The notes under the pieces: model-generated
Told to the model about the DNA's origin: nothing
Database searches by the model: none
Seen by the model: the letters and a program-made list of their open reading frames with translations, nothing else
Origin: Candidatus Cottocaccamicrobium excrementipullorum
GTDB lineage: Bacteria > Bacillota > Clostridia > Lachnospirales > Lachnospiraceae
Assembly (NCBI GenBank): GCA_018713255.1
Contig: DVFL01000005.1
Location: 62,001 to 126,000, forward strand
Direction: 5' to 3'
DNA length: 64,000 nucleotides
Position numbers and translations under genes: made by a program
Shown: piece by piece, positions 1-64,000 of the stretch
How the letters are laid out: every line of letters begins with the position of its first letter
How positions within the stretch are numbered: position 1 is the first letter of the stretch

Positions 1-305
1 ACAGGGTCCTGGAAATCCGCCGCCATCAGAATGGTGCAGTCCCCTGTGCTCTGGAGCATGGCGTAATAAGGAGAATTAAACTGGCCAAAATTCTTTGCGT
101 TAAAAATTCCCTTGATTCCTTTGTCCTCGCTGCACAGGGTTCGGATAATGTCCCTGGTCCGGTCAGAAGAATCATTATCAATAAAAATGATCTCATACCG
201 GTATTCCTTAAGCTGCTGACGGAAGGTATCCCGCAGGGCGTCCGCCATCGCCTGAACATTTTCTTCTTCATTGTAGCAGGGTACTACAATACTGATCGTT
301 TTCAT
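1..305 (-). CDS. Glycosyltransferase family 2, DPM/GtrB-like (N-terminus only)
   Basis: The visible 101 residues start MKTISIVVPCYNEEENVQ, the nucleotide-binding opening of GT-A family 2 enzymes, and continue with IIFIDNDSSDRT, the usual acidic motif region. The frame stays open to the window edge, so the gene is cut off. The spacing and the AAKNFGQ-like segment (NAKNFGQFN) resemble polyprenyl-phosphate sugar transferases, which load a sugar onto undecaprenyl phosphate at the membrane. It starts one base after the stop of the upstream dehydrogenase, so it is probably the fifth gene of the operon that begins at 5567. The substrate cannot be told from the part seen. Confidence 0.85.
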   Translation of the reverse strand, partial: MKTISIVVPCYNEEENVQAMADALRDTFRQQLKEYRYEIIFIDNDSSDRTRDIIRTLCSEDKGIKGIFNAKNFGQFNSPYYAMLQSTGDCTILMAADFQDP

Positions 306-306
306 C

Positions 307-1380
307 CTATTGTCTCTCCCAATTTATCTCTACCATTACCTTAACCAGGTCGTCAGGTTTCTCCTTCATTAAATACAGCGCCTGCTCTATTTTGTCAAGC
401 CCGCTGAGGCAGTGGGTCACCAGTTTCTCCGGATGAATACGGCCGTACTCCACCATTTTCATCATCCGCTCAATTCGGGCCCGTCCCCCTCTGGCCAGCT
501 CTGTTCTCAAGGTTTTTCCTGCCATGCCTCTTCCCCCGGAAAATTTAGGGAAGGGCAGGCTGCCCGTACCCCCGAAATAATTTACATTAGAGACTGTGCC
601 GATGCCATAGCGCACCATGTCAAAGGCCTGGGAGAAAACCTGGTCTCCGCCGCCGCAGATAATCACGCTGTCTGCCCCTACGCCTCCGGTGCGTTCAAGA
701 ACCTGCTGCACCACATCTCCCTCTTTGTAGCTGATCACATCGGTAGCTCCGAATTCTCTGGCAAGCTTTACGCAGACAGTTCTGGTCCCCACCGCCATAA
801 TTCTGGCTGCTCCCAGATGTCTGGCGCCTTCCACCGCCATCAGGCCAATGGGACCAATTCCCATCACCACCACCGTATCGCCAAACTTAATATTCGCACA
901 CTCCGCTCCCGTAAAGCCGGTGGTCACCACATCCACGCACATCAGTGCCTGGGGAATCGTTACCCCCTGAGGAATTTTTGCCAGAGTCGTATCAGCGTCT
1001 GGAATCAGAAATTTTTCTGCAAATACCCCCGGCTGACTTCTTCCCAGCTGATGGCCGGAAAAAGGAGCTGATGCATGATTAAAATTCCCTTCCTGAATGG
1101 AAGGCGCCCTCCAGTCCGGGGTAATCGCCGGCACCGCCACGATCTCCCCCGGCTTAAAATCCTTCACATACTGGCCCACCTGAAGAATCTGGCCTATACA
1201 TTCATGACCGAGAATCAAATTAGGGGCTTTCCGGGAACCGCCGCCAAAGACGGTGTGCACATCGGAAGAACAGGGAGCCACTGCCACCGGGCGCAGAATC
1301 GCTCCCCAGGGTGTCAGCTCAGGCTCAGGCGAATCGTGCCACCCTACTTTTCCCGGCTCAATCAATACAAATGATTTCAT
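307..1380 (-). CDS. Zinc-dependent NADP alcohol dehydrogenase (MDR family)
   Basis: This is a 357-residue medium-chain dehydrogenase very like the secondary alcohol dehydrogenase of Clostridium beijerinckii. The catalytic zinc ligands Cys37, His59 and Asp150 fall at the same positions as in that enzyme, with Glu60 next to His59. The Rossmann motif is GIGPIG, and the following VGTR plus a downstream Tyr match the NADP-binding residues of that family. The start has an AAAGGA ribosome site. It lies 30 bp after the methyltransferase and 1 bp before a GT2 gene in the same operon, so its substrate may be a keto-sugar or sugar-derived ketone rather than a solvent; that is inference. Confidence 0.9.
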   Translation of the reverse strand: MKSFVLIEPGKVGWHDSPEPELTPWGAILRPVAVAPCSSDVHTVFGGGSRKAPNLILGHECIGQILQVGQYVKDFKPGEIVAVPAITPDWRAPSIQEGNFNHASAPFSGHQLGRSQPGVFAEKFLIPDADTTLAKIPQGVTIPQALMCVDVVTTGFTGAECANIKFGDTVVVMGIGPIGLMAVEGARHLGAARIMAVGTRTVCVKLAREFGATDVISYKEGDVVQQVLERTGGVGADSVIICGGGDQVFSQAFDMVRYGIGTVSNVNYFGGTGSLPFPKFSGGRGMAGKTLRTELARGGRARIERMMKMVEYGRIHPEKLVTHCLSGLDKIEQALYLMKEKPDDLVKVMVEINWERQ

Positions 1381-1410
1381 GACTTTTTCCTTTCTCTTCT
1401 GTTCTTCTCT

Positions 1411-2607
1411 TTACAGCTTCTCCAGATGATCGCTGCGCATCGTCAATACCAGCGGTTTTTCCCCGAAGCGGCTGCGAACAGCGGCAAAAATCTCCTCTGT
1501 GTAGCCGGGAGCTGCAATCAAAATCACATCTGCCGGATGTTCCAGAAAATGCTCCGGCGGCACAATGGGCACATGGGAAGCCGGAGCAAATCGTCCCTGC
1601 TTAAAAGGGGCAGAATCGATGATATACTCCGCCGCCTCTCCCAGGCAGGTGGTGGACGCCAAGGTAAAGCCCTGATGGCTGGCTCCCCACAGGCAGAAGG
1701 TTTTCTTTTCTGCCCTTAGTCTCTCCCGCAGTTCCTCTGCCTCCCTGACAATGGTCCGGCGGCTCTTCTCCAGGAGGGAAAAATCCGGCGTTTTCCCAGA
1801 CTTTCCATTGCCGCACAAAACCGATGCCTGCTTCTCTCCCTGGTCTGTGCGTTTTACAATCACCGAACAAGTATCCCGGTTCACCAGTTCCTTTTCCAGT
1901 ACCGTAAATCCATGAAGAGAGAGAAGTTCCTCCAAAGTTTCAAAACTGTAATAAGCTAAATGATCTGGAATCAATTCATAGTATCCGTCATACTGAAGAA
2001 TGTATTCCAGGCTGGGCACCGTAATCAGGCCCATTCCTTCCGGCGTCAGATTGTTTCGGATACAATCCAGCATTTTCCCTGGATCCGGCTGATGCTCTAA
2101 AAAGTTAAAGGAAAGAAAAACATCATAGGGTCCTTCTTCCCCCAGCAGGGTATCCTCCCGCTCCGTAAATCCCTGCCATACGTTCAGCCCTTTCTTTTGG
2201 GCTGCCTCCACCAGATCTGCTTTATGCTCCACACCGTAAGCTTTCACCGGAAATTCAGCAAGAACCTGAAGGAATTCCCCCTGGCCGCAGCCAGCCTCCA
2301 AAAATTTCTTTCCTTCCAGACCGTAAGTCTTAATCAAATGACTGTACTGGCGCTGCCTTAACGCTCTCATGGTGGTAGAATATCCCCCGGAACGAATCAC
2401 ATCCCGATAATAATCTACCGGCGGACAGTTAAACTGCACCAGCCCGCACCTGGGGCAGCAGTAAAGATTCAGGGAAATTCCCTCGTCTTCCTTTACCTGG
2501 TTCTCGTCCGGAATATTCTGGGCTGAGGCCGGCATATGCTGAAGGCAAAGAACCGGTTTTTCAGGAAGAGGCTCTTTGCAGACCAGACAATGAGTTCTGC
2601 CTTCCAT
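1411..2607 (-). CDS. SAM-dependent C-methyltransferase with zinc ribbon
   Basis: This 398-residue protein has the three-part layout of sugar C-methyltransferases: an N-terminal zinc site (Cys7, Cys10, Cys51, Cys54), a class I SAM fold with motif LEAGCGQGEF at about 103-112, and a C-terminal Rossmann-like domain (CLWGASHQG onward). This layout occurs in NDP-hexose C-3 methyltransferases such as TylC3, where methyl is added next to a keto group. A GGAGG site precedes the ATG. Its place between an SDR and a dehydrogenase supports a sugar-nucleotide or sugar-acid substrate. The exact methylated carbon is not predictable. Confidence 0.82.
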   Translation of the reverse strand: MEGRTHCLVCKEPLPEKPVLCLQHMPASAQNIPDENQVKEDEGISLNLYCCPRCGLVQFNCPPVDYYRDVIRSGGYSTTMRALRQRQYSHLIKTYGLEGKKFLEAGCGQGEFLQVLAEFPVKAYGVEHKADLVEAAQKKGLNVWQGFTEREDTLLGEEGPYDVFLSFNFLEHQPDPGKMLDCIRNNLTPEGMGLITVPSLEYILQYDGYYELIPDHLAYYSFETLEELLSLHGFTVLEKELVNRDTCSVIVKRTDQGEKQASVLCGNGKSGKTPDFSLLEKSRRTIVREAEELRERLRAEKKTFCLWGASHQGFTLASTTCLGEAAEYIIDSAPFKQGRFAPASHVPIVPPEHFLEHPADVILIAAPGYTEEIFAAVRSRFGEKPLVLTMRSDHLEKL

Positions 2608-2622
2608 CTTGTTTATTTCCTC

Positions 2623-3594
2623 CTACATTCTTGAATTATCCGCCTTTTCAGGCAAACACTTTCCCTCCAGCATCCGCCGGATTCCTTCATGGAAAGAAAT
2701 TTCCGGTTCCCAGCCGCAGGCTTCTTTAATCCTTCTGATCCGCGGACGCAGATCTGCAGGACCCTCTGCATTGGGCGGAAGCACGCCGTAACAGCAGCTT
2801 CCTCTTCCTCCGCAGAGATTATGAATCTCTTCTACATACTCCTTAAGGGGCCTGGTGGCCTCCTCTGAAGCGGCAATATTATAAATTCCGCCGCCGGTCA
2901 GCTCCCCTGGATGAAACAGCAGGCTGCAGAAGGCATTAATCAAATCATCAATATACAAATAATTCCAGTACTGGGTACAAGCTCCCAGTTTCATCTCCCC
3001 GCCCTGCAAGAATGTATCCAGGCAGGTATTCACTAAAGACCAGGGATGATCTCCCGGCCCGTAAACGCTGAAAATTCTGGCATGAACGTATTCCATCCCT
3101 GCCAGACCATTAGCCCTTCTTTCTTCCACAAAAGCTCTTGCCTGCTTTCCAAATGCAAGCTTTGCCCTGCCATACTCCGATACCGGACTGCAGGGAGAAT
3201 CTTCCTCCATTATTTCCCGGCCTCTTCCGTACTCCGCCTGAGATCCGCCGAAAAGAAAACGGCGGCAGCCAAGACTCTCAGCCCCTAGTAAAGCTCCCAT
3301 GGAATCTTTCACATTCTTCTGCTGCACCGCCGGGTTTTTCCGATTTTCACTTCCAGACCCGTCCCAGCCAAGATGAAGAAACAGAGGGCACTCTTCCTCA
3401 ATATAGTTTCCGATTTCAGGAAGGCGCTCCAGCTCCAGCTCAATTACCTTCAGTCCTGGAGCGCTTTGGGGCAATGCGGCCCGGTTTACCGACCCGGGCC
3501 GAATGATTCCATAGACCTGATGGCCCATGGACAAAAATTTTTTCACAGCGGCAGCTCCCAGAAAACTGGTAGCGCCAGTCACTACAATTCTCAA
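2623..3594 (-). CDS. NAD-dependent epimerase/dehydratase (extended SDR)
   Basis: 323 residues with the extended-SDR glycine motif GATSFLG (7-13), the active-site Tyr141-Lys145 pair in EYGRAK, and HARIFSVYGPGD in the substrate half. It probably oxidises, epimerises or reduces a nucleotide sugar in the cytoplasm. The start is TTG, overlapping the TGA stop of the upstream TPP enzyme by four bases (TTGA) with AAGGAG nine bases before, so the two are translationally coupled. The following gene is a sugar C-methyltransferase. It may be the keto-reductase that completes a branched sugar. Confidence 0.83.
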   Translation of the reverse strand: MRIVVTGATSFLGAAAVKKFLSMGHQVYGIIRPGSVNRAALPQSAPGLKVIELELERLPEIGNYIEEECPLFLHLGWDGSGSENRKNPAVQQKNVKDSMGALLGAESLGCRRFLFGGSQAEYGRGREIMEEDSPCSPVSEYGRAKLAFGKQARAFVEERRANGLAGMEYVHARIFSVYGPGDHPWSLVNTCLDTFLQGGEMKLGACTQYWNYLYIDDLINAFCSLLFHPGELTGGGIYNIAASEEATRPLKEYVEEIHNLCGGRGSCCYGVLPPNAEGPADLRPRIRRIKEACGWEPEISFHEGIRRMLEGKCLPEKADNSRM

Positions 3595-5567
3595 CGCTTT
3601 GTCTCCTTAATCCGAGGAATAATCATATTTTCCTCCATCTCCTCATCAGAAAGGAAGGGCGCCAGATCCTCCAAAGGCGGAGAAGTAATGGTGCCGTCAG
3701 GCATCTTCCTTGCCGAAGATTTGGGCTCGAACACCTGATCCAGGCTTACAAAGGCCTCACAGATCGCCGGTCCCTTTATGGCCAGAGTCTGTTCAATGGC
3801 CGGCCCCAGCTGGCTGTTATGCATGGCTTTCACATAGGGATAGCCATAAGCCCAGGCCAGTTTTTCCATTGAAGGGAAACTTAAATCCGGCCCGTTCACG
3901 CCGCTGTCAACGCCCACTCCCACCAGCGGTTCCCCAAAGAAATTCTTCTGGCTTTGACGGATAGAATGGTATCCTCCGTTATTGATTAAGAAAATTTTAA
4001 TGGGCATCTGATGATGGATAATCGTCTGCAGCTCCTGCAGATTCATCTGGATGCTGCCGTCTCCGGTAAGCAGAATAATGTCCTGGCTGTGATCCGCCAT
4101 ACAGGCGCCGATGGCCGCCGGAAGATCGTATCCCATGGAAGCAATGGCAGAATTGGTAATGAATCGCTGGCCTTTCTTAATCACATAGCCATGTCCTCCT
4201 GCCACACAGGCTGAGCCATTGCCCACCACCGTAATCTGATTTTCCTTAAGACGGCTGCTTAACTCTTTCACCAGGGCATATACGTTAGCCGGCTCATCAT
4301 CCCCATGATTCAGATGCCTGGGCAGGATTACCGGATACTTTTTCTTCCACATCTGACAGGTTTCCACCCAGGTCATCCCCTTCAGCCCTTCTCCTCCATC
4401 AAAAAGCGGGAAGGGAAGACGGCCAGCCTCCTGTTCCTTCGAGAGAACAAGAACCAGCTTTTCCAGAAGGTCCGCTGCATCGGCATGAATCCGCATATCG
4501 GAATGAACGGAAGGCTTCTTCAGCTCTTCTGCATCAATGTCGTTGACAATCACATAAGCCGCCCTGGCCCAGGTCTCATAATTATACCCCACTTGACGGA
4601 TGCTCAGCCGGCTTCCCACGGAAAATACCAGATCGCTGTTCTGCACAGCAAAATTACCCGGCCGGTCTCCCATATTGCCTGCCCTTCCGGTATACAGCGG
4701 ATGATCATCCCAAATGGCGTCCTGGCTGTTCCATCCCGTCACCACAGGAATCCCCAGCCGTCTGACCGCCTCCAAAAACTGCTGATGCGCTCCTGCGAGC
4801 CGCACACCGTTTCCCACGTTAAACACCGGTCTTCGGGAGGTACGGATCTTTTCAATTACCGCCATGATCGTCTCACGCGAAACCGGCTCCGGCTGAAGAG
4901 GTCTGTTCTCTCCCTCTCCGGCACGATCCTCCGAAATCACCGGGCAAAGGTTCCCTGCCGTCTTGGCCTTGGCTCCCCAGCCGGTTCCGCCGGCCAGATA
5001 ATCCTCCGGGTCAAAACCAACAAGCTTATCGGTGTCCACATAAGCTCCCTGAACATTCAGAGGAATATCCAGCCAGCAGGGACCCGGCCGGCCGTTCTGG
5101 GCCAAAAAAAGGGCCTTCTCCAGGCAAAAGCGGATTCTGGCAGGATCAATCACCATCTCACAGTATTTGGTCATGGACTCCACCGCCCGGCAGATATCAA
5201 ATTCCTGATCTCCCATCGCCCGGATTCCCACTCCTGACCATCTGGCTGTGGTATCATAGCGCACCTGTCCAGAAAGAATCAACATCGGAATCGAATCAAG
5301 CCATCCGCCTACCACGCCGGTAAGCGCGTTGGTTCCTCCCGGCCCTGTGGTCACGCACACTGCTGCAATTCGGTTATGAATCCTGGCATAGCTTTCCGCC
5401 GCCATGGCGCAGGCCTGTTCGTGATGATTATAGATGCAGGTCAGCCTTGGTTCATGGCCCAGGCCATCATTTAAATGCATGGCCCCGCCCCCTGTGACAG
5501 AAAACACATGAGTAATTCCTGACTCAGCCAGGCGGCCCGCAATATAATTCGATACTTTTATCCGCAT
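3591..5567 (-). CDS. Thiamine-pyrophosphate enzyme, acetolactate-synthase-like
   Basis: At 658 residues this is a three-domain TPP enzyme (Pyr, central, PP). The activating glutamate is Glu50 in YNHHEQACAMAAE, and the TPP/Mg motif TGDGS ending in NN lies near residue 510. It is longer than acetohydroxyacid synthases (about 550-600), with extra sequence near 190-235 and a C-terminal tail past the usual PP-domain end. No regulatory subunit gene is nearby, and the neighbours are sugar-modifying, so branched-amino-acid synthesis is unlikely. TPP enzymes such as YerE add a two-carbon unit to a keto-sugar, and that is a plausible role. A strong GAGGAGGGAGG site precedes the ATG. It is the first gene of the operon. 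Confidence 0.8.
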   Translation of the reverse strand: MRIKVSNYIAGRLAESGITHVFSVTGGGAMHLNDGLGHEPRLTCIYNHHEQACAMAAESYARIHNRIAAVCVTTGPGGTNALTGVVGGWLDSIPMLILSGQVRYDTTARWSGVGIRAMGDQEFDICRAVESMTKYCEMVIDPARIRFCLEKALFLAQNGRPGPCWLDIPLNVQGAYVDTDKLVGFDPEDYLAGGTGWGAKAKTAGNLCPVISEDRAGEGENRPLQPEPVSRETIMAVIEKIRTSRRPVFNVGNGVRLAGAHQQFLEAVRRLGIPVVTGWNSQDAIWDDHPLYTGRAGNMGDRPGNFAVQNSDLVFSVGSRLSIRQVGYNYETWARAAYVIVNDIDAEELKKPSVHSDMRIHADAADLLEKLVLVLSKEQEAGRLPFPLFDGGEGLKGMTWVETCQMWKKKYPVILPRHLNHGDDEPANVYALVKELSSRLKENQITVVGNGSACVAGGHGYVIKKGQRFITNSAIASMGYDLPAAIGACMADHSQDIILLTGDGSIQMNLQELQTIIHHQMPIKIFLINNGGYHSIRQSQKNFFGEPLVGVGVDSGVNGPDLSFPSMEKLAWAYGYPYVKAMHNSQLGPAIEQTLAIKGPAICEAFVSLDQVFEPKSSARKMPDGTITSPPLEDLAPFLSDEEMEENMIIPRIKETKR

Positions 5568-5656
5568 GATTCCTCCCTCCTCCCCGCGGTTAACCGCCGG
5601 GACGTCACTTCTGTCTCTCCGTACAGTTTACCATATTTCTGCCAAAAAGCATACCT

Positions 5657-5712
5657 AAGATTTTCTTACGCCGAGCCTGAGGTTTTTCTTACATCATCAT
5701 AAAGAAAATCTT
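5657..5712. repeat. Inverted and direct repeats in a divergent intergenic region
   Basis: The 314 bases between the TPP operon and the cell-wall-binding gene hold a perfect 11-bp inverted repeat, AAGATTTTCTT (5657-5667) with AAGAAAATCTT (5702-5712). Within it TTTTCTTAC occurs twice in direct orientation (5661-5669 and 5684-5692), 23 bp apart, about two helical turns. This looks like a regulator site for the minus-strand operon, or a long-loop hairpin. No regulator can be named. Confidence 0.4.
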
Positions 5713-5784
5713 CCTTTGGCCCAGGGGTTACCCTGCCGCCTTCCATCCCTGCCGTCAGCTGACATTTCTGGCAGCAAGCTACAC

Positions 5785-5813
5785 TAGAAATCCCGAAATG
5801 CCCAGGTTATAAT
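5785..5813 (+). promoter_or_regulatory. Sigma-A-like promoter for the cell-wall-binding protein
   Basis: TAGAAA, 17 bp, TATAAT. The -10 is perfect and the -35 matches four of six positions. A leader of about 60 bases follows, with AAGGAG before the ATG at 5882. Confidence 0.55.
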
Positions 5814-5881
5814 CACACTCGTAATGCAACCACAGTATTCGGGCTGCGGCCCGGCCAAACAAAAAAGGAGAGACACAAATT

Positions 5882-7240
5882 ATGAAAAAGAGAATTGCAA
5901 TGCTGGCTGTATTATCTACTGCTGCAGTAATGTCTGCAGTAACCCCTTCCTTCTTTACCGCGGATCAGGCCAGCCTGATTATGGCGGCAGAATCCGGATG
6001 GGTAGAGGAGTTTGATGGCTGGCGCTATCTGGACAGCGACGGCGATTATTTAACCGATTCCTGGAAGAAGCGGGACGGCGAAATGTACTATTTAGATGAA
6101 GACGGCAAAGTCGCCACCGATACTATTATAGATGATGAATATTATGTAGACGCCACGGGAAAACGAGTGGCAGAGCAGTGGGTTTCTGTTTACAATGAGG
6201 ACGGCATGGACAGCATGGACGCTTCCGAATTCTTATGGTACTACTTCGGCCGTGACGGCCGGGCAGTGAAGTCCAAGTGGTACAAAGTCGGAGACAACTG
6301 GCATTACTTTAACTCTGACGGACACATGCTCACCGGAAAACAAGAGATCGACGGAAACACCTACTACCTGGGAGATGAAAACGACGGCGCCAGAAAATCC
6401 GGCTGGATTCTGCTGGAGGAAGACAGCGATGATCCCGATCACTCCTCCTTCTGGTATTACTTCGATCAGAAGGGACGGATGATTGAAAACCAGATCGACA
6501 AAAAGATCGACGGATCCTACTACACCTTCGTAGACGGAAAGATGCAGACCGGCTGGTTTAAGCTTCCTGAGGAAGAAAGCACCGCTTCTGATTCCAACGC
6601 CGCTCCCCTCCACAAGGAAGGAACCATCCACGGCTACCAGTACTATGAGGCAAACGGAAAACGTGCTGCCGGCTGGTATGACATTGCCGGTGCAGAAGGC
6701 ATCAGCGCAGAAGATGAGACCTACCGCTTCTTCTTCCGCCAGGGAAAACCCATGGCCGCCCAGGAGGGCATCCAGGTGTTCACCATTGATTCCAAGCGTT
6801 ATGCCTTTAATGACAAGGGAGAAATGCAGACCGAGATGCAGGTGATCACCTTAGAGGACGGCACTTCTGCCAATGCATATTTCGGCGAGGACGGCGTAAT
6901 GCGCACAGGCAAACAGACCATCTACAATGAGGACCTGGACGAGAAGCAGGTTTGGTATTTCCACACCGACGGCGCCAAAAAAGGACAGGGCTATCACGGC
7001 ATCCGCGACAACTCGATCTATGTAAATGGTCTCCGTCAGGACGCTGAGAAAGATTTAAAGGTCGCTCCTGTGGAGTTTGAAGGCGCCACATATCTGGTAA
7101 ACGCTTCCGGTGCCATCCAGAAAGCCTCCTCATCCTCCCAGTCCGCCCAGAAGCCAGAATTAGGCAAAGGATTTAAGGATGTTAAAGATGCAAATGAGAA
7201 AATCTGGATTGTTGACATCAACGGCGTAATCCAGAAGTAA
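5882..7240 (+). CDS. Secreted cell-wall-binding repeat protein
   Basis: 452 residues. An N-terminal signal peptide (MKKR, then a hydrophobic stretch to about residue 26, with likely cleavage near 26-38) is followed by repeats of about 20 residues of the choline/glucan-binding type: GWRYLDSDGDYLTDSW, WYKVGDNWHYFNSDGHMLTG, GYQYYEANGKRAAGW and others. These repeats form beta-solenoid modules that bind wall polymers. No catalytic domain is visible, so it is probably a surface coat or adhesin-type protein. A spacer rich in Ser/Gln near 410-430 precedes a last module ending NGVIQK. It has its own promoter and terminator. A gene remnant at 49.6 kb ends in a similar way. Confidence 0.85.
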   Translation: MKKRIAMLAVLSTAAVMSAVTPSFFTADQASLIMAAESGWVEEFDGWRYLDSDGDYLTDSWKKRDGEMYYLDEDGKVATDTIIDDEYYVDATGKRVAEQWVSVYNEDGMDSMDASEFLWYYFGRDGRAVKSKWYKVGDNWHYFNSDGHMLTGKQEIDGNTYYLGDENDGARKSGWILLEEDSDDPDHSSFWYYFDQKGRMIENQIDKKIDGSYYTFVDGKMQTGWFKLPEEESTASDSNAAPLHKEGTIHGYQYYEANGKRAAGWYDIAGAEGISAEDETYRFFFRQGKPMAAQEGIQVFTIDSKRYAFNDKGEMQTEMQVITLEDGTSANAYFGEDGVMRTGKQTIYNEDLDEKQVWYFHTDGAKKGQGYHGIRDNSIYVNGLRQDAEKDLKVAPVEFEGATYLVNASGAIQKASSSSQSAQKPELGKGFKDVKDANEKIWIVDINGVIQK

Positions 7241-7340
7241 GCAGCAACAAATCATTGCCTGTTTGCCTTACCGAGGCATTTCCTCCATCACAATTAATGC
7301 TTCATCCGTTCACAGGCAAAGCTCCCTTCAGGGACGCAGT

Positions 7341-7381
7341 AAAACGGCTGCCAGTTTTTTTCTGGCAGCCGTTATTTTTTG
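7341..7381 (+). terminator. Rho-independent terminator
   Basis: Perfect 12-bp stem (AACGGCTGCCAG with its complement), a seven-base T loop, and a run of T after ATT. It lies about 100 bp past the stop of the cell-wall-binding gene. Confidence 0.9.
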
Positions 7382-7444
7382 TCACAATTTTTTGTTTTTC
7401 TCGTTATAGGGAAGGAAAATGCGCAAAGGGAGGAGATTGTTTTT

Positions 7445-7828
7445 ATGCGGGAGCTTTCTGTTTACTATTGCTCCAGATGCGGTTATTATGCTTATTACCA
7501 GCTGCCACAGAATGCTGTCTGTCCCAAATGCCAGCAGAAAATGACGCTGTTTGATATGCCTTATCAAAATTTCATGGATTTAGACTGTGAAGAACGAGAC
7601 CTGCTGTTATCCAGAGAAATCTTAAAGAATTGTCCTTCTGTGGTTTCCCGAATTACCTTGCCTCACAAAGAAGCGAACCAGCGGGAAACCATTGCCATAC
7701 TAAGTGCAAAGATCAACGAACTGGAAAATGAAAACAAGAAACTAAACGAAACGGTGGCCTGGATGCACCAGACCATCTGGGATCTGGTGAAAAAAGGAGA
7801 ACGCCAGAAAAAACAAACAAAGCCATAA
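7445..7828 (+). CDS. Small zinc-ribbon protein with coiled coil
   Basis: 127 residues from the ATG that follows AAAGGGAGGAG by ten bases; a longer reading from 7379 would run into the preceding terminator. The N-terminus holds two CxxC pairs (YYCSRCGYYAYY and VCPKCQQKM), a rubredoxin-like zinc ribbon. The C-terminal third is a coiled coil (INELENENKKLNETVAWM) with a basic tail. It has no signal peptide. The function is unknown. The stop faces the stop of a small minus-strand coiled-coil gene across an inverted repeat. Confidence 0.7.
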   Translation: MRELSVYYCSRCGYYAYYQLPQNAVCPKCQQKMTLFDMPYQNFMDLDCEERDLLLSREILKNCPSVVSRITLPHKEANQRETIAILSAKINELENENKKLNETVAWMHQTIWDLVKKGERQKKQTKP

Positions 7829-7834
7829 TCTCCA

Positions 7835-7885
7835 GGGCTGCTGCAAAAACCATGGAGTTTGCCTTAATGGCTTTTGCAGCAGCCC
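7835..7885. repeat. Long hairpin between convergent genes
   Basis: A perfect 14-bp inverted repeat, GGGCTGCTGCAAAA with TTTTGCAGCAGCCC, has a 23-base loop that itself contains CCAT/ATGG. No T run follows on either strand, so it is either a weak bidirectional terminator or an mRNA-end stabiliser for the two facing genes. Confidence 0.6.
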
Positions 7886-7904
7886 CAGCGAACCATTTCC
7901 GGAT

Positions 7905-8060
7905 TCAGCTTTTTCTTGAGCTTCCGGTGACATAAAAGGTAATCATGCGGTTTAATGTACCCCGCATCTGGATAATAACCTTTTTCATGGCGTCGTTATC
8001 CTTTTTCAGACGCTCATTTTCTTTGATAAGCTCCTGAAGTTTTTCTTCCACACTCATCAT
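7905..8060 (-). CDS. 51-residue coiled-coil protein
   Basis: A short frame beginning MMSVEEKLQELIKENERLKK. A long charged helix with a heptad pattern is followed by a more hydrophobic stretch (IIQMRGTLNRMITFYV) and a basic end. The start is well supported: GGAGGAAGGTAGGAG sits just upstream, and a promoter-like pair lies at 8092-8120. Its layout recalls the C-terminal part of the convergent zinc-ribbon protein (an E/N/K-rich coiled coil and then a helix), so the two may be related or may pair. No known family is recognised. Confidence 0.6.
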   Translation of the reverse strand: MMSVEEKLQELIKENERLKKDNDAMKKVIIQMRGTLNRMITFYVTGSSRKS

Positions 8061-8091
8061 AACTCCTACCTTCCTCCTTTACCTGTTGTTC

Positions 8092-8120
8092 AATATACGT
8101 CTTTTCCCCGGTTTTGAAAA
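8092..8120 (-). promoter_or_regulatory. Promoter-like pair before the 51-residue gene
   Basis: On the minus strand TTTTCA, 17 bp, TATATT. It lies 32 bp upstream of the start at 8060. Confidence 0.4.
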
Positions 8121-8138
8121 GGGAATTCTGCCGCGCCA

Positions 8139-8157
8139 TTCGACATAAACTGTCGAT
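8139..8157. promoter_or_regulatory. Facing Spo0A-box-like sequences
   Basis: TTCGACA and TGTCGAT face each other, separated by five bases, about 20 bp upstream of the -35 at 8115-8120. Each half resembles the Spo0A core TGTCGAA. The site could place the 51-residue gene under sporulation-entry control, but a seven-base match is weak evidence. Confidence 0.3.
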
Positions 8158-8312
8158 TTCCTGCAGGATTCTTCTGTTTTTCCAGGATTTCACATACTAA
8201 ATATACTGCTTTCCAGGAATGAAGCACTATCTCTGGTACAGATAACTGGACAGCAATCCAGAACCTGCTGTCGGTTTCTGCTGAAAATTTTTTCTTTCTG
8301 AAAATCCGGCTT

Positions 8313-8780
8313 TTACTCCTGGGGATGACTTACTGTCACCTTAAGATTTCCATTTTCTTCCTCAAAGGTCCATGTTTCCTTCTCTCCCTTTGGCGACATA
8401 TAAGTAATTTCGTATAGTTCTCCCTGGGCGTCTGTAAGGATCTCCGTCACCATTCCATCAGGATCCCACTGGGAAGGGGTCCACCCGCAGAGCGGATTAT
8501 CCTCATCATCTAAGGTTTTCCAGTAAATCTGCTCAAAGGGGCTTGTACTTTCTGCGTTCTGTCCCCATTCTTCATCTTCCAGAAGAAGCATGGACACCGC
8601 CATTCTCAGCTGTCTTCCTTCCACCGCCTGCCTCTGCTCCCTGGCCCGTTCCACATAGTTTAAATAAACCGGAACAGAAATCCCTGCCAGCACAGCTATA
8701 ATCGCCATCACCACAATCAGCTCCAGCAAAGTAAATCCGCCCTTATGTTTCTGTTTCTTCCTATCCTCGTCTCTCCTCAT
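8313..8780 (-). CDS. Type IV pilin-like / pseudopilin protein
   Basis: 155 residues with a class-III signal. A basic leader of 15 residues ending KHKGG is followed by FTLLELIVVMAIIAVLAG; prepilin peptidase would cut between Gly15 and Phe16, leaving Glu at mature position 5. The hydrophobic helix continues to about residue 37, and an acidic globular part follows (CGWTPSQWDPDG). No other pilus gene (ATPase, peptidase, platform) is in the window, so it would need assembly proteins encoded elsewhere. GAAGGGGG precedes the ATG. Confidence 0.8.
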   Translation of the reverse strand: MRRDEDRKKQKHKGGFTLLELIVVMAIIAVLAGISVPVYLNYVERAREQRQAVEGRQLRMAVSMLLLEDEEWGQNAESTSPFEQIYWKTLDDEDNPLCGWTPSQWDPDGMVTEILTDAQGELYEITYMSPKGEKETWTFEEENGNLKVTVSHPQE

Positions 8781-8890
8781 TCCTTACCCCCTTCTTTAAA
8801 AACCATCTGCCGATTTATCATACTATAAGGAAAAGCTCCCCACAATATCCATATCTCGGGAACACCATAAATTGGCTGCAGAAAATACCC

Positions 8891-8919
8891 TTGACATCTT
8901 TCTTCTGCCGTGGTCTAAT
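8891..8919 (+). promoter_or_regulatory. Sigma-A promoter for the LCP gene
   Basis: Perfect -35 TTGACA, 17 bp, TCTAAT. It is 61 bp upstream of the ATG at 8980, which has AAAGGA before it. Confidence 0.8.
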
Positions 8920-8979
8920 AAAGTATTAACGATATTCTTCAATCATGAACAAGGCAGCTTTTAACGAAAGGATAAACTT

Positions 8980-10689
8980 ATGGAATCACCAGAAAACAGC
9001 GAAAACTCCACCTCCCTTCCCCCCTCTCCTCACGAGAAGGGCCATTCCAGGAAAAAGAAAAAACGGCCTCTGTGGCTTAAGCTTCTGGCCATTCTGGGAA
9101 TCGTCCTTGTGATAATTCTGGGCGCCGGATGGGGATATGTAAATCATATGCTGGGGAAGATCAACCGTCCGGATTTTCAAACGATTTCTCCAGAAGATTT
9201 TGTCGAAGAAACTGATGCCGACGTGGAAAATTCTAATCTTGAAACCTTAAGTCCAGAGGAAATTACTCTTCAGCTGGCAGACCAGGTGCTTAAAGATAAA
9301 GATGTCATCAATATTCTGCTGATTGGTCAGGATACCCAGGAGCATGTGTCCGGCACCCGGTCTGACTCCATGATTCTGGCCACCATTAATCAGGAAAAAA
9401 ATGAAATTACCATTACTTCATTTATGCGTGATCTTTACGTGGATATTCCCGGTTACCGGGCCAGCCGCATTAATTCCGCTTATACCCTGGGAGGGCCTGA
9501 ACTGCTGGATCAGACCATCGAGCTGAATTTCGGCATTCATATTGACGGAAACATCGCCATCGATTTCACTGGCTTTGCCCGATGTATCGATATTGTCGGC
9601 GGCGTGGATATGGACCTTAGCCTTTCTGAGGCAGCGGTTATCAATAAAGAAGTGTATAAGTCCCAGCCTTCGCTGATTTCCGGTTCTGACTTAATGGCAG
9701 ACCGGTGGGCGCTGCGGGGAGGAAAGCAGCACTTAACTGGCGAACAGGCGCTGCAGTACGCCAGAATCCGGGAGATTGACAGTGATTTCAGCCGCACCAA
9801 CCGGCAGCGCAAGCTTTTGACCGCGTTATTTGAAAAGCTGAAAAATTCCGATCTTGCCACAGTCAATGCTCTGCTGGATGAAGCCCTGCCTTTGCTGACC
9901 ACGGATATTTCCAATACCCGGCTGATCGGCTATGCTGCTGCAGTCCTGTCCATGCAGCCCTCTACCTTTAAAACCGACCGGATTCCCGCCGATGGAGCCT
10001 ATCGGGAAGCCGTGGTAAGAGGCATGCAGGTGCTAGTTCCCGATCTGGGAGCCAATCAGCTCCATTTAAAGGAATCTTTATATGGAAGCGACAGTACTTC
10101 TTATGTGCCGGCGCCAACTACCGCAGCCAGAAAAAAGCAAAGCTCCAAACGTACCCAATCTCCAGCTCCGGCTCCAGAAACAGCTCCTGCACCGGCAGCC
10201 AATCCTTATGAGACCTTGCCGGTTCCAGAATCCATGCCAGAGGAGACAGGGGGAATTCCTGAAACAAGTCAGACCATGCCAGAAGGCACTTACGAATACG
10301 GTCCGGGCATGCCGACCTTCCCCTCCAGCCAAGGAGGGTCTGCTGGAAACGGAGGAATTCAGTCTCCTGGCGAAACAGCAGGAAGCGATCCTGCTGCTGG
10401 CTCTGAGACGCCGCAGACTCAGCCGGAAACCCCTCCTGCTCTTCCAGGGATTACCCTTCCGGAAACTTCGGCGCTGCCGGCAGAAACCAGCCTTCCCGGA
10501 GCTTCAGAAACCCTTCCGGAATCCGCGGCTCCGGCGGTCCAGGAAACGCCGGCTCCAGAAACCTCTCCTGCCCTTCAAAGCACAGAAGTACCTGAAACTC
10601 AGCCGGCTGAGACTCCGCTGCCTCAGTCCGGCGCTCAAGGAATGGACAGCGCTTTAGGGCAGGCCTTTGGAACACTGCCCCAGCAATAA
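8980..10689 (+). CDS. LytR-CpsA-Psr (LCP) family wall-polymer ligase
   Basis: 569 residues: a Lys-rich cytoplasmic start, one membrane helix (about 31-56), and an extracellular LCP domain (about 108-290) with the conserved Arg127, Asp129 and Arg150-Asp151 around the polyprenyl-phosphate pocket and the GEQALQYARIR motif. LCP enzymes move lipid-linked polymers to peptidoglycan or proteins. Residues about 370-569 form an unusual Pro/Glu/Thr/Ser/Ala-rich low-complexity tail (ETSPAL, PETQPAETPLPQS), probably a wall-spanning or glycosylated stalk. The gene faces the end of the Wzx/Wzy operon, and its product is a candidate to anchor that polymer. Confidence 0.92.
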   Translation: MESPENSENSTSLPPSPHEKGHSRKKKKRPLWLKLLAILGIVLVIILGAGWGYVNHMLGKINRPDFQTISPEDFVEETDADVENSNLETLSPEEITLQLADQVLKDKDVINILLIGQDTQEHVSGTRSDSMILATINQEKNEITITSFMRDLYVDIPGYRASRINSAYTLGGPELLDQTIELNFGIHIDGNIAIDFTGFARCIDIVGGVDMDLSLSEAAVINKEVYKSQPSLISGSDLMADRWALRGGKQHLTGEQALQYARIREIDSDFSRTNRQRKLLTALFEKLKNSDLATVNALLDEALPLLTTDISNTRLIGYAAAVLSMQPSTFKTDRIPADGAYREAVVRGMQVLVPDLGANQLHLKESLYGSDSTSYVPAPTTAARKKQSSKRTQSPAPAPETAPAPAANPYETLPVPESMPEETGGIPETSQTMPEGTYEYGPGMPTFPSSQGGSAGNGGIQSPGETAGSDPAAGSETPQTQPETPPALPGITLPETSALPAETSLPGASETLPESAAPAVQETPAPETSPALQSTEVPETQPAETPLPQSGAQGMDSALGQAFGTLPQQ

Positions 10690-10743
10690 AAAATCCCGGA
10701 GAATTCAAGGCACACAAAAGTCCTTAATTCTCCGGGATTTTTT
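10688..10743. terminator. Bidirectional terminator between LCP gene and Wzx/Wzy operon
   Basis: A perfect 18-bp stem, AAAAAATCCCGGAGAATT with its complement, spans a 20-base loop. Because the stem is A6 on one side and T6 on the other, it can end transcription both of the LCP gene and of the minus-strand operon finishing at 10760. Confidence 0.9.
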
Positions 10744-10759
10744 TCTGTCTTTTTCTTCC

Positions 10760-11815
10760 TTAAAAGCGCTCTGTTTCCTCTGCCATCCTCTCCTTCAGGC
10801 AGGCGAGAGTCCGCTCCACTCCCTCTTCCATCTTCCACAAAGATCTCCAGCCAAGAGCCCTCAGCTTGCTTCCATCCATCAGCGCCTTTGTGGCTTTCGA
10901 ATATCCCGCCGCCTCTTTCTCATCCGGCAGCTCGAATACCACGTTCTTTCCGCACTTCCCTGCAATCATAGCCGCCAGATCTTTCAGCGTAAGATCAGAG
11001 CCTGGATCTGCAATATTGTAGGCCTCTCCTTTTTCTCCTTTCAAAAGCACCGTGAGCAGGCCAGAAACAGCGTCCGCCACGTAGCTGTAAGAATACAGCT
11101 GATTTCCTGCACTTTTCAGCACAATATCTTCCCCAGCCGCCCCTTTCTTCAGGAACTGAGAAATTGCCTTAGTATCTGAAAGAAGCATGGTGGGGCCGTA
11201 AGTTCTGGACAGTCTGGCAATCACTGCATCTACCCCTTCCTGACGGATAAATGCCTGACACAAAGCTTCTCCCGCCCGTTTGCTTTCTGGATAACCGGCC
11301 CGCACCGTATTGCAGTCCAAATATCCACAATAGGACTCGTCAAAGTACTCTTTATCCCCACGGTTTTCCCCATAAATCTCCACACTGGAAGCGAATAAAA
11401 AGCGTCCCCCCTTGCAGGATGCCGCCAGTCGCAGAAGATTTAAGGTCCCCAAAATATTGGTGGTCACCGTGCCAATGGGATCTGCAGAATAGGCTGCCGG
11501 ATGGGTGTTGCTGGCAGCATGGAGGATAAAATCCGCCCTGATGTCTTCCTCCAAAGGCTGATTAATATCCCTGGAAAGAAAAGTAAACTCCGGGCTGTCC
11601 CAAAAGGAGGCAAACCGCCGCCTCGCCTTATCCTCGTTCCGGCCGATTCCGGTTACGTAAATGGTTTCCGGCCGCTCCATCAGCACCTGAATCAGGAAAG
11701 ATCCGATCATGCCGCTGGCGCCTGAAATCAGCACCCTCTTTCCCGCCAATTTCTCCCAGGGCAGGGGCAGGGCGGCGATTCGTTTCACATCCTCGTGCAT
11801 TTCCTTTAACTCCAT
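10760..11815 (-). CDS. NAD-dependent epimerase/dehydratase linked to CDP-sugar gene
   Basis: 351 residues, extended SDR: SGASGMIG (Gly32, Gly35, Gly38), Tyr175-Lys179 in YPESK, and RLSRTYGPT in the substrate half. It closes the Wzx/Wzy operon, 36 bp after an IspD/TarI-like cytidylyltransferase and two genes after a LicD gene. In TarI systems the partner makes the alditol phosphate by reducing a pentulose phosphate; here this SDR may take that part, or it may modify a CDP- or UDP-linked sugar. The N-terminal 20 residues before the Rossmann fold are an extension. Confidence 0.82.
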   Translation of the reverse strand: MELKEMHEDVKRIAALPLPWEKLAGKRVLISGASGMIGSFLIQVLMERPETIYVTGIGRNEDKARRRFASFWDSPEFTFLSRDINQPLEEDIRADFILHAASNTHPAAYSADPIGTVTTNILGTLNLLRLAASCKGGRFLFASSVEIYGENRGDKEYFDESYCGYLDCNTVRAGYPESKRAGEALCQAFIRQEGVDAVIARLSRTYGPTMLLSDTKAISQFLKKGAAGEDIVLKSAGNQLYSYSYVADAVSGLLTVLLKGEKGEAYNIADPGSDLTLKDLAAMIAGKCGKNVVFELPDEKEAAGYSKATKALMDGSKLRALGWRSLWKMEEGVERTLACLKERMAEETERF

Positions 11816-11851
11816 CTGTCTCCTCCTGTTTCTCCATCCTTGCCGGCAGCT

Positions 11852-12568
11852 TTATTTTAACCAGCTGTCCTTGTCCATCTTTAAGTAAGCCTTAAAAATC
11901 TCCAAATCATCTTTGGTGGTCAGCTTAATATTTTTATCTGAGCCTGCGGCAAAATATAAGGTCTCTCCAAGATCTACCATCATGGTATTGGCATAAGCGG
12001 AACCATGAATTCCAATTCCCTTTTCAAAGGCTTCGTGGTAAGCCCAGTCCAGTTTCCCAAAGCGATATGCCTGAGGGGTTGCTACTCTGCGCAGAGTTTC
12101 CCGGGGAATATACTCACAGGTAGAAATCTCATCCTTGATTCTAAAAATCTGCTCATTGTAAGGCATGGACGTTACGCCGTTTCCATACTGCCGGCACTTG
12201 ATCATCACATCCGAAAGAACCGTATCATCCACCAGAGGCCGAATGCCGTCATGGATCACCACAATATCTTCCTCATTCAAAATTCCTTCTAAATGGTAAA
12301 CGCCGTTTCGGATAGACTCCTGTCCTGTCTTGCCGCCGGAAACCACCCACTTTAATTTATCAATATTAAACTGTCTGGCATAAGCCTTTAAAATATCATG
12401 CCATCCATCCAGGCACACTACCTCAATGGCATCAATTTCCGGGTGACGCTGAAACCCTTCCAGGGTATAGATAATAACCGGCTTGTCATAAACGTTAATA
12501 AACTGCTTGGGAATATCCTGGTGCATCCGGCTCCCGCTTCCCCCTGCAATAATAATGGCAACATTCAT
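11852..12568 (-). CDS. Cytidylyltransferase, IspD/TarI-like
   Basis: 238 residues with the CTP-binding loop IIAGGSGSRM, Lys21 in PKQF, and IRPLVDD in the middle, as in IspD and TarI. It moves CMP onto an alcohol phosphate. TarI makes CDP-ribitol and IspD makes CDP-methylerythritol. The operon position directly after LicD (four-base overlap) and before an SDR favours a surface-polymer role, most likely CDP-ribitol or another CDP-alditol. Isoprenoid synthesis cannot be ruled out from sequence alone. Confidence 0.8.
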   Translation of the reverse strand: MNVAIIIAGGSGSRMHQDIPKQFINVYDKPVIIYTLEGFQRHPEIDAIEVVCLDGWHDILKAYARQFNIDKLKWVVSGGKTGQESIRNGVYHLEGILNEEDIVVIHDGIRPLVDDTVLSDVMIKCRQYGNGVTSMPYNEQIFRIKDEISTCEYIPRETLRRVATPQAYRFGKLDWAYHEAFEKGIGIHGSAYANTMMVDLGETLYFAAGSDKNIKLTTKDDLEIFKAYLKMDKDSWLK

Positions 12569-13497
12569 TCTGCTTTTCCTTCCTGTTTCTTTTCATTCTT
12601 CTGTTTTGCAACGGACTTTTTCTCTTCACTCCCATAAACTACAGGAAAATACACCCCGCGGTAGTTTTTATAGCTGTGGTCAAGATCCACAAACACCGCA
12701 TCATGCTTGGGGATCTGTGCACTTTCTGGCGGAAGTTCCATATAATCTCCAAAAGCCATGGTCAGATAAGTGTCATAGCCCAGAGGAATAGGAAATTTCT
12801 GTCCTTCAAAGGGTTTAAACACCGCTTTTTCAAAAACCCAGTGGGGATACTCATTGACCATATATTGATATCGAGAACACAGTTCCGTAGTTTTCGTGCA
12901 CCGGTCAAAAGAATACCGGCTCATAAGCTTCTCCATCAGTCTCCAGATTCTGTATCTTGCCTTCTGCCCGGGAAAAAGAGCCAGCATCGCCTTGCCCGCC
13001 CACTCCAGCGCTTTTCCCTTGCTGGTAGGCGCCTCCTGAAGATTAAACACCTGAAAGATCAGCGCGCAAAGGATCTGCAGCCTGCGAAGAACAGGATTAT
13101 TGGGACAGCCGTCCAGGGGAAGAATTTCCAGCCGTACCCCATGATGAATATCCAGATCCGCCTGCCGCTCTTTAATAAATGTGGTCTCCTCATCGGAAAT
13201 AGCGGTAAGCATGGACCGGAGAAACACCCCTGGACCGCTGCGGCATAAGGCGTATTGATGTTCATCCATTTCCTGCTTCCAAAGCTTTCTTAACCGCTCG
13301 TAATCCGGTCTGGGCATAAATACATCCACATCGTCATCCCAGGGAATAAACCCCTGGTGGCGTATGGTTCCGATGCAGCATCCGCCGCAGAGAAAATATC
13401 TGAGCTTATGCCTGCGGCAGAATTTGTCAAATACCTTCAAAATCTCCAGAGACTTCAGTTGGAGGGCTCGGATTTCCTCCCTGCTGGTTTCCTTCAT
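12565..13497 (-). CDS. LicD-family phosphotransferase (operon copy 2)
   Basis: 310 residues. LicD signature: GGCCIGTIRHQGFIPWDDD, with acidic Asp54-56 and Asp58 as metal ligands of the nucleotidyltransferase-like fold. LicD enzymes move phosphocholine or alditol phosphate from a CDP donor onto a glycan; eukaryotic fukutin and FKRP are related and move ribitol phosphate. The gene starts 71 bp inside the Wzy gene, with GGGAGGAA seven bases before the ATG, and overlaps IspD by four bases, so the donor synthetase and this transferase are coupled. Confidence 0.88.
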   Translation of the reverse strand: MKETSREEIRALQLKSLEILKVFDKFCRRHKLRYFLCGGCCIGTIRHQGFIPWDDDVDVFMPRPDYERLRKLWKQEMDEHQYALCRSGPGVFLRSMLTAISDEETTFIKERQADLDIHHGVRLEILPLDGCPNNPVLRRLQILCALIFQVFNLQEAPTSKGKALEWAGKAMLALFPGQKARYRIWRLMEKLMSRYSFDRCTKTTELCSRYQYMVNEYPHWVFEKAVFKPFEGQKFPIPLGYDTYLTMAFGDYMELPPESAQIPKHDAVFVDLDHSYKNYRGVYFPVVYGSEEKKSVAKQKNEKKQEGKAE

Positions 13498-15004
13498 GTT
13501 GCATTCCTCCCATTTTTCTCGGATAAAAATAGTGACTGATGATCAGCGCCCCGCCGCAGCAAATCACGAAAGCCGCCCAAAACTGCATCGTCAGCACGAA
13601 CTGCAGAAAGCCGGTGGCCTCCGCCCTGAGAATTAAAAACAGATTCGTTACAGACAGCAAAAGCACCGAAAAGAGAAGGGCGTTTTTCCCTCCAAGTCTG
13701 GGGCCATATACCAAAAGGAAGCCTAAAATCAGGCTGAACAAAATAATTCCCAGATAACCATAGTCCGCGAATACTTCCAAAAGGTAGGAAGAACCGCAGC
13801 CATGTCCTGCCAGATACTGGCTCTCCCCAAGGAGAATATAGGAAAGATGATGGGAAAAATTGTTGCCGTAATGGGCCTTAATCCAGCTGTTGGAGGACCC
13901 AAGATTAACGGCCCCGAAAAATTTCTGGGCAATGCTTCCATTGCAGAAATAATCAATAAAGCTTCCGAAGGTGTAGTTGGTAAATCCGTGATGAGGAAGA
14001 AAAGGGATGGCTCCGTAGCCTAAAGCCAGCCACCGGAAGGAAACGCCCTGCTTATAAAACAAATCAGCAATAATGGAAAGCACATTGGCTGGCCCGCCGG
14101 CGCCTCCATTTCCCTCCCGAATATAATTCATTGCCCCTAAAAGCACCAGTCCTGCCGGCACGCCCAGGATCAGCACGCCTTTTTCAAACTTGCCCATCCA
14201 TGGCTTCTCTCTCATCTGCCCCTGTATTCCATCCTCTTTTTCCGCCGCTTCCTGTTCTCTTCGAAAAAAATCCCGGATCACATAATAGGACAGGGCGAAG
14301 AGCACATTCAGCACAATAGGATTTCGCTCTCCCACAATCAGCTCCGGCACCGCCGACAGCACATACAGCACCAGCGCCGGGAAGGCCTGGCTCTTTTTGG
14401 GAAGGGCAGCCAAAAAGAAACAAAGGCTGTACTTGGTCAACGTTGACAGCTCATACACCACATAAGGGAGCTGGCTGTGAAACTCAGAAAAATACTCATA
14501 ATACGTATGGGTTTGAATGTAGGCAATCTTTTCCTGGCCCAGCATAAAGGTGAACACCAGGGAAAGATAAAAGACGATCTGGGATACCCAGCCGAAATAA
14601 TAACAAAAGCCCCTCTGCTTCATCAGTCCCCAGCAGGCGATCCTTTTCTCCCCGCATCCTTTTAATCCGCCCAGAATTCCCCCCAGCTGCAGAAATGCCA
14701 GCGTAAGAATCAAGCTGAACAAGGCAAACATCACATTGTCCTGTCCGTAATTCCACCAGTCCTCCCCCAAAAACGCGCCGATTACCGGCCGTCCGATGAG
14801 GAAGGTAAATAAGGTCACCTGAAAGAAAAAAAACAGAATTCTCTGCCTCACATCCTCCAGGGCAAAACATACATTAGCTGCCCACAGGCAGACCACGCAG
14901 AAAAGGAGGCCTCCATAAGGCTCAGGAGCAAGAAGAGCGGCAAACCCGCCGCCAAAGGCCAGAAAAATCAAGCCGTATCGGATCAGCGTAAGTACAGGTT
15001 TCAT
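13427..15004 (-). CDS. Wzy-type oligosaccharide repeat-unit polymerase
   Basis: 525 residues from the ATG that overlaps the flippase stop as ATGA; a longer open frame upstream is not membrane-like and lies wholly inside the flippase gene. Twelve or so hydrophobic segments and long extracytoplasmic loops (GHGCGSSYLLEVFADYG) fit O-antigen/capsule polymerases, which join undecaprenyl-linked repeats outside the membrane. The family is recognised by topology and context, not by a strict motif. The last 24 residues share DNA with the LicD start in another frame. Confidence 0.8.
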   Translation of the reverse strand: MKPVLTLIRYGLIFLAFGGGFAALLAPEPYGGLLFCVVCLWAANVCFALEDVRQRILFFFFQVTLFTFLIGRPVIGAFLGEDWWNYGQDNVMFALFSLILTLAFLQLGGILGGLKGCGEKRIACWGLMKQRGFCYYFGWVSQIVFYLSLVFTFMLGQEKIAYIQTHTYYEYFSEFHSQLPYVVYELSTLTKYSLCFFLAALPKKSQAFPALVLYVLSAVPELIVGERNPIVLNVLFALSYYVIRDFFRREQEAAEKEDGIQGQMREKPWMGKFEKGVLILGVPAGLVLLGAMNYIREGNGGAGGPANVLSIIADLFYKQGVSFRWLALGYGAIPFLPHHGFTNYTFGSFIDYFCNGSIAQKFFGAVNLGSSNSWIKAHYGNNFSHHLSYILLGESQYLAGHGCGSSYLLEVFADYGYLGIILFSLILGFLLVYGPRLGGKNALLFSVLLLSVTNLFLILRAEATGFLQFVLTMQFWAAFVICCGGALIISHYFYPRKMGGMQHEGNQQGGNPSPPTEVSGDFEGI

Positions 15005-16539
15005 TCCTCCGCCCCCCTTCTTCCCTTTACCCCAAAGATTCCTTTCAGCTTTTCCACCGCCAGCTTCATCTGCACCGGCTCCGCCGCCCAATTCACAACG
15101 AGAATAATGCAGACTGCCAGCATTCCGCAGATTACGCCATCTGCCGCCCAGCCAAGATAACCGGAAGCGTAGGGTTTCGGGCAGACAGACCACAGAAGCA
15201 GACAGCTCCCTGCAGCCAAAAGATTCACCAAAATCCGGCGGATGGACCGTTTCCACACGCCCTTTACCAGATAACGGCTGTTATAGAAAATCACGTCGAA
15301 AGTTCGATATCCATAAGAGGCTAAAGTGCCCAAAAGCACTCCCACGATTCCCATGGATCTAACCAAGGCCAGGGAAACCGTCAGATTAATCCCCGCCTCG
15401 GCAATCGCCCGCCATTTCGTCTCCTCATAATGTCCCGCGGCACAAATCATGGTCAAGCCAGGAATCCGAATATTCTGCAGCAAGCCCAGCACAGGAAAAA
15501 GAACCACTAACTCCGGCCGCAGATATTCCACATCTGTAATCTGGCTGGTGTAAATCCGGATAAAGGAGGCCAGCAGTCCCGCCATGCAGGTATAGCAGAT
15601 AAACAGCATCATATTATATAAGAACTCATAAGTACCATAGGCATCCTTAAGTTTTTCTTCTTCATCAATGGCAAAAAGTTCTCCAAACCCTGATCCCAGA
15701 CTGTTGGAAAAGGAGCTGACCACATTAGAAAGATTGTAAGCCACCATGTTATACACGGAGTAAACGCTGACCTCCAAAAGAGAATCCCCCTTTAAAAACA
15801 ACGTCAGCACAACCAGATCCGTATTGTTTACTACAATGTTTACAACCTGATGAAGAAGCACCGCCCACTTCTGGGCCAAAGGCTTTTTGTTTGGCAGCAC
15901 ATGGAAATCCAGATAGGGGTAATGGCGGCGCACATACCAGAAAATCAAAAGGCTGCGCATGACATAAACCACCGTAGCCACCCCTCTGGCCATGGCAATG
16001 CCGAAGCCCATCTGAATCATGACAATAGACACCACCGTATTTACCACCGTGCCCAGGCACTGAATCAAGGTAACGATGTAGCCATGCTGGTCCGCGTTTA
16101 ACAGCACACGGTACTTTCCCAGAAAGAAATAGTCCACTAGATTGCTGAAGGACAAGATCATAATGATGGCCCGGGTGGTTCCCGCCGGAACCTGCCCCTC
16201 TACCAGATAAGGATAGACGAAGGTCAGGCCGGCCACCAGAAGAAAATAAAGAATGCCGGAGCGCCGGTAAAATTCTCTTGCCGCGGTGAGAATGCTGTTG
16301 ACCTCTCCTTCTGCCTTTCTGGAGAGAGGGCCGTAAAGAGCCACCGCCGTGGCGCTTCCTACTCCCGCCTCCACCAACATCAGGTAAGACATAAACTGGC
16401 CAACGGATGAAACCATGCCGTTCATGGCAGAGCCGTAAGCCAGCAGATAAAAACGGGGAAGGATCAAGCCGCTTGCCGCCGTCACCAGCTGCAGCAGAAG
16501 ATTCGCCGTCACATTTTTCATCGCCTGTCTTCCCCTCAT
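15001..16539 (-). CDS. Wzx-type polysaccharide flippase
   Basis: 512 residues, about 12-14 membrane helices, opening NVTANLLLQLVTAASGLILPRF, the usual start of the MATE-like Wzx family (RfbX). It turns the lipid-linked repeat unit to the outer face. ATG at 16539 overlaps the GT4 stop by four bases and has AAGGAG nine bases upstream; a second ATG at 16521 is also possible. With the polymerase next to it and Wzz at the operon start, it defines a Wzx/Wzy-dependent pathway. Confidence 0.87.
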   Translation of the reverse strand: MRGRQAMKNVTANLLLQLVTAASGLILPRFYLLAYGSAMNGMVSSVGQFMSYLMLVEAGVGSATAVALYGPLSRKAEGEVNSILTAAREFYRRSGILYFLLVAGLTFVYPYLVEGQVPAGTTRAIIMILSFSNLVDYFFLGKYRVLLNADQHGYIVTLIQCLGTVVNTVVSIVMIQMGFGIAMARGVATVVYVMRSLLIFWYVRRHYPYLDFHVLPNKKPLAQKWAVLLHQVVNIVVNNTDLVVLTLFLKGDSLLEVSVYSVYNMVAYNLSNVVSSFSNSLGSGFGELFAIDEEEKLKDAYGTYEFLYNMMLFICYTCMAGLLASFIRIYTSQITDVEYLRPELVVLFPVLGLLQNIRIPGLTMICAAGHYEETKWRAIAEAGINLTVSLALVRSMGIVGVLLGTLASYGYRTFDVIFYNSRYLVKGVWKRSIRRILVNLLAAGSCLLLWSVCPKPYASGYLGWAADGVICGMLAVCIILVVNWAAEPVQMKLAVEKLKGIFGVKGRRGAEE

Positions 16540-17777
16540 AGGCCGCCGCTCCTTTTCCCTCCGTTTTTCTTCCGCTTCTTTCCTTTTCCTGTTAAAGCCC
16601 GGTAAAACCGTTCCAGCTTCTTTGCGCTGTCTTCAATGTCAAATCCGGCTTCCTTCACTAAAATTCCATCCTCCGGCCGCCAGATTTCACTCTCCTTGTC
16701 TCTGCTAAGAGCCTGAATCTGTCTTGCCCAGCGCCCTGCCAGCTTTTCCGCCGTCTGGAGATTTTCGATTGTTTCCACAGGAAGATAAGTAATCTTGCCG
16801 GTAAGCTCAACCTCTCTGGTAATCCGGTCGCTGGCCACGCAGGGAAGGCCTGCTGCCTGGGCTTCCACTAAAACCAGGGGAAGTCCTTCAAACAGCGAAG
16901 AAAGCAGGAAGCAGTCTGCCGCCTGAAGAATTCCAGGCACATCCTGCCGGTTCCCTAAAACACTCACCAGTTCTTCCACCTGAAGCTCCTTCGCCCACTT
17001 TCGGATCCTTTCCTCCTCCGGCCCTTCCCCGGCAAACAGCAGCCTAAACTGCAGCCCTCCTTGGCCTTCTGCTGTTTTCATTCGCTCTTTCAGCTCCTTC
17101 ACCACCAGCAGAAGAAAGGGATAATTCTTTTCCGGAGAAAGACGGCCTACTGTACACAGCAGAAATACCTTTTCTCCCTCTGCCACAAACTCTTTTCTCG
17201 CCTCTGCGCGGATCTCCTCAGAAAACCGATAGCGGTCAAGACAAATTCCATTGGGGATAGTCACCACCCGCTTTTTCCGAATCAAGCCCGAGGGAAACAT
17301 CCATTTGGCCGCCTCTCCTGAGCAGGTCAGAAATCCGTTGGCCCAAAGGGGAAGAAGGCGGCGGCAGAGCTTGTGCTTAGCCACGCCTTTCCCAGAACGG
17401 ATAAAAGAACTGTGTGCATGAAGAATCCGTCCCTTCACCCCCGCTAAAGCAGCAAGCACAAGAATTAGACTCCGCCCTGCGCTCTCTGTATGGACATGCA
17501 CCAGATCATACTGATTTTCTTTCATCAGCTTCATGCTGAACAGAATTTTATGAAATGTATAGGCCAGAGGATTCTTCTCCGGGCAGGCAGCGGCGATCGA
17601 ATAAATCCGCCCTCCCCGCTCTTCAATCCGGCGTCGGATATCCTCCGGGACTTCTGCATCTCCCACCAGGAAATCCCAGCTTACTTCCTCCGGGTCCATA
17701 TGTTCATATAAATTCAGCATGATGGCCGTTACTCCATCCAGCTTCAGCGAATATTTAAACTGAAGGGTGCGAATCAT
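16536..17777 (-). CDS. Glycosyltransferase family 4
   Basis: 413 residues, GT-B fold. The N-terminal half has YDLVHVHTESAGR and the C-terminal donor half has VGRLSPEKNYPFLL and the retaining-enzyme motif EGLPLVLVEAQAAG with its glutamates. It resembles EpsF-type capsule transferases. It probably extends the undecaprenyl-linked repeat unit on the cytoplasmic face. Four-base overlaps at both ends (with LicD upstream and Wzx downstream) show tight coupling. The donor sugar is unknown. Confidence 0.88.
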   Translation of the reverse strand: MIRTLQFKYSLKLDGVTAIMLNLYEHMDPEEVSWDFLVGDAEVPEDIRRRIEERGGRIYSIAAACPEKNPLAYTFHKILFSMKLMKENQYDLVHVHTESAGRSLILVLAALAGVKGRILHAHSSFIRSGKGVAKHKLCRRLLPLWANGFLTCSGEAAKWMFPSGLIRKKRVVTIPNGICLDRYRFSEEIRAEARKEFVAEGEKVFLLCTVGRLSPEKNYPFLLLVVKELKERMKTAEGQGGLQFRLLFAGEGPEEERIRKWAKELQVEELVSVLGNRQDVPGILQAADCFLLSSLFEGLPLVLVEAQAAGLPCVASDRITREVELTGKITYLPVETIENLQTAEKLAGRWARQIQALSRDKESEIWRPEDGILVKEAGFDIEDSAKKLERFYRALTGKGKKRKKNGGKRSGGL

Positions 17778-18691
17778 TTCCCTCTGCCTCTTTTCTTTTT
17801 CTGATTTCTTTGATGCTTCCTGTCCTCTGCAGGACTTACACAGTAAAACTTTCCCTTATACATCCGATAACTGTGCTGACAGTCCAAAAGGAGCGCGTCA
17901 TGCTGAGCCGTCTGCTTCTCCTTGGGAGGCAGCTTCATATAATCTCCAAATACCGTTTTCAAATACACATCGTATCCCACGGGAATAGGCATCTTCGTAT
18001 CCTCAAAGGGATGCATCAGCGCTTTTTTGAAGGCCTCCTTAGGATACCAGTTTTTCATATATCCCGGGCCAGCGCAAAGTTCTGTCACTCCTTTGCATTT
18101 GCTGATGGGATATTTGCTCATCTGTTTCTCCGCAAAACTCCAGATCCGCCAGCGCATGGTCTTTGAAGGCACAGCCGCCAGACAAAGCTTTCCCGCCAGC
18201 CGGAAAAGTCTGCCATGATTTACCGGAACCACCTGAGAACAGTACAGGGAATAAATCATCGCCCACATCAGCTGAAGCTTTCGCTGAAACGGCGAATCGG
18301 GATAGCCGTCCAGAGGAAAAATATCAATCACCACGCCATGGGCAATGTCCAGATCTGCCTGGTAAGGCTTAATCAGCGTGGTTTCATTATCCCGAAGGGT
18401 GATAAAGGAATTATGATCCTGATAATACCGTCCGGGGCGGGCTAAGGTATAGCGCTTCTTATCCCCGTCTTTTCTCCATAATTCCATCAATCGGTTATAA
18501 TCCTTTCTGGGCATAAAAAAGTCCAGATCATCATCCCAGGGAATAAACCCGTTGTGACGCACGGCGCCGATGCACCCTCCTCCGCAGAAATAGCATAAAA
18601 GATGATGGCTTCTGCAGAATCTCACGAAGTATTCGGCCATATTCAAGCTTACCTGATGGATCTGCTGTAATTCTTCCTGGGTATAATTCAT
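17774..18691 (-). CDS. LicD-family phosphotransferase (operon copy 1)
   Basis: 305 residues, clearly paralogous to the second LicD of the operon. The motif GGGCIGAVRHNGFIPWDDD carries Asp53-55 and Asp57. It shares the later segment YPxxxFxKAxxxPFE and the PVGYDVYLKTVFGDYM block. It probably adds a CDP-donated phospho-substituent to the repeat unit. It begins one base inside the preceding GT2 stop (TAATG). Two LicD copies suggest two acceptor positions or two successive transfers. Confidence 0.87.
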   Translation of the reverse strand: MNYTQEELQQIHQVSLNMAEYFVRFCRSHHLLCYFCGGGCIGAVRHNGFIPWDDDLDFFMPRKDYNRLMELWRKDGDKKRYTLARPGRYYQDHNSFITLRDNETTLIKPYQADLDIAHGVVIDIFPLDGYPDSPFQRKLQLMWAMIYSLYCSQVVPVNHGRLFRLAGKLCLAAVPSKTMRWRIWSFAEKQMSKYPISKCKGVTELCAGPGYMKNWYPKEAFKKALMHPFEDTKMPIPVGYDVYLKTVFGDYMKLPPKEKQTAQHDALLLDCQHSYRMYKGKFYCVSPAEDRKHQRNQKKKRGRGK

Positions 18692-19725
18692 TAAAACTCC
18701 GCCTTTCCCCGTTGATTTCTCCCTCTCCTTTGACTGTGTTCCTGAAAAATCTTCCCTCCATCAAGGAGTCCTGCCGCTGTTCCCAGTCCGTAGCTTACAT
18801 GAAGGATCAAAAACAAAAGGGGCATCAGGAAAGTCATGGGTCTTTTCGTTCTCACGAAGCTCATTCCCGTCATCAGCCCGCAGACTCCGCCATAAAGCCC
18901 CCACATCACCTTAGCCGGCCAGGAACATCTGGCGATTTTCAGCAGTCCCGTTCCCAATATTCCGCAAATGAACAAAAAGGGAACAAAATGATAAGAAGAA
19001 AGACATCCTGGACATACAAACAAGGTTCTTCCTATCCAGTATCCATTTCCGTACTTCTGCTTAACCATTCCTTTCAGGGTAGGCCTGGCATACTGGTAAG
19101 AGACGATCTCCGGATCATATCTGAGCCGGTATCCAGCCTTTCTCACCCGATAATGATACTCATTATCCTCGGTTCGTCCCAGTTCCTCATTCATCATGCC
19201 GGTCCGCTCAATTACCTCCCGGCGATAGCAGCCGTGAAAAAGAGAATTTACATATTCCTTCTCCGTTTTCCTCCGGTAAGGTGCAATTCCCCCTCCAAAC
19301 ATAGAATTCTCCGCCTCCAGCAGGAGATTTTTCCAAGGGCCTGGATTTTTAATCACAGAAGGACGCATGCCCCCTGTTACCATCTCTCCCTCTTCCAGCA
19401 GTTTAACATTCTTGGCAATAAACTCCTTGGGAAGCCTGGCGTGGCCGTCAATTCTTGCCAGTACGTCTCCTGAAAAATGACGGAACGCCACATTCCACCC
19501 GCAGGCCTGGCTTCTTTTAGGATTATCCAGAACCTGGATACCAAAAAATCCCCGCTCCCGGTCACGGAACGCCTCCATCAGCTCCCTGGTTCTATCCTTG
19601 GAACCGCTGTCGATCAACACCACCTCCAGACAATCTCTGGGATACGTCTGGCTGCAGATATCTGCAAATAAGGATGGCAGATATTCTTCTTCATTATACG
19701 CTACCACGCAGATTGAAACGATCAT
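18691..19725 (-). CDS. Glycosyltransferase family 2, ExoA-like
   Basis: 344 residues from the ATG behind CAGGAG; a longer frame starting at 19815 would overlap the previous gene and has no such site. Opening IVSICVVAYNEEEYL, DSGSKDRT, DGHARLP (the DxD region), then EDNEYHYRVRKAGYRL, the ED and R pattern of processive-type GT2, followed by three or four C-terminal membrane segments. This matches ExoA-type enzymes that act on lipid-linked acceptors at the membrane. Confidence 0.87.
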   Translation of the reverse strand: MIVSICVVAYNEEEYLPSLFADICSQTYPRDCLEVVLIDSGSKDRTRELMEAFRDRERGFFGIQVLDNPKRSQACGWNVAFRHFSGDVLARIDGHARLPKEFIAKNVKLLEEGEMVTGGMRPSVIKNPGPWKNLLLEAENSMFGGGIAPYRRKTEKEYVNSLFHGCYRREVIERTGMMNEELGRTEDNEYHYRVRKAGYRLRYDPEIVSYQYARPTLKGMVKQKYGNGYWIGRTLFVCPGCLSSYHFVPFLFICGILGTGLLKIARCSWPAKVMWGLYGGVCGLMTGMSFVRTKRPMTFLMPLLFLILHVSYGLGTAAGLLDGGKIFQEHSQRRGRNQRGKAEF

Positions 19726-19775
19726 CTTTCTACTCCTGTTATTTCTTCGCAGCCGCTCTATCAGCTGCGTTCCTT

Positions 19776-20459
19776 CTATAACACCGCCAGGAATGTCCTG
19801 ACCATAGTTAAACATTCTCCCAGCAGACTAAAATGCCGCAGTGCCTTCAAGTTATACGCCATTTTCATGGGCAAAACCCTCTGCAGGTAAACCTTGTCCA
19901 CCTCTTCCCCGGGCTGAAAAAACCGTTCTTCATCTTTAAAACAGATACTGGCTTCTGAAGTTACTCCTGCCGGAAGAAGAAGGGTGGCATACATTTCCGG
20001 AGTATATCCCTTCACATACTTCACCACCTCCGGCCGGGTTCCCACAAAACTCATCTCGCCCTTCCAAATGTTAATCAGCTGGGGAAGTTCATCCAGCCGG
20101 CACCCTCTTAACTTGGCGCCGACTTTGGTAATCCGGCTGTCATTCTGAAGGGTAAGCTGTCCGCCCCTCTTCTGTGCATCTGCACTCATGGTCCTGAACT
20201 TATAGATCCGGAAAACCCGGCCATACTGGGTAACTCTCTCCTGGCGAAAGAACACCGGACCTGGAGAATCCAGTTTAATCCAAAGGGCAATGCCCGCCAT
20301 AATCGGTGAAAGCCCTGCTAAAAGAATGGTGGAAAGGACAAAATCCAGCCATCGCTTCCAAAACAGCTGTCCTCGTTTTGCCGCCAGCGCACAATAATAG
20401 GGATAGACCTGACTGGTCTGCATAAAGGCCGGAAGCTCCTCCCATCTTCGAAATTCCAT
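19776..20459 (-). CDS. Undecaprenyl-phosphate sugar phosphotransferase, PglC-like
   Basis: 227 residues, the small monotopic phosphoglycosyl transferase. A re-entrant hydrophobic helix (about 38-62), KFRTM, and the catalytic Asp123-Glu124 in RLDELPQLINIWKGEMSFVG. It moves a phospho-sugar from a UDP-sugar to undecaprenyl phosphate, the first committed step. The dehydratase and aminotransferase just upstream suggest the donor is a UDP-amino-trideoxy sugar. The C-terminal tail after residue 180 is longer than in PglC. Confidence 0.9.
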   Translation of the reverse strand: MEFRRWEELPAFMQTSQVYPYYCALAAKRGQLFWKRWLDFVLSTILLAGLSPIMAGIALWIKLDSPGPVFFRQERVTQYGRVFRIYKFRTMSADAQKRGGQLTLQNDSRITKVGAKLRGCRLDELPQLINIWKGEMSFVGTRPEVVKYVKGYTPEMYATLLLPAGVTSEASICFKDEERFFQPGEEVDKVYLQRVLPMKMAYNLKALRHFSLLGECLTMVRTFLAVL

Positions 20460-20462
20460 TCC

Positions 20463-21680
20463 TCACGCCTCCATTTCCTGAACAAGCTCCTGATAACAGC
20501 GGACAAACTCCTGAATCACATAATCTACCTGTTCGTCTTTGAGGCAGGTATGAAGAGGCAGGGTAATCTCCCGCTGGAACAACTCTCTGGCATGGGGATA
20601 CTCTTCAATCGAAAAGCCCAGATTCCGGTAAGCAGTCAGCATAGGCAACGGCTTGTAATGCACGTTAGTGGCAATTCCCTTCTCAGCCAGCTTTTCAATC
20701 AGGCGATTTCTGAATTCCATGCTTTTTCCAGTAAGCTGCACTAAGAACAAATGACCGCTGGAGGCAAAGTCTTCCCCGTAATGATTAAGCCAGGTTACCG
20801 GGAGAACAGAAAGGCCTGCTTCATATCGTTCAATCAGCTCGCGGCGCCGTTTCAAAAGAGCAGGATACCGCTTCAGCTGCACCAGCCCAATCGCCGCCAT
20901 AATATCCGTCATATTGCACTTGTAAGCAAGAGATAAAATATCGTATTCCCAGGATCCCAGTTTGGTTTTTGCCAAGGCGTCCTTAGACTGCCCGTGAAGA
21001 GAAAGGAGCATGTACTGCTGATAAATCCATTGATCCTCAATTCCAGGAATCGTATTCCAGGTCACGGCTCCCCCTTCTGCAGTGGTAAGATTTTTCACTG
21101 CATGGAAGGAAAAACAGGTAAAATCCGCCGCCTGGCCGCACATTTTTCCCTTCGCCCTGGCGCCGAAGGCATGGGCTCCGTCAGCCATCACCACGATCCG
21201 GCCTATGGCTTCCTGAAGCTTTCCTTCAGGTCTGAACAAACCTTTCTTTTCCTCCACCAGCTGGAAAATCCTCTGGTAATTGCACATTTTTCCTGCCAAA
21301 TCCACAGGAATAATCACCTTGGTCCGCTCCGTCACCGCAGCGGCGGCCTTCTCGTAATCCATTTCGTAAGAATCGCCGTCTGTATCCACCAAAACCAGGG
21401 TTGCTCCCACATGGCAGACAACGCTGGCCGTTGCAGTATATGTATAGGCAGTGGTAATCACCTCATCTCCCGGGCCTACCCCAAGGAGACGAAGGGTCAT
21501 CTCCATGGCGGCGGTGGCAGAATTCAGGCAGACAGCATGGCCCGTCTTCAGGTACTGCCCGATTTCCTGTTCAAACTGCTTGGTTCTGGGACCTGTGGTA
21601 ATCCATCCAGAACGCAGCGCCTCTGCAACGGCCTGCACCTCCTCTTCTGTGATATCTGGTGGTGAAAATGGTACGTTCAT
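20463..21680 (-). CDS. DegT/DnrJ/EryC1 sugar aminotransferase
   Basis: 405 residues, PLP-dependent fold type I. The PLP-binding Lys196 lies in FHAVKNLTTAEGG and the ring-nitrogen Asp167 in ADGAHAFG; TAYTYTATAS is the usual GDEVI-linked segment. It would add an amino group at C4 of a 4-keto-6-deoxy sugar nucleotide, the product of the dehydratase gene it overlaps by four bases. The pair equals PglF/PglE-type synthesis of UDP-4-amino-4,6-dideoxy-GlcNAc or its epimer. Confidence 0.92.
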   Translation of the reverse strand: MNVPFSPPDITEEEVQAVAEALRSGWITTGPRTKQFEQEIGQYLKTGHAVCLNSATAAMEMTLRLLGVGPGDEVITTAYTYTATASVVCHVGATLVLVDTDGDSYEMDYEKAAAAVTERTKVIIPVDLAGKMCNYQRIFQLVEEKKGLFRPEGKLQEAIGRIVVMADGAHAFGARAKGKMCGQAADFTCFSFHAVKNLTTAEGGAVTWNTIPGIEDQWIYQQYMLLSLHGQSKDALAKTKLGSWEYDILSLAYKCNMTDIMAAIGLVQLKRYPALLKRRRELIERYEAGLSVLPVTWLNHYGEDFASSGHLFLVQLTGKSMEFRNRLIEKLAEKGIATNVHYKPLPMLTAYRNLGFSIEEYPHARELFQREITLPLHTCLKDEQVDYVIQEFVRCYQELVQEMEA

Positions 21681-23590
21681 GCTCTTTCCCTCTCCTTCTT
21701 TTCCTTCTCCGTTTCTTCCTTTTCCATCTCTTCTCCCTGATAATGATAGGTGGGAACAATCTTTTTAACTTCCTGGCGAATGCTCTCGGAATCTGCATTG
21801 GCGACCTTGTAAAGATGGGCCAGCTGACGGCGGAACTCCTCCTCGTCGAATTCAATGGGACGGCCGATATGGATCAGCTTATTCGGCGTTTCCTGAAGTC
21901 CCTCCTCGCTCATCAGCAGCTCCTCGTAAAGTTTTTCTCCCGGTCTCAGGCCGGTAAACACAATGGGAATATCCACGTCCGGGATATAACCAGAAAGGCG
22001 AATCAGATTTTTCGCCATATCCAGAATCTTTACCGGTTCTCCCATATCCAAAACGAAAATCTCTCCGCCCTTGGCATAGGCCCCCGCCTGAAGCACTAAG
22101 GCCACCGCCTCAGGAATGGTCATAAAGTACCGGATAATATCCGGATGAGTCACCGTAACCGGCCCGCCTTCTTCAATCTGCTTCTTAAACAGAGGAATCA
22201 CCGATCCGCTGCTTCCCAGCACATTGCCGAAACGCACCGCCACAAAATCTGTTTTTGAATGGGTGTTCATCATCTGAATGACCATTTCGCACATCCGTTT
22301 AGACGCCCCCATAATATTGGTGGGATTCACTGCCTTATCTGTGGAGATCAGCACAAAACGGCTGGCTCCGTATTTATCTGCCGCCATTGCAGTTTTATAT
22401 GTACCAAACACATTATTCTTAATGGCCTCATCCGGAGAATCCTCCATCAAAGGCACATGCTTATGAGCAGCGGCATGATAAACAATATCCGGCCGGTACT
22501 TGGCAAATACCGACTGAATCCGGTGAGTATTGCGCACCGAGCCGATCAGCACCACCAAATCCAGCCAGGGACAGTCCCGCTTTAACTCCTGCTGGAGAGC
22601 ATAGGCATTATTTTCATAAATATCAAACACAATCAGCTGCTTGGGATGATGCTTGGCAATCTGACGGCAGAGCTCGCTTCCGATGGAACCCCCTCCCCCG
22701 GTGACTAAAATCACCTTGCCGCAGACATAGTCCATAATTTCATCCATATTCACCCGGATAGGCTCCCGGCCCAGCAGATCCTCAATCTGTACATCCCGCA
22801 GCTTAGAAACGCTCACCTCGCCGTTTAACAGCTGATACATGCCGGGCAAGGTCTTTAGCCTGCAGCCAGTTTCCCGGCAGATTTCCAGAATCTCTTTGCG
22901 CTGGGCTGCAGTAGATGAGGGGATAGCCAGATAAATGGCGTCGATGTGATGCTTCTTTACCAACTCCGGGATCTTAGTCCGATCTCCCTCCACCAACACG
23001 CCCTTTAAATATTTTCCAATCTTATTCCGGTCATCATCCACCACGCAGACTACCCGACCGTTGGTCCGGCGGCTGGTGGCCAGCTCCGTCAAAATCGAAG
23101 CGCCTGCTTTGCCCGCCCCCACTAAAAGAATCCGGTCGCCTGCCTGGCTTTCCGGTCCCACAATCAGGGTTTTCCAGATTCGATAAGAAAGGCGGATGAA
23201 GGTTTCACAGGTAAATAAGGAAAAGAAACAGAGCCAGAAATAACTTCTGGGCACTGCATGCTCCAAAAGATTCATTCCGGCAATCTGTACCAGAGTACTT
23301 AATAAACAAGCTGAAAAAATTCTGAATACCTCCGGAATTCCCGCCACGCTCCACATAATGGAATACATATGAAAAAAGAAAAAAATGACAATGGTGCAGA
23401 TTGTATAAATCCAGGCATAGGCCAGCACCGCGTGGGCATAAGCCTCCGGAATCCTCAAAGGATTAAAATCAAACCGGATAACCAGCCCCATGAAACTGCT
23501 GAACTGAATGGCCATAATATCCAATATGGTCAATACCACCAGCTTACTTTTCCTTCCCCTGGGCATAAAACGCATGATCAGTTCTTTCAT
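21677..23590 (-). CDS. Membrane nucleotide-sugar 4,6-dehydratase (CapD/PglF type)
   Basis: 637 residues: four N-terminal membrane helices (to about 130), a first Rossmann domain (LLVGAGKAGAS, about 154-164) and a second catalytic SDR domain with VTGGGGSIGSE (296-306). The active site has STDKAVNPTNIMGASK with Asp418 and Lys431, and Met in place of the usual Tyr, as in FlaA1/PglF. It makes UDP-4-keto-6-deoxy-GlcNAc. It ends RERA after a highly charged Glu/Lys tail overlapping the aminotransferase start. Confidence 0.92.
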   Translation of the reverse strand: MKELIMRFMPRGRKSKLVVLTILDIMAIQFSSFMGLVIRFDFNPLRIPEAYAHAVLAYAWIYTICTIVIFFFFHMYSIMWSVAGIPEVFRIFSACLLSTLVQIAGMNLLEHAVPRSYFWLCFFSLFTCETFIRLSYRIWKTLIVGPESQAGDRILLVGAGKAGASILTELATSRRTNGRVVCVVDDDRNKIGKYLKGVLVEGDRTKIPELVKKHHIDAIYLAIPSSTAAQRKEILEICRETGCRLKTLPGMYQLLNGEVSVSKLRDVQIEDLLGREPIRVNMDEIMDYVCGKVILVTGGGGSIGSELCRQIAKHHPKQLIVFDIYENNAYALQQELKRDCPWLDLVVLIGSVRNTHRIQSVFAKYRPDIVYHAAAHKHVPLMEDSPDEAIKNNVFGTYKTAMAADKYGASRFVLISTDKAVNPTNIMGASKRMCEMVIQMMNTHSKTDFVAVRFGNVLGSSGSVIPLFKKQIEEGGPVTVTHPDIIRYFMTIPEAVALVLQAGAYAKGGEIFVLDMGEPVKILDMAKNLIRLSGYIPDVDIPIVFTGLRPGEKLYEELLMSEEGLQETPNKLIHIGRPIEFDEEEFRRQLAHLYKVANADSESIRQEVKKIVPTYHYQGEEMEKEETEKEKKERERA

Positions 23591-23617
23591 AATACTGTCT
23601 TCCCTCTAAATGTCTCT

Positions 23618-25009
23618 TCAGTGTTCCGGCATTAGAACAAATCCCAGGATCTGAAGGCCGCAGTCTGCTGCCGTCTCCATTTCCCGGCTGATCTCCTGGT
23701 AACTGGTCCTCCCTCTTTCCACTGCCAGGATCAAGCCCCCATTGGTGATCTTTCCTGCCGCCTCCAGTGCCTTGGGGTCCTCGCTGAGCGCACCGCCGTC
23801 CTGGATCCTGCGATCCGGAAATTCCTGCTTCAGCCGTTTCGCCAGCTGAGAAGAATGGTTCTCCCCTGCCGGACCCGCCACAAGCAATTCCTTCTCTTCA
23901 GGATAATAATAACGGAGTCTCGTCCCCATCAGCTGGTATTCTCTCTCTGCCTCCGGCAAAGCCTTCTTGCCAAACAGCCGGTCTATCATCCGATCTGCAA
24001 ACGAAAACCACCGTTTTCTTTGGTCGCCAAAAACGCCCAGAGGACGCAGGCCAAACCGCAGCTCCACCTGGCGTTCATCTCTCACTTTATCTCCCATGAG
24101 GAATGCCAGGCAGGAGACAAAACCGCCTAACAAAACTCCCATGATGCCGCCCAGCACGCCATACTTAATTCCCTGGGAAACTGAAGCTCCAGAAGAAATG
24201 GGAGATAAACTGGGCTCAGAAAGAGCATTCAGCGCCTGCTTTTTTTCTTCCAGGCTGTCCTGCAGGGTAGACAAGGTATCGGTTACTCGTTTCTGGCTGT
24301 CTGACAAGGTAAGATCCACCACAGAATCCGTCACCTGGCTTAACACAATCACCTGATTCTCCCCTACAGACTGGCTGAGCTCCTCCTCTTTTTCTTCAAT
24401 CCCCTGAAGGAGAAGGGCCAGAAGTGCCTCAGCCTCTTCCTCACTCTCATGGGCTACCGTCACTTGAACCACATTGCTGTCCAGATCCTCTTCCACCGTA
24501 ATCAGCTCCTTCAAGTAGCGAGGCTCTGTTCCCATGGACCCGGCGGCGCTCTCCAGTATCTCGTCTTCTTTCAGCGCAGAGGCATAAGCCCTCACCAAAG
24601 CGTCTGTATAATCTGCATTCTGATAAACCATTGACGGCATAATTTCATAGTCCGTTTTAATATAAAGCTGAGCCGACGCAATCCCCTTATCGTATGGACT
24701 GATCTTCATCAAAATGGATTTCTGAAGATACTCCTGCTGACTGTCCAGGCTGCTGACAATATTATCAATCTCTCGCTCATAGCTTTCTTTGGCGCTTTCA
24801 TATACAGACAGATCGTCCTCATATTCCTCCTGCTGCTCTCTGGCATATTCCGGATCCATCTGTCCTGCAAGAGTCTGGCTGGCTTTATAGCCCCCAAGAA
24901 GGACCGCGCAGACTAACCCCGTTCCGATCACCGGACGCCAGGCTTTCGCCACGCCATAAAGCAGCTCTTTAATATCCACTTCCTGCCCTGGGCTCACTTT
25001 ATTGTTCAT
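23618..25009 (-). CDS. Wzz/CapA-like chain-length regulator with kinase-like tail
   Basis: 463 residues from the ATG behind GGAGG; a longer frame to 25102 would start upstream of the promoter. Wzz layout: helix 1 (about 26-41), an extracytoplasmic coiled-coil region (about 55-270), helix 2 (about 282-305). Unusually, a cytoplasmic part of about 155 residues follows. Its order ELLVAGPAGENHSSQLAKRL, then ILAVERGRTSYQEI, then LGFVLM resembles the BY-kinase (CpsD/EpsB) fold, but the Walker A Gly-Lys-Ser/Thr is absent and there is no C-terminal tyrosine cluster. It is the first gene of the operon. Confidence 0.78.
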   Translation of the reverse strand: MNNKVSPGQEVDIKELLYGVAKAWRPVIGTGLVCAVLLGGYKASQTLAGQMDPEYAREQQEEYEDDLSVYESAKESYEREIDNIVSSLDSQQEYLQKSILMKISPYDKGIASAQLYIKTDYEIMPSMVYQNADYTDALVRAYASALKEDEILESAAGSMGTEPRYLKELITVEEDLDSNVVQVTVAHESEEEAEALLALLLQGIEEKEEELSQSVGENQVIVLSQVTDSVVDLTLSDSQKRVTDTLSTLQDSLEEKKQALNALSEPSLSPISSGASVSQGIKYGVLGGIMGVLLGGFVSCLAFLMGDKVRDERQVELRFGLRPLGVFGDQRKRWFSFADRMIDRLFGKKALPEAEREYQLMGTRLRYYYPEEKELLVAGPAGENHSSQLAKRLKQEFPDRRIQDGGALSEDPKALEAAGKITNGGLILAVERGRTSYQEISREMETAADCGLQILGFVLMPEH

Positions 25010-25060
25010 GATTTTCCTCCATTTAGAGCAGCGCCGGCATATACCGACGCATAACTTCCT

Positions 25061-25089
25061 ATTATAAATCTTAACACATAATAGCACAA
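25061..25089 (-). promoter_or_regulatory. Sigma-A promoter of the Wzx/Wzy operon
   Basis: On the minus strand TTGTGC, 17 bp, TATAAT. It is about 50 bp upstream of the Wzz start. The leader includes a small near-palindrome (25030-25049) able to form a 7-bp hairpin. No second promoter was seen in the 12 genes that follow, whose gaps are under 55 bp. Confidence 0.8.
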
Positions 25090-25179
25090 AAGGATAAGGC
25101 ATACAATAGCGAAACCTGGAAGGAAGGGGATTTTTATGGGAAAAGCAGTCTGAGCTTTCGCCAAATTTCTCTCTGGTTC

Positions 25180-25208
25180 TTGCAGAATTTCTTCCTATCC
25201 GGTAAAAT
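25180..25208 (+). promoter_or_regulatory. Sigma-A promoter of the acyltransferase gene
   Basis: TTGCAG, 17 bp, TAAAAT on the plus strand, about 78 bp before the ATG at 25286. It is divergent from the capsule operon promoter about 90 bp away. Confidence 0.65.
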
Positions 25209-25228
25209 AAGCTAACAAGCGCCAGACT

Positions 25229-25243
25229 GTTCTCTAAGAGAAC
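25229..25243. promoter_or_regulatory. 15-bp palindrome, possible operator
   Basis: GTTCTCTAAGAGAAC is a perfect 7-bp inverted repeat around one central base. It starts 20 bp after the -10 at 25203-25208, in the early transcribed leader of the acyltransferase gene, a common place for a repressor site. Confidence 0.45.
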
Positions 25244-25285
25244 GTCCCAAAGCGCAGCAAGTCAATGATCATTCGGAGGACAGTC

Positions 25286-26332
25286 ATGAACCACTCATCT
25301 CACTCCCAGCGGGTAGTTTATCTGGATAACGCAAAATTTGCACTGATCTTTCTGGTGGTAGCCGGTCACTTTCTCCTGCCCCTTGAACACACCAGATTTT
25401 CGTTCAACATCTACTTTCTCATTTACACCTTCCATATGCCCTGCTTCGTCTTTCTCTCCGGTTTTTTTGCCAAAACGGCCTTTAAAGACGGGCATTTCCG
25501 TATCCGGCGGCTGCTCGAACCCTTATGGCTTTATTTCCTGTTTAAGCTGCTGACTCATATCACCGAAGGTCTGGTTGCTGGAGAGATTACCTGGTCCATC
25601 GATTTTTTCAGCGAAACGGGAGCGCCATGGTATCTTCTGGCCATGGCTCTATGGACCCTCACCCTTCCTGCCTTTAAAGAACTTAAACCATCGGCAGTGA
25701 TCCTTGGGTCTATCCTGCTTTCCCTGCTCTCAGGATACCAACGGTCAGTAGACGCATTCCTGGCAATGGACCGGGTTTTGGGATTCGCCCCCTTTTTCTA
25801 CGCGGGATACTATCTTTCCCAGAAAACCCTTGACCGTGTTCTTTCTGCCTGGCGGCTTCCTCTGATTGCCGCCGCCGCCCTGACTGCAGGGTATATCGGC
25901 CTGAGAGCCTATGACCGCCTGGGTCTCCTTTACCGGCTGATTTTTTCTGCCAATTATACCTACCTAGACCCTTCTCTGTACCTTTACGGTCCCGCTCTGC
26001 GGCTTTTGGTTTATGCTGCCGCCGCATTGCTTTCTGCAGGACTTCTGGCTGCCGTTCCCCGAAGGAAAACGCCTTTTTCCGTCATCGGCCAGCGCACCCT
26101 GCAGATCTACATTCTTCATCGCCTTATCCGCGATCTAATGCAGTATTTTGGCTTTTATCAGCTGATCAATGTGCATCAAAAAAGCAACGTTCTGGGACTG
26201 CTGTTTCTCGCCTTCCTCGTAACGCTGCTTTTAGGAAATTCATATTTCTTTATGGTTTTTCAGGCGGTTAAAAATCTTCCCTTTCACTCATCCGCCAAAG
26301 CTCTCTCCGCCAAAACATCCAGCGCCAAATAA
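25286..26332 (+). CDS. Acyltransferase family 3 membrane protein
   Basis: 348 residues starting at the ATG behind GGAGG (an earlier in-frame start at 25265 lacks a site). Opens VVYLDNAKFALIFLVVAGHF and has FHMPCFVFLSGFF, the classic AT3 motifs with the His in helix 1, followed by ten or so helices. AT3 proteins add O-acetyl or other acyl groups to surface glycans. A basic C-terminal tail follows the last helix. The 3' end overlaps the convergent NUDIX gene by 49 bp. Confidence 0.87.
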   Translation: MNHSSHSQRVVYLDNAKFALIFLVVAGHFLLPLEHTRFSFNIYFLIYTFHMPCFVFLSGFFAKTAFKDGHFRIRRLLEPLWLYFLFKLLTHITEGLVAGEITWSIDFFSETGAPWYLLAMALWTLTLPAFKELKPSAVILGSILLSLLSGYQRSVDAFLAMDRVLGFAPFFYAGYYLSQKTLDRVLSAWRLPLIAAAALTAGYIGLRAYDRLGLLYRLIFSANYTYLDPSLYLYGPALRLLVYAAAALLSAGLLAAVPRRKTPFSVIGQRTLQIYILHRLIRDLMQYFGFYQLINVHQKSNVLGLLFLAFLVTLLLGNSYFFMVFQAVKNLPFHSSAKALSAKTSSAK

Positions 26333-26862
26333 AGAGCGCCTACATGGACCGCCTGCTGGATTTTTCCCTGCCGGAGCGCATGGCGCATCTGCTCTTTCGG
26401 CATCAGCACCACCTCTATCTCCTCTGTGGCGTCCAGCTTTTGGACGCCTTTTTTCTCCACATCCAGGGCCAGATAGCACCAGGCATAGTTATTCAGACAG
26501 GAAGCATTGGGGGCCATTTTCCCCAGAAAAGTCAATGTTCCGGCCTCATATCCCGTCTCTTCCAAAAGTTCCCTTGCCGCCGCCTGCTCCATGGACTCTC
26601 CAGGCTCCACACATCCTGCCGGAACCTCCAGAATCACCTGATCAATAGCGTGGCGGTATTGATAAATCATAACGAACTGGCCCTCCTTGGTTACGGCAAT
26701 CACTACCACAAAATCAGGGGCCTCATTGACATAAAAAGGCGCAATCATTGTACCGTCCGCCCGCCGGCAGTCGTCTGCACGCAGATGCACCCATCGGTCT
26801 TGAATAATCGTCCGGCTGGCCAATGTGCTCCAGCGCATGGAATCTAACCGGGAATCTCCCAT
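26284..26862 (-). CDS. NUDIX hydrolase, ADP-sugar pyrophosphatase-like
   Basis: 192 residues from the ATG at 26862, chosen because AAGGA precedes it; a 27-residue longer reading is possible. It contains a full NUDIX box from Gly83 to Gly104 (G-x5-E-x7-RELLEETG) preceded by QVILEVPAG, the pattern of ADP-ribose/ADP-sugar pyrophosphatases. Such enzymes cleave nucleoside diphosphate sugars in the cytoplasm. The family usually shows a Pro about 16 residues after the box; APN in KMAPNASC fits roughly. Confidence 0.9.
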   Translation of the reverse strand: MGDSRLDSMRWSTLASRTIIQDRWVHLRADDCRRADGTMIAPFYVNEAPDFVVVIAVTKEGQFVMIYQYRHAIDQVILEVPAGCVEPGESMEQAAARELLEETGYEAGTLTFLGKMAPNASCLNNYAWCYLALDVEKKGVQKLDATEEIEVVLMPKEQMRHALRQGKIQQAVHVGALYLALDVLAERALADE

Positions 26863-27145
26863 AAAACAGTCCTTCTTTCTCCTCTTCTCTGTTATCCTAT
26901 GCCCCGCTCTGTTATCTGTATCCTTTACAGATGTCCAGCCCATGTGAAAAAGTGGACAACAGCATGCTTATCAGCCAACCTAACGCCTGTTCTTGCCCAC
27001 CTTTTCTCACCATCCTGAACTATTACTATATTTTTATCATATCGAGGAAAAAAAGTAAACCTAAACCCCTTCACGATGTTCATCGAGAGCTGAACTTCCC
27101 CACACCCTCCTCTGAGAACCTGGAGATTTCCAACCCCTAACTCTT

Positions 27146-29347
27146 CTATCTTTTTTCATCTTCTGTCTTTTTTACCGGCAGAGAAAATACATGCTCGCCA
27201 GGGCTTGAAACTTCCACGGAAACTTCCCGGTTTCCTTCCAAATCCCTCCATCCTTCCGGCAGAAGAATCCGGTACTGGGAAGCTGCCGGGAACAGATAGG
27301 AAAGAGAAAATTCCATTTTTCCCTCTTTCATCCTTACTCCATCCGTCTCCTCGCCTAACGAATAATGGCCCGTTCCGCCCACAATGTAAGCTTTATCCGG
27401 CTCATATTTCTGGATTTTATAAACCGCGCAGCCATGAGGTTTCACGGGAGACATCTTTACCAGTTCTCCTCCAGAAACCACATTGTACTCTCCAGAGAAA
27501 AATTCTGATACCAAATACCGGCTTCCCGGATCCGTGTCTATGCCGAACCCTTCCCGGTCTGCAGTAATGCTGCCCTCCATTTCCTTCTGATCATCCCAGT
27601 TTATCCGCACCAGCTGGTGAAATTCCTTCTCTCTTCCCGTTACCACAATCTCCGCCGGAAACCGTTCAGCAGCAAACAGCTCCTTCGGTTTTGCCCACAC
27701 CTTAACCAGAGGCAGAAGGTGCTTAAGCTGCCAAAGCCTGTTCTCATCAATCCGATCCAAAGGCTCGGTAGAACTTAAAAGCCCTCCGCCCACATACTGG
27801 TTCACCGTTACTGTTTTTACCTCTTCATCCGTCAGCAGACCGTATGTCAATCTGAGTCCCCGGGTCATTTCCTTCTGACGGCGCAGCATCAGCGCATCCG
27901 GGTCATTGTCCCACCAGGCGTTCATGTAAAACCGGAGAAGATTCTGCTTCACGGTGAAAGGAACCGTTTTCCCATCTTTATTAATATTCGATTTCCACAT
28001 GGACAGCACATCCGATCCCGTGCGCTGAGCATCAGCAATGCCAATCAGCGGGTCATACAATCCGCCGCAGACCAGCAGATAAGACTCTTCCCCGATTCCC
28101 TGGCGCACCGCTTCCATGGCTTTCCCATAAGCCTTGGGGAGAGGCATGGTCTTGTCATAAAAATCGCCGTCCTCATAAAGAATCGCCGCCCTGGTAAAAT
28201 CCAGTTTATGGTATGTATATCCCCAGTCTCTGGTAAAGGTTTCATACATCTGGCGGATATATTCCCATACCGCCGGGTTCGTTACGTCAAACACCTGATA
28301 CACCGTATCATTCATGGGGAACAAATAAGGCTTCCCTTCTTTATCCCGCAGACACCACTCCGGATGCTCCTTCCATACCGGGCTGATTTCATGAGCCACA
28401 AAAGGACTGGTCCAAAGTCCCGGCGTAAGACCTGCCTGGCGAATCTCCCCGGCAATCTCCTTCATGGACACCGGGAACCGCGCATTGGGCTCCCACCAGC
28501 CCAGTACCTTTTCCCATCCCTCATCGATCTGGAACACATCAAACGGAATCTTTTTCTCAACAATCTGCTCCAGATTCATTTTTACGTCCTCATAGCTTAC
28601 GGTAAGGCCATAATAATACCAGGTACAATAAACCGCCGGCGTCTTTTTCCGCTTAATCCCGCCCCGCTTTTGCATCGCCCCAGAAAGATTCTCCTGGGCA
28701 AACTCCTCAATTAACGCTTCCCCATCTCTGCCCCGGACAATCCAAAGCTCCTGGCTCTCCATCTCCTGCCCCGGCATCAGCAAAACCTTAGGACAATCAG
28801 AAAGCACCAGACAATCCTCCCCTTCCGCCAGAGAAATTCTGCAGCTGACAAAATGCTTTGCAGCATGAGGAAAGGCAAGCATTACGCATTCTCCCCCTCC
28901 AGAAAGCAGGGTAAGAGAATCACTGACCATCCGCGGATTTACCGCCAACCGTTCTCCCGCCTCGCCGCTTTCCTTCAGCGCCTGGGCTCCGTCCTGCCAG
29001 CTCTCATCCTGAATTCCCAACGTGCACACCGTGGGAATATCATTCTTGTGCCGTCCCTCACAAAGCAGCCGGTAACTGCGCCAATCCGCGCCTCCCAGAG
29101 AAATGTCCTGCCAGCCGGCAAACCTTGCCAGACAAATTTCCTCGATGTAAAGAGGACTGCTGCTCTGATTGCGCAGGCAAACCTTCACAGTAAGCCGGTC
29201 TTCCCCCTGAACATCCACGCTTCTCCAAGCTTTCAGCCGCCCATCGTCGGCAATGCTTTCCAGTTTAAGGGGATGATCTTCCCTTCCATCGGAATAAGTT
29301 AGATTGGTTTGGAAATTCAAGTGAACATCCTTTAAATTTATTTTCAT
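27146..29347 (-). CDS. Alpha-galactosidase, GH36
   Basis: 733 residues: an N-terminal beta-supersandwich domain (to about 240), a TIM barrel, and a C-terminal beta domain. The nucleophile is Asp383 in YHKLDFTRAA and the acid/base Asp446 in RTGSDVLSMW; DVFQIDEGWEK is the start of the barrel. It removes alpha-linked galactose from oligosaccharides. No signal peptide is seen, so it is cytoplasmic. Shorter divergent GH36 enzymes of this shape occur in gut clostridia; activity on other alpha-sugars is possible. It is transcribed alone from its own promoter. Confidence 0.85.
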   Translation of the reverse strand: MKINLKDVHLNFQTNLTYSDGREDHPLKLESIADDGRLKAWRSVDVQGEDRLTVKVCLRNQSSSPLYIEEICLARFAGWQDISLGGADWRSYRLLCEGRHKNDIPTVCTLGIQDESWQDGAQALKESGEAGERLAVNPRMVSDSLTLLSGGGECVMLAFPHAAKHFVSCRISLAEGEDCLVLSDCPKVLLMPGQEMESQELWIVRGRDGEALIEEFAQENLSGAMQKRGGIKRKKTPAVYCTWYYYGLTVSYEDVKMNLEQIVEKKIPFDVFQIDEGWEKVLGWWEPNARFPVSMKEIAGEIRQAGLTPGLWTSPFVAHEISPVWKEHPEWCLRDKEGKPYLFPMNDTVYQVFDVTNPAVWEYIRQMYETFTRDWGYTYHKLDFTRAAILYEDGDFYDKTMPLPKAYGKAMEAVRQGIGEESYLLVCGGLYDPLIGIADAQRTGSDVLSMWKSNINKDGKTVPFTVKQNLLRFYMNAWWDNDPDALMLRRQKEMTRGLRLTYGLLTDEEVKTVTVNQYVGGGLLSSTEPLDRIDENRLWQLKHLLPLVKVWAKPKELFAAERFPAEIVVTGREKEFHQLVRINWDDQKEMEGSITADREGFGIDTDPGSRYLVSEFFSGEYNVVSGGELVKMSPVKPHGCAVYKIQKYEPDKAYIVGGTGHYSLGEETDGVRMKEGKMEFSLSYLFPAASQYRILLPEGWRDLEGNREVSVEVSSPGEHVFSLPVKKTEDEKR

Positions 29348-29425
29348 TGCCAGGCACCTCTTTCTATCTGTTCTATTAGGACTTTAACACAAAACCTGTG
29401 TCAGATTCTATCTCTTAGAATATTA

Positions 29426-29454
29426 ATTTTAGGGGGATTTTGAGGGAATGTAAA
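29426..29454 (-). promoter_or_regulatory. Sigma-A promoter of the alpha-galactosidase
   Basis: Minus strand TTTACA, 17 bp, TAAAAT, about 79 bp before the ATG. The 353-base gap (29348-29700) holds this and the divergent ugd promoter. Nothing else was identified in it. Confidence 0.6.
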
Positions 29455-29629
29455 GAGGAATAAATAGCAGCCAAAGGAGATGTTCATCTATTCTTCTATG
29501 GCAGCTTTCCAATTGATCGCTGAAGATCAAGCTTCCCCGTTTTCCCTTACCCGATAAACTCTTCACATCAGCGTTCAGGTGGAACACCGAGACTAACACT
29601 TTCTTAAAAATATCCTAAAAATTAAACCC

Positions 29630-29658
29630 TTGAAGAAACCTCTCCGCAAGAGTATACT
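29630..29658 (+). promoter_or_regulatory. Sigma-A promoter of ugd
   Basis: TTGAAG, 17 bp, TATACT, 42 bp upstream of the start. AAAGGA precedes the ATG at 29701. Confidence 0.8.
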
Positions 29659-29700
29659 AGAACTAATGGAAAATTTTGAAACAGAGAAAGGAAAATTTCG

Positions 29701-30870
29701 ATGAGAAAAATAGCAGTCGCAGGCACTGGATACGTAGGATTATCAAACGCCGTGCTCCTTGCACAGCATAACGAAGTCCATGCCTTAGATATTGTCCCGG
29801 AGAAGGTGGAAATGATCAACAATCGGAAATCCCCCATTGTTGACAAGGAACTGGAAGATTATCTGCAGAATAAGCCCTTGAATCTTAAAGCCACTCTTGA
29901 CCCGGAAGAGGCCTTTACCGGAGCTGAGTTTGTGATTATTTCTACGCCTACCAACTACGACCCAAAGATGAATTACTTTGATACCAGCTCTGTTGAGGAT
30001 GCTCTGGAAAAAATTCTCCGCTACGCGCCCAATGCAATGATTATCATTAAATCCACCATTCCGGTAGGATATACAAAATCTATGCGTGAGAAACTCCATA
30101 CAAACAACATTGTATTCTCTCCAGAGTTTTTAAGAGAAGGACATGCACTTTATGATAATCTTTATCCTTCCAGAATCGTAATCGGTGAAGACTCCCAGCG
30201 AGCCAAAGATTTTGTTGCCCTCCTTCAGGAAGGCGCAATTAAGGAAAACATCCCCGTTTTATACACAGGCCTTACGGAAGCAGAAGCCATCAAACTATTC
30301 GCCAATACCTATTTGGCACTTCGGATTTCCTTCTTTAATGAATTGGACACTTACGCAGAAGTACGGGGTCTGGATACCCGCCAGATCATCGACGGCGTTT
30401 GTCTGGATCCCAGAATCGGAGACTTCTACAATAACCCTTCCTTCGGTTACGGCGGATACTGCCTGCCTAAGGACACCAAGCAGCTGCTGGCAAACTACAA
30501 AGATGTGCCCAACAATATTGTAGCTGCTATCGTAGATTCCAACCGCACCAGAAAAGATTTTATCGCAGAACGGGTAATTGAAAAGAATCCCGGCATCGTT
30601 GGCGTTTATCGCCTGACCATGAAGTCGAATTCTGACAATTACCGCCATTCCTCCATCCAGGGCGTAATGAAGCGAATCAAAGCAAAGGGGATTGAAGTTG
30701 TAGTTTACGAACCCACCATGAAAGAATCCGAATTTTTCCGTTCCCGGGTAATCTCCGATCTGGACGAATTTAAGCGGATTTCCGATGTGATTATTGCCAA
30801 TCGCTGGGATGATGCGTTAAGCGATGTAAAAGATAAGGTGTATACTCGGGATATGTATGGTAGGGATTAG
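29701..30870 (+). CDS. ugd: UDP-glucose 6-dehydrogenase
   Basis: 389 residues: [13 protein letters not shown] at the NAD site, STIPVGYT, and the catalytic Cys254 in [11 protein letters not shown]. It oxidises UDP-glucose (or a UDP-N-acetylhexosamine) to the uronic acid, a capsule precursor. The short form of about 390 residues is the Streptococcus/clostridial capsule type. It is monocistronic with its own promoter and terminator, so uronate supply can be set apart from the two large polymer operons. Confidence 0.93.
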
Positions 30871-30895
30871 TGCTTAGTCATTCCTTCTTCCGTTG

Positions 30896-30932
30896 AATAA
30901 AAAGCAGTCTGAATCTTCGGGCTGCTTTTTTA
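30896..30932 (+). terminator. Terminator of ugd
   Basis: Stem AAAAAGCAG with CTGCTTTTT followed by further T, 25 bp past the stop. The remaining gap to 31196 (326 bases between genes) is strongly A+T-rich and holds the next promoter. No gene was seen in it. Confidence 0.85.
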
Positions 30933-31066
30933 TTTACAAAAACTGAATAAATACAGATATCAATTTATTATTCTTAATATCCTATTCTAAAATTCTATTG
31001 TATTTTCGCATACAAAAAAGTTCAACCAACATATAGGAAATAATCCATAAAATGCCATGGAAAAAG

Positions 31067-31095
31067 TTGCATATTGTCTTAAAATGACTTATCAT
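31067..31095 (+). promoter_or_regulatory. Sigma-A promoter of the GT2/PP-loop pair
   Basis: TTGCAT, 17 bp, TATCAT, giving a leader of about 95 bases before the ATG at 31197. The -35 matches those of the two promoters at the head of the ABC-type locus. Confidence 0.65.
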
Positions 31096-31196
31096 AGTAT
31101 GCAAGCAGTCTTTATATAGTAGTTAATAAGTCCTTTCATATGGATTCCAATCACATTAATAAAGATTGATTTTAATTAAAAAATACGGAGAGAAAA

Positions 31197-33446
31197 ATGA
31201 ACGAAATAAAAGTATCTGTTATTGTCCCAGTATATAATTCTGAAGATTACTTAAAAGAATGCCTTAATAGTCTACAAAATCAAACTTTAAAAGAAATAGA
31301 AATCATCTGCGTTGATGATGGTTCTTCTGACCAATCCTGCCAAATTTTGGATGAATATGCAAAACTTGATGATCGTTTCCACATTTTACACCAAGAAAAT
31401 CTGTACGCCGGTGTTGCCAGAAACAACGGTCTTTCCATCGCCAAGGGGCAATATGTTGTTTTCTTTGATTCAGATGACTTTTTTGATCTTAATCTATTAG
31501 AAAAAGCTTATTTGCAAATATCGTCAACAGACTCAGATATTGTTCTTTTTGGCGCGCAAAAATTTAATACTAAAACCAGAGAAATTGAAGAAGCTCCTTG
31601 GTATTTTAACCGCAAATATCTTCCTGATAAAATCGTTTTTTCCCGAAAAGATATTCCAGACAAAATTATGTCAATTACTTCTTCTGCCCCGTGGACAAAA
31701 ATGTATAACAGAACATTCATTTTAAATCATGGACTTAGATTTCAGGCGTTACAAAATAGTAATGATGCTTATTTCACTCTGTTATCCATGTGTCTAGCAG
31801 AAAAAATTACATATATCGATGAAAACCCTGTATATTACCGCGTTGGACAAACCCACAATATACAAAATACAAAAAGCAAACATCCTACCTGTTTTATCGA
31901 TGCATATATCAAACTGTATAATTCTTTAGCTGAAAAAAAGCTTTTTCCCGAGATCGAAAAAAGCTATGTCGATACAGTAATTTCTGGCTGTGCCTTTAAT
32001 TTGAACACTATAACAGATCCTAATGCGCGACTCAAAATCTATGAAGCTATATCCAGTGATTCATTTTTGGCCAGTGGAATTTTAGATCATCCGGAGTCAT
32101 ACTATTCTGACCAGGATAAGATGTATCAAGTCAAGGGTTGCTTGTATGCTTGGAAAGAACATAATATTCTTTATCAAAATAATAATGATAAGGAAACTCA
32201 TATTTTGATTAATGGAATGCAAAATAGTACGCCAAAAATTTCAGTAATTATTCCGGTCTACAATGTTGAACAATATCTTGAAGAATGCTTAAACAGTATA
32301 ATCACACAAACCTTTGATGATATAGAAATTATATGTATTAATGACGGCTCTACAGATAATTCCTTAAATCTTTTATTAGATTATGCAAAAAGGGATCAGC
32401 GTATTCATGTTTACTCACAGAAAAATGGAGGTCTTTCATATACACGTAACATAGGTGTTAAAGCAGCCAAAGGTAAATATATATACTTTATGGACAGTGA
32501 TGATATCCTAAATGCTGCAGCACTAGAACATTTATACTGCAAAGCTGAAGACCAAAATTTAGATGTGACTTATTTTGATGGATCCGGTTTTGGCGATGCA
32601 GAAACCTGCAAAGAGCAGATTGAACAATATAAAAACTATTACCACCGAAAGGGTAACTACAGTCAAATTCAGGATGGCGCATCTTTCATGGAGGCCCTTC
32701 TTCAAAATAACGAATATCGAACATCTCCTTGCCTGCAATTTATGACTAGAAAACATTTTTTAACAAATGCTATATGGTTTACTGAAGGAATTCTCCATGA
32801 GGATAATTTTTTTACTTTCAAAAGTATGTTGAGTGCAAAACGAGTTTCTCATTTAGACGAAACCCTATTTTACCGTAGAATCCGTCCGGACTCCATTATG
32901 ACCGTAAGGCCAACCTTCTCTCATGTATACGGATATTTTTATTCATATATTAAAATGAATAATTATCTGCATTCATTAAGCTTGACAGAAGCGCAGCAAA
33001 TTGCTCCTGTTGAAATAATATATCGAGTTCTTCATAATGCGCGAAACCAATTTGCGAAATTAGAGGAAGATGAAAAATATTCTTTTCTTGGTCTTCCAAT
33101 TTATCAACAAACATTGTTTAAACTTTATATCACAGAGATTGACAAGAAATCCTTAGAAGCCAAAAAAACTAAAATTGTTTTAGAGAGAACGTATTCTCAA
33201 AAATCAGAATTAAATAAGAAATTACAAAAAGCATACAAAGAAAAATCGGAAATAAATCGAAAATTACAAATTACTTATAAGGAAAAATCAGAAATAAACC
33301 GTAAACTACAAATCACTTATAAAGAAAAAGCAGAGAGAGGAATTGAGATTAAAAATCTAAAATCCCAATTAGATATTTTAAAAAATCAATCATCCAATTC
33401 AGCAACCACAAAATTACGAAACATATTACATTCCTTTTTCAAATGA
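31197..33446 (+). CDS. Two-domain GT2 glycosyltransferase with repeat coiled coil
   Basis: 749 residues with two complete GT-A domains. The first opens VSVIVPVYNSEDYL (residue 6) with VDDGSSDQS and DSDDFFD. The second opens ISVIIPVYNVEQYLEE (about 345) with INDGSTDNS and MDSDDI. Each has its own DxD, so both may be active, adding two sugars or alternating sugars. Residues about 640-749 form a charged coiled coil with three to four 14-residue repeats (YKEKSEINRKLQIT). The gene is A+T-rich, unlike the flanks. The next gene, a PP-loop protein, starts 25 bp downstream. Confidence 0.88.
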   Translation: MNEIKVSVIVPVYNSEDYLKECLNSLQNQTLKEIEIICVDDGSSDQSCQILDEYAKLDDRFHILHQENLYAGVARNNGLSIAKGQYVVFFDSDDFFDLNLLEKAYLQISSTDSDIVLFGAQKFNTKTREIEEAPWYFNRKYLPDKIVFSRKDIPDKIMSITSSAPWTKMYNRTFILNHGLRFQALQNSNDAYFTLLSMCLAEKITYIDENPVYYRVGQTHNIQNTKSKHPTCFIDAYIKLYNSLAEKKLFPEIEKSYVDTVISGCAFNLNTITDPNARLKIYEAISSDSFLASGILDHPESYYSDQDKMYQVKGCLYAWKEHNILYQNNNDKETHILINGMQNSTPKISVIIPVYNVEQYLEECLNSIITQTFDDIEIICINDGSTDNSLNLLLDYAKRDQRIHVYSQKNGGLSYTRNIGVKAAKGKYIYFMDSDDILNAAALEHLYCKAEDQNLDVTYFDGSGFGDAETCKEQIEQYKNYYHRKGNYSQIQDGASFMEALLQNNEYRTSPCLQFMTRKHFLTNAIWFTEGILHEDNFFTFKSMLSAKRVSHLDETLFYRRIRPDSIMTVRPTFSHVYGYFYSYIKMNNYLHSLSLTEAQQIAPVEIIYRVLHNARNQFAKLEEDEKYSFLGLPIYQQTLFKLYITEIDKKSLEAKKTKIVLERTYSQKSELNKKLQKAYKEKSEINRKLQITYKEKSEINRKLQITYKEKAERGIEIKNLKSQLDILKNQSSNSATTKLRNILHSFFK
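33192..33341 (+). repeat. 42-bp in-frame tandem repeats
   Basis: Units begin at 33192, 33234, 33276 and (partial) 33318. Each codes for 14 residues of the coiled coil. The second and third code for identical peptides while differing at several third positions, so the array is not freshly duplicated. Copy number could vary without breaking the frame. Confidence 0.8.
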
Positions 33447-33471
33447 AACTTAAAAGCAAAGGAGACTATAT

Positions 33472-34641
33472 ATGAAAAAGATGTTTGCTACTAATTTTAA
33501 TATAGAAAAAGGCCACATCGATTTTAAATGTTATATCTTCGATAGTGAAAAAGAAGTGGAATATGACATTTTTTTCGATTTGGATGATGAAGTTATTCCA
33601 AGTAATGATGCTATTGCTTGTGCAATATCCACTCTAGCTGGAACCACCTTTACGGATTTAGAAATTAATTTACCTATTTCTGTAGAAATGCGTGCAAATA
33701 TAGCTGCATTTACGAAAGCTTCTATTATTGCTCCAGTCAATTCAGATGCTTATTTTACTAGAGAAGGCCGAAATATTATCCTAAATTTCAGTGGTGGTTT
33801 CGATTCCCTCGCAGCATTCTACTTAATGCCCAAAAATGTAAAATTAGTATCAATGGATTTCGATGGAGCATTCAAAAGAGAACGCAATTTTTTCGAAAAA
33901 TTTCATCCTTACACTTTAAAGACCAATTTCAGGCAATTAAAATTAGATCGGAATTCTTGGACATTTATGGGAATAGGTGCCATTCTTTATGCAGAATACT
34001 TATCTGCCGGTTTCAATGTATTTGGGACAATATTAGAAGCAACAAAATACCATTTTCTTTACAAACCAACTTCTGCATACAATAACCAAACACCTCCATT
34101 TTCTTTCATCGGATTAAAGGATATTCGATATACTAACGGATTAACAGAGGTGGGCACTGTAATTGTAATAAGTCATTACGCACCTGAATTAGTTAATGAT
34201 TCTTTACGTTCCCTGAGCAATCCAAAAACAGAAAAACGTTATCGTAAGGAAACATTATTAGATATAATTTGCAAAAAATTTAATCGTAATATTGTTTTTG
34301 AAAGAACCGATGCACCTGATTCAAGAATTCCTTTCGGGCAAAATATTTCTCTTGATTTTCTATGTTTTTATATTATAAAAAATGCAGGGATTTCAATTGC
34401 TGCTAACACAATTTCAGATATTCCTAATGAAGTATTACAACTTGCTAATAAACTAGAACTCACTTTTTATGAAAGACTAAATTGTGAATTTATTAGCGGA
34501 AATACTTTCCCGAATAATGAAAGTAAAGCGTCTTTTATGCAACGAATACTGGAATGTGGTGTTCTCCCCTACACTGAAAATGATTATAAAGAATTTAGAG
34601 AAGTAATTAATTTGCTAAATTATTATCACCACTTTCAATAA
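33472..34641 (+). CDS. PP-loop (N-type) ATP pyrophosphatase-like protein, unknown role
   Basis: 389 residues. The centre carries ILNFSGGFDSLAAFYL with the PP-loop SGGxDS at 107-112, the nucleotide-binding loop shared by QueC, TilS, ThiI, asparagine synthetase and the WbpG-type sugar amidotransferases. Such enzymes adenylate a carboxyl, carbonyl or base and replace AMP with nitrogen or sulfur. The first 100 residues are an acidic domain (IFFDLDDEVIPSND) not recognised. A helical part follows (GIGAILYAEYLSAGFNVFGT). No Cys pair of tRNA-thiolation type is seen. Its start is 25 bp after the dual GT2, so it probably acts on the same glycan or sugar donor. Confidence 0.7.
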   Translation: MKKMFATNFNIEKGHIDFKCYIFDSEKEVEYDIFFDLDDEVIPSNDAIACAISTLAGTTFTDLEINLPISVEMRANIAAFTKASIIAPVNSDAYFTREGRNIILNFSGGFDSLAAFYLMPKNVKLVSMDFDGAFKRERNFFEKFHPYTLKTNFRQLKLDRNSWTFMGIGAILYAEYLSAGFNVFGTILEATKYHFLYKPTSAYNNQTPPFSFIGLKDIRYTNGLTEVGTVIVISHYAPELVNDSLRSLSNPKTEKRYRKETLLDIICKKFNRNIVFERTDAPDSRIPFGQNISLDFLCFYIIKNAGISIAANTISDIPNEVLQLANKLELTFYERLNCEFISGNTFPNNESKASFMQRILECGVLPYTENDYKEFREVINLLNYYHHFQ

Positions 34642-34664
34642 AATTATTAAATATATTTCTTTTC

Positions 34665-34705
34665 GAGCGAATATGTTGCTATAATTTATAATAACATATT
34701 CGCTC
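34665..34705. terminator. Hairpin between convergent transcription units
   Basis: Perfect 13-bp stem GAGCGAATATGTT with its complement and a 15-base loop, between the PP-loop gene and the end of the Gtr-like cassette. It is A+T-rich on both sides, with short T runs, so termination in both directions is likely. Confidence 0.7.
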
Positions 34706-34721
34706 ACATTTTAACGTGCCT

Positions 34722-36701
34722 TTATCGATAACAGATATAATTTCTATCATTAGTATCGAAGGCAACCGTGTCAATCACCTCTTGTGTACTATTTCTATAA
34801 ACAACAATATTCAATCCACGCCTATTGACAGCATATTCAATTCCATTAACCCGTATTGATGCCAGATTTCCATATTGATATGTTTTACTTTCCAAGTAAA
34901 AAGGAGTTCCGTCTATCTCGCCTTCATACATAATTGCTTCATCAGCTGCACCAACTTGCTGAAACACAGCTTTACCATCCTCTATGATTCCCGCAAACGA
35001 ATGGTTTTCTTTCTCCAGAAGTTCATTCAAATTTTTAAATCCTAATAACTCCAATCGATTAATCAATGGCTCATCCAGTTCATTTCCCTGTGTATCCTTA
35101 ACAGCAAAGAATATTGTGCAATTATCTAAACGCGAAAGAAGTGATAAATAGTTTTCTAAATCCACAATTGCTTTAAGCTCTTCTGTAACAGAAGAAAAAT
35201 GAGCTCTGTCTTTACGCACATAAACTTTTTGTGAATCAATTATATCCATCAAATAATACTTTTTTAAAACATCATAGCCTAAAATTTGATATTCATTTTG
35301 TCTAGGTTCTGATACAATTATTTCTGGGGAATTGCTATTTATTTGTTCTCTATAATCAATTCCCCGATTTGGATCATTTAACACTGCACTGGCAATATAA
35401 GGATATGTCGTTGCAGAATCATGCCCCGTAGCTAGATATAAACCTGCGGATCCCCCAAGAATTGAGATCTGCCCCTTCTCACTTACATATTGATTAATAA
35501 CATTAATCAAACGTGTTTTTGAACTATCTGCTGTCCATGAACTAACGCAAGCAGGATACAATTCTTGAAAATTAGGATAAACAAACAAGCAAATTATAAC
35601 AATTAAAGAAGATGTTCCGATAAAAATTCTCTTTTTTACCTTTACAAAAAGAAATATCTTCATCATACAAGCTGCCATTAAAACCCATAAAGGAAACAAT
35701 GTGGACAAGTAATGATAATAATTTCTGCCAGGCATTGCCAAAAACAATAAAGATACAATTAATGCAATGGTCGTGTGTAAAACTAGATTTTTCCCTTCTG
35801 ACGATTCCGTTGCTTTACCACTAATCTGAAAAATAATATAAACCGCTAACATTAGCCATATAATTACGACACTAGGATGTGATGAAAGGTATAAAAATGA
35901 TTTTGCCCGATTTAATAATGATGTATTTCCTGCATACATAAGATTGGCAACAAAATAATCTTCTATCATCTTTTCCATTGCGTTATTTATAAAAAGCCAT
36001 CCGCAAACAACAATAGAGACTCCTAAAAAACCTATCACATACCAAAATATATAGCGGCCAATAATAAGTATTTTCTTTTTAACTGCCAACTCTGCTATAA
36101 TAAGTGCACATAATAGTAACAGAGTAATCATTGTAGAATGTTTTAGCCAGAAAATTCCAGCATTGCATGCACCAAATATCAACAAATGTTTTTTACTGAT
36201 ACTTTGCATAGTATAATGATCTATAAGATAGTATAAAGATACCGCCATAAATAAACCGGCAAAGAACTCCGGTGTTCCACCTTTAAAATCAAGTCTTATA
36301 AAGCCAGAATATAATATTAAATTAATCAGCACCGCCAAAGCTTTACCAACAAAACGATATGCAATATAATAAGAGATTCCTAATGTAGCTGCCATAATAA
36401 TAAAATTAATCAGCCACGGCCCCCACTTCATATTAATTAGACAGCTAATCGCATAAATCAAATATACTAAAGGTCCTTTATGATCAAATGCATCTACATA
36501 AGGCATTTTTCCTTTTGTCACCAAATAGCCAATATACTGATAGATTGCTTGATCATAATTTTGCATACGTTTACTGACAAAGAAAAATTCATTTGCCATA
36601 GTCAAAATCAATGAATATACTAAAATAAACAGCAGCAACAACTTATTTTCGTTTAACCATAATATAAATGGCTTAAATATGCATTTTTCTTTTGCTACCA
36701 T
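34722..36701 (-). CDS. GT-C membrane glycosyltransferase with C-terminal ILEI/GG-like domain
   Basis: 659 residues. About 10-11 helices to roughly residue 385; the first outer loop has RMQNYDQAIYQYIG and DAFDHKGPLVYLIY, the acidic motif of GT39-like or GtrC-type enzymes that use polyprenyl-phosphate sugars. The soluble remainder ends in a domain (about 510-652) whose two halves resemble FAM3/ILEI (GG) domains in swapped order: DNCTIFFAVKDTQG with RLELLGF, then LASIRVNGIEYAVN with RGLNIVVY and IDTVAFDT. It follows gtrA by a one-base overlap (TAATG). A role as the final transferase of a Gtr cassette is inferred. Confidence 0.75.
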   Translation of the reverse strand: MVAKEKCIFKPFILWLNENKLLLLFILVYSLILTMANEFFFVSKRMQNYDQAIYQYIGYLVTKGKMPYVDAFDHKGPLVYLIYAISCLINMKWGPWLINFIIMAATLGISYYIAYRFVGKALAVLINLILYSGFIRLDFKGGTPEFFAGLFMAVSLYYLIDHYTMQSISKKHLLIFGACNAGIFWLKHSTMITLLLLCALIIAELAVKKKILIIGRYIFWYVIGFLGVSIVVCGWLFINNAMEKMIEDYFVANLMYAGNTSLLNRAKSFLYLSSHPSVVIIWLMLAVYIIFQISGKATESSEGKNLVLHTTIALIVSLLFLAMPGRNYYHYLSTLFPLWVLMAACMMKIFLFVKVKKRIFIGTSSLIVIICLFVYPNFQELYPACVSSWTADSSKTRLINVINQYVSEKGQISILGGSAGLYLATGHDSATTYPYIASAVLNDPNRGIDYREQINSNSPEIIVSEPRQNEYQILGYDVLKKYYLMDIIDSQKVYVRKDRAHFSSVTEELKAIVDLENYLSLLSRLDNCTIFFAVKDTQGNELDEPLINRLELLGFKNLNELLEKENHSFAGIIEDGKAVFQQVGAADEAIMYEGEIDGTPFYLESKTYQYGNLASIRVNGIEYAVNRRGLNIVVYRNSTQEVIDTVAFDTNDRNYICYR

Positions 36702-37123
36702 TACTCTCTGTTATCCTTTCTGCCAAAAATCACATTTTTACTGGCCACGTAATTTAAAATAATTACTAAGATATTGGCCCCCGCTTTAATAATTACATCA
36801 TTAAAACTAAGTAAATCTACAAAAATAAGCATACATAACCAATCCAATATTCCTGTAGCTAAACGGCATGCAAAAAAAGAAATCATTTCTGTCCGAATTT
36901 CTTTGGCGCTTTTTGCCATGCTATGAAACACCCATTTTCTATTTGTCAAATATGCAAATAGTACAGCCAAAAACCAAGCAATAACTGTACTGGGCATAAC
37001 TTCTATTTTGAGTGGATGTGCCAAAAACCAATATGCCATTATATTTACTAATGTAGTTAATATACCAAATACTGCATATGGTACGATATCTTTATATTTC
37101 TGATATAGTGCTTTTACACTCAT
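36701..37123 (-). CDS. GtrA-family membrane protein
   Basis: 140 residues, four helices, with the family pattern YAVFGILTTLVNIMAYWFL at the start and FAYLTNRKWVFHS in the middle. GtrA proteins are thought to flip undecaprenyl-phosphate sugar for side-chain addition. ATG at 37123 follows AAAGGTGG; a GTG twelve bases earlier is less likely. It sits between the GtrB-like GT2 and the large transferase, the order of a three-part Gtr module. Confidence 0.85.
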   Translation of the reverse strand: MSVKALYQKYKDIVPYAVFGILTTLVNIMAYWFLAHPLKIEVMPSTVIAWFLAVLFAYLTNRKWVFHSMAKSAKEIRTEMISFFACRLATGILDWLCMLIFVDLLSFNDVIIKAGANILVIILNYVASKNVIFGRKDNRE

Positions 37124-37165
37124 TTCTATCACCACCTTTCTTAGTTTCGATAATATACTATGTCC

Positions 37166-37879
37166 TTATTTCATTTGTTTCTTCAGCACTCGAAAATCAC
37201 CTAATGCTTTCCATCCGATTCTTATGATCTTTTTAACATTGATAGAATTTTTTCCACCTTGTCTCGGTCTGAATGTGACTTTTGAAAACAAAACTTTTTC
37301 TTTATAATAAACAAAATACGTTGTTAATATTACATTTGGAAGATTAAAATCATTTGGCATTTTATGAATATATTTTTCCAAAAGCTCTCTCTTCATCAAT
37401 CGAAATGGCGCATTAGCATCAGGTACACTCACGCCGAATACTATTTTTAAAATAAAACGTAATGTATCTTCTACAAACTTTCTAGATAATCCATCTTTTC
37501 GATCATGTCGATTCCCTAAAACTGCATCGTATCTATTTCGTTCTTTCCAAAATTCTTCAAATTCTTCTGGAAGTGTTTGACCATCGGAATCTGTCTGAAA
37601 AATATAGTCCGCTCTATGATCAATCGCGTAATTATAACCATAAATTAGAGTTGGACCATGTCCACTATTTTCTTTTGTTAATGTTTCAAGTAATGGACGA
37701 GTTTTTGCGCATTCTTTTAAGATTTTATATGTGTCGTCTTTACTGCCATCGTTAATTACGACTAAACGCGATTCACCGTTGCCATTATGTTTTTCGATCA
37801 CAGGATACCAATCATCAATTAACTTTTCGATATTCTCCTCCTCATTATAGGCGGGAACAATAATATATAATTTTTCCAT
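37166..37879 (-). CDS. GT2, polyprenyl-phosphate sugar transferase (GtrB/DPM-like)
   Basis: 237 residues from the ATG behind GGAGGAG (a frame to 37912 overlaps the previous gene). Opens LYIIVPAYNEEENIEKL, VINDGSKDDT, then TDSDGQTLPEEFEEF and DANAPFRLMKRELL, the DPM1-like signature. It lacks the two C-terminal helices of classic GtrB, as some DPM synthases do. It would load a sugar on undecaprenyl phosphate for the GtrA/membrane-transferase pair just downstream. Confidence 0.85.
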   Translation of the reverse strand: MEKLYIIVPAYNEEENIEKLIDDWYPVIEKHNGNGESRLVVINDGSKDDTYKILKECAKTRPLLETLTKENSGHGPTLIYGYNYAIDHRADYIFQTDSDGQTLPEEFEEFWKERNRYDAVLGNRHDRKDGLSRKFVEDTLRFILKIVFGVSVPDANAPFRLMKRELLEKYIHKMPNDFNLPNVILTTYFVYYKEKVLFSKVTFRPRQGGKNSINVKKIIRIGWKALGDFRVLKKQMK

Positions 37880-37908
37880 AAATAAAACTCCTCCTATCGT
37901 ATCACTTT

Positions 37909-38928
37909 TCATTTCTTGACGCCATTCGCTTTTTTAAGGAAAGGCTTTACTATCGACCTAACAAAATTACCCCACAACATTGGGACAACTAGTCCGACCA
38001 ACGTATAGATGATCCACCACCCTTGTTCAACATCATAAACCGGATAATAATCCAACACACTGCTTAATAAACTTCCTTCCCTATATAACTGAAACGCAAT
38101 TACTAAACGGAAAGCCACAAATTGCCAAATAACAATATCTAAACTTTTCCGCCCTAAATAACATAAACCCATTTTCAAAACACGTATCTCTATAGTTTGC
38201 TCAATTATTCTAGAGATAAAAATAACTCCATATGAAGCGCATAGTGCTCCAAATACAAATGAAAAATAATGTCTGTATTCATTAGCTCCCATATTGGCCG
38301 AATTGTATCGTCCTACAACAATGAACACTACCACAGCAAAAAAAGCAATTAATGGCCGATCAAATTCTTTCCACTCTTCTGGCAATCGTTTAATCATATG
38401 ACCTATCCCATAAAAAAGTCCTAAAATTAATGTTCTACTGAACATCAATGGAAAATTAATTTCAAAACCAACAATGGCTAAAGCCACAAAACTAAAAAAG
38501 ATAAAAGAATATCGATATTTCCAGTCACGAAGGTAAGTATCTAATAATTTGTAAAATACAGATACCAGGAATAATGATCCTAAAAACCAGGTAGCTCCAA
38601 AAAATTGACCATCTTTGTTTAATGTAAGCAATATTTGTCCTATTAACTTTACATTACTAGTTAAGCGTCCAGGAAATAAAATCGTCTTTATTAACACAGC
38701 TAGTATATTCCACATAATAAACGGAATATAAATTGATTTTACTTTCCCAAACAAGAAGTCTTTAAATGACTTATCCTCATTATATAGGTAGCCGGAAATC
38801 AAAAAAAACAATGGCATATGAAACAAATACATATAATTGGAAAATGGACCTCTTGCATGAGCCCATACTACCAAAATTATACCTATTCCTTTCGCAATGT
38901 CCAAATATGCAACTCGTTTTTTACCCAT
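37909..38928 (-). CDS. Acyltransferase family 3 membrane protein
   Basis: 339 residues, ten or so helices, opening KRVAYLDIAKGIGIILVVWAH with the catalytic-type His, then LFHMPLFFLISGYLY. It probably O-acetylates the exported glycan. It differs strongly from the acyltransferase at 25.3 kb and is A+T-rich like its neighbours. Its ribosome site lies inside a hairpin (38930-38968), and it is the first gene of the four-gene block ending at 34722. Confidence 0.88.
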   Translation of the reverse strand: MGKKRVAYLDIAKGIGIILVVWAHARGPFSNYMYLFHMPLFFLISGYLYNEDKSFKDFLFGKVKSIYIPFIMWNILAVLIKTILFPGRLTSNVKLIGQILLTLNKDGQFFGATWFLGSLFLVSVFYKLLDTYLRDWKYRYSFIFFSFVALAIVGFEINFPLMFSRTLILGLFYGIGHMIKRLPEEWKEFDRPLIAFFAVVVFIVVGRYNSANMGANEYRHYFSFVFGALCASYGVIFISRIIEQTIEIRVLKMGLCYLGRKSLDIVIWQFVAFRLVIAFQLYREGSLLSSVLDYYPVYDVEQGWWIIYTLVGLVVPMLWGNFVRSIVKPFLKKANGVKK

Positions 38929-38929
38929 A

Positions 38930-38968
38930 AAAAATTCTCCTTTGACAATAAGCTACAGGAGAATTTTT
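38930..38968 (-). promoter_or_regulatory. Hairpin covering the ribosome site of the acyltransferase
   Basis: On the minus strand AAAAATTCTCC pairs perfectly (11 bp, 17-base loop) with GGAGAATTTTT, and ATG follows within two bases of the T run. The GGAG is the only ribosome site. The same structure looks like an intrinsic terminator for the operon ending at 39053, so it may both attenuate read-through and mask translation. Confidence 0.65.
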
Positions 38969-39052
38969 AAAGCGTCTTTACTATATGAATTACCATTTTC
39001 CTACTAACAGCTTTTTCAAAAGTCTCCGTACTCCTCCCGTAGCTATTTACAT

Positions 39053-40234
39053 CTATTTTCCTATCGTCTCCTCAATCCCCTCCAAATACATTTCCCCATA
39101 CCTCTTCCAACTATACCTTTCCTTGATCAATTCCCGAGCATTTTCCCCAATGATCTTATATTTTTCTTGATTTTTCCCCCAGTTCAATAGGATATCCACA
39201 TACTCTTCCGGTGAATCTGCTACTAGGAAGTGGCGCCCTGCTTCACCGCCTTTAATAGGCCCTGCCGCCAGGCTGGAAATAATATTCACCTTTCCCAAAG
39301 CCATGCCTTCCAATACCTTATTCTGAATTCCACCTCCGGTCTGCATGGGTGCAATCACCGCCATGGCTGAATTCAGATAAACATATGGATCATCTACAAA
39401 TCCTGTCACCGTTACATTAGGCAGGGATGCCGCCCGTTCAAGAATCTTGTCTGCCGGATAAGCCCCCACAATGACTAATGGAACCTGATTTCCAATTCGG
39501 CTATGAACGTTTTCCATATACCAAAGCGCCGCATCTACATTAGGCTGGTAATCCATTTTACCAATAAACACAACCGCATTTTTCCAACGCTCATCAAAGT
39601 AAGAATAATGGAATAGTTCCTCTTTTACACCATGGGGAAGCAGTTTTACATTGCCGTACTGGCTCCAATAGCTCTGTTCTTCTCCATTAAACAAATAAGT
39701 AATATGGCTGTTTTCAATCGCTCTTCGCTCATATTTCATAAGGCGTTTTCCTTCTATACCATATATCAACTTCCAGAAAAATGACTTCGTCTTTTCCCGA
39801 GAATGCCGATAATTCAAGGCAATTGAATCTACCATATCGAAAACTATGACTTTGTTCTCCAGCTCTTCTACTGGATTTAAATACTCTCTTGTCCGCACCA
39901 GAGCAGCAATCAAAATCTGGCATTCTTCCAGGAAAGGTCTTAATATATCCTGCAAGTCTCTGTCATAATAATAACTGACTTGCAGCGGCTTTCCAGAAAA
40001 AAATCCCAAAAGAGTCCGTATATAACTTTTCCATTTAGAAATCTCGTGAACACGAACGTGAATTCCCAGATCCTGATAAAAATCCATCTCTTCTTTCATC
40101 AACGGACCCGAGGTAATAATAATCAGATACAGCTCGTATTTGGCTGCCAGAATTTTAATCAGATTATAGTTTTTCAGCGCATAGCCGCAGACCAGCGGAA
40201 ACACCGGCCGCGGCAGCAGTAATAAACATTTCAT
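39053..40234 (-). CDS. Glycosyltransferase, GT4/GT1-like
   Basis: 393 residues, GT-B fold: N-terminal RPVFPLVCGYALKNYNL, typical of the family that trims leading sugars in capsule loci, and C-terminal VFIGKMDYQPNVDAALW and GGGIQNKVLEGMALGK, the donor-site motif with the retaining-type glutamate. It is the last gene of the ABC-type locus, five bases after a GT2. AGGA precedes the ATG at a weak distance. Confidence 0.86.
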   Translation of the reverse strand: MKCLLLLPRPVFPLVCGYALKNYNLIKILAAKYELYLIIITSGPLMKEEMDFYQDLGIHVRVHEISKWKSYIRTLLGFFSGKPLQVSYYYDRDLQDILRPFLEECQILIAALVRTREYLNPVEELENKVIVFDMVDSIALNYRHSREKTKSFFWKLIYGIEGKRLMKYERRAIENSHITYLFNGEEQSYWSQYGNVKLLPHGVKEELFHYSYFDERWKNAVVFIGKMDYQPNVDAALWYMENVHSRIGNQVPLVIVGAYPADKILERAASLPNVTVTGFVDDPYVYLNSAMAVIAPMQTGGGIQNKVLEGMALGKVNIISSLAAGPIKGGEAGRHFLVADSPEEYVDILLNWGKNQEKYKIIGENARELIKERYSWKRYGEMYLEGIEETIGK

Positions 40235-40238
40235 GTTA

Positions 40239-41189
40239 TTATTGTCCTGTTAATTCCAGATATTCATCGTACTCGCTTCGATTATAGAAATACTCTCTAG
40301 GCTTTCCCTGGATGCCCAAATCGGCAAACCATTCACTGCACAGCTTCTCCTTCAGCAGATGCTTGGTAGGTTCTGCCAGAGTTCGGTAATTCCAAAGAGA
40401 AAAATGAAGCGCATAATTAATATAATCCTGCTCAAGTTCCCAGTAGATATCTTCTTTCTTTAACCGCTCTCTCAGAGCTGTAAGGGCGTCATAAAAGCAG
40501 TGCCAGGATTTCTCTCTGGTTACGGAAAGTGATTCCCCGCTTCCTCTTCTCTGGTGAGCCAGGGTTTTGTAGACAACGGCAATTCTCTTCGCCAGCACCA
40601 GGGCGCTGAACACAAACAGAAGATCGTTGCTGGTCCGCTGCTCCTGGAACCATAAATCGTGCTCCGTCACAAAACTCTTCCGGTAAAGCTTGTCCCAGGC
40701 CCATCCCACGAAAGTTTTAAATACATTATCCGTTAATTCCCGATGCTTAAAAGGCATATAGGGTGGAATATCCTTCCTCCGGACAACCCAAGGATTCTTC
40801 ACGTATTCCTTAGTGTTCATATGGTACTGATCTGACTCAAATACCACGAAATCCGCCTGATATTCTTCAATGCTCTTATAAGCCTCTTCCAGCATATCCG
40901 GCTCGAAAAAATCATCTGAATCCAAAAAAGAAAGATATTCTCCTCGGGATTCACGCAGGCCATAATTTCTGGCAGCACCTGCCCCGCCATTTTTCTGGGT
41001 CAATACCTTTATCCGGTCATCCTTCTCAGCATACTCTTTTAGAATCTGCGGCGAAGAATCAGTTGAACCATCATCCACACAGATAATCTCGATTTCCTTC
41101 AACGTTTGCGCACATACACTATCCAGACACTGCCGCAAATACGTCTCCACATTATAAACTGGTATAATTACCGATACCTTGGGCTCCAT
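40239..41189 (-). CDS. Glycosyltransferase family 2
   Basis: 316 residues: VSVIIPVYNVETYLRQCLDS, VDDGSTDSS, and the metal site SFLDSDDFFEPD. The second half (WAWDKLYRKSFV, RTSNDLLFVF) matches the EpsJ/WaaV-like group that adds hexoses to capsule repeats. It starts one base before the stop context of the next upstream gene, behind GGAG. Shares the opening with the tandem pair upstream but has a different acceptor half. Confidence 0.87.
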   Translation of the reverse strand: MEPKVSVIIPVYNVETYLRQCLDSVCAQTLKEIEIICVDDGSTDSSPQILKEYAEKDDRIKVLTQKNGGAGAARNYGLRESRGEYLSFLDSDDFFEPDMLEEAYKSIEEYQADFVVFESDQYHMNTKEYVKNPWVVRRKDIPPYMPFKHRELTDNVFKTFVGWAWDKLYRKSFVTEHDLWFQEQRTSNDLLFVFSALVLAKRIAVVYKTLAHQRRGSGESLSVTREKSWHCFYDALTALRERLKKEDIYWELEQDYINYALHFSLWNYRTLAEPTKHLLKEKLCSEWFADLGIQGKPREYFYNRSEYDEYLELTGQ

Positions 41190-42251
41190 TTACTTTCTCC
41201 TCCATGACATCACTTTCAGGGCAAAACATTTTACGGACTGTGGAACAAAAGGAAGTAATTTCCGGAAAACTTTCACCGAACGGAACATTTCATAAAACCC
41301 TTCTGTATTATGAATCAGCGATTCAATCTTTTTCCATTCCAGCTCCGTAAACACCTCTCGGCTCAGCTCGCCTTTCTGCATCGCCCGCTTAAATTCCATC
41401 CGCATCCGTTCCAGATATTCTTTCTTATATTCCTCCCCAATCCGGTCAAGGGTAAAGCCATAATTAAAGTACTTTTTCCACCAGTACATGTATTTGAACC
41501 GTTCCCATCGCTGCCGATCTTCCATCAAAAAATCTCGAATAAAATCATATTCAATATTCATACAATAAACCTTTCCCCGGCTTTTCACCGAAGAATTAGG
41601 ATTATCCCGGCGGTTATGGTAATAAGCTTTATTTACAATCATGGCACGCTTAGCAAACACAAAAGTTTGAAAGTAAAATCCATTATCCTGGAAAGAAGCA
41701 CCCGGCGTTTCATGATGACGGATATGATGCTGTTCAATAAATTCTCTCCGATAAATTCCGCTCCAGGTATTTAAAGTAAAGCGAATCGTACTGGGATCCT
41801 GACTGGGATTTAACAGCTCTCCATAACGTTTTTTCGTTTTATCAATATTTTCATACTGAGCGTCTTCCTTTCCCTCTGGTGAACGAGAGAAGCGATAAAA
41901 ATCTGCTTTAACAAAATCCAGACGATTCTCTAAAGCCACCTGATACAGTTCTTCAAACATATCCGAAGAAATATAATCATCCGGTTCTACAATCCCGATA
42001 TACTCTCCCGTCGCCCGGTCCAATCCCTTATTCATGGCTTTTCCATAGCCCCCATTGGGCCCTGTGAGAAATATGATTCGCTTATCCTTCTCTTGATATT
42101 CCTGAATAATTTCCGGCGAAGCATCGGTAGATCCGTCATTCACGCAGATGATCTCTATATCCGTTAATGTCTGATTGACCACACTATCCAGGCACTCCCG
42201 CAAATACTCGGATACATTATAAATTGGGAGAATTACTGATACCTTTGCCAT
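41190..42251 (-). CDS. Glycosyltransferase family 2, tandem paralogue A
   Basis: 353 residues. VSVILPIYNVSEYLRECLDS, then the rare block TGPNGGYGKAMNKGLDRATG and VEPDDYIS in place of the usual DSDD, so the acidic motif is E-P-D-D. It is highly similar along most of its length to the next upstream GT2 (same TWSGIYRR, HHETPGASFQDNGF and RRDNPNSSV). The C-terminus ends KVMSWRRK. The EPDDY form is typical of galactofuranose/hexose GT2 in clostridial capsules, though the sugar is not certain. Confidence 0.87.
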   Translation of the reverse strand: MAKVSVILPIYNVSEYLRECLDSVVNQTLTDIEIICVNDGSTDASPEIIQEYQEKDKRIIFLTGPNGGYGKAMNKGLDRATGEYIGIVEPDDYISSDMFEELYQVALENRLDFVKADFYRFSRSPEGKEDAQYENIDKTKKRYGELLNPSQDPSTIRFTLNTWSGIYRREFIEQHHIRHHETPGASFQDNGFYFQTFVFAKRAMIVNKAYYHNRRDNPNSSVKSRGKVYCMNIEYDFIRDFLMEDRQRWERFKYMYWWKKYFNYGFTLDRIGEEYKKEYLERMRMEFKRAMQKGELSREVFTELEWKKIESLIHNTEGFYEMFRSVKVFRKLLPFVPQSVKCFALKVMSWRRK

Positions 42252-42284
42252 AACGCACTGCTCTCTTTCTGAAACTTTATCTTA

Positions 42285-43409
42285 CTACTTGGAAAGAATA
42301 CGCCTTTTCAAGCCACAGGGGATTGCCATAATCAGCTTTCCCACTTTATATGTAGTGGAATTTTTGATCATATCCAGCTCTCTTTTAAGCCTATCTGCCT
42401 CACTCTGGGAAATCTTATTGACTCCACCACGAGGAGAAGCATACTCCTCCAAATATTTCTCCGGATGTTCCAATATAAGAGTCATTTTTTTCCACTCAAG
42501 TTCAGTGAACATATCTCTGGTGAATTCTCCCTGCTGTTTTGCACGTTTAAATTCTGCGCTCATCCGCTGCACATATTCCGGTCGAAATTCCTCGCCAATT
42601 CGATTAATAGTAAACAGATAATTATGGAATTTCTTCCAAGTATACATATATTTAAACCGTTCCCATACTTCTCTGTCTTCCATCAAAAAATCACGAATAT
42701 AATCATATTCAATATTAATGCAATATACCTTTTCCCTGTTGTTAACGGAAGAATTGGGATTATCGCGGCGGTTTCGGTAATATGGTCGGTTGATAATCAT
42801 TGCACGCTTTGCATAGACTGTAGTTTTAAAGAAAAATCCATTATCCTGAAAAGAAGCACCAGGAGTTTCATGATGCCGAATATGGTGTTCCTCCAGCATA
42901 GCGCGCCGGTAAATTCCGCTCCAAGTATTCATCGTAAACTTAATTAAGCTAGGATCCTGGTCTGGGTATAGCAGCCGGCCATATTTTTCTTTCGTACCGT
43001 CCAGATTTACATAGCGCATATCCATATCGCCGCGGTCATTCCTGGCAAATCGATAAAAATCCGCCTTAACAATATCCAAATCATTTTCTTTGGCAATCTG
43101 ATAAAGATCTTCAAACATAGTAAGGCTAACATAGTCATCAGGCTCAACGATTCCCACATATTCGCCAGTTGCCCGATCCAGTCCCTTATTCATAGCTTTC
43201 CCATAGCCCCCATTAGGTCCTGTAATCACTACGATTCTGTCATCCTTAGCTGCATACTCCTGAATGATTTCCAAAGAATCATCTGTAGATCCATCATTTA
43301 CACAAATAATTTCCAATTCCTTAAGAGTCTGCCTTATCACACTGTCCAGACATTCCCGCAGATACTGCGACACATTATAGATTGGTAAAATAATTGATAC
43401 CTTATACAT
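42285..43409 (-). CDS. Glycosyltransferase family 2, tandem paralogue B
   Basis: 374 residues, the partner of the gene at 41190. Same opening (VSIILPIYNVSQYLRECL), same TGPNGGYGKAMNKGLDRATG and VEPDDYVS. It differs mainly after residue 300, where it adds a short coiled stretch (SEADRLKRELDMIKNSTTY) before the KLIMAIP end. Duplication followed by change of acceptor is likely. GGGAGAAAG precedes the ATG. Confidence 0.87.
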   Translation of the reverse strand: MYKVSIILPIYNVSQYLRECLDSVIRQTLKELEIICVNDGSTDDSLEIIQEYAAKDDRIVVITGPNGGYGKAMNKGLDRATGEYVGIVEPDDYVSLTMFEDLYQIAKENDLDIVKADFYRFARNDRGDMDMRYVNLDGTKEKYGRLLYPDQDPSLIKFTMNTWSGIYRRAMLEEHHIRHHETPGASFQDNGFFFKTTVYAKRAMIINRPYYRNRRDNPNSSVNNREKVYCINIEYDYIRDFLMEDREVWERFKYMYTWKKFHNYLFTINRIGEEFRPEYVQRMSAEFKRAKQQGEFTRDMFTELEWKKMTLILEHPEKYLEEYASPRGGVNKISQSEADRLKRELDMIKNSTTYKVGKLIMAIPCGLKRRILSK

Positions 43410-43422
43410 TTTCTTTCTCCCA

Positions 43423-44184
43423 CTATCTTTTGCTCTTATTCATCTTTGCCAATTCCATGTATTGATCACATACTTCATTTACTTCCCCGCAGGCTCTTAC
43501 TTTTCCTTTTTCCAGCCATATCGCGTGATCACACAGCTTTTTAACTTGCTCTACATTATGAGAAACAAAAAGAAGTGTTGTGCCTCCACTTAACATGTTG
43601 CTCATTCTGTCCATGCATTTCTGCTGAAAAAGGAAGTCGCCAACAGATAAAACCTCATCACAGATTAAGATATCCGGGTCTACCATAGTTGCCACAGAAA
43701 AGCCAAGCCTGGCTTTCATACCAGAAGAAAAATTTTTAATAGGCGTATCTAAAAAATCCCATAATTCAGCAAAATCTACTATCTCTGAGAAATGCTCGTC
43801 CATATATTTTTTGGAATGTCCCAGAACTGTTCCATTCAAATAGATGTTCTCTCTGGCAGTCAAATCCGGATCAAATCCAGCTCCTAATTCAATCAAAGGC
43901 GCAATTTCTCCATGTACTTTAATGCTGCCTTTATAGGGCTTTAAAATTCCGCTGATCGCTTTCAGCATAGTGGACTTTCCAGAACCATTCACCCCGATAA
44001 GTCCCCACGCCTCTCCTTTTTTCACCTTAAATGATACATCCTGAAGAGCAAAAAATTCCTGAAAAGTAAGCTGCTTTTTAATCAGCTTGATTACATATTC
44101 TTTTAAATTATCCACCTTTTCACTGGCCATGTTAAATCGGATGGTTACGTGATCAACTTCTACTGCATAATTTTCATTTGCCAT
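43423..44184 (-). CDS. ABC exporter ATP-binding subunit (TagH/Wzt core type)
   Basis: 253 residues: Walker A GVNGSGKST (64-72), signature FSSGM (152-156), Walker B ILICDE (172-177). The N-terminal extension before the core (DHVTIRFNMA...KLIKKQLTFQEFFAL) is typical of polysaccharide and teichoic-acid exporters. It lacks the C-terminal carbohydrate-binding domain of long Wzt proteins, so chain length is probably not read by this subunit. It pairs with the permease 13 bp upstream. Confidence 0.92.
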   Translation of the reverse strand: MANENYAVEVDHVTIRFNMASEKVDNLKEYVIKLIKKQLTFQEFFALQDVSFKVKKGEAWGLIGVNGSGKSTMLKAISGILKPYKGSIKVHGEIAPLIELGAGFDPDLTARENIYLNGTVLGHSKKYMDEHFSEIVDFAELWDFLDTPIKNFSSGMKARLGFSVATMVDPDILICDEVLSVGDFLFQQKCMDRMSNMLSGGTTLLFVSHNVEQVKKLCDHAIWLEKGKVRACGEVNEVCDQYMELAKMNKSKR

Positions 44185-44197
44185 CTATGCACCTCTA

Positions 44198-44986
44198 TCA
44201 AATATATAAAATAAATTTGTCCTGCTTCCGAATAAACACAAACAGTCCTACGCCAAACATAATAAAAGCAATCAGCCATCCGCCCCAGAAAATTCGCGGT
44301 CCGGGAATCTTCCCAATATAAACCAAATCTCTAAACTGGGCTACATAATAGTAAAGAGGATTGAATCCTTTAATGACAAACTGCACGCTCTCTGGAAGCC
44401 GCTCAATCGGATAAAAAATAGGAGTTAAATACATCCAGGCGGTAATAACTGCATTATAAATATACTGAATATCCCGGAAAAATACATTATATGCAGCCAA
44501 GAAAAATCCCAGACCGCAACAGAAAATATAAATCTGGATAATGACCAAGGGAAACAGCAAGAATGTCCATGTTACTCTTGCTCTAGTCGCTACAATTACA
44601 ATCAGCAGTGCACCGAAAGAAAATACCAGATCAACCATACAGCTAGTAACTTTTGCCAACGTAAAGATATACTTTGGAACATAGGTCTTTTTAATTAACG
44701 CAGCATTTCCCGTTACCGATCGCATGGCCTGCCTGGTAGAAGTAGAAGTAAATTCAAATAGCATACGTCCGGTAAACAAATATACCGGGAAATTTTCAAT
44801 ATTATTGCTGAACATCGTTGAAAACACAATCGTCATAATAATCATGACAAACAGCGGATTCAGCACACTCCATAGATACCCGAGAAAGCTTCTTCGATAT
44901 TTCAGCTTAATATCCCGAATTACCAGCTGATACAGCAGATCTTTATATTTCAGGAATAAATTCACGCGGATTTTCCATACATTCAT
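44198..44986 (-). CDS. ABC-2 type polysaccharide exporter permease (TagG/Wzm)
   Basis: 262 residues, six helices, with LVIRDIKLKYRRSFLGYLWSVL and LNPLFVMIIM at the start, the coupling helix motif of the family, and YYVAQFRDLVYIGKIP near the end. It moves a full-length lipid-linked polymer out of the cell. The presence of this pair separates the 39-49 kb locus from the Wzx/Wzy locus at 11-25 kb. AAGGAG precedes the ATG. Confidence 0.92.
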   Translation of the reverse strand: MNVWKIRVNLFLKYKDLLYQLVIRDIKLKYRRSFLGYLWSVLNPLFVMIIMTIVFSTMFSNNIENFPVYLFTGRMLFEFTSTSTRQAMRSVTGNAALIKKTYVPKYIFTLAKVTSCMVDLVFSFGALLIVIVATRARVTWTFLLFPLVIIQIYIFCCGLGFFLAAYNVFFRDIQYIYNAVITAWMYLTPIFYPIERLPESVQFVIKGFNPLYYYVAQFRDLVYIGKIPGPRIFWGGWLIAFIMFGVGLFVFIRKQDKFILYI

Positions 44987-45000
44987 ACTGTACTTTCTCC

Positions 45001-46053
45001 TTACTTTTGATATTTTTTCTTCACTAGTACACTGGCAAGCTTGTACGTCCCATATCCCGTAGCCCTAAGTAGCTTAACTGCCGAATTAATGTTGGCCCGG
45101 TAAATCTCCGGATACTGGTGTTTGAGTCTGAGATCAAACTCTCTCATCCTTCTTTTTACTTCTCCCGATTCCGGAGCGCTGAGCATCACCTTGTACTTTC
45201 CGGCAATAGCTCTTGCAATAATGCCCGCAATATACCCTTTCTTTTCAGCTGAACAGGGAATCTCCCTTCCCAACTTCTCGTAAAACCGAAGAAGCGATTC
45301 AATGACACGATTATAATCCCCTTCGTATTTCCGCATTTTTTCAATTCCTACGCTTTGTCCAGCGCTTCCTATTCGATAGTAATACACAAACCCCTCTGCG
45401 AAGCAGATGGTTTTTACATAGGGAATAGGGTAAGCAATATATTCCGTGTCTACATAATAGCATTTTTCATCCAGCTTAATCTGGTTTTCCTGGAGAATTT
45501 CCGTTTTTATGGTTAAATTATGCATTTTAATGTACAGCTGACTGGCAATCTCGTCAAATCGATAGACCGTCCCGTACTGAACGCCCTCAAAGGGGACAGC
45601 GATCTCCGCTTTAGTTTCATACATATTTTTGTTTGGCTCTCCGCGGTCAAAAGCCCATAGAAAACCAGAACTTACAATATCTGCAGCTTCGCCCTTTCCC
45701 GCAGCTTCTGCCTCCGCCTGCTGCTTTAGCATCTCCACCAGTCGGCAAAACGCCATCTGTTCTACCCAGTCATCTGCATCTACAACTTTAAAATATTTTC
45801 CTCTTGCTTCCTGAATCCCTAAATTAATTCCCGATCCATGCCCTCCGTTTTCCTTTGTCATCATCCGGCAGGATTCTGGGCAGCGCAGAACATATTCCCG
45901 GGCAATATCCGGTGTATGATCAGAAGAACCATCGTTAATCACCAGTATATCCAGATATGGCAAAATCTCTTCCATGAAAAGCGATTCCAAATTATCCCTC
46001 AGATACTTTTCAGCATTATAAGCAGGAACCACTACGGTCAACAGTTTTTCCAT
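45001..46053 (-). CDS. Glycosyltransferase family 2
   Basis: 350 residues: LLTVVVPAYNAEKYLRDNLES, INDGSSDHT, KENGGHGSGINLG and KVVDADDWV as the metal site. The VDADDW form and the later EYIAYPIPYVKT mark a clostridial/streptococcal group often beside TagGH-type exporters. It leads the ABC genes. The region between it and the phosphoglycosyl transferase (46054-46153) holds a GGCG/CGCC hairpin but no clear promoter. Confidence 0.87.
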   Translation of the reverse strand: MEKLLTVVVPAYNAEKYLRDNLESLFMEEILPYLDILVINDGSSDHTPDIAREYVLRCPESCRMMTKENGGHGSGINLGIQEARGKYFKVVDADDWVEQMAFCRLVEMLKQQAEAEAAGKGEAADIVSSGFLWAFDRGEPNKNMYETKAEIAVPFEGVQYGTVYRFDEIASQLYIKMHNLTIKTEILQENQIKLDEKCYYVDTEYIAYPIPYVKTICFAEGFVYYYRIGSAGQSVGIEKMRKYEGDYNRVIESLLRFYEKLGREIPCSAEKKGYIAGIIARAIAGKYKVMLSAPESGEVKRRMREFDLRLKHQYPEIYRANINSAVKLLRATGYGTYKLASVLVKKKYQK

Positions 46054-46153
46054 TCCCCTTTTCTACCTCTGTTTCTTCATTAAAATCATTGGCAGCCTGA
46101 GATTTTCATCTAAATTTCTCTTCCGGCTTAAATGCCGTCAGGCGCATGAACGC

Positions 46154-47533
46154 CTACTGTTTTTTTTTCTTTACAGGCTCTCTTGCCGGATCTAAAAACT
46201 CCTCACTTACTCCTTCGGTACTCTCTTTCATCAGCATGATTTTGGGTGTCATCAACATCAATTTAAAATCCAAAATCAGCGAATAATTCCGAATGTACGT
46301 TAAATCTAATTTCAGCTTATCATAAGCCGTTGTATTATATTTCCCGTAAATCTGTGCGTATCCTGTGAGACCGGCTTTCACCTTAAGCCGATAAGTAAAC
46401 TCAGGAATATGCTCCGTGATTATCTCCGCCAGCTCCGGCCGTTCCGGTCTGGGACCGACTAAAGACATTTCTCCCTTTAAAATGTTAATCAGCTGAGGCA
46501 GCTCGTCCAACCGAGTCCGTCTAAGAATATGCCCCACAGGAAGGATCCTATCATCTTTCTCCCCAGCCAAGCGAGGGCCGTCATACTTTTCTGCATCTTG
46601 AATCATTGTACGAAACTTATAAATCCAAAACACTTTTCCGCCCATTGTCAATCTTTCCTGCTTATAAAACACAGGTCCGCCATCTGTCATCTTAATTGCT
46701 GCCGCAAAAATCAGGAAAAGAGGGCTGGAAATAAGCAGCCCAAGGGCAGAAAATACAATATCCACCAGACGTTTTACCACTCTCTGCTCAATTTGAAGAC
46801 TGTCATTTCGTGATAAATACAGAGGAGAGTCAAAGATATTTAATTCCACTGAAGATCTGAGAAGAATATCAGAGATTTTCGGCACCGTATAGGTCCGTAT
46901 CCCTTCACCAAAGCTCATCTTCATCAACTGATTCCGTTCATGGGCAGGAATATCACCGATAATCATTGCATCATAATTCTTCATTACCTGCATAATTTTC
47001 TCAATTCCGCAAGAAATCGAAATTGCCCCCGCCAGAATATACTTATCATCCCTGGAATTAATCTTATCCATCAGATGAAAATCCGGGCGTTTTCCATAAA
47101 CCAGAAGCAGCTTTTTCTTGGGAAAAATCCGGCCGTATATGGTCTGAAAAACAAGCGCCCAGATCACAATGACCCCTGCGTCCGCTAGAGTCATCGTCAG
47201 CATCACTGCTGGATTGTGGAACTTTTTATCCAGCAGTGCAATCTGAAAGTATGTAATTATGTTCACAATGGTTACCGACAAAATCTGAGAATAAATCAAA
47301 TTCCCTTTCTTTAAATAGCTGATCTTAAATCCGCCGTACATGCGCATAAAAAACATCAGCAAAACGCCGTAAAGCGCCGCCATCAGCCAGTTTCCCTTTC
47401 GGAAAAAGGGGCGTTCTACAATGCTGGTGTTATAATACATCCAAACATAGTAATAGATCAGCACCAATACTGCAATAATTACAAAGGATGAAAAAAATTT
47501 AATTAACCGTTTAAATTGCCCATAATCTTTCAA
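46154..47533 (-). CDS. Polyprenyl phosphoglycosyl transferase (WcaJ type)
   Basis: 459 residues from a TTG at 47533. A GTG at 47569 would give twelve more residues, but it falls upstream of the expected transcript start of the promoter at 47570-47598, while AAAGGAAG precedes the TTG. Four or five N-terminal helices, a CoA-binding-like middle domain (YGKRPDFHLM), then the catalytic part: KRLVDIVFSALGL, YKFRTM and RRTRLDELPQLINILKGEMS. It starts the lipid-linked chain for the ABC-type polymer, usually with glucose or galactose phosphate. Confidence 0.88.
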   Translation of the reverse strand: MKDYGQFKRLIKFFSSFVIIAVLVLIYYYVWMYYNTSIVERPFFRKGNWLMAALYGVLLMFFMRMYGGFKISYLKKGNLIYSQILSVTIVNIITYFQIALLDKKFHNPAVMLTMTLADAGVIVIWALVFQTIYGRIFPKKKLLLVYGKRPDFHLMDKINSRDDKYILAGAISISCGIEKIMQVMKNYDAMIIGDIPAHERNQLMKMSFGEGIRTYTVPKISDILLRSSVELNIFDSPLYLSRNDSLQIEQRVVKRLVDIVFSALGLLISSPLFLIFAAAIKMTDGGPVFYKQERLTMGGKVFWIYKFRTMIQDAEKYDGPRLAGEKDDRILPVGHILRRTRLDELPQLINILKGEMSLVGPRPERPELAEIITEHIPEFTYRLKVKAGLTGYAQIYGKYNTTAYDKLKLDLTYIRNYSLILDFKLMLMTPKIMLMKESTEGVSEEFLDPAREPVKKKKQ

Positions 47534-47569
47534 AACAAATCTTCCTTTTTCTCTGCTTAAGTCCTGCAC

Positions 47570-47598
47570 AGTATATCATTATTCCCCCTGTAATGCAA
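47570..47598 (-). promoter_or_regulatory. Sigma-A promoter of the phosphoglycosyl transferase
   Basis: Minus strand TTGCAT, 17 bp, TATACT. The ten bases AAGATTGCAT around its -35 recur at the promoter 49437-49465. The expected transcript start is near 47563, below the GTG at 47569. Confidence 0.8.
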
Positions 47599-47699
47599 TC
47601 TTCTCACTGGTCTTTTCAATGGAAGGACTGCCAAAAGGAACGTTTTATTCCTTAAATTTCACAAGACTTCCAGCCTTCTCCCCCGACGCTTCAACGTCT

Positions 47700-49343
47700 C
47701 TATCTTATCTTTGCCTTTTTTGCACACCCAGCAACTCCCACTGACAAAAGCATCCACATGATCGGTGTGGCAATCGGGAGATTGATGGTAACGGTCGCCT
47801 GAAGCAGATAACATCCCACGCCCAAAGCGATGGCCATTCCCCACATTTTGTCCTCGCTCTTTTTAAGAATGCGGCGAATTGCAGTAATGAGAAATCCTGC
47901 ATAAGCCGCCAAACCTATAGGTCCTATGGTCACCAGATACTGCAAATATTCATTGTGGGCGCTGTCAAATACCTGTCCGCAGATAGCATTGGTTTCCGCC
48001 CGATATCCAATGGTAAGCAGACCGAAGGTATCCAGGCCGTACCCCCAGATCTTATGCAGCAAAGGCTGCTCACGGTAGGCTTCCATGGTAATTCTCCAGG
48101 CTAATCCTCGATGGGTGCCCCATGCGTCAGAAAACTTCAAGTAATAGGCCAGACTGCCATACCGGCTGCTGTTTCCGCCCCAGTTGGCATCATATATCAC
48201 AAATAAGCCGGCACACACACACAGAATCAAAAAAACTCCCCAGGCAGCCGCAAATTTCCTGCCGTATTCTCCCCGGTCTTTATTCTTTTCTAAGGCAGCT
48301 TTTCCTCTTCGAAGGTCTAAAGCCCATAAAGCCACTACTACAGCCCAGCAAATCAGCGCTGCCGCCCAAAGTCCAGGAAGACTTACCAGCAGCCTACATG
48401 CTCCTTCCAGCCTGACTCCTGTACTTCCCTTGGCCTGATTAAGCCAAGCCACCGCCTGGGCAGAAGAAAAGAAAACGGCCAGGGCAAGCAGGTATCCCGT
48501 CACGCCTCGGCGGTTCTGGAACGCCGTCAGAGGAAGAAGGGCAAATACAAGCCCTACCGCTAACAGGGCATTATCGCTGTTGCACATTATCAGCGCCATA
48601 GAGGTAATGGCAAAAGCTGCAGTATACAGCGCTCCCTTCCAAAAAGATTTCTCCTTAACCAGAAGTACTCCAAGACAGCCGAAAACCATTCCCACATAGG
48701 TGGCGTAAGTATTAATATTTCCAAACGTTGAAGTGAAGCTGAATCGGTCTGAACCTTCGATTTCTTCCTTAAACCGCAGAATATCCAGGTCAAAAAAGTC
48801 TGTAATGCCAAATAAAAGGGGAAGCATGGCTGCTGCCAGAAAGACATTCATATGCCACTTTTTGAATCGGTACAGATGGCTGACCAGCAAAAAGCTGATG
48901 CCATAGATCAGATGAAGAAAAAGCCCTGTAAAACGCCCTTCATTGCCCCAGAAGGACTCATAAACATAATCTGACTGCAGGGTAGAAATAACACCGACCA
49001 GCAAAAACGCCAGCAAAAACCAATCTGTCACCAATACATGATTTTTTATCTCTTTCCAGGAAAAACCTGACAAAAAAGTTTTCGTATAATAAAATTGATA
49101 CTCCACCCGGTCAATTACCAAAAAGACCAGCGTAGCCAACGCAACCACGCCAAATAAGCCAAGCATGACCATATAATAAAACACATACTTGGCTTCCAAA
49201 ATATCATAATAATAGTCTCGATAATACAAGGGGAACAATGCCAGCACAATCAGCACTCCTATGCTGAGAATTCTGCTGTATATTTTCACGCACACTTCCG
49301 AAAATTCATCCGCCGGCCGTTCTTTCCGCTCCATTTCCGCCAT
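47700..49343 (-). CDS. O-antigen ligase-like membrane protein (Wzy/WaaL family)
   Basis: 547 residues with about 12 helices. The large outer loop holds RGLAWRITMEAYREQPLLHKIWGYG and SAHNEYLQYLVTIG, the Wzy_C/O-antigen-ligase signature (Arg and His pair). In an ABC-type locus a polymerase is not required, so it may join the finished chain to a wall acceptor, or add a second polymer. GGAGGAG precedes the ATG. It has its own promoter, apart from the next gene. Confidence 0.84.
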   Translation of the reverse strand: MAEMERKERPADEFSEVCVKIYSRILSIGVLIVLALFPLYYRDYYYDILEAKYVFYYMVMLGLFGVVALATLVFLVIDRVEYQFYYTKTFLSGFSWKEIKNHVLVTDWFLLAFLLVGVISTLQSDYVYESFWGNEGRFTGLFLHLIYGISFLLVSHLYRFKKWHMNVFLAAAMLPLLFGITDFFDLDILRFKEEIEGSDRFSFTSTFGNINTYATYVGMVFGCLGVLLVKEKSFWKGALYTAAFAITSMALIMCNSDNALLAVGLVFALLPLTAFQNRRGVTGYLLALAVFFSSAQAVAWLNQAKGSTGVRLEGACRLLVSLPGLWAAALICWAVVVALWALDLRRGKAALEKNKDRGEYGRKFAAAWGVFLILCVCAGLFVIYDANWGGNSSRYGSLAYYLKFSDAWGTHRGLAWRITMEAYREQPLLHKIWGYGLDTFGLLTIGYRAETNAICGQVFDSAHNEYLQYLVTIGPIGLAAYAGFLITAIRRILKKSEDKMWGMAIALGVGCYLLQATVTINLPIATPIMWMLLSVGVAGCAKKAKIR

Positions 49344-49436
49344 TGTTCTTTCTCCTCCGGTAACATTCTCTTCGTAAAGCTTTTGTTCTTGCCTGCTCTC
49401 CTGGCTTTACAGCCGGACAGCGTTTCATATTTTTAA

Positions 49437-49465
49437 AGTATACCATTTTCTTAAGAAATATGCAA
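49437..49465 (-). promoter_or_regulatory. Sigma-A promoter of the ligase-like gene
   Basis: Minus strand TTGCAT, 17 bp, TATACT, identical hexamers to the promoter at 47570-47598. The leader is about 87 bases. Confidence 0.8.
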
Positions 49466-49502
49466 TCTTGGCGACTTTGGAACCAATTAACTTCCCTTTA
49501 AA

Positions 49503-49660
49503 ATTCTATTAGAAAATCCTTAATTTTTAATGATATTTCTGCCATGCTGAACGAAAACGGCAAAATCAAAAAATCCGGCACAACCACCGATATCAACGAT
49601 CAGAAGGTAAAAGTAAACAACTACATTGTTGACCTTAGTTCCATCGAAGAAGATGACTAA
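49503..49660 (+). pseudogene. 3' remnant of a surface-protein gene
   Basis: The plus frame reads NDISAMLNENGKIKKSG and on to NNYIVDLSSIEEDD before TAA at 49658. It has protein-like composition, but no ribosome site lies before the only ATG (49545) and the frame has no proper N-terminus. The ENGKIKKSG turn resembles the last module of choline-binding repeat proteins such as the one ending at 7240. The rest of that gene is absent; the capsule locus joins just upstream of it. Confidence 0.5.
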
Positions 49661-49748
49661 TCCCCCTCTGGACGCAACATTCTGATTGCCAATCATCACC
49701 ACCCGTCTAACGGGTGGTTTGCTCTGCGGCTATAAGCCTTTGTTACCG

Positions 49749-49857
49749 GCCAGCGCCTAAAGACGCTGGCTTTCACTCTACGTTCAAGCCACTACGCCCT
49801 TGACTCGTCGCCGCCCTTCAAAGGGCGTTCGTACTACCGGCTACCCCTTGAAGGGGT
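49749..49857. repeat. Three hairpins behind tnpA
   Basis: GCCAGCG/CGCTGGC (49749-49770), GCCCTT/AAGGGC (49813-49826) and ACCCCTT/AAGGGGT (49843-49857). Structured ends like this are usual in IS200 and can shield tnpA from outside transcription or keep its expression low. The third overlaps the tnpA stop. Confidence 0.6.
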
Positions 49858-50296
49858 CCTCGTACTCCTTCACACTCAATTTATCCTGCATGATATCGTA
49901 CTTCTCCTGATCTTGGATGTATTTTTTTATGGTTGCCTCATTAAGTCCTACTGTGCTTACATAATACCCTTCTGACCAAAAATGTCTGTTCCCAAATTTA
50001 TACTTCAGGTTTGCGTGTTTATCGAAAATCATCAGTGCACTTTTCCCCTTTAGGTATCCCATAAACTGTGACACGCTGATCTTCGGCGGTATGCTTACTA
50101 ACATATGGATGTGATCCGGCATAAGATGGCCTTCTATAATCTCTACTCCTTTGTATGCACAGAGCTGTTTCAAAATATCTCTTATACTTTCTTTGTATTG
50201 ATTATAAATTACTTTTCGTCTATACTTAGGAGTGAAGACGATATGGTACTTACACATCCACTTTGTATGTGCTAAATCGTTGGTCTTATTGGCCAT
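49841..50296 (-). CDS. tnpA: IS200-family transposase TnpA
   Basis: 151 residues of the HUH Y1 transposase family: the metal-binding H62-I-H64 in LMPDHIHMLV and the nucleophile Tyr126 in ATIKKYIQDQE. Opening LAHTKWMCKYHIVFTPKYRR is diagnostic. It cuts and joins single-stranded DNA at the hairpin ends. ATG at 50296 follows AAGGTG; a GTG nine bases before is an alternative. All catalytic residues are intact. Confidence 0.95.
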   Translation of the reverse strand: MANKTNDLAHTKWMCKYHIVFTPKYRRKVIYNQYKESIRDILKQLCAYKGVEIIEGHLMPDHIHMLVSIPPKISVSQFMGYLKGKSALMIFDKHANLKYKFGNRHFWSEGYYVSTVGLNEATIKKYIQDQEKYDIMQDKLSVKEYEDPFKG

Positions 50297-50411
50297 TTCA
50301 ATCACCTTTCCTTTCTATAGTAGTGGCTTGGACACCTCTATTATACATCGGAAAGGTGATTGTGCTATAAGCACTTACCCACCACCCGCATAGCAGGTGG
50401 TTTTATGTTTC

Positions 50412-50452
50412 GGGCATTTCCATTTTTCGGAACACGAAAAACTCCAATGCCC
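50412..50452. repeat. Nested inverted repeats
   Basis: An outer stem GGGCATT/AATGCCC encloses an inner stem TTTTTCG/CGAAAAA with a five-base loop (GAACA), separated by four-base bulges. It lies just past the IS right end. It could be a remnant terminator of a lost gene or part of the insertion site. Confidence 0.5.
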
Positions 50453-50469
50453 TCAACAGGCTAAAGCCC

Positions 50470-50508
50470 ATAAAATAAAAAAACAGCGGAAAGAAAATTT
50501 TCCGCTGT
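50470..50508 (-). terminator. Terminator of the tRNA operon
   Basis: On the minus strand a 10-bp stem ACAGCGGAAA with its complement is followed by T7-A-T4, 12 bases after tRNA-Lys. Confidence 0.9.
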
Positions 50509-50519
50509 CTTGTCCAAAG

Positions 50520-50592
50520 TGAGCGTGCGGGGATTCGAACCCCGGACAACTTGATTAAAAGTCAAGTGCTCTACCGCCTGAGCTACACGCCC
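50520..50592 (-). tRNA. tRNA-Lys (anticodon TTT)
   Basis: 73 bases including the discriminator A. Acceptor GGGCGTG with CACGCTC (one G-T pair), anticodon loop CTTTTAA, T arm CGGGG-TTCGAAT-CCCCG. CCA is not encoded. Last of three tRNAs read from the promoter at 50895. Confidence 0.95.
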
Positions 50593-50634
50593 TTATCAAT
50601 AAAATATTTTACATAAGATTTTTACATAAAAAAA

Positions 50635-50708
<74 letters not shown>

Positions 50709-50774
50709 ACATTCATATTAAATTATATTCTTTCAACAACACTATTATACATCATATTGAAGAAAGAATCAAGT

Positions 50775-50855
50775 GGATGGAGGTGGATTCGAACCACCGA
50801 AGCAATTTGCAGCAGATTTACAGTCTGTCCCCTTTGGCCACTCGGGAACCCATCC
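50775..50855 (-). tRNA. tRNA-Tyr (anticodon GTA)
   Basis: 81 bases with a long variable arm, anticodon loop CTGTAAA, acceptor GGATGGG with TCCATCC. First tRNA of the operon; its 5' end is five bases after a leader hairpin. Confidence 0.95.
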
Positions 50856-50859
50856 ATAG

Positions 50860-50881
50860 GAAAACGAATTACTTCGTTTTC
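50860..50881 (-). repeat. Leader hairpin before tRNA-Tyr
   Basis: Perfect 9-bp stem GAAAACGAA/TTCGTTTTC with a four-base loop, within the short leader between promoter and tRNA-Tyr. It may guide 5' processing. Confidence 0.6.
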
Positions 50882-50894
50882 ACTGACGGATATA

Positions 50895-50923
50895 ATTATA
50901 TAAGATCATGACAAAAAAAGCAA
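50895..50923 (-). promoter_or_regulatory. Sigma-A promoter of the tRNA operon
   Basis: Minus strand TTGCTT, 17 bp, TATAAT, 40 bp before tRNA-Tyr. It abuts the end of the GH13 gene (stop at 50953). Confidence 0.8.
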
Positions 50924-50952
50924 GCCTTTTTTTATTTTTCTTTATAACTACA

Positions 50953-53064
50953 TCACAAAACATCGTCTTTGTGGTAAAGTACCAAGGCACTGTACGGAGG
51001 CAATTTCACCTGCAGATATCCCGCAACAGCTGTGTAGACGGCTGTATCCTTCTCGAACCCCTGATTTGTGGTACGCAGCAACTGTTTTAGTTCCACATTA
51101 TAAAATCTGGTGATCCCTGATTTCCACACGGGAATCTCTATCTCATGTTCCTGCTCATCATTGTTGATGGACACAATCACCTGTTCCTCAAAAGAGAACC
51201 GGCTGTAAGTCAAAGTCTGATAGCCATTCTGCAGAAACAGCAAAGAGCCGGATCTTAACACTTCATATTTCTTATGAATCTCAATCATTGTCTTGTGGAA
51301 ATCCAACAGCTCATGATTTTCATTGCCCCACGGGTAGGATCGACGATTATCCGGGTCTGTGAACCCGCAAAGTCCCGCCTCATCTCCATAATAGACAGTG
51401 GGAGCGCCCGGCCAGGTCATCTGAAGAACAACTGCCTCTCTCATAACCGCCGGATTGATTCCTTCCTCCGCCGCATGATGTCCCAGGTGCTGAACCCTGC
51501 CCACCTTCCGGTTCGTTCTGGTCAAAAATCTGGAGTGATCATGATTGGAAAGTTCATTCATGGCAGTCTGCAGAGATCCTGTGTGAAAATTGGCCATATG
51601 AACTTTCATCGCGCCTATAAATGCGTCGCTGTTTCCCAGCAGATCATGACGATATTCATCACTGTGCTTTTCCATACCTGTCAGAAACCAGGTCACCGGC
51701 TCCATGAACGCATCATAGTTCATGATGGTATCCCACTCATCACCTGCCAGCCATCCTCTGGAATCCCCATAATGTTCTGCCAGAATGATTGCCTCCGGAT
51801 TGGCTGTCTTTACTGCTTTTCTGAAATCCTTCCAGAACTGATGGTTGAATTTATTGGAGTATCCCAGATCCGCAGCCACATCCAGTCTCCATCCATCCAC
51901 GTTGTAAGGAGGTGAGACCCATTTTCTTCCGATATCCAAAATGTACTGATACAGCTCCGGTGAATTCTCATAATTCAGTTTGGGCAAGGTGTCAAAAGCC
52001 CACCAGCCATCGTAGGTGGGATTATAGGGCCACCTGCTCTCATCAAAAAACTTAAAGTAAGATCGATACGGGCTGTCCGAAGAAATATAGGCACCTTTCG
52101 GATAGTTCTCCTGTCCTTCGTAGATTCTCTCCCGGTCCATCCACTTGTTAAACGATCCACAATGGTTGAATACACCATCCAGAATAATCTTCATTCCCCT
52201 CGCATGGACAGCCTCCACCAGCTGGATGAACAATTGATTGCTGGCCTCCAGATTTTCCCGATTCGTAACTCTCTGAATATATTTCGTGGCACGGATATTT
52301 TCCCGGTCCCCCTCATGGAGACATTCCCCTCCGTCATTCACAATCTTTCCATAATGGGGATCCACATAATCATAATCCTGGCAGTCATACTTATGGTTGC
52401 TCGGAGAGACAAAGATCGGATTCAGATATAGCACTTCCACGCCCAGATCCTGAAGGTAATCCAGCTTGTCAATAATACCCTGCAAATCTCCCCCGTAGAA
52501 CTCTCTCACGCCCATCATGGCCGGAAGTTTATTCCAGTCCTCCACACGGACACTGTAATCTCCGATATAAGCATACTCTCTGGTCTCCACATCGTTGGTC
52601 GGGTCTCCATTGCAGAACCGGTCTACGTAAATCTGATAAAATACTGCTCCCTTTGCCCAGTCAGGGGTCTTAAATCCTGGCCGAATGACAAAAGCATTCT
52701 CCTCCTGCGGTTCCAGACAGACACCCTGGCTGTTATAGTAACAAGTCAGCTGCCCTGTGTGAACCTTGAAATAATATCTGCATACCTCTTCACCCATGGT
52801 AATCTTACCCGCATAGTAATCAAAGCCCTTCTCGGTTTTTTCCACCTGCATCTCGGTGATTCTGCCGTCATGTATCAGATAAACGCTGTCGACGTTATTC
52901 CGGATCGTACGGAACCGTATCTTCACTTCATCTCCCACTTCCGGTTCCATGGGAATCCGATAATACTTACTTCCATCACTAAATAAAGCGTCCTTGTTAA
53001 ATACCGGACGCATTTGTAATATATATTGCTGAGTGATAATAGGTTCCAAGTCTCTTGTATTCAT
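50953..53064 (-). CDS. GH13 alpha-amylase family, neopullulanase-like
   Basis: 703 residues without signal peptide. An N-terminal CBM34-like beta domain (to about 125), then the barrel with VFYQIYVDRFCNGD, DGVFNH, nucleophile Asp395 (GWRLDVA), acid/base Glu430 (ILAEHYGD) and Asp509 (LSNHDHSR), and a C-terminal beta domain. The N-domain plus barrel layout fits cytoplasmic cyclomaltodextrinase/neopullulanase enzymes that cut maltodextrins. The 80-residue insertion at 240-280 (IRATKYIQRVTN) is somewhat longer than usual. It stands alone between the ftsH operon and the tRNAs. Confidence 0.9.
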   Translation of the reverse strand: MNTRDLEPIITQQYILQMRPVFNKDALFSDGSKYYRIPMEPEVGDEVKIRFRTIRNNVDSVYLIHDGRITEMQVEKTEKGFDYYAGKITMGEEVCRYYFKVHTGQLTCYYNSQGVCLEPQEENAFVIRPGFKTPDWAKGAVFYQIYVDRFCNGDPTNDVETREYAYIGDYSVRVEDWNKLPAMMGVREFYGGDLQGIIDKLDYLQDLGVEVLYLNPIFVSPSNHKYDCQDYDYVDPHYGKIVNDGGECLHEGDRENIRATKYIQRVTNRENLEASNQLFIQLVEAVHARGMKIILDGVFNHCGSFNKWMDRERIYEGQENYPKGAYISSDSPYRSYFKFFDESRWPYNPTYDGWWAFDTLPKLNYENSPELYQYILDIGRKWVSPPYNVDGWRLDVAADLGYSNKFNHQFWKDFRKAVKTANPEAIILAEHYGDSRGWLAGDEWDTIMNYDAFMEPVTWFLTGMEKHSDEYRHDLLGNSDAFIGAMKVHMANFHTGSLQTAMNELSNHDHSRFLTRTNRKVGRVQHLGHHAAEEGINPAVMREAVVLQMTWPGAPTVYYGDEAGLCGFTDPDNRRSYPWGNENHELLDFHKTMIEIHKKYEVLRSGSLLFLQNGYQTLTYSRFSFEEQVIVSINNDEQEHEIEIPVWKSGITRFYNVELKQLLRTTNQGFEKDTAVYTAVAGYLQVKLPPYSALVLYHKDDVL

Positions 53065-53183
53065 AAAGCCATCCCCTTAATAGTCATCATTATTTATATT
53101 CTATCTTAATCCCCAAAATTATACAATATTTTTTCAAAAAAAGAAGCCTGTTTCTCTACTTATATTATATATCTTATGATATG

Positions 53184-53213
53184 AAAAAAGACAGCCTTTC
53201 GACTGTCTTTTTT
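53184..53213 (-). terminator. Terminator of the ftsH operon
   Basis: Stem AAAAAAGACAG with CTGTCTTTTTT, eight-base loop, T6 on the exit side. Symmetrical, so also usable on the other strand. Confidence 0.85.
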
Positions 53214-53321
53214 GGAGAAGGTATTTCTTCTTATGGGGTGTAGCAAAAACTATATAATGTATTGGGGGGTTTTTACGATGTATATTATAGCAACGGTCAA
53301 GTAAAAAGTGTGCATAAACAT

Positions 53322-53347
53322 CACAAAAATTTTATTTAATTTTTGTG
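53322..53347 (-). terminator. A+T-rich hairpin just after ftsH
   Basis: Perfect 10-bp stem CACAAAAATT/AATTTTTGTG with a six-base loop, 13 bases past the ftsH stop. No clean T run follows, so it may be a first weak terminator or an mRNA-end stabiliser ahead of the stronger one at 53184. Confidence 0.5.
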
Positions 53348-53359
53348 CATGTTTTTCCG

Positions 53360-55204
53360 TCATTCTAAAACTGCACTATTTTCGTCTGTGAAAAGTGCCT
53401 CAAATTCTTCTCTCTGGATCTTTTCCTTCTCAATCAGGAGTTCTGCGCATTTATGAAGAACATCCTCATGAGCCAGAATCAGCTCCTTCGCTCTCTCGTG
53501 GCACTGTTCCACAATCTTGTGTACTTCTCCATCGATGGTCTTTGCTACTTCCTCGCTGTATCCCCTTGTGTGTGCCAGATCACGGCCAATAAACACCTCA
53601 TCGCCGTCATTTCCGTAGACCACAAGGCCCACCTTATCTGACATACCATACTTGGTCACCATGGCATGGGCAGTGCTTGTGGCACGCTTAATATCATTGG
53701 AAGCTCCTGTGGTGACATCACCGAAAATGATTTCCTCCGCCACACGGCCGCCCAGCAGGACGGTAATATCCTCCAGCATCTGCTGCTTTGTGTTAAACAT
53801 TTCATCATTTTCCGGAAGAGGCATCGTATAACCTGCGGCTCCCATTCCGGTGGGAATGATGGAAATTGTATAGACAGGCCCCACATCCGGAAGCACATGG
53901 AATAAAATCGCATGGCCCGCCTCGTGATAGGCCGTAATCTTTTTCTCCTTATCTGAGATCAGTTTACTCTTCTTCTCCGCGCCGATTGCCACTTTGGTAA
54001 ATGCACTCTTAATATCCGACTGAAGCACATAGCCCCGATTCTGCTTCGCAGCAATAATCGCCGCTTCATTCAGTAAATTTTCCAGGTCTGCTCCGGTAAA
54101 TCCGGCAGTTGTCTGGGCGATCTGTTTTAGATCCACATCATCTCCCAGAGGCTTATCATGGGCATGCACCTTCAGAATCTCTTCTCTGCCTTTCACATCC
54201 GGGCGTCCCACACCCACTTTTCTGTCAAATCGTCCCGGACGCAGAATTGCAGGATCAAGAATATCAACCCGGTTCGTCGCCGCCATGACAATAATTCCCT
54301 CGTTGACTCCGAATCCATCCATCTCCACAAGGAGCTGGTTCAGAGTCTGTTCTCTCTCATCATGGCCTCCTCCCATTCCGGTTCCCCTCTGTCTGGCCAC
54401 TGCGTCGATCTCATCGATGAAGATGATACAGGGGGCATGTTTCTTGCCTTCCTCAAACAGATCACGGACACGGGAAGCACCCACGCCCACAAACATTTCC
54501 ACGAAATCAGAACCGGAAATTGAGAAAAACGGAACTCCCGCCTCTCCTGCCACAGCTTTTGCGAGCAAAGTCTTTCCAGTACCGGGAGGGCCCACAAGCA
54601 GAACACCTTTTGGAATTCTCGCCCCCACTTTCGTATATTTCTGGGGATCTTTCAGAAAATCCACCACTTCCTGCAAATCTTCTTTCTCTTCATCCAGTCC
54701 TGCCACATTGTCAAATGTCACCTTTTTCTCATCCGGGCTGGTCATTTTTGCACGGCTTTTGCCGAAATTTATCATTTTGGCATTGCTTCCGCCGCCACCG
54801 CCGCCTGCCATCTGGCGGTTCATCCACATGAACACAAACACGACAATTCCAGCGATCAGAAGGGACGGAAGAATTGAGGACATAAACATGCTGTCCTGCG
54901 GCACATCGGAGATCAGCGGATCAACCGAGTACTCTCTGACAATCTGCTCCACTTCCTTGACATCCGTCACATAAAATTGTCTGGTCTCTCCATTTTTCAG
55001 CTCCACACTCACCCGTCCTGTCGGTACCTGACGGTTCTGATGAATGGCAACCTGGGAGACCTGATCTTCCTGGAGTGCTGTCTCCATCTGTTCCAGAGTA
55101 TAACTGCTCTGGTCATTAATCTGTTCATTTAAGTATAAGTAGCCTGCAATCATCATGATAATCAAAATGAGATAGAAGCCTACTCTACTGGATTTCCTGT
55201 TCAC
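53360..55204 (-). CDS. ftsH: ATP-dependent zinc metalloprotease FtsH
   Basis: 614 residues: two helices (about 9-25 and 109-128) around a 80-residue outer domain, AAA+ domain with Walker A GPPGTGKT (205-212), Walker [12 protein letters not shown] region RPGRFDRK, and the zinc site HEAGH (427-431). It degrades misfolded membrane proteins and regulators. The start is GTG with AAAGGAG ten bases upstream. The poly-Gly stretch (134-139) at the hinge to the AAA domain is a common variant. It ends the tilS-hpt-ftsH run, as in Bacillus. Confidence 0.98.
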
Positions 55205-55221
55205 TTACCTTAAATCTCCTT

Positions 55222-55746
55222 TCATCTGCTTTCTACCACGCCAATAAAGGGAAGATTACGATATTTCTGCGCGTAATCCAGACCGTATCCTACCACGAAT
55301 TCATCCGGAATCTCAAAACAGCAATAATCCACCTTCACATTCTTGACACGGCGCTGCGGTTTATCTAACAGTGTGCAAAGGCGCAGACTGCTGGGATTCC
55401 TGCTCTCCAGGACTTTCATCAGATAGCTCAGAGTTCTTCCGGAATCCACAATATCCTCCACGATCAAGACATCTTTGCCCTCCAGCGGCTGATCCAAATC
55501 CTTTACAATTTTCACAACGCCACTGGACTTGGTATCATCTCCGTAACTGGAAACAGACATAAAATCCAAACTCACAGGAACGGTAATCCTCTTTGCCAGT
55601 TCACAGGTAAAAAAGACGCCTCCCTTTAAGACACATATCAGATGAATTTCCTTTCCTGCGTAATCCCGGCTGATTCTTGCCGCGATTTTGCGGATTCTCT
55701 GGTCAACTTCCTCTTCGCCTAGCAGTACTCTAATTTTCTCACTCAC
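55222..55746 (-). CDS. hpt: Hypoxanthine phosphoribosyltransferase
   Basis: 174 residues with the PRPP loop VLIVEDIVDSGRTLSYL and the N-terminal CVLKGGVFF loop. It converts hypoxanthine and guanine to IMP and GMP. GTG start overlapping tilS by eight bases, GGAGG eight bases before. Its order tilS-hpt-ftsH is strongly conserved; in Bacillus, HprT and TilS act together on ftsH expression. Confidence 0.97.
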   Translation of the reverse strand: MSEKIRVLLGEEEVDQRIRKIAARISRDYAGKEIHLICVLKGGVFFTCELAKRITVPVSLDFMSVSSYGDDTKSSGVVKIVKDLDQPLEGKDVLIVEDIVDSGRTLSYLMKVLESRNPSSLRLCTLLDKPQRRVKNVKVDYCCFEIPDEFVVGYGLDYAQKYRNLPFIGVVESR

Positions 55747-57124
55747 TTCCCCATCCTCCTTGGTATTTTATCTCTAACACTCTCTTTGTCGATTCTGTAA
55801 TTTTGTAAGCTTCGCTGATCCTTTTCCCCACAATCCATAGAATCTCCTGACCGCTGGCAAGCAGCATCAGATGATCTCTCTCCAAACGGGGAATTTTCTC
55901 ATCAATCAGATAATCTTTTAACTTCTTTTTTCCTCCCTTAGAGGTCACCACCAGGTAATCTCCGGGCCTTCGATTTCTAATCTGCAAAGTTGTCTTTATT
56001 CTATCATAATCAAACCATTTCGTATATGTCTTTTCCGGAATATTCTGGGATTTGTACAAAAAAATACGTGTCTCCCACAGCCCTTCCTTACACTGTATTC
56101 TTCCTGGAACCGGCAGATTCCACTCACATAGTTCCAAATTCTGCCTTTCTTTTTTATATTTTTCCAACAGGACTCCGCCATAGACCCGGTGTGCTGTAAT
56201 TTTACCATAAATATTCACCTGTTTTCCTGTTTCTTTTTGAAACAGATCCAGAATTTTTTCCAGGTGATCTCCTGACAAATCTTTTCTCTGTCCGCACAAT
56301 TGTTCCAGTGCCTCCAAAACTGCATAGTTCTGTATGATGGGAGCTTCTTTCCCGATCTCACTGGATATCTGAATGGCATCATCCAAATTTTGGGCGTACA
56401 GCTGGAGTACTTTTCTGGCCTGTGCACTCATATACGCCTCCACCTGTGCAGCGATGCCAGCAGTCTTCGCCAAATGCTCTACTGTTCTTTGATTTACATT
56501 CTCCTCCAGATACCCCACCACATGTCTGCGTATTCGGTTTCTGACATACTGGTCTGACAGATTGGAGCTGTCCGTGCGGTAAGGAATTTGATTTTCACTT
56601 AAATAATGATCAATTTCTTTTCTCTCTATACACAAAAGGGGACGTATGATGATTCCCTGCACCGGCAGCATCCCGCTCAGCCCCCGGATACCGCATCCCC
56701 TCGCCAGGTGATAAAGAACGGTCTCTGCCTGGTCGTTCTGGTGATGCGCCAATGCAATCTTATTTCCCTTCCACGTTTTCAACACATGATCATAGGCCAC
56801 ATGGCGCATCTGTCTTCCCGCCTCTTCTTCACTCCACCCTTTTTCCCTGGCAATCTTCGGGACCTGATAGTGAAAGGCATAATAAGGAATCTGGTGTTTT
56901 GCACAGTAATCTTCCACCAGTTTTTCATCCAGAGACGCCTCCTCTCCCCGGATCCCGTGGTTGACATGGACCGCGCAGAATTGAAAATTGCAGCGGTTCT
57001 GCAGCTTTTGCAGCAGAAAAAGCAGGGCCATAGAGTCCCCGCCTCCAGAGATGCCGGCCACAATCCGGTCATTCTCAGCCACCATATGATACTCCTGCAT
57101 ATACTGCCAGACTTTCTCCTCCAT
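55739..57124 (-). CDS. tilS: tRNA(Ile)-lysidine synthetase
   Basis: 461 residues from the ATG that follows AGGAG (a GTG at 57145 lies inside spoIIE). PP-loop SGGGDS at 26-31, HVNHGIRGEEA, ALAHHQNDQAETVL, and the C-terminal substrate domain (RRPGDYLV). It adds lysine to C34 of tRNA-Ile so that AUA is read as Ile; it is essential. Useful here as an in-window comparison for the unknown PP-loop protein at 33.5 kb, which lacks these partner motifs. Confidence 0.97.
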   Translation of the reverse strand: MEEKVWQYMQEYHMVAENDRIVAGISGGGDSMALLFLLQKLQNRCNFQFCAVHVNHGIRGEEASLDEKLVEDYCAKHQIPYYAFHYQVPKIAREKGWSEEEAGRQMRHVAYDHVLKTWKGNKIALAHHQNDQAETVLYHLARGCGIRGLSGMLPVQGIIIRPLLCIERKEIDHYLSENQIPYRTDSSNLSDQYVRNRIRRHVVGYLEENVNQRTVEHLAKTAGIAAQVEAYMSAQARKVLQLYAQNLDDAIQISSEIGKEAPIIQNYAVLEALEQLCGQRKDLSGDHLEKILDLFQKETGKQVNIYGKITAHRVYGGVLLEKYKKERQNLELCEWNLPVPGRIQCKEGLWETRIFLYKSQNIPEKTYTKWFDYDRIKTTLQIRNRRPGDYLVVTSKGGKKKLKDYLIDEKIPRLERDHLMLLASGQEILWIVGKRISEAYKITESTKRVLEIKYQGGWGSE

Positions 57125-57132
57125 TTTCTCTC

Positions 57133-58626
57133 CTACTTCTTCCACATTCCTGCCACCAGGACAGTCATATCATCCCGTGCTTTATAGTCACTGTATGCCA
57201 GCACTCTTTCCATAATTCCTCTGCTCATCTCACGGGGTGCTTCCTCGTGCACATCCATGATAATCTCTTTCATGGTCTCCTCTTCTTTCTCCTGAGGCAG
57301 CGCATCCAACACCCCATCCGTCACCATAATCACATAATCCCCGTGATACAGCTTCCTGGCAGCCGTCTCAAAATCTGCCTGTTGAAGAAATCCTGCCGCC
57401 AGACTGGTGGAAGTGATGGCCTCCACCCAGTGATCTCTCTTGATAAAGGTCGTTGCCGCGCCTGCTTTCAGGAAACTGCATACCCCCGTATAGAGATCCA
57501 GGCTGCACATGTCAACCGTGGAAAACATCCCATCCTGCCTTCTCAAAAGCAAAGCCGAATTCACCATTTTCGCGGCCGTCTCCTGGGAAAATCCTGAACT
57601 CAAGAACTGTTCCAGCAGTTCCACCACCGTCTCGCTTTCCTTGCAGGCATCCATTCCGGAGCCCATCCCGTCCGACAGACACATGACAAAACGGCCGTTC
57701 TCTTCCAGAGAGCAGGAGTAATTGTCTCCTGACACCTTTTCCTGTTCCCTGGTAATTTTCGAAGCTCCGTAGAGTACCTCGTAACTGACATCTTCAATAA
57801 AATGTACGGTATGATACTCTCCGTTCACAATGCATCGGCTGTCCTTGACCGGAGCCATAGGCATTCCATAGACATCCGAGAGCAATTGAGCTACTTCTGT
57901 CATCGATACACATTGTCCGCCTCTGGCGCGCATATTGAGAAACACCTGACGGCGCCCCTCCACCTTGTCCATCACCCAGACGTTTTTGATCAGGATCTGT
58001 TTTTTCTTTAATTTTTTCTGGAGTTCTTCCCTGAGTTCCGGCTCCGCCTGTTCAATATCATAGAGATCATCTGCCATTGCCTGCATGATCTTTGACACCT
58101 CATCCAACTGTTGAGCCACCGCCAGACGCCCCTCGATCATCCGGTTATTCCAGACCAGATTCTGTTTTTCTTTCTGAAAATACTGTCTGGCCTCCTCATA
58201 AAACAGTCCTGCCCTGGCGCACATTCTGGTCCACTCCATCTTGGATTTCCGCACTTTTTCTTCCTGCCCGTCTTCAATGGCCCGGATCAGAGAACAAGCG
58301 CCCTCATACATCTCATGTTTCTGCTCGCCCCAGCAGAAATCTTTCTGATAACATTTGGAACAAATCTTTCCGCTGGCCTGACAAAATACCCAATCCACCT
58401 GTCCGGCACTCAGATAGTCGGTTCGAAAAGGCATTCCATAAAAGGTATCTGCCAGTTTCTGAAACGACTGGGCATACCGCTCGGCCTTTTCTTTCTGAGG
58501 ATGACTCTCACACAGCTGTGTCAGTTCTTCCTCTTTGGATGTCCGGCGTGACAAGACAGTTTTTGCCATGTCCCGCAAAATGAATAAACCTATAATTGCG
58601 AGCATGGCAATCACCCATTCCTGCAT
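57133..58626 (-). CDS. spoIIE: SpoIIE-like PP2C phosphatase, short membrane part
   Basis: 497 residues. One N-terminal helix (about 4-22), a regulatory region with a Cys cluster (FCQASGKICSKCYQKDFC), a helical linker, and a C-terminal PP2C domain with CLSDGMGSGMDA, GAATTFI and MVTDGVLDALP. SpoIIE dephosphorylates SpoIIAA to activate sigma-F in the forespore. Bacillus SpoIIE has about 827 residues and ten helices; here the multi-helix part is missing or reduced to one. The context (divIC before, tilS after) and a Spo0A-type promoter support orthology. Confidence 0.9.
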   Translation of the reverse strand: MQEWVIAMLAIIGLFILRDMAKTVLSRRTSKEEELTQLCESHPQKEKAERYAQSFQKLADTFYGMPFRTDYLSAGQVDWVFCQASGKICSKCYQKDFCWGEQKHEMYEGACSLIRAIEDGQEEKVRKSKMEWTRMCARAGLFYEEARQYFQKEKQNLVWNNRMIEGRLAVAQQLDEVSKIMQAMADDLYDIEQAEPELREELQKKLKKKQILIKNVWVMDKVEGRRQVFLNMRARGGQCVSMTEVAQLLSDVYGMPMAPVKDSRCIVNGEYHTVHFIEDVSYEVLYGASKITREQEKVSGDNYSCSLEENGRFVMCLSDGMGSGMDACKESETVVELLEQFLSSGFSQETAAKMVNSALLLRRQDGMFSTVDMCSLDLYTGVCSFLKAGAATTFIKRDHWVEAITSTSLAAGFLQQADFETAARKLYHGDYVIMVTDGVLDALPQEKEEETMKEIIMDVHEEAPREMSRGIMERVLAYSDYKARDDMTVLVAGMWKK

Positions 58627-58665
58627 ATGTTCCCCTCCCCCTTCTGATTTTTATTATCAGAAGGG

Positions 58666-58698
58666 ATTATACGGGATTTCCTTTAAAATCTTTGTCAA
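58666..58698 (-). promoter_or_regulatory. Spo0A-dependent-type spoIIE promoter, 21-bp spacer
   Basis: Minus strand TTGACA (58693-58698), 21 bp, TATAAT (58666-58671). The -35 is embedded in a perfect 0A box, TTTGTCAAA on the plus strand (58691-58699). A weaker copy (TGTCGCGAA, 58710-58718) lies upstream. Bacillus spoIIE and spoIIG are known for such over-long sigma-A spacers activated by Spo0A~P. A 10-bp palindrome (CCCTTCTGAT/ATCAGAAGGG, about 58639-58665) covers the start region. Confidence 0.75.
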
Positions 58699-58740
58699 AT
58701 CCGGATACCTGTCGCGAAAAATTTTCAGACAAAAAATAAC

Positions 58741-59049
58741 CTATTCCTGCTCTTCAAAGACAACCTCATTGTCCTTGACCAGCCCCAGCTTATTTCTCGC
58801 CACATCTTCCGCATATTCATCGGTCTGCATATATTCTTTTTGCTTATCGATCTCCTTTGTCCGTTCCTGTTCTGCCTCGATTTGTTGATTCAGATTTTCC
58901 TCTCTCTTCTGGTAGAAATCCAGTTGGCTGCGCAGGTTCTGACCTTCGTACAGGAGTACTCCCAGCAGGATCACTGCGACGACTCCGATGCTGAACATTC
59001 CCATGCGGATTCTTTTTCGGATGCCTCGATTGTTTTTTGATTTTCCCAA
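58741..59049 (-). CDS. divIC: Septum formation initiator DivIC/FtsB
   Basis: 102 residues: a basic start, one helix (about 18-36), then a coiled coil (YQKREENLNQQIEAEQERTKE) and the end part YAEDVARNKLGLVKDNEVVF, the FtsB/DivIC signature. It joins the divisome core with FtsL and DivIB. The start is TTG behind GAGGGTT; ATG at codon 16 would remove the basic part. Its first 206 bases overlap yabQ in another frame. Confidence 0.9.
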   Translation of the reverse strand: MGKSKNNRGIRKRIRMGMFSIGVVAVILLGVLLYEGQNLRSQLDFYQKREENLNQQIEAEQERTKEIDKQKEYMQTDEYAEDVARNKLGLVKDNEVVFEEQE

Positions 59050-59476
59050 ATTTATGAACCCTCTTATTATTCTTCAATCTTTTACGTTTATCAACGAAAA
59101 TTTTACATCTTTTCCTGAGAAATAGCAACCTTTTTAGCAAAAAAAACAATCCTCTGACCGGAACTTTCAAGATCCCTGTAAGAAAACTCACAAAAACCGA
59201 ACTTATTGTCACATGATATCCCGCGGCCCCTAAAATCGTCCCCAAAACAGCATAACTTCTTATATTTCCATCACACTTGAGAAATATCTGATAAAATAGG
59301 AAAAATCCGCAGGCAGTCCAGTAAAACAAATCTTCCGCTCCCACCGCCGCTGTGCTGTGGGGAATCACCCTGCGAAGTGCTTTTAAGACATCATAGGTAA
59401 GAGCAGCGGCCATGCCGCTGAGACAGAAAAAAAACAGTGCCCAAAGTTCATATTGTATGTACTCACTCATAGGCAC
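58844..59476 (-). CDS. yabQ: Spore cortex biosynthesis protein YabQ
   Basis: 210 residues, five or so helices to about 125 (opening IQYELWALFFFCLSGMAAALTYD), then a strongly basic, low-complexity tail. The tail from about residue 142 is read from the same DNA as divIC in a different frame and has no family signature, so it is an extension free to drift. YabQ is needed for cortex formation in Bacillus. The start is GTG directly after the yabP stop, or ATG two codons later; no good ribosome site, so translation is coupled. Confidence 0.87.
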   Translation of the reverse strand: MPMSEYIQYELWALFFFCLSGMAAALTYDVLKALRRVIPHSTAAVGAEDLFYWTACGFFLFYQIFLKCDGNIRSYAVLGTILGAAGYHVTISSVFVSFLTGILKVPVRGLFFLLKRLLFLRKRCKIFVDKRKRLKNNKRVHKFGKIKKQSRHPKKNPHGNVQHRSRRSDPAGSTPVRRSEPAQPTGFLPEERGKSESTNRGRTGTDKGDR

Positions 59477-59761
59477 TCACTGAAACAATCTGGACAGCAG
59501 AGATTCTCCTCTTTGTCCCAGAGATTTCTCTTCTGTGTAGACTAGACTGTCAATTCTTCCTTTCAGCTCGACCAGCCCTTGCTCCAGATCCAGCTGTTCC
59601 ACATGAAGATTCTCACCTTTGATGGTAATGATACCACAGTGAACGGACAGAATAATCAATTTTTCATCGAAAGACCTCACGTCAGACACTCCGGTTATCC
59701 GGCCATGTTGTCTTTCCTCCAGGCTCAAACTGTGAAAACTGTCTTTTCTTTTTTCTTCCAA
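59477..59761 (-). CDS. yabP: Sporulation protein YabP
   Basis: 94 residues of the YabP/YqfC fold (RITGVSDVRSFDEKLIILSVHCGIITIKGENL), a small beta protein of the mother cell acting with YabQ. The start is TTG behind AGGGGA. A sigma-E-like promoter lies 30 bp upstream, so yabP and yabQ, and perhaps divIC by read-through, can be expressed in the mother cell. Confidence 0.9.
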   Translation of the reverse strand: MEEKRKDSFHSLSLEERQHGRITGVSDVRSFDEKLIILSVHCGIITIKGENLHVEQLDLEQGLVELKGRIDSLVYTEEKSLGQRGESLLSRLFQ

Positions 59762-59790
59762 GATTCCATCCCCTGCATCCTTTTATCAAT

Positions 59791-59819
59791 AGTCTATGAA
59801 TCCTGAAAAAAATGTATTC
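59791..59819 (-). promoter_or_regulatory. Sigma-E-like promoter of yabPQ
   Basis: Minus strand GAATACA, 14 bp, CATAGACT. The -10 matches seven of eight bases of the Bacillus consensus CATACANT, and the spacer is the usual 14. It lies between rqcP and yabP. Confidence 0.6.
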
Positions 59820-59828
59820 CTCACTTCT

Positions 59829-60068
59829 CTACAGGTAGCGGTATAAACTCTCCACTTCCTCTTTGCGGACAGTTTCCTTGATCTCCAGCACCTCAACTTT
59901 CACGGTCCGGCTTCCAAACTGGATCTCAATGATATCCCCTGGTTTCACCTTCACAGAGGCTTTCGCAGGCTTCCCGTTGACCAGAACTCTTCCCGCGTCA
60001 CAGGCCTCGTTCGCAACCGTTCTTCTCTTAATCAGCCTCGATATTTTCAAAAATTTATCCAAACGCAT
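59829..60068 (-). CDS. rqcP: S4-domain RNA-binding protein RqcP
   Basis: 79 residues from the ATG behind GGGAG. A single S4 domain, RLDKFLKISRLIKRRTVANEAC and GRVLVNGKPAKASVKVKPGD. In Bacillus RqcP (YabO) works with RqcH to add alanine tails on stalled peptides at the ribosome. It lies between hup and yabP, as in Bacillus, where the order is mazG-yabO-yabP-yabQ. Confidence 0.93.
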   Translation of the reverse strand: MRLDKFLKISRLIKRRTVANEACDAGRVLVNGKPAKASVKVKPGDIIEIQFGSRTVKVEVLEIKETVRKEEVESLYRYL

Positions 60069-60118
60069 ATTTTGCTCCCTTTCTATATTCGTGAGAGGAA
60101 TCACCTGATAAAATTGTT

Positions 60119-60163
60119 TAAAAAAGACTGCCGCAGAGAAAGCATAATACGCCTCTGCAACAG
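60119..60163 (-). terminator. Terminator of hup
   Basis: Minus strand 11-bp stem CTGTTGCAGAG/CTCTGCGGCAG (two G-U pairs), then TCTTTTTT, just past the hup stop at 60176. Confidence 0.8.
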
Positions 60164-60175
60164 CCTTTCCGATTC

Positions 60176-60451
60176 TTATTCGTTGATCAGATCTTTCAAT
60201 GCTTTTCCAGCTTTGAATTTCGGAGCTTTGGAAGCACTGATCTGCATGGTCTCACCAGTCTGAGGATTTCTTCCTTCTCTAGCTGCTCTCTTGCTTACTT
60301 CAAAAGTTCCAAAGCCGACTAACTGAACTTTTTCGCCTTTCTTCAATTCTTCAGATACCACATCAATGAATGATTTTAAAACAGCTTCTACGTCTTTTTT
60401 CGCCAGTTGAGTCTCTTTAGCCATAGCTGCAACTAATTCAGTTTTGTTCAT
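60176..60451 (-). CDS. hup: HU-family DNA-binding protein
   Basis: 91 residues from the ATG behind GAGGAGG. MNKTELVAAMAKE, then VQLVGFGTFEVSKRAAREGRNPQTGE, the DNA-embracing arm with Arg-Asn-Pro, and KAPKFKAGKALKD. It bends and compacts DNA. It is inserted between mazG and rqcP with its own strong promoter and terminator, so it is expressed separately from the flanking genes. Confidence 0.97.
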   Translation of the reverse strand: MNKTELVAAMAKETQLAKKDVEAVLKSFIDVVSEELKKGEKVQLVGFGTFEVSKRAAREGRNPQTGETMQISASKAPKFKAGKALKDLINE

Positions 60452-60523
60452 GGTGTTTCCTCCTCTAAATGTTGTTCTCACGCTTAATTTCGGCTCTCTT
60501 TAGCCAGAGAGTCCTATCATTAA

Positions 60524-60552
60524 TTTATATACCCTTTCTCTATGTTTGTCAA
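60524..60552 (-). promoter_or_regulatory. Strong sigma-A promoter of hup
   Basis: Minus strand TTGACA, 17 bp, TATAAA, leader of about 65 bases. Confidence 0.85.
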
Positions 60553-60587
60553 GGATTTTCCGCCATTTCCGGGATAATGATCATCCC

Positions 60588-61019
60588 TTATAAATTCCGT
60601 CTCAGAACCCTCTGTCTCTCCTTTTCTTCCCGCTCCAGTCTCTTGATCTCTTCCCAGTCGGGAATCCCATCATAATCCTTGTACAAATCAGACTTGCCAA
60701 AGATATGTGGATGACGTCGAATCATTTTTCTTGCTATAGCGTCAACGACATCATCCAGCGTAAACAGCCCTTCTTCCTGAGCAATCACACTGTGCAGAAC
60801 CACCTGAAGAAGAACATCGCCCAGTTCCTCGCACAGATTATCCCATTCTCCGGTTTTCTCCAGGAGATCGATTCCCTCCAAAACTTCTTCGACCTCCTCC
60901 TGCATGCACGGTTTCAGACTTTTGTGCGTCTGGGTACTGTCCCACGGACATTTTGCACGCAGTTCTCTCACAATCTCCGTAAATTCTTCAAAGGTATAAG
61001 CCGTCTTCTTTTCTTCCAT
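60588..61019 (-). CDS. mazG: Nucleoside triphosphate pyrophosphohydrolase MazG (single domain)
   Basis: 143 residues: CPWDSTQTHKSLKPCMQEE and EEVEEVLEGIDLL...CEELGDVLLQ, the EExxE...ExxD metal site. It removes non-canonical or excess NTPs. Bacillus YabN carries an extra N-terminal methylase domain and E. coli MazG has two copies of the domain; here there is only one. The ATG overlaps the context of the pgcA stop (TGATATG), so it is coupled to the mutase. Confidence 0.95.
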   Translation of the reverse strand: MEEKKTAYTFEEFTEIVRELRAKCPWDSTQTHKSLKPCMQEEVEEVLEGIDLLEKTGEWDNLCEELGDVLLQVVLHSVIAQEEGLFTLDDVVDAIARKMIRRHPHIFGKSDLYKDYDGIPDWEEIKRLEREEKERQRVLRRNL

Positions 61020-61020
61020 A

Positions 61021-62751
61021 TCAGATCATTGAGTGAACCATGTTCAGAACTTCTTTGCCCATTGCCTCTGACTTCTGATCTGCATCTTCCAGAGAAGTGC
61101 CCTTCACACCATAATAGAATTTTACTTTAGGCTCAGTTCCGGAAGGTCTCACGCATAACCACGCATCGTCTGTCAGATCATAGTACAGAACATTGGAGGA
61201 AGGCAGCCCGGTAGGTTTCACTTCTTTTGTCTTCACATCCGTGATCGTATCGTTCTTGTAATCTCTCACTGAGGTCACCTGGTATCCGGCGATCTCTACC
61301 GGCGGTTTCTCTCTCAGAGTGTTCATGATATCCTGAATCTTCTGAAGCCCTTCGATTCCCTTCAAGGTCACAGACTGGATGGAATCTTTGTAATATCCGA
61401 ACTGCTCATACAGATCGATCATCGCATCCCAGAGAGTCTTGCCCTGCGTCTTGTAGTAGGCAGCTGCCTCACACAGTGCCATTGTAGCCACAATCGCATC
61501 CTTATCTCTTGCATAGGTTCCGATCAGACAACCATAGCTCTCCTCAAATCCAAAGAGATAGGTTCCTTTGCCGCTCTTCTCAAATCCAAGGATCTGCTGT
61601 CCAATGAATTTAAATCCTGTCAGAACTTCTATCAGATTGATTCCATATCCTTTTGCAATGGCATCTGCCAGGTTGGTAGTCACAATTGTCTTGATCAAAG
61701 CTCCATCTTCCGGAAGACCATACAGAGCTTTCTTCTGGCTGATCTCATAATTTGCCAGCAGACATCCGGACATATTTCCGGTCAGATCGTGATAGACTCC
61801 ATCCTTATCTTTGACACGGACACCCAGACGGTCTGCATCCGGGTCTGTAGCCAGAACCAGATCTGCATCCACCTCTTTGGCCAGTTTCAATCCCAGCTCA
61901 AATGCCTCCTCAGCCTCAGGGTTCGGATAGCTGACTGTCGGGAAGTCTCCGTTTGGAAGTTCCTGTTCTTTTACCACGTAGACATTCTCAAATCCCAGTT
62001 CTCTCAGAATACGGCGTGCAGGGATATTTCCTGTCCCATGTAATGGAGTATATACAATTTTCAGATTTTTACCCTCTGCCTGAATCGCATCCATGTGCAG
62101 AACCTGTTTTTTCAGCTCCTCCATGTATGCGTCATCAATTGCCTGTCCGATTACTTCATACACTCCTGCCGCGATGGCTGCCTCTTTATCCATCGTTTTC
62201 ACATTGTTATAGTCGGTCACTTTCTTCACTTCCGCCATAATTCCAGTGTCATGCGGCGGCGTGATCTGAGCTCCGTCCTCCCAATATACTTTGTATCCAT
62301 TGTATTCCGGCGGATTATGGCTGGCTGTGATGTTAATTCCTGCCGCACATCCGAGTTTTCTCACAGCAAAAGACAGCTCCGGGGTTGGTCTCAGAGATTC
62401 GAAAATATAAGCTTTGATTCCATTAGCAGCCAGACAAAGAGCTGCTTCCTGGGCAAACTCCGGTGACATATGGCGGGAGTCATAAGCAATCGCCACGCCC
62501 TGTGCCTCTTTGCCCACGGAGAGAATATAATTTGCCAGTCCCTGTGTTGTCTTACGTACTACATAGATATTCATACGATTTGTACCTGCGCCAATCACTC
62601 CGCGAAGACCCGCTGTTCCGAATTCCAAGTCCATATAGAACCGCTCCTTGATCTCCTGTTCATCTCCTGCAATGCTTCTCAGCTCCGCTTTGGTATCTTC
62701 GTCGAAGTATGGGTTTTCCAACCACTCCTGATATACTTCTTTGTAATCCAT
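61021..62751 (-). CDS. pgcA: Alpha-phosphoglucomutase/phosphomannomutase
   Basis: 576 residues, four domains: catalytic Ser144 in ITASHNPPEYNGYK, metal loop DPDADRLGV, sugar loop GFEESYGCL and phosphate loop RPSGTEPK. It interconverts glucose-6-P and glucose-1-P, feeding UDP-glucose for ugd and the two polysaccharide loci. AGGAGG precedes the ATG. Confidence 0.97.
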   Translation of the reverse strand: MDYKEVYQEWLENPYFDEDTKAELRSIAGDEQEIKERFYMDLEFGTAGLRGVIGAGTNRMNIYVVRKTTQGLANYILSVGKEAQGVAIAYDSRHMSPEFAQEAALCLAANGIKAYIFESLRPTPELSFAVRKLGCAAGINITASHNPPEYNGYKVYWEDGAQITPPHDTGIMAEVKKVTDYNNVKTMDKEAAIAAGVYEVIGQAIDDAYMEELKKQVLHMDAIQAEGKNLKIVYTPLHGTGNIPARRILRELGFENVYVVKEQELPNGDFPTVSYPNPEAEEAFELGLKLAKEVDADLVLATDPDADRLGVRVKDKDGVYHDLTGNMSGCLLANYEISQKKALYGLPEDGALIKTIVTTNLADAIAKGYGINLIEVLTGFKFIGQQILGFEKSGKGTYLFGFEESYGCLIGTYARDKDAIVATMALCEAAAYYKTQGKTLWDAMIDLYEQFGYYKDSIQSVTLKGIEGLQKIQDIMNTLREKPPVEIAGYQVTSVRDYKNDTITDVKTKEVKPTGLPSSNVLYYDLTDDAWLCVRPSGTEPKVKFYYGVKGTSLEDADQKSEAMGKEVLNMVHSMI

Positions 62752-62830
62752 GCTGGTACCTCCTATGACATTTATTTTTTGTAACTCTTCACTCTTTATT
62801 TATACGTCAATGAATGGTTACATCTTCATA

Positions 62831-62859
62831 ATTATATAACAAACATTCAAAAAAACCAA
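62831..62859 (-). promoter_or_regulatory. Promoter of pgcA-mazG
   Basis: Minus strand TTGGTT, 17 bp, TATAAT. The -35 touches the stop of the cotS-like gene. Confidence 0.6.
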
Positions 62860-63846
62860 TTAGATTTCCAATTTCTCAAAACATTTTTTCTCGAATTCTT
62901 TCCATAATTCTTTCTGATCTACAAGCCGCTGAATTTTTTCAACACTCTTCCCGGAAACCCAGGTTTTCCGATGCGTAAAATAATAATTCCCCAGTTTCCA
63001 GTATTTTTCCGGATAGACAAAACGAATTCTAAGATTTTCCAATTCTTCTTGGCTGAGATTCCGCTGTCTGTGATAAGCTCTGAGCATTTTCCTTGCCAGA
63101 TCCACGTCCCAGTTATTCTTCTCCAGCACTTTCCTCATAAACCGATACAAATCTGCCACGGGCATATCGAAGGACCACTTTTCAAAATTTGTCACCGCCA
63201 CAGAGTTCCTCATCATCAGTACATTGTGCTGATTGTACTCCCCGTGGCAGACACATCCCGCTGCGACTGCCTGGTTTCTCAGCTTCTGATAATCAGAATT
63301 CTCCAGACTTTGAACTGCCGTTCTTCCTCTCTCCAGAAACCAGTCGACACTGGAGAGAAAAATTTTCTCAAATGCATTTTCAACCCCTTTTTTCCTGATA
63401 AATTTCTGAATTCTGCGAAGCTGTGCATTGTGCCTTTGGTATTCCTGATCCAGAGGTTCCGCCGTATACATCTCACATACGGGCAGTTTCATAACATTAT
63501 GTAATCTTGCCAGTGTCTCCACGCTTCTTATCACATCTTCCCGGCTTCTGGTGTCGCATTCCCTTCCTTCATACCACATTTTTACAATATAGGGAATTCC
63601 TTCCTTATCCACGCTGATCAGCTCTCCGCCCTGATTGACCAGAATCTGATCCACTTTCTCTTTGCTCTGCCTTTGTATCTGCAAAAGAATTTCTCTTTGT
63701 TTCTCCAGCCTCTTTTCAGACCCGTGAAACTCCCGAAGAATCAGCAATCCTTTTTCTGTCTGGCACAACAGAGCTCCTCTTCCCCGATAACTGCTTTTCG
63801 CAGTCAGGCCATACTGTTCCAGCACACTCAGTCCCCGATCATACAA
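62860..63846 (-). CDS. CotS-like spore coat kinase-fold protein
   Basis: 328 residues from the TTG at 63846, seven bases after GAGGGGG (a TTG two codons earlier is too close to it). Aminoglycoside-phosphotransferase fold of the CotS/YsxE/YutH group: GGELISVDKEGIPYIVKMW, VETLARLHNV, CVCHGEYNQHNVLMM (the catalytic HGDxxxxN loop, with Glu in place of Asp) and TNFEKWSFDMP in place of the metal-binding IDFD, so kinase activity is doubtful. The two changed residues fit a structural coat role. Confidence 0.82.
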   Translation of the reverse strand: MYDRGLSVLEQYGLTAKSSYRGRGALLCQTEKGLLILREFHGSEKRLEKQREILLQIQRQSKEKVDQILVNQGGELISVDKEGIPYIVKMWYEGRECDTRSREDVIRSVETLARLHNVMKLPVCEMYTAEPLDQEYQRHNAQLRRIQKFIRKKGVENAFEKIFLSSVDWFLERGRTAVQSLENSDYQKLRNQAVAAGCVCHGEYNQHNVLMMRNSVAVTNFEKWSFDMPVADLYRFMRKVLEKNNWDVDLARKMLRAYHRQRNLSQEELENLRIRFVYPEKYWKLGNYYFTHRKTWVSGKSVEKIQRLVDQKELWKEFEKKCFEKLEI

Positions 63847-63851
63847 AAGCA

Positions 63852-63895
63852 AATCCCCCTCATATTTTTGTACCTTCTATCTTATGAGGGGGATT
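63852..63895 (-). promoter_or_regulatory. Inverted repeat sequestering the cotS-like ribosome site
   Basis: A perfect 12-bp inverted repeat, AATCCCCCTCAT and ATGAGGGGGATT on the minus strand, with a 20-base loop. The second arm holds the ribosome site GAGGGGG, so RNA read through from upstream would hide it. Confidence 0.75.
63878..63886 (-). promoter_or_regulatory. Sigma-K-like -10 element
   Basis: Minus strand CATAAGATA matches the sigma-K -10 CATAnnnTA; an AC lies about 15 bases upstream. The start point would fall near 63870, inside the loop of the inverted repeat. Confidence 0.45.
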
Positions 63896-63923
63896 GATTT
63901 TGTATGCCACCATCGGCCTGCGC

Positions 63924-64000
63924 TCATCGGCTTAAACTGTCAAGGCGCCTTCTGGCCAGTGTCATGAGGTATTCTTTTTTATTATAGTCCGGCTCATCCA
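63924..64000 (-). CDS. C-terminal end of an unknown protein (window edge)
   Basis: Frame reading DEPDYNKKEYLMTLARRRLD and SLSR before TGA. The composition is coding-like and there is no stop back to the window edge. Only 25 residues are seen, so no family is assigned. It ends 77 bp before the cotS-like start and could be cotranscribed with it. Confidence 0.5.
   Translation of the reverse strand, partial: DEPDYNKKEYLMTLARRRLDSLSR

Follow-up and report, generated by a model that had tools for sequence, protein, structure and literature searches.

What might a PP-loop protein contribute to a polysaccharide locus in which its immediate neighbour is a tandem glycosyltransferase of the GT2 type? 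The question is raised by two adjacent genes in a stretch of 64,000 nucleotides, here called the window, of contig DVFL01000005.1 from Candidatus Cottocaccamicrobium excrementipullorum, for which a sequence-only reading had proposed an undescribed glycan-modifying system. The answer that we favour, at a probability of roughly 0.45 for the statement as a whole, is that the second gene codes for an ATP pyrophosphatase which would make an amide on a sugar acid of the surface glycan of this locus, with the tandem GT2 extending that glycan.

The gene pair and its surroundings

The ORF list and Pfam confirmed the coordinates of both genes (Table 1) as well as their description as a two-headed GT2 and a protein with SGGFDS. 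The GT2 protein matches PF00535 at 3.8e-75, with GT2 stretches at residues 7-141 and from about residue 341 on, and carries DSDD (by eye) in both halves. The intergenic gap measures 25 nt, an AAAGGAG ribosome site precedes the second gene (by eye), and the two plausibly form a two-gene unit. This unit had been credited with its own promoter and its own terminator, of which the former finds no footing, given that promoter-like sites between 30800 and 34900 occur at chance level (20 found against 22.9 expected). The latter fares better, as a strong hairpin does lie between the convergent genes (-20.7 kcal/mol, z -4.44, with 1 of 200 shuffles equally good), but it is absent from the list of a consensus terminator scanner. 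The tail of the GT2 contains an in-frame 42-bp repeat, a possible site of length variation from strain to strain.

Table 1. Positions of the gene pair, of the features within it and of neighbouring genes in the window.
Feature	Position	Strand	Basis or remark
UDP-glucose 6-dehydrogenase-like protein (putative UDP-glucuronate source)	29701..30870	+	outside AT-rich block
749-aa protein, two GT2 domains and coiled-coil C-terminal tail	31197..33446	+	ORF, Pfam/NCBIfam scans
42-bp (14-residue) tandem repeat, 3.2 copies, in GT2 tail	33199..33334	+	part of coiled coil (coil by eye)
389-aa PP-loop protein, DUF6395/QatC-like, without zinc Cys4 site	33472..34641	+
N-terminal domain, residues 1-88, predicted RNase H-like fold	33472..33735	+	aligned with QatC N-terminal extension
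SGGFDS PP-loop motif, residues 107-112	33790..33807	+
RNSWTF, residues 160-165	33949..33966	+	proposed counterpart of RN in QueC VPxRN and of QatC R233
SLRSLSNPKTEKRYRK, residues 244-259	34201..34248	+	position of the zinc Cys4 of relatives; all four Cys lost
Hairpin between convergent genes, possible two-way terminator	34665..34705	.
659-aa protein; ILEI domain at residues 500-572, N-terminal part membrane-type (by eye)	34722..36701	-	in AT-rich block
GtrA-family membrane protein	36701..37135	-	in AT-rich block
Single-domain GT2	37166..37912	-	in AT-rich block
Acyltransferase 3 family protein	37909..38928	-	in AT-rich block
ABC ATPase and ABC-2 permease genes, to judge by their setting of polysaccharide-export type	43423..44986	-

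The six ORFs between 31197 and 38928 have a GC content of 0.315-0.330 and a GC3 of 0.21-0.285, against 0.378-0.54 and 0.365 or more in the other 37 of the 43 ORFs measured and a GC content of 0.45 for the window, and probably represent an acquired decoration block within a polysaccharide locus. The dehydrogenase gene upstream was ruled out as a member of this block by its GC content of 0.448. Past the block, Pfam finds a GT4-type protein, several GT2 proteins, a sugar transferase, an O-antigen-ligase family protein and the ABC exporter genes. Glutaminases are absent from the 20 window proteins scanned with Pfam, as had been remarked from the sequence. The 659-residue protein brings into this bacterial glycan block an ILEI domain, whose name derives from an interleukin-like vertebrate protein.

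Among the 11 genomes of the genus, the window's own is the only one with a homologue of the 749-residue GT2 (E ≤ 1e-60) or of the PP-loop gene (E ≤ 0.001), and dehydrogenase homologues pass E 1e-100 in six, the window's own genome included. In an empty-site comparison, the stretches of four of the five others and that of the second dehydrogenase copy of the same genome held no other probed window gene; the exceptions were two weak epimerase-type matches (24-26% identity), and one stretch was just 5.7 kb long, so that no insertion site emerged from the comparison. This second UDP-glucose dehydrogenase-like gene (G000:C29:16754-17983; L073, L081) is 68% identical.

Relatives of the 389-residue protein

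The 389-residue protein matches no Pfam family at E ≤ 1 and no PADLOC model, and NCBIfam returns only two irrelevant sub-threshold models, while in PHROGs residues 94-151 weakly match a PAPS reductase (0.0045). A sequence search of the PDB yielded nothing for it and nothing for its homologue L010; profile A4 brought up a single GMP synthetase match (1.3) and profile A5 PP-loop enzymes at 0.25 and weaker only. The same profile A5 matched a WD-40 protein at 4.1e-7, with no stretch passing alone, which we regard as a repeat artefact.

The link to DUF6395 (PF19932) was opened by a tblastn search of plasmids with the window protein, whose one hit (5e-3; 5e-10 pairwise) is a Priestia megaterium protein annotated with that name. 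Profile A3, built with this relative and a Nonomuraea homologue, was used to scan genome contigs, where at least 587 stretches match a pattern and at least 34 loci were confirmed. Among the matches listed, the confirmed loci are one in a Lysinibacillus MAG, two in Euryarchaeota MAGs, 30 in Streptosporangiaceae (by genus names) and one in a Propionibacteriaceae MAG. The last of these, L043:9209-10375, is the closest relative among the matches listed; being also 389 residues long, 34% identical and colinear from end to end, it supports the frame in the window as a real coding gene. The two proteins have the blocks FSGGFDSLAA, DRNSWTFMG.GAILYA, LTEVGT and KRYRKE in common. In a tree of 16 of 37 rows they stand together as a clade (100/100), joined to the rest by a branch of 3.81, and the branch of L043 alone is long as well, at 2.09.

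Homology between the window protein and DUF6395 covers residues 46-233 in pairwise comparison and the remainder via the multiple alignment, and in both an N-terminal domain is followed by the PP-loop core and then by a C-terminal part. Identity of the window protein to the aligned members, L043 excepted, is 17-21%, and both it and L043 lack the Cys4 site. The PF19932 model, which has 174 positions, represents the C-terminal part and has a cut-off of 25 bits, misses the window protein (E ≤ 1) and L043 (E ≤ 0.1).

Searched alone, the window protein found no relative in genome contigs, viral contigs or phages; with L043 as the query, phages gave none and plasmids nothing beyond a match at E 0.7, and viral scans with profiles A1, A2 and A4 returned none. 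In genome samples that overlap between ranks, the window protein or A4 matched one of 299 genomes in the family, one of 11 in the genus and one of 398 in the phylum, always the window's own, and six of 391 in the class, namely its own and five at E 0.001-0.007. We take these five for chance matches, as the ORFs of three of them (L002, L004 and L005) look unrelated. PF19932 stayed below its cut-off in all 398 genomes of the phylum, with one weaker match that contains stop codons (L008), and the QatC model NF041925 matched none of 148 genomes in the class. Across 35 aligned members, i.e., the window protein and L010-L043 (loci among the matches listed), the QueC model TIGR00364 matches two (best 0.22). 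Weak library matches to CD1375 (13 of the 35, best 4.7e-4) and to SAVED2, a 2TM effector and AbiI (best 0.0067 to 0.033) were dismissed.

Placement among the PP-loop enzymes

The predicted structure of the window protein has an α/β core with SGGxDS, as in the PP-loop ATP pyrophosphatases of the QueC superfamily. Its best fold match is QatC (10.3), followed by QueC (8.0 and 7.5), Cap9 (6.6) and LarE (6.3), where the tool itself cautions that scores below 8 are unsafe; for the model of an archaeal homologue, QatC is again best and QueC and QatC lead more clearly. The VIA alignment to QatC spans residues 1-317 of the model and 3-457 of the chain (268 residues), so that the window model is matched from residue 1 on. 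We hold kinship with the QueC/QatC group to be highly probable and place the protein, together with DUF6395, in a QatC-like kind. The N-terminal domain, earlier called unfamiliar, indeed passes for no sequence family, but its predicted fold is a common one and aligns with the extension of QatC.

While the protein resembles QatC in combining such an extension with a QueC core, its identity to QatC is 11-14%, and QatC, unlike the window protein, keeps a zinc site (PMC13279940). Neither the NCBIfam model for QatC (NF041925, cut-off 280 bits) nor any in PADLOC matches it at E ≤ 1. A component of QatC-type anti-phage defence that lies beside a glycosyltransferase by chance would fit the fold match and the AT-rich, probably acquired block, yet both flanks are glycan-type, no qatABCD genes and no QatA-, QatB- or QatD-like family were found among the 20 window proteins scanned, and the three PADLOC families matched by any of the 35 members include no Qat model, all of which makes this reading very improbable.

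The hallmarks of QueC are SGGxDS and C(x)8CxxCxxC, further motifs being YxQxHxxE, VPxRN and YPDC (PMC13329287). SGGxDS is present in all 35 aligned members, C(x)7-8CxxCxxC in 32 (spacing variants 24 and 8), and YxDC, the equivalent of YPDC, in none, the window protein included. L010 keeps three of the four zinc cysteines (by eye), whereas the window protein and L043 have none; in the alignment, the former shows S244, K252, a gap and R256 at these positions. Other invariant positions are A114, A174, G185, E226, T229, K255 and K259. The PP-loop core fold and the order of motifs, SGGxDS and then RN (by eye), are common to the window protein, QueC and Cap9, but the window protein has extra N- and C-terminal parts and neither zinc site nor YPDC, and is for the lack of these two not a QueC. 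A check for membership of a known queuosine family, proposed along with the sequence-only reading, thus leads into the QueC/QatC superfamily by fold and out of QueC by motif. Since PF06508 finds no match at E ≤ 1e-5 in any of the 11 genus genomes, the window's own included, a local QueC route is unlikely.

In QatC, R233 and F237 bind adenine (PMC13279940). We infer that the RN of QueC and R233/F237 of QatC have their counterparts in RNSWTF, found in L043 and the window protein, and in R[NK]P[VA]GF, found in L010-L012 and Priestia, although the automatic alignment did not put the RN of QueC at this position. The loss of all four zinc cysteines, the absence of YxDC (though from all 35 members) and the long branch of 3.81 to the DUF6395 members might suggest a degenerate relative that has lost catalysis and persists as a subunit with a structural or ATP-sensing role, but SGGFDS, RNSWTF, FGTxxE and TEVGT are kept in the window protein and L043, within their most alike stretches, and we consider such a decay unlikely.

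A PP-loop protein without a fused glutaminase in a sugar locus also recalls the N-acetyl sugar amidotransferases (NASAT) of the WbpG/WbuX type, PP-loop enzymes of sugar loci with a tetracysteine motif (PMC10607449), which would convert an acetamido into an acetamidino group. The likeness to WbpG had been pointed out before, and the profiles split over it: the larger profile A5 leans slightly towards it (53% for five WbpG-type proteins vs 45% for three QueC), the two-member profile clearly towards QueC (85% vs 19%), and the predicted fold favours QueC and QatC, which lead the fold lists. The tetracysteine motif is absent from the window protein (by eye), no NCBIfam sugar-amidotransferase model, TIGR03573 included, matches it at E ≤ 1, and TIGR03573 finds nothing in the window's genome at E ≤ 1e-10, so that we regard a WbpG-type activity as quite improbable. 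The solved NASAT of Legionella is not among the best 50 fold rows of either model, an absence to which we give no weight as evidence.

Settings of the relatives and proposed function

By annotation, the neighbours of DUF6395 in Priestia include nucleotide-sugar dehydrogenases, glycosyltransferases, GalU, a pyruvyl transferase and spore-coat genes. L011 and L012 lie near a dehydrogenase and Wzm- and Wzt-like genes, and L012 in addition near a GT4, with an epimerase-type gene upstream of the PP-loop gene (by eye). L010 is a 3.9-kb contig with little context. At L043, an aminotransferase lies upstream and genes for central metabolism, peptide transport and a two-component system nearby (by eye), and a few window and archaeal proteins used as probes found no glycosyltransferase there. 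A conserved pairing with glycosyltransferases, whose absence was to count against the glycan-modifying system originally suggested, is, as far as the searches reached, not borne out by this locus or by the genus, in which only the window's own genome has either gene; what endures of that suggestion is a PP-loop protein outside the families tested, in a glycan locus.

In the 31 Streptosporangiaceae loci (L009, L013-L042), a coil frame lies directly 5' of DUF6395 in 30, overlapping it by 4 nt in 25 of the 30 cases and standing 2-6 nt apart in five; the same loci have an amine oxidase (30), tRNA-edit (29) and M55 (27). The glycan probes were again a few window and archaeal proteins, which other glycosyltransferases in these loci could escape, and a GT4-like ORF is found by eye about 5-8 kb off DUF6395 in L017 and L019. 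The small conserved coiled-coil protein is likely a partner of DUF6395, reminiscent of QatB and QatC. Many of these coil proteins end in PC(A/V), which we do not take for a modification site, since the 4 nt that the two frames share at the start of DUF6395 can account for it.

Cap9 is known to link a nucleobase to a protein (PMC11996544), and modification of a protein has been proposed for QatC as well, which complexes with QatB, a helical protein that begins with MG (PMC13279940). The QatC build and a coupled coil partner would favour a protein target, with a small acid joined to a protein, perhaps to the upstream GT2 or its repeat coil tail, and controlling the GT2. The predicted folds, the known QatC-QatB complex, the coil frames of the Streptosporangiaceae and the repeat-coded tail of the GT2, which ends 25 nt upstream of the PP-loop gene, are in line with this, but the GT2 begins with MNEIKV, and not with the MG of QatB, and the upstream gene is an aminotransferase in L043 and of epimerase type in L012, leaving a protein target rather doubtful.

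A sugar acid is favoured by the occurrence among glycan genes in the window, in Priestia and in archaea and by the repeated dehydrogenase, and a uronic acid in particular by the adjoining gene, which resembles UDP-glucose dehydrogenase. The computations show the kinship, the fold as predicted, the lost motifs, the AT-rich block and the glycan setting, whereas ATP use, adenylation, an amide product, a sugar substrate and any hand-over to the GT2 are proposals. As the ATP side is kept, the superfamily is that of QueC and the nucleobase motif is missing, the protein may adenylate a carboxylate other than 7-carboxy-7-deazaguanine. It would bind ATP via SGGFDS, probably with RNSWTF, and most likely adenylate a carboxylate, from which an amine or ammonia would then displace AMP to form an amide. 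Most likely, a uronic acid of the surface polysaccharide made by this locus, or some other acid group in it, would supply the carboxylate, and the tandem GT2 would build or extend that glycan.

Undescribed chemistry is plausible, as no tested sequence family fits, the locus is a glycan locus and no glutaminase was found in the 20 scanned proteins. We tentatively raise the possibility, itself open to considerable doubt, that a QatC-like enzyme devoid of zinc site and nucleobase motif was recruited to surface-glycan synthesis, where it would form an amide (uronamide, aminoacyl sugar or GT2 conjugate) by a route undescribed for glycans. The literature searched contained no mention of the name DUF6395 and, by title, no paper on QatC or QueC together with a glycosyltransferase or polysaccharide biosynthesis.

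Enzymes of the QueC type have recently been found to do more than queuosine synthesis, as exemplified by Cap9 (PMC11996544), and the reaction catalysed by QatC is described as still unresolved (PMC13279940). If DUF6395 and its zinc-less branch have the two-domain build of QatC, this group would extend into glycan loci in Priestia, archaea and the genome of the window, and would offer new partners with which QatC-type chemistry may be tested.
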